10,448 nucleotides of DNA from Thiomonas sp. (GTDB taxonomy: Bacteria; Pseudomonadota; Gammaproteobacteria; Burkholderiales; Burkholderiaceae_C). Numbering within the stretch: position 1 is the stretch's first letter; each line of letters starts with the position of its first letter. Below the pieces are notes generated by a model, which was not told the origin of the DNA, did not search any database, and saw nothing but the letters and a program-made list of their open reading frames with translations. Position numbers and translations under genes: made by a program. Positions 1 to 10,448 of the stretch are shown here, in pieces. The DNA is taken from NCBI GenBank assembly GCA_028706735.1, contig JAQTVS010000075.1, forward strand, positions 1 to 10,448, in the 5' to 3' direction.

Positions 1-150
<150 letters not shown>

Positions 151-168
151 CCGCAGCAACAACCCAAC

Positions 169-195
169 GGCGGCGTCGCGGCTCGCGGCGCCGCC
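169..195 (+). promoter_or_regulatory. nifH-nifD intercistronic hairpin
   Basis: The left arm 169-180 (GGCGGCGTCGCG) pairs with the right arm 184-195 (CGCGGCGCCGCC) over 12 positions, 11 Watson-Crick and one G-U, around a 3-nt loop (GCT). No T-run follows, so it is not a standard intrinsic terminator. Stem-loops at this place in other diazotrophs are thought to stabilise the nifH message or reduce read-through, giving more NifH than NifDK. That role here is inferred. Confidence 0.7.
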
Positions 196-228
196 CAGAA
201 TCGAAGCAACAGCCAAGGAGCATCCACC

Positions 229-1683
229 ATGAGCATGACGGTTGAAGAGCGCAAGGCCGAAAACAAGGCCTTGATCGACGAGGTCCTCAAGGCCTATCCG
301 GACAAGATGGCCAAGCGCCGCGCCAAACATCTCGGTTCGTTCGAGGAAGGCAAGCCCGACTGCGGCGTCAAATCCAACATCAAGTCGCTGCCCGGTGTGA
401 TGACCATCCGCGGCTGTGCCTATGCCGGGTCCAAGGGCGTGGTGTGGGGGCCGATCAAGGACATGATCCACATCTCCCATGGTCCGGTGGGCTGCGGCCA
501 GTATTCCTGGGCCTCGCGCCGCAACTACTACATCGGCACCACCGGGGTCGATACCTTCGGCACCATGCAGTTCACCTCCGACTTCCAGGAGAAGGACATC
601 GTCTTCGGCGGCGACAAGAAGCTCGACAAGATCATCGACGAGATCCAGGACCTGTTCCCGCTGAACAAGGGGATTTCGATCCAGAGCGAATGCCCGATCG
701 GCCTGATCGGCGACGACATCGAAGCGGTGTCGAAGAAGAAGGCCAAGGAATACGAGGGGCACACCATCGTGCCGGTGCGCTGCGAAGGCTTCCGCGGCGT
801 GTCGCAGTCGCTGGGCCACCACCTCGCCAACGACGCCATCCGCGACTGGGTGTTCGACAAGGTCGATCCGAACAAACACGAATTCCAGGCCACGCCCTAC
901 GACGTGGCCATCATCGGCGACTACAACATCGGCGGCGATGCCTGGTCCAGCCGCATCCTGCTTGAAGAGATGGGTTTGCGGGTGATCGCGCAGTGGTCTG
1001 GCGACGGCACCCTGGCAGAGCTGGAGAACACGCCCAAGGCCAAGCTCAACGTGCTGCACTGCTATCGCTCGATGAATTACATCAGCCGCCACATGGAAGA
1101 GAAGTACGGCATACCCTGGGTGGAATACAACTTCTTCGGCCCGAGCATGATCGAAAAGAGCCTGCGCGAAATCGCCGGTCACTTCGACGACACCATCAAG
1201 GCCAAGGCCGAGGACGTGATCGCCAAGTACAAGCCATTGATGCAGGCCGTCATCGACAAGTACAAGTCGCGCCTGCAAGGCAAGAAGGTCATGCTGTTCG
1301 TCGGCGGCCTGCGTCCGCGCCACGTCATCGGCGCCTACGAGGACCTGGGCATGGAAGTGGTCGGCACCGGCTACGAGTTCGGCCACAACGACGACTATCA
1401 GCGCACCACCCACTACGTCAAGGACGGCACGCTGATCTACGACGACGTCACCGGCTACGAGTTCGAGAAGTTCGTCGAGAAGGTCCAGCCCGATCTGGTC
1501 GGCTCGGGCATCAAGGAAAAGTACGTGTTCCAGAAGATGGGCGTGCCTTTCCGCCAGATGCACAGTTGGGATTATTCCGGCCCCTACCACGGCTATGACG
1601 GCTTCGCCATCTTCGCCCGCGACATGGACATGGCGATCAACTCGCCGGTCTGGGGGCTGACCAAGGCGCCGTGGGCAGCCTGA
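229..1683 (+). CDS. nifD: Nitrogenase molybdenum-iron protein alpha chain NifD
   Basis: NifD is the alpha subunit of the MoFe protein (alpha2beta2), which carries FeMo-co, the site of N2 reduction. The 484-residue length fits Mo-type NifD. P-cluster cysteines are at C63, C89 and C155. Gln193 and His197 lie in the GVSQSLGHH motif that lines the active site. The cofactor ligands are C278 (in NVLHCYRS) and H445 (in QMHSWDY). These match A. vinelandii C62, C88, C154, Q191, H195, C275 and H442 with an offset of 1 to 3. The start at ATG 229 has AAGGAG at 215-220, and a second in-frame ATG follows two codons later. It follows the intercistronic hairpin and precedes nifK by 39 nt, so co-transcription is expected. 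No residue needed for catalysis appears missing. Confidence 0.98.
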
Positions 1684-1722
1684 GCCCGATGCCACGCAAC
1701 CAAGTCTGAAGGAGAAACTGTC

Positions 1723-3282
1723 ATGCCGCAAAGCGCCGAAACCATCCTCGACCACGAGATGCTGTTCCGCGAGCCCGAATACCGCGAGATGTTGCAGACC
1801 AAGCGGGCGAACTTCGAATACCGCGTCCCCGCCGAGGATCTGGCCAAGACCATCGAGTGGACCAAGAGTTGGGACTACCGCGAGAAGAACTTCGCGCGGG
1901 AGGCGCTCACCGTCAATCCTGCCAAGGCCTGCCAGCCGCTGGGCGCCGTGTTCGCCGCCAACGGCTTTGCCAAGACGCTGTCCTTCGTGCACGGCTCGCA
2001 GGGTTGCGTGGCGTATTACCGCTCGCATTTTTCGCGCCACTTCAAGGAGCCGACGTCCTGCGTGTCGTCCTCGATGACCGAGGACGCGGCGGTGTTCGGC
2101 GGCCTCAACAACATGGTCGACGGCCTGGCCAACACCTACAACCTGTACAAGCCGGACATGATCGCGGTGTCCACCACCTGCATGGCCGAAGTCATCGGCG
2201 ACGACCTGAACGCCTTCATCAAGACGTCCAAGGAAAAGGGCTCGGTGCCCGAAGACTTCGACGTGCCCTTCGCCCACACCCCGGCATTCGTCGGCAGCCA
2301 CATCACCGGATACGACAACGCCCTGCTCGGTGTGCTCAAGCACTTCTGGGACGGCAAGGCTGGAACCACCCAGGCACTGACGCGCAAGCCCGACGACAGC
2401 ATCAACTTCATCGGCGGCTTCGACGGCTATGTGGTCGGCAACATCCCCGAAATCCGCCGGATCTTCAAGGCATTCGAAGCAGACCACACCGTGCTCTGCG
2501 ACCCGTCGGACGTGTGGAACACGCCGACCGACGGCGAGTTCCGCATGTACGACGGCGGCACCACCAAGGCCGAGGTCGAGCGCGCGCTCAATGCCAAGGC
2601 GACCATCGTGTTCCAGCATTACAGCGCGGAAAAGACCGCGGCGTACATCGCCGAAAAAGGCCAGGAGGTGGTGGCCCTCAACAGCCCGATCGGGGTGTCG
2701 GGCACGGACAGGTTCCTCATGGAGTTGTCGCGTCTGACCGGCAAGCCGGTGCCGGCCAGCCTGGTCAAGGAGCGCGGCCGTCTGGTCGATGCCATTGCCG
2801 ACAGCCAGGCCCACCTGCACGGCAAGCGCTTCGCGCTGTATGGCGACCCGGACATGATGGTCGGCCTGACCCAGTTCCTGCTGGAGCTCGGCGCCGAACC
2901 GGTGCATGTGCTCAGCACCAACGGCGACAAGGATTGGGCTGAGCGCGTGCAGGCCATGCTCGATGCCAGTCCCTTCGGCAAAGGGTGCAAGGCGCATGCG
3001 AAAAAGGATCTGTGGCATCTGCGTTCCCTGCTGTTCACCGAGCCGGTGGATTTCCTGATCGGCAACACCTACGGCAAATACCTGGAACGCGACTGCAACG
3101 TGCCGCTGATCCGCATGGGCTTTCCCATCTTCGACCGCCACCACTGGCATCGCTACCCCATCTGGGGCTACGAAGGCACGATGCGCGTGCTGGTGTCCAT
3201 CCTCGACAAGCATTTCGACCGTCTGGACACGAGCACCATCGAGACTGCGGTGACCGACTTTTCCTACGACATCATTCGTTGA
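1723..3282 (+). CDS. nifK: Nitrogenase molybdenum-iron protein beta chain NifK
   Basis: NifK is the beta subunit of the MoFe protein. It shares the [8Fe-7S] P-cluster with NifD and helps dock the Fe protein. The 519-residue length is close to the 523 of A. vinelandii. The P-cluster cysteines fall at C70 ([10 protein letters not shown]), C95 ([10 protein letters not shown]) and C153 ([12 protein letters not shown]), the same numbers as in A. vinelandii. The N-terminal extension of about 60 residues is typical of Mo-type NifK and absent from short Vnf/Anf beta chains. The start at ATG 1723 has AAGGAGA at 1709-1715. No promoter is visible in the 39-nt gap after nifD, so it is read as part of nifHDK. 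The gene ends at TGA 3280-3282, just before a large hairpin. Confidence 0.98.
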
Positions 3283-3298
3283 GTCGGTGTGTCTGGAT

Positions 3299-3337
3299 CA
3301 TGCCGCTCCTCTCGCCTTGCGAGCGGGATGCGGCATG
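3299..3337 (+). promoter_or_regulatory. Long bulged hairpin after nifK, upstream of the Rrf2 gene
   Basis: CATGCCGC at 3299-3306 pairs perfectly with GCGGCATG at 3330-3337. Inside, TCCT pairs with GGGA (one G-U), and CTCGC at 3311-3315 pairs with GCGAG at 3319-3323 around a CTT loop. In total there are 17 pairs, interrupted only by single-base bulges at C3324 and T3329. No T-run follows, so it resembles a processing or stabilising stem, or a factor-dependent terminator, at the end of nifHDK. The function is inferred. Confidence 0.65.
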
Positions 3338-3353
3338 GAGCGAGTTTGCCGAT

Positions 3354-3359
3354 AGGGGG
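3354..3359 (+). promoter_or_regulatory. Ribosome binding site that sets the GTG start of the Rrf2 gene
   Basis: AGGGGG lies 6 nt before GTG 3366. The alternative in-frame ATG at 3300 sits inside the 5' arm of the 3299-3337 hairpin and would add 22 residues unlike any Rrf2 N-terminus. The GTG start is therefore preferred. Confidence 0.6.
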
Positions 3360-3365
3360 TGCGCC

Positions 3366-3911
3366 GTGCGTATCACATCCAAAGCCAGTTGTGCAATTTC
3401 CGCGTTGATCGACCTTGCGCTGCAGCAGCCCGGGACCTACACCAGCCTGCAAAGCATCGCGGCGCGACAGAAGATCTCGGTCTCGCATCTGGAGCACCTG
3501 TTCGCCAAATTGCGACGCAACGCGCTCGTGCTTTCGGTGCGCGGCCCTGGAGGCGGCTATGCCTTGGCGCGGGCCGCATGCACGATCAGCATCGCGGACA
3601 TCGCGAAAGCCGTGGATCAGCACGCCGAACAGGCCTTCGACCATGCCATGCCTGCGACGGGCCGGTTGACGCCGGAAGCCCTCATTGCCGAATCGCTCTG
3701 GGCAAGAGCAGACCTCTCCTTGCAGTGCATCCTGCAGGACATTGATCTGCAGAGCCTGGCCGAACCCCACCGCAAAGCGCAGGCAGAAATGAGCGAAGCA
3801 GCGCCGCAGTCGCAGCGATCTCCCGTGCTGCAACGGCCCAAGCCCATTGGCCAGACGCCGCGTGCACGCGCAGTGACTTGCGTCTTTGACCTGGCGGAAC
3901 TGGATATCTGA
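3366..3911 (+). CDS. Rrf2-family transcriptional regulator lacking IscR-type cluster cysteines
   Basis: This is a winged-helix DNA-binding protein of the Rrf2 family (IscR, NsrR, RirA, CymR). From GTG 3366 it has 181 residues. The N-terminus RITSKASCAISALIDLAL and the wing LSVRGPGGGYALAR (residues 56-69) are typical. In IscR the [2Fe-2S] ligands are C92, C98, C104 and H107. Here the same positions hold D92, T98, E104 and I107, and the only cysteines are C9, C72, C121 and one in the C-terminal tail. It is therefore unlikely to bind a cluster in the IscR way. The C-terminal 45 or so residues form a polar, Pro/Gln/Arg-rich tail. Its place between nifHDK and modABC suggests control of nitrogenase or molybdenum genes, but the target and signal cannot be read from the sequence. 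Confidence 0.85.
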   Translation: MRITSKASCAISALIDLALQQPGTYTSLQSIAARQKISVSHLEHLFAKLRRNALVLSVRGPGGGYALARAACTISIADIAKAVDQHAEQAFDHAMPATGRLTPEALIAESLWARADLSLQCILQDIDLQSLAEPHRKAQAEMSEAAPQSQRSPVLQRPKPIGQTPRARAVTCVFDLAELDI

Positions 3912-3925
3912 TCGCGTGCCGCCGC

Positions 3926-3943
3926 CTGGCAGCGGAGTGCCAG
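3926..3943. promoter_or_regulatory. Inverted repeat upstream of modA (candidate operator or attenuator)
   Basis: CTGGCA at 3926-3931 and TGCCAG at 3938-3943 are perfect 6-bp arms around a 6-nt spacer, in the 59-nt gap between the Rrf2 gene and modA. It could be a protein-binding site for the adjacent Rrf2 protein or a ModE-like regulator, or a small RNA hairpin. The dyad is visible, but any role is speculative. Confidence 0.3.
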
Positions 3944-3970
3944 CGCTGAGTTCTTCTTGAGGAGTGCACC

Positions 3971-4747
3971 ATGTTGATGGTTCGTGTCGTCCGCGTTGTC
4001 GTCATCTGCATGATCCTGAGCGGCACTGGATTGGCTGCCGCGCAAGGCGCGCCGCTCACAATCGCGGTGGCGGCGAATTTTACGCAGGCCATCGAGGACA
4101 TTGGCGCCGGTTTCGAGGCGAAAACGGGAGAAACGGTGAGGTTCAGCTTCGGCGCGACAGGGCAGCTTTACGCCCAGATTCGCAATGGCGCCCCATTCGA
4201 TGCGTTCTTTTCCGCCGACACCAAGACCCCGAAACTGGCAATGCAAGAGGGGCTCGCCGAGCCCGGCAGCTACGTCGTCTATGCGCGCGGCAAATTGGTG
4301 TTGTGGAGCCCGGCGCTGCCGGTCAAGGAGCAGGCAAGGCAGGTTCTTCATGCTGCAGCGTTCCAGCATCTGGCCATCACCAATCCCAAGGTCGCGCCTT
4401 ACGGCGCAGCGGCCATGGATGTGCTGAACAAACTGGGCGATACCCAGCGGATTCAGGACAAGTTGGTCAGTGGCAACAGCATCACCCAAACCTTCCAGTT
4501 CGTCAGCACGGGCAATGCCGAGCTGGGATTTGTCGCCCTGTCCCAGATTCTTGCGCCCAACAGCCCTGCCAAGGACAAGGGTCAAATCTGGCTGGCGCCG
4601 CAAGACCTCTACGCCCCGATTGATCAGGCCGCCATCATCCTCAAACGCACCAACAACCTGAAGTTGGCTCAAGAATTCATGGCCTATCTGCGCTCCCCCG
4701 ATGCGCAGAAGATCATCGAACGCTACGGCTACGAAGTGCCGCGCTGA
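3971..4747 (+). CDS. modA: Molybdate ABC transporter periplasmic binding protein ModA
   Basis: ModA captures molybdate (and tungstate) in the periplasm and delivers it to ModBC. The 258-residue precursor starts at ATG 3971 with GAGGAG at 3959-3964. A signal peptide covers about residues 1-25: a basic N-terminus, then a VVVICMILSGTGLAAA core, with cleavage near Gln25 to Ala27. Family motifs are IAVAANFT (31-38) at the oxyanion site, FGATGQLYAQI, AITNPKVAPYGAAAMDVL and GNAELGFVALSQI. The AANFT version resembles the ModA of diazotrophs such as Azotobacter rather than the AASL version of E. coli, a comparison made from memory. It is followed after 7 nt by modB. The neighbouring nifHDK suggests a dedicated Mo supply for FeMo-co. 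Confidence 0.95.
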   Translation: MLMVRVVRVVVICMILSGTGLAAAQGAPLTIAVAANFTQAIEDIGAGFEAKTGETVRFSFGATGQLYAQIRNGAPFDAFFSADTKTPKLAMQEGLAEPGSYVVYARGKLVLWSPALPVKEQARQVLHAAAFQHLAITNPKVAPYGAAAMDVLNKLGDTQRIQDKLVSGNSITQTFQFVSTGNAELGFVALSQILAPNSPAKDKGQIWLAPQDLYAPIDQAAIILKRTNNLKLAQEFMAYLRSPDAQKIIERYGYEVPR

Positions 4748-4754
4748 GGCGGAG

Positions 4755-5450
4755 ATGGAACTGTTCGGCGTCCCGGTCGATCTGCAGCCGCTGTGGCTGA
4801 CGCTGCAGGTTGCCGGATTGACGACTGCCATTTTGCTGATTCTCTCGACGCTGCTTGCCGCATGGCTGGCGGGCATGCGCTCGCGCGCCAAGGTGCTGAT
4901 CGAAGCTGTGGTGGCGCTGCCCCTCGTATTGCCGCCGACGGTGCTGGGGTTTTACTTGTTGATCGCGCTCAACCCAAATGGCGTGCTCACGCAGGCGCTG
5001 CGCACGCTCGGCTATCAAGGACAGTTGAGCTTCAGTTTCACCGGCCTGGTGATCGGTTCGGTGGTGTATTCGTTGCCCTTTGCGGTGCAGCCCCTGCTGC
5101 GCGCATTCGAAGCCGTTCCGCGGCGCCTGCTCGATGCCGCCTTCACGATGCGCGCGCGGCGCTGGGACCGCTTTTTCCACATCACCTTGCCGCTGTCGAA
5201 GGCAGGCTATCTGGTCGCCGGAACCCTGACCTTTGCGCATACGGTGGGAGAGTTCGGCGTCGTGCTCATGCTGGGTGGCAACATTCCAGGCAAGACGCGG
5301 GTCATCTCCATCGACATTTTTGATCACGTGGACAACTTGGAATACGCCCAGGCGCATGTGCTGTCGCTGTTCCTGCTGGTTTTTGCGGTGCTGGTCTTGA
5401 CGGTGCTCTACGCATTGAACCGGCAGTGGGACCGGCGGCACGGAGGTTGA
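4755..5450 (+). CDS. modB: Molybdate ABC transporter permease ModB
   Basis: ModB is the inner-membrane permease that forms a dimer and the molybdate channel of ModB2C2. The start at ATG 4755 gives 231 residues, the usual size. An upstream in-frame ATG at 4701 lies inside modA and would add 18 charged residues, so it was not used. GAGG overlapping the modA stop is the likely ribosome site. Five hydrophobic segments are seen, at about 15-38, 47-70, 93-113, 153-173 and 202-222. The cytoplasmic EAA coupling loop is at 127-146 (DAA...ITLP). At residue 133, where the motif normally has Gly, there is Arg (codon CGC at 5151-5153). This loop normally docks on the Q-loop region of ModC, which is itself abnormal here. 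Confidence 0.95.
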   Translation: MELFGVPVDLQPLWLTLQVAGLTTAILLILSTLLAAWLAGMRSRAKVLIEAVVALPLVLPPTVLGFYLLIALNPNGVLTQALRTLGYQGQLSFSFTGLVIGSVVYSLPFAVQPLLRAFEAVPRRLLDAAFTMRARRWDRFFHITLPLSKAGYLVAGTLTFAHTVGEFGVVLMLGGNIPGKTRVISIDIFDHVDNLEYAQAHVLSLFLLVFAVLVLTVLYALNRQWDRRHGG

Positions 5451-5454
5451 TGCC

Positions 5455-6684
5455 ATGCTCGAAGGTGACATGCATCTCAAACTGGGGCGATTTTCATTGC
5501 AGACCGGCGGATTCGCCTGGCCCAATACTGGGGTGACCGCCGTGTTCGGCCCGTCGGGTTGCGGCAAGTCGACCTTGCTGCGCTGTCTTGCCGGGCTGGA
5601 ACCGCAGGTCCGGGGGCGGTTGTCTTGCTGCGGCACGCCCTGGCTGGACGGGCGGCAACAGGCGCCGGCCTATTCGCGTGACATCGGTTTCGTGTTTCAG
5701 GACGCCGCGCTGTTCCCGCATCTGAGTGTGCGTCAAAACCTGCAGTTCGCCGCCCACCGCGCGGGCGCCGATGACATCGAGGTCGAACTGGACGCACGCC
5801 CCTCGGGTTTGACGCGCTCGTCGCGTCATCGCAATCTCGGCTTCGTCTTCCAGGAGCCCTCGCTCGTCTTGCATCTCAACGCGCGCGGCAATCTGCAGTT
5901 CACCACCAAACGGGCGCGGGTGGGCGGCTCCGACATCGAGCGTGTGGCCTCGGAGGTGGGGCTGGAGGGTAAACTCGATCGGGGGGTGAACCTGCTGTCC
6001 GGGGGCGAGCGGCAGCGCGTCGCCATCGCCCGCGCTCTGCTTTCCAGTCCCCGTCTGCTGCTGATGGACGAACCCCTTGCCGCGCTTGACTGGCGCTCCA
6101 AGGCGGACATCCTCGGCCTGCTGCAAGACGTCATCGCGCGCACCGGGTTGCCCGTCGTATTCATCACCCATGCGCCAGCCGAAGTGCTGCGGCTGGCAGA
6201 TCGCGTGGTGTTCATGCAGGACGGACGCATCACGGGCATCGAATCCCTGGTGGATGCCGCAGCACGCGCCGACTCTCCGCTGTTCGAAGAAGAAGGGGAT
6301 TGCAGCGCCGTGTTGCAGGCCGCGCCAGCCGGACAAGAACATGGGCTGCACGGGTATGCGCTGGGCGCGACGGACGTCTTCTGGCTAGCGCCGGAGGCGC
6401 CGGCCAAGCAACGCCGGGGCGCGACGACCCGCCTGCTCGTGCGCGCCCGGGATGTGGGGATTGCGCTGAGCAAGCCGTTGGATGCGTCCATCGTCAATCA
6501 ATTCCAGGCGCATATCGTGGACATTCAGCCTGCCACGCGGCCCGAGCACGTCCTGCTGCAACTTGAGCTGGGTTGCGGCCAAAGGCTGTTTGCAGAAGTG
6601 ACCCGCGCGGCTCTGCTGCGTTTGCAGCTTCGCACCGGAATGCAGGTGTGGGCACTGATCAAGGCTGTCGCGCTCGTCGTCTGA
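5455..6684 (+). CDS. modC: Molybdate ABC transporter ATPase ModC with a duplicated Q-loop segment
   Basis: ModC is the ATPase that powers ModB2C2. The start at ATG 5455 has GGAGG at 5442-5446, 4 nt after the modB stop. In order: Walker A GPSGCGKST (32-40), a first Q-loop GFVFQDAALFPHL (78-90, Gln82), a second Q-loop GFVFQEPSLVLHL (129-141, Gln133), signature LLSGGERQRVAIARAL (180-195), Walker B LLLMDEPLAALD (201-212), H-loop VVFITHAPAE (234-243), and a C-terminal Mop/TOBE domain (about 325-405) that binds molybdate in this family. At 409 residues it is about 50 longer than usual ModC, and the excess is exactly the repeated segment. Residues 75-103 and 126-154 are identical at 16 of 29 positions. 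Both copies are in frame. Whether the protein is active cannot be told from sequence. Confidence 0.93.
   Translation: MLEGDMHLKLGRFSLQTGGFAWPNTGVTAVFGPSGCGKSTLLRCLAGLEPQVRGRLSCCGTPWLDGRQQAPAYSRDIGFVFQDAALFPHLSVRQNLQFAAHRAGADDIEVELDARPSGLTRSSRHRNLGFVFQEPSLVLHLNARGNLQFTTKRARVGGSDIERVASEVGLEGKLDRGVNLLSGGERQRVAIARALLSSPRLLLMDEPLAALDWRSKADILGLLQDVIARTGLPVVFITHAPAEVLRLADRVVFMQDGRITGIESLVDAAARADSPLFEEEGDCSAVLQAAPAGQEHGLHGYALGATDVFWLAPEAPAKQRRGATTRLLVRARDVGIALSKPLDASIVNQFQAHIVDIQPATRPEHVLLQLELGCGQRLFAEVTRAALLRLQLRTGMQVWALIKAVALVV
5674..5766 (+). repeat. Q-loop segment of modC, copy 1 (canonical)
   Basis: It encodes residues 74-104, including GFVFQDAALFPH, close to the standard ModC Q-loop. It is partnered with the copy at 5827-5919. 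Of the 16 identical residues in the two copies, 9 use different codons, so the duplication is old or came from a related gene. Confidence 0.8.
5827..5919 (+). repeat. Q-loop segment of modC, copy 2 (divergent)
   Basis: It encodes residues 125-155, including GFVFQEPSLVLH, where the usual LFPH has become LVLH. This copy is joined directly to the helical domain and signature motif, while copy 1 is joined to Walker A. A linker of about 20 residues with no clear homology separates them. Confidence 0.8.
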
Positions 6685-6690
6685 AGCGCA

Positions 6691-6730
6691 TGAGAAAACG
6701 CAGGGCCGCCCCAAGTTTCCTTGAGAAAGA
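6691..6730 (-). repeat. Dispersed palindromic repeat, copy A
   Basis: Read on the minus strand it contains CTTGGGGCGGCCC (plus coordinates 6703-6715) flanked by AAGGAAAC and GTTTTCTC, imperfect inverted arms. Two more copies lie at about 9831-9863 and 9910-9942. This copy fills the 68-nt gap between the convergent ends of modC and the sensor kinase gene, so it may act as a two-way terminator. That function is inferred. Confidence 0.65.
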
Positions 6731-6752
6731 ATTCATACTTTATGGGGTTCGA

Positions 6753-8234
6753 TCAATGGACGGAATTGGCAGAGGCGAATCCGACGCGCTGCGTCGGCTT
6801 GCGCGGCAGTTTCAACACAGCCTCCAAGCCGCCATCCTGTCGATTGCGCAAGCTCAGGTCCCCACCCGCCGCGCGTGCAATGTCGCGTGCGATGCCAAGC
6901 CCGAGGCCGGTGCCCCCTGTTTCGCGGCTGCGGGAGGATTCAAGCCGATAGAACGGTTCGAACACTTTGTCGAGTTCCTCATCCGGGATGCCACGGCCTT
7001 GGTCCTGGATGCGCAGCGTTAAGGCAGAAGCGTTGTCGTCGACAATGACCGCAGCTTGTCCGCCATACAAAATCGCGTTGTCGATCAGATTGGACAGACA
7101 ACGTTTGAGCCGCGCCGGATCGCCCAGAAACGGTCCGATGGCACGCCCTCGGATCTGGACGTCACGTCCCATCTCTTCGTGATCCGCTTGAAGACTCTCC
7201 AGCAGGGCCATGATGTCGATGGGCTGCGCCTGCTGAGGCTGGTCGAGCCCGCGCATGAAATCCAGTGTGTCCTTCACCATGTGCTCCATTTCCAGCAGGT
7301 CTTGTTCAAACCGGGCGCGTATCTCGTCATCCTCAAGCAGTTCCGTGCGTAACCGCATGCGGGTGATCGGCGTTTTCAGATCGTGTGACATCGCCGAAAA
7401 AATGCGCGTGCGATCCGCAATGAAACGAATCAGACGCGCCTGCATGGTGTTGAAGGCGTGCGCAGCAACCCGCACCTCGGTGGGGCCAAGTTCAGGCAGC
7501 GGAGGACGGTTGATGTCCTTGCCGAGCGAATCGGCAGCCGAGGACAAAATCGCCAAGGGTCGAATCATCCAGCGCACAGCGGCGTAGGACAGGACAAGCA
7601 CGGTGACCAATAAAACCAGCAAGGTCAGCAGCAATCGCCAGGGGGGCTCTTTGGCGCTTTGGTGAAGCTGGGTTGTGAAGGCGACCCAGCTTCCATCCTG
7701 CAATTGCACCTGGATCAAAAAGCCCAGCTTGCTTGCCATGAACGACTGCATGGACGACAGCGCAGTAGGCGACATCCGCGACATGGCCGCGGCCATGTCC
7801 GGCATCTCGGTCATCCCCGAATGGGGAAGGTGCGCCACGGCAGATGCGCCCAAGCTGGGCCATGTGGCGCCCGCCGAGACAAGAAGGCGGCGTTCATCTC
7901 CCAAAGCAGTCCGCAGCGCCATAGAAAACATGGCAGTTTGGGGGAGATTCGTGACAGCGCCGCGGGGGCTCGTGGGCGCAGATTCCAGTTCCACGATTTG
8001 AGGCGGCACGCTCAAGACACTGGCGAGGCGCTGGCGCTCGCCCTGGGGCACAGAATCCAACAGCTTGACGACGTCGGCAATGCGTTGCGCAGATTCCATT
8101 CCGCTGGTGCGCAGCAGCACACGATCACGCTCAGCGAAGTTAATCGACGCGCTCAAAAGTTGCGCCAGTATCAGCCCAATGGAGAGAATGAGCATCATTC
8201 GGCCAAATAGCGATGCTGGCAGCAACCGTTTCAC
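6753..8234 (-). CDS. Two-component sensor histidine kinase with Met-rich periplasmic sensor
   Basis: This is an inner-membrane sensor kinase of 493 residues that should phosphorylate the regulator encoded just upstream. Domains in order: TM1 about 12-31, a periplasmic domain of about 165 residues, TM2 about 199-220, HAMP about 221-273, HisKA with the H-box SAMSHDLKTPITR (His284), then HATPase_c with N-box NLIDN (382-386), G1 DQGRGIP (411-417), F-box FEPFYR and G2 GTGLGLGIA. The periplasmic part has a cluster of seven methionines at 141, 144, 147, 151, 154, 162 and 166, with H135 and H138 nearby, chemistry suited to Cu(I) or Ag(I). The start is GTG (8234-8232), overlapping the regulator's TGA as GTGA, so translation is probably coupled. 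The kinase core is most like the EnvZ class. The ligand is inferred from the Met cluster and the neighbours. Confidence 0.92.
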   Translation of the reverse strand: MKRLLPASLFGRMMLILSIGLILAQLLSASINFAERDRVLLRTSGMESAQRIADVVKLLDSVPQGERQRLASVLSVPPQIVELESAPTSPRGAVTNLPQTAMFSMALRTALGDERRLLVSAGATWPSLGASAVAHLPHSGMTEMPDMAAAMSRMSPTALSSMQSFMASKLGFLIQVQLQDGSWVAFTTQLHQSAKEPPWRLLLTLLVLLVTVLVLSYAAVRWMIRPLAILSSAADSLGKDINRPPLPELGPTEVRVAAHAFNTMQARLIRFIADRTRIFSAMSHDLKTPITRMRLRTELLEDDEIRARFEQDLLEMEHMVKDTLDFMRGLDQPQQAQPIDIMALLESLQADHEEMGRDVQIRGRAIGPFLGDPARLKRCLSNLIDNAILYGGQAAVIVDDNASALTLRIQDQGRGIPDEELDKVFEPFYRLESSRSRETGGTGLGLGIARDIARAAGGDLSLRNRQDGGLEAVLKLPRKPTQRVGFASANSVH

Positions 8235-8953
8235 GGCGTTCCCTCGACGGGCACTGACAGCACATAGCCCATGCCCCGCACCGTCTTGATCAGCAGCGGG
8301 TCGCGCGGATCATCTCCAAGCCGTTGACGCAAGCGACTGACCTGGACATCAATACTGCGATCGAGCGGGTCAGCCTCCCGGCCTTGTGTGAGATCCACCA
8401 ACTGATCGCGGTTAAGAACCCGGTTGGGATGGCTCAGGAAAATCCGCAACAAGCGGTATTCCGCGCCACTCAGCGCCACCACCACACCCGCCGGAGAAAT
8501 CAGATGGCGATGCGTGGTGTTGAGTGTCCAGCCTGCAAAGTGCGCTTCGTGCCAATCTTCGGGCTGCAAATTGCTCGGCAGGCTGCGGGCGCGGCGCAGG
8601 ATGACCTTGATGCGGGCGAGCAACTCGCGCGCGCTGAAGGGCTTGGTCAGATAGTCGTCGGCGCCCATCTCCAACCCAACGACGCGGTCGGTCTCGTCGC
8701 TGCGCGCCGTGAGCATCAACACGGGAATGTCGGATTTGGCCCGGAGCTGGCGGCAGAGCGTCAGACCGTCGTCTCCCGGGAGCATCAGATCGAGCACAAT
8801 CAAGTCGATGCGCGCGGCGACGAGGGCGCGTTCCATGGCCTTGCCGTCCCCCACTGCGGTGACGCGCAGCCCGTTCTTTTGCAAATAGGCGCTCAGCAGA
8901 TTGCGGATCTCGCCATCGTCGTCGACGATCAGAATGTGGTCAGGTATGTCCAT
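8231..8953 (-). CDS. OmpR/PhoB-family response regulator
   Basis: This is a DNA-binding response regulator of 240 residues, partner of the downstream kinase. The receiver domain covers about 5-120, with acidic pocket D11-D13, phosphoacceptor D55 (LIVLDLMLPG), T82 and K104 (YLTKPFS). The C-terminal winged helix covers about 140-234, with LSGAEYRLLRIFL, RSIDVQVSRLRQRLGDD and KTVRGMGYVL. It starts at ATG 8953-8951, with no strong Shine-Dalgarno upstream. The gene is transcribed away from the Spy-like gene at 9173 with a 219-nt gap, the usual arrangement for a regulator controlling a divergent target. It is OmpR-like by sequence, and a copper or envelope-stress role rests on context. Confidence 0.95.
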   Translation of the reverse strand: MDIPDHILIVDDDGEIRNLLSAYLQKNGLRVTAVGDGKAMERALVAARIDLIVLDLMLPGDDGLTLCRQLRAKSDIPVLMLTARSDETDRVVGLEMGADDYLTKPFSARELLARIKVILRRARSLPSNLQPEDWHEAHFAGWTLNTTHRHLISPAGVVVALSGAEYRLLRIFLSHPNRVLNRDQLVDLTQGREADPLDRSIDVQVSRLRQRLGDDPRDPLLIKTVRGMGYVLSVPVEGTP

Positions 8954-9039
8954 GCCGTGATTTTCGGCGGTCTGCAGCGCGGCTCGCCAAAAACAATGTA
9001 ACGCAGCATGTCATCCATCCGTTCGCTGATGATGCGATA

Positions 9040-9057
9040 CAAAAAGGCCAGTTTTTG
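9040..9057. promoter_or_regulatory. Inverted repeat in the divergent intergenic region
   Basis: CAAAAA at 9040-9045 and TTTTTG at 9052-9057 form 6-bp arms around GGCCAG, roughly mid-way between the divergent regulator and Spy-like genes. A TTGACA at 9055-9060 could be a -35 element for the plus strand, but no good -10 sits 16-18 nt downstream. It is a candidate operator for the response regulator, unproven. Confidence 0.25.
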
Positions 9058-9123
9058 ACATGGCCTGCTTACACGTCAGCGTTGAAATGGCTCCCATTGC
9101 GATGGCGGTCAATCAGATGTCGC

Positions 9124-9140
9124 GGCGGGAACGTCCCGCC
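9124..9140. promoter_or_regulatory. Palindrome upstream of the Spy-like gene
   Basis: GGCGGGA at 9124-9130 and TCCCGCC at 9134-9140 are perfect 7-bp arms around ACG, ending 32 nt before the start codon. It may be a leader hairpin or an operator. The T7 run at 9154-9160 is 13 nt away, too far for a standard intrinsic terminator. Confidence 0.35.
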
Positions 9141-9172
9141 AACCGTCCAAGCATTTTTTTCGGAGATGAATC

Positions 9173-9694
9173 ATGAAATACAACCGTAGAACACTGGGAC
9201 TTGCCGCCGCCCTCTCACTCGCCGCGATCGGTGCTGCCTACGCACAATCCCCTGCGCAACCGCAGCAATGGGGTTGCATGCAGGGGGAAGGGCCGGGCAT
9301 GGGCATGATGGGCGGCCGCGGCGTGGCTGCAGGCATGATGGGGCGCGGTGATCCGGCTGCCGGGATGGAAAATCGGCTCAGCGCGATGAAGGCGCAATTG
9401 CAGATCACGCCGCAGCAAGAAGCGGCGTGGAACGCCTTCGCCCTCCAAGCCAAGAAACAGGCTGATGCGATGCAATCCATGCGGGCCACCCTGATCGAGG
9501 CAAAGGGCAATGCTCCGGACCGTATGGCGAAACGTACCCAGTTCATGCAAGAGCGCGTCGCAGGCATGGAAACCATGACCACGACGATGAAAACGCTCTA
9601 TGCCGAACTGAGCCCGGCGCAGCAAGCCATACTGAATCAGCATTTTGGCGCGATGCGCGGAACCCGTCGCGGAGCGCCTGCGGGCGCGCAGTAA
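9173..9694 (+). CDS. Spy/CpxP-like (LTXXQ) Met-rich periplasmic protein
   Basis: This is an exported protein of 173 residues, probably a periplasmic metal-stress chaperone of the Spy/LTXXQ group. A signal peptide covers residues 1-24 (NRRT, a hydrophobic Ala/Leu core, cleavage after AYA). A Met/Gly-rich stretch follows at about 36-65 (with GMGMMGG and GMMGRG). The helical part has the LTXXQ-type motifs ITPQQ (78-82) and LSPAQ (146-150), both starting helices as in Spy and CpxP. Only one cysteine is present (C35). GGAG at 9162-9165 supports ATG 9173. In other bacteria such proteins are induced by envelope or copper stress through a two-component system. The divergent kinase/regulator pair is the obvious candidate here, which is inference. 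Confidence 0.8.
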   Translation: MKYNRRTLGLAAALSLAAIGAAYAQSPAQPQQWGCMQGEGPGMGMMGGRGVAAGMMGRGDPAAGMENRLSAMKAQLQITPQQEAAWNAFALQAKKQADAMQSMRATLIEAKGNAPDRMAKRTQFMQERVAGMETMTTTMKTLYAELSPAQQAILNQHFGAMRGTRRGAPAGAQ

Positions 9695-9731
9695 GTCTGA
9701 GCGCCCCCAGGGCAGGGCACTCCCCACCCCA

Positions 9732-9755
9732 TCCCTCCCCACGAGCGGGGAGGGA
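9732..9755. repeat. GC-rich hairpin downstream of the Spy-like gene
   Basis: TCCCTCCCC at 9732-9740 and GGGGAGGGA at 9747-9755 are perfect 9-bp arms with a 6-nt loop, 37 nt after the stop of the Spy-like gene. It may end that transcript, although no T-run follows. Similar C/G-run hairpins are common intergenic repeats in this kind of genome. Confidence 0.55.
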
Positions 9756-9830
9756 GTGATCTCACCTCCCCTACCCCACGGCGTGGGGGAGGTCGGGAGG
9801 GGGATGGCCCAGCCCGCCCCCGTGGGGGTC

Positions 9831-9863
9831 AAGAAAACTTGGGGCGGCCCGGCGTTTCCTTGA
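9831..9863 (+). repeat. Dispersed palindromic repeat, copy B
   Basis: It contains the 13-nt core CTTGGGGCGGCCC at 9838-9850, flanked by AAGAAAAC and GTTTCCTT (arms with one mismatch). The core is identical to copies A and C, and the inverted orientation of copy A shows these are separate insertions of one family. Confidence 0.65.
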
Positions 9864-9909
9864 GAGCGCCCCCAGACCTGTCGCTACGCGCCAGGCCCCC
9901 CGAGGGGGT

Positions 9910-9942
9910 GAGAAACTCTTGGGGCGGCCCGGCGAGTTTCTC
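9910..9942 (+). repeat. Dispersed palindromic repeat, copy C (perfect arms)
   Basis: GAGAAACTC at 9910-9918 and GAGTTTCTC at 9934-9942 are perfect 9-bp arms around a loop holding the shared core (9918-9930). This is the most regular of the three copies and shows the design: inverted arms that vary between copies around a constant GC-rich core. Confidence 0.7.
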
Positions 9943-10045
9943 AGGAGCCGGATGAGCGTGCGCGATCGCACGGATACAACCCGCCGATTGCGCGTGCAAT
10001 GCACCGCGACATGCAGTCGGCGCCAAACACAATGGAGTACGCATC

Positions 10046-10279
10046 ATGATGGGATATTGGGGTTGGGGCGCAGGCCCTTGGTTCGGAATGTGGATCATTC
10101 CAGTTCTTGTGCTGGGTCTGATTCTCTGGATGATTTTTCGGGGAGGACACGGCGTGTCGCATTGTGGGGAACGGCATTCCAGGCAAGAGTCGGCGCGTGA
10201 AGCGCTCGACCGGCGCTATGCGAACGGTGAAATCAGTCGCGAGGACTATCAGCGCATGAAACAGGAGATCAAATCGTGA
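10046..10279 (+). CDS. Small SHOCT-domain membrane protein
   Basis: This is a 77-residue protein. A Trp/Gly-rich N-terminus (MMGYWGWGAGPWFG) leads into one membrane span (about 15-31). A short loop with H35, H39, C40 and H44, a possible metal-binding patch, follows. The SHOCT (short C-terminal) helix motif lies at about 50-74, with ALDRRYANGEISREDY. SHOCT proteins are small, poorly understood membrane-associated proteins often found beside copper and metal resistance genes. GGAG at 10034-10037 supports ATG 10046; a second ATG follows at once. Its TGA overlaps the GTG of the next gene, so the two are probably translationally coupled. A regulatory or assembly role for the following exported oxidase is possible but not shown. 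Confidence 0.82.
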   Translation: MMGYWGWGAGPWFGMWIIPVLVLGLILWMIFRGGHGVSHCGERHSRQESAREALDRRYANGEISREDYQRMKQEIKS

Positions 10280-10448
10280 AAGCCGTGATAGAAAAAATGA
10301 CTTCTGGTTTGAACGACATCCATATGACCCGGCGCCAGATGGTGGTTGGGGCTGTGGCGGGCAGTTCCCTCTGGTTGGCGGGCCGCACGCATGCACAGGG
10401 CATGGGCGGCATGATGATGGGGTCGATGCCGGGCATGGGTCAGGGCGG
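10276..10448 (+). CDS. N-terminus of a Tat-exported protein, probably a multicopper oxidase (3' end outside window)
   Basis: Only the first 57 codons are visible; the frame is open to the window edge. A twin-arginine signal is clear: MTRRQMVVGAVAG (17-29), a short hydrophobic stretch and likely cleavage after THA (residue 40). The mature start is Met/Gly-rich, with GMGGMMMGSMPGMGQG (42-57). Tat export implies a folded cofactor protein. The Met-rich start and the neighbours suggest a CopA/CueO-type multicopper oxidase, but no copper-ligand motif lies inside the window. The start is taken as GTG 10276, overlapping the upstream TGA with AGGAG at 10262-10266. ATG 10297 and ATG 10324 are in-frame alternatives. 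Confidence 0.7.
   Translation, partial: MKAVIEKMTSGLNDIHMTRRQMVVGAVAGSSLWLAGRTHAQGMGGMMMGSMPGMGQG

Follow-up and report, generated by a model that had tools for sequence, protein, structure and literature searches.

The molybdate transporter ATPase ModC encoded in the window (the whole stretch of Thiomonas sp. DNA that was analysed, 10,448 nucleotides long) carries two tandem copies of its Q-loop segment. The second copy is genuine, is conserved in three related proteins and is very rare. In ABC transporters, the Q-loop links ATP chemistry to the permease, and it normally occurs once per nucleotide-binding domain. Here, the repeat is conserved in four carriers, and in each of them the second copy has kept the strict frame of the family and lost most of the next-tier positions around the stretch where the permease docks. 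The preferred reading, to which we assign a probability of roughly 0.5, has copy 1 functioning as the Q-loop and copy 2 kept under constraint as an accessory that may tune the coupling between ATPase and permease. With its strictest positions intact and most of its docking-stretch positions changed, the second unit looks like a natural separation of two Q-loop roles, and a ModC of this kind would make the coupling of hydrolysis to transport testable within one protein.

By the defining features examined, the protein is a ModC with an unusual duplication, and ATP-driven molybdate uptake is predicted for it. It reaches 342.3 bits against the TIGR02142 modC model (curated cut-off 285.05), with the match split into two stretches. 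Translation and alignment give the motif order of the family, which is Walker A, Q-loop, signature, Walker B and H-loop, with the Q-loop occurring twice. A C-terminal TOBE/Mop domain is present (PF03459), and modA and modB (TIGR01256, TIGR02141) adjoin directly upstream. Across 120 alignment rows, G32, S34, G35, G37 and K38 of Walker A, L181-G184 of the signature and D205 and E206 of Walker B are invariant. The first-pass annotation, made from the DNA letters alone, had described Walker A, signature, Walker B, H-loop and TOBE as intact and the gene as free of frameshifts; translation and Pfam bear this out, as every one of these elements is present and the frame runs to 409 aa with no internal stop. 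The protein departs from the customary single Q-loop and length of about 350-390 aa. The single Q-loop is a customary and not a defining feature of ModC, and the identity of the protein rests on the remaining features. The corresponding known system is the ModC of ModB2C2 importers (TIGR02142; 3d31 chain A and 2onk chain A), which has the same motif order, a TOBE domain and modAB neighbours, and which gives the best structural match.

Table 1. Features of the window, with positions counted from its first letter.
Feature	Residues	Position	Strand	Basis or remark
nifD		229-1683	+	
nifK		1723-3282	+	
Rrf2-type regulator		domain from ~3369, frame to 3911	+	
modA, molybdate-binding protein		3971..4747	+	TIGR01256, 239.3 bits
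modB, permease		4755..5450	+	TIGR02141, 227.1 bits; start is residue 19 of ORF 4701-5450
modC, molybdate ABC transporter ATPase	409 aa	5455..6684	+	open frame; TIGR02142; TOBE PF03459
Walker A, GPSGCGKS	32-39	5548..5571	+	translation
Q-loop copy 1, RDIGFVFQDAALFPHLSVRQNLQFAAHRA	75-103	5677..5763	+	Gln82 codon 5698-5700
Conserved tail of unit 1, GADDIEVEL	104-112	5764..5790	+	8/9 invariant in four carriers
Variable linker	113-125	5791..5829	+	2/13 invariant; mean pairwise identity 0.44
Q-loop copy 2, RNLGFVFQEPSLVLHLNARGNLQFTTKRA	126-154	5830..5916	+	Gln133 codon 5851-5853
ABC signature, LSGGE	181-185	5995..6009	+	translation
Walker B, LLLMDE	201-206	6055..6072	+	translation
H-loop	His239	6169..6171	+	translation; nearly invariant in 120 rows
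TOBE domain	345-407	6487..6675	+	Pfam PF03459, 47.4 bits

The two Q-loop units of the window's ModC lie 51 residues apart. The interval first given for them, 5674-5919, marks the right place and is one codon too wide on each side. The copies are identical at 16 of 29 residues, as had been reported, and at 59 of 87 bases; a local alignment of the two regions scores 91, with the shuffle maximum far below it (5000 shuffles: mean 19.8, sd 4.0, maximum 43). The likeness extends to a common DIE (residues 107-109 and 160-162), where 24 bases are 75% alike, and the repeated unit is thus about 37-40 residues long with a linker of about 13. Nine of the 16 residues common to both copies use different codons, again as read from the letters. 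Between the copies, dS is 1.02 and dN is 0.30 (29 codons), values that would fit an old split under constraint and that give neither the timing nor the gene in which the constraint acted. At third codon positions, copy 1 has a GC content of 0.76 and copy 2 one of 0.86; the values for residues 1-74, 104-125 and 155-409 are 0.77, 0.73 and 0.78, respectively.

The second copy is found in three further protein clusters that are 76-80% identical to the window's ModC, among the best 120 of 8000 scored proteins. These are P0002 (413 aa, 80%), P0003 (408 aa, 77%) and P0004 (244 aa, incomplete, 76%). The GFVFQ cores are spaced by 51 residues in all four carriers, so the proposed search of homologues for a second FVFQ motif finds it, and at the same spacing. 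The other 116 listed relatives have one Q-loop and 350-387 residues, against two Q-loops and 409 residues in the window's protein. Because the three clusters carry the second copy at this spacing, an assembly fault is ruled out. The genome assembly is fragmented (425 contigs), which would favour an artefact or a recent slip, but the clusters come from other public sources, and with the codon differences between the copies this leaves such an origin virtually no chance, in line with the view taken in the first-pass annotation. As a separate observation, the gene call of P0004 no longer follows the other carriers from about residue 216 onwards and closes with an unrelated tail, for which a contig end, a frame error or a real truncation may equally account.

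The rarity of the duplication is evident at several scales. No further carrier was found in a search of 5.8 billion proteins, whose reach is confined to those that have short exact words in common with the query, nor in the sampled genomes. Scored on residues 98-164 alone, the protein search retained just the four carriers among 43 candidates at E up to 10. When overlapping genome samples were scanned with a profile of the insert, no genome but the window's own rose over threshold in the family (1 of 399; E 1e-22) or, at E 1e-27, in the order (1 of 399), the class (1 of 369) and the phylum (1 of 398), the best 12-13 candidates per genome being scored. Within the genus, where a loose threshold was used and every candidate was scored, 10 of 13 genomes matched and only the window's gene spans the whole profile; the other matches start at profile positions 25-29, as expected of a single Q-loop. 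A scan of genome contigs, which may omit the window's own genome and very near ones, listed its best 80 loci; each of them aligns to the query only from residue 9 or later, and the top one is a single-Q-loop ModC of Candidatus Accumulibacter (55%). Encoded relatives are absent among viral contigs, the 5000 best matches listed include no plasmid match of at least 60% identity, and no Rfam family exceeds its gathering score in the window. The open-access literature that was searched, judged from titles and abstract openings and with subscription journals largely outside its scope, yielded no described case of a duplicated Q-loop.

Conservation among the four carriers differs by segment. The mean pairwise identity is 0.80 in residues 1-74 (50/74 invariant), 0.92 in copy 1 (26/29), 0.94 in residues 104-112, 0.84 in copy 2 (21/29) and 0.88 in residues 155-216 (48/62), with the linker at 0.44. 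From these segment identities, the variable stretch is the linker and not copy 2; by this measure copy 2 is conserved as well as residues 1-74, and the linker is not.

The positions that survive in copy 2 can be further divided into two tiers, defined from the 116 single-copy relatives and given here in copy 1 numbering. The strict tier comprises the nine of 29 positions that are at least 99% conserved (R75, G78, V80, F81, Q82, L86, N95, L96 and R102), and copy 2 has all nine, the Gln included, in all four carriers. The next tier comprises seven positions that are 90-99% conserved (D83, A84, A85, F87, P88, H89 and V92) and that sit within or beside the permease-docking stretch; none of the seven is kept in copy 2 across all four carriers. 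Here, A84, F87, P88 and V92 are replaced in every carrier, D83 is retained in two of four, A85 and H89 are each retained in three of four, and the window's own copy 2 keeps one of the seven. Copy 1 keeps all 16 positions of both tiers in each of the four carriers. The remaining 13 positions are less conserved; there, the commonest residue of the family occurs in all four carriers at seven in copy 1 and at five in copy 2. Given 14 of 29 positions kept overall, retention of 9/9 strict positions has a hypergeometric P of 2e-4, a descriptive value, as the pattern had already been noticed in the alignment when the 99% and 90% classes were defined. The earlier description of copy 1 as canonical and on the Walker A side, and of copy 2 as divergent and on the signature side, stands; its LVLH motif, however, is private to this protein, as the other carriers have LVSH or LVSY.

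These patterns bear on the idea that copy 2 is a neutral passenger, that is, an ancient in-frame duplication that a surface loop tolerates and that is now decaying. The alignment places the insertion where single-copy ModC have a short loop, and the loss of most next-tier positions would agree with decay. However, copy 2 matches residues 1-74 in conservation while the linker does not, the exact spacing is retained among the carriers and the strict positions survive in every one of them, which makes a passenger unlikely.

What the lost positions might do can be gauged from two other ATPases. In MalK, according to an excerpt of PMC7658222, the glutamine is Q82, the same residue number as Gln82 of the window's ModC, and F81-Y87 house the MalF/G coupling helix. 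The LptB glutamine is Q85; there, residues F90, R91 and L93 belong to a cluster that touches the LptFG coupling helices, and F90A is lethal (excerpt of PMC5082905). Five residues past the Gln, copy 1 has Phe87 and copy 2 has Val138; six past, Pro88 stands against Leu or Ser; and eight past, at Leu90, the equivalent of LptB L93, both copies have Leu. In copy 2 of all four carriers, this Leu90 equivalent and that of Leu86 are kept. If the residue roles of MalK and LptB carry over to ModC, as we infer by analogy, this comparison suggests that copy 2 kept the strict frame and lost most, but not all, of the permease-docking set.

The same combination could be read as a register switch, in which the two copies compete for one strand/Q-loop slot. 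With copy 1 in the slot, hydrolysis would be coupled to ModB; with copy 2 in it, the Gln would be present, the docking residues would be wrong and the ATPase would be uncoupled or off. The proportion of the two states would respond to a signal, for instance molybdate at the TOBE domain. In the sequence, copy 1 is joined to the side of Walker A and copy 2 to that of the signature, so each of them could occupy the slot while its counterpart loops out, and a variable 13-residue linker between a copy 1 and a copy 2 that keeps all strict positions and loses most of the next tier would suit such an exchange. Yet the loss of docking residues also fits simple relaxed constraint, swapping a core strand inside the ABC fold would probably be costly and the only usable model displays one state; a switch is therefore conceivable but improbable. 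Distinctly doubtful is the broader proposal of a natural duplicated-segment switch in an ABC importer, which would alternate between permease-coupled and uncoupled ATPase and let the docked copy set molybdate uptake beside the nitrogenase cluster. Engineered sequence duplications in T4 lysozyme reportedly act as conformational switches. They resemble the switch reading in that two segment copies compete for one slot, but they are designed, not natural, and the fold differs from that of ModC.

Structure prediction bears on which copy occupies the slot. In the AlphaFold model built from a deep alignment, copy 1 forms the core strand and copy 2 is a low-confidence excursion; the model was led toward copy 1 in the core because MAFFT aligned the single-copy relatives to copy 1. 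A prediction from the four carriers alone gave no usable model (pLDDT 35.7). Looping out of one copy, as first suggested from the letters, is plausible on the deep-alignment model with copy 1 in its core, a placement that the alignment favours from the outset. The reverse arrangement, in which copy 2 serves as the Q-loop and copy 1 loops out ahead of the core strand, would make the Q-loop contiguous with the signature helix, and the higher-scoring stretch of both Pfam ABC_tran and TIGR02142 runs from copy 2 onwards. That stretch, however, scores higher simply because it covers more of the protein, copy 1 occupies the core of the model, and conservation is stronger in copy 1 (16/16 family-conserved positions in all four carriers, against 9/16 for copy 2), which renders this arrangement quite improbable.

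In the preferred reading, with copy 1 working and copy 2 accessory, a unit of about 37-40 residues would have become a tandem repeat in a genuine ModC. The unit would comprise the core beta-strand, the Q-loop, the first helix of the helical subdomain and the start of the next helix. We infer that copy 1 fills the slot, which would place its Gln82 at the ATP site and the residues after Gln82 along the groove for the ModB coupling helix. Copy 2, carried on the variable linker, would exit the helical subdomain between helices 92-102 and 158-167, and would have been selected as an accessory that tunes ATPase-permease coupling, probably packing on or near the same subdomain. Of these steps, the putative regulatory role is the least secure. 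An element that only sits on the surface would hardly be expected to keep Gln133 and all the strict positions, and the apparent loss of docking positions in copy 2 is incomplete; both observations speak against an accessory.

Known relatives offer partial parallels. Importer ATPases of the MalK, PotA and CysA type have the same layout of Q-loop and coupling groove, and none of them is known to us to repeat the Q-loop unit. As an analogy only, copy 2 may be set beside the arm of ABC-F proteins, which likewise adds about 40 residues within a nucleotide-binding domain and there touches a partner; to our knowledge that arm is not a copy of the Q-loop unit. ABC-F proteins are also marked by two tandem nucleotide-binding domains in one chain, and ModC has one, then TOBE, with modB adjoining. 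In M. tuberculosis EttA, an ABC-F protein, the arm spans residues 94-136 between the NBD1 parts 2-93 and 137-240, according to an excerpt of PMC8782954.

A second modC elsewhere in the genome had been suggested as the source of copy 2. Such a gene is indeed present on contig C355 (361 aa, one Q-loop; P0107), but its descent to copy 2 is not borne out: copy 2, as the mean of the four carriers, shares 17.5 of 29 residues with the C355 protein and 16-18 with its own copy 1, which is no special closeness. The comparison was widened to 235 listed relatives, namely 116 near ones and 119 from a second clade of 120, whose remaining member lacks the search pattern. Copy 2 shares at most 18.5/29 with any of them, the best being in the near set, and on average 15.8/29 with the near relatives and 15.3/29 with the second clade; relatives closer to copy 2 than to copy 1 number 0 of 116 and 2 of 119, respectively. 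Copy 2 is thus not closer to any particular ModC clade. As its sharing with relatives and with its own copy 1 is alike, 29 residues cannot separate internal duplication from recombination. Internal tandem duplication would be the simpler account, and recombination with a related modC is possible. A foreign origin from the second clade (Candidatus Accumulibacter, Opitutia; LGFVFQEPSL core) had been hinted at by the contig scan (best 80 loci listed, 10 translated) and was dropped when the signal disappeared in the comparison with the 235 relatives.

In a tree of 66 ModC, into which the three complete carriers were entered with linker and copy 2 removed, the carriers stand on their own stem (0.59 changes per column, 100/100 support). 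This stem falls in a broader grouping that includes the C355-type ModC from the window's genome, with the branch order there left unsettled by the tree, and the C355 type groups with P0022, labelled Thiomonas sp. The C355 gene belongs to a second molybdate operon (L132; G000:C355:1-4380) with a partial modA, modB and the single-Q-loop modC, and its ModB is identical to the window's ModB at 141 of 201 residues. Next to come are a TSUP-like open frame, recognised by eye, and then a modA-like and partial modB-like pair at the contig end. The genus has two quite different single-copy ModC types (L106, L108, L109, L112 and L113-L117, L119), one in G003, G006, G010 and G011 and the other in G000, G004, G005, G007, G008 and G009; G001, G002 and G012 have no ModC over the family cut-off.

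Within the window, nifDK, the Rrf2-type regulator and modABC form one row on the + strand (229-6684). Nitrogenase needs molybdenum, and a dedicated, perhaps specially tuned importer beside nif would therefore make sense. In the same-genus genome G004, nifH (recognised from its open frame alone), nifD, nifK and an Rrf2-like frame line up in the order seen in the window, and DNA similarity of 79-86% reaches to about position 3603 of the window. The roughly 2.5 kb left on that nif contig contain no modA or modB match, which makes the double-Q-loop pump look like an accessory beside the nitrogenase genes; the only ModC of G004 over the family cut-off is of the single-copy C355 type and lies on another contig. 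In G049, of the same order, the contig with nifD also encodes a single-Q-loop ModC, some 9 kb further downstream (L098, L130, C71), so the nif setting does not require a double Q-loop. The listed frame of the window's regulator (2985-3911) runs back into nifK, and its start is probably near 3366 since the Rrf2 domain begins only at residue 129-130. Beyond modC, the window encodes an EnvZ/OmpR-like two-component pair (6753-8953, - strand) and, divergently, a small LTXXQ-family protein (PF07813; 9173-9694, + strand), an arrangement that we take to resemble Cpx/Spy-type envelope stress systems.
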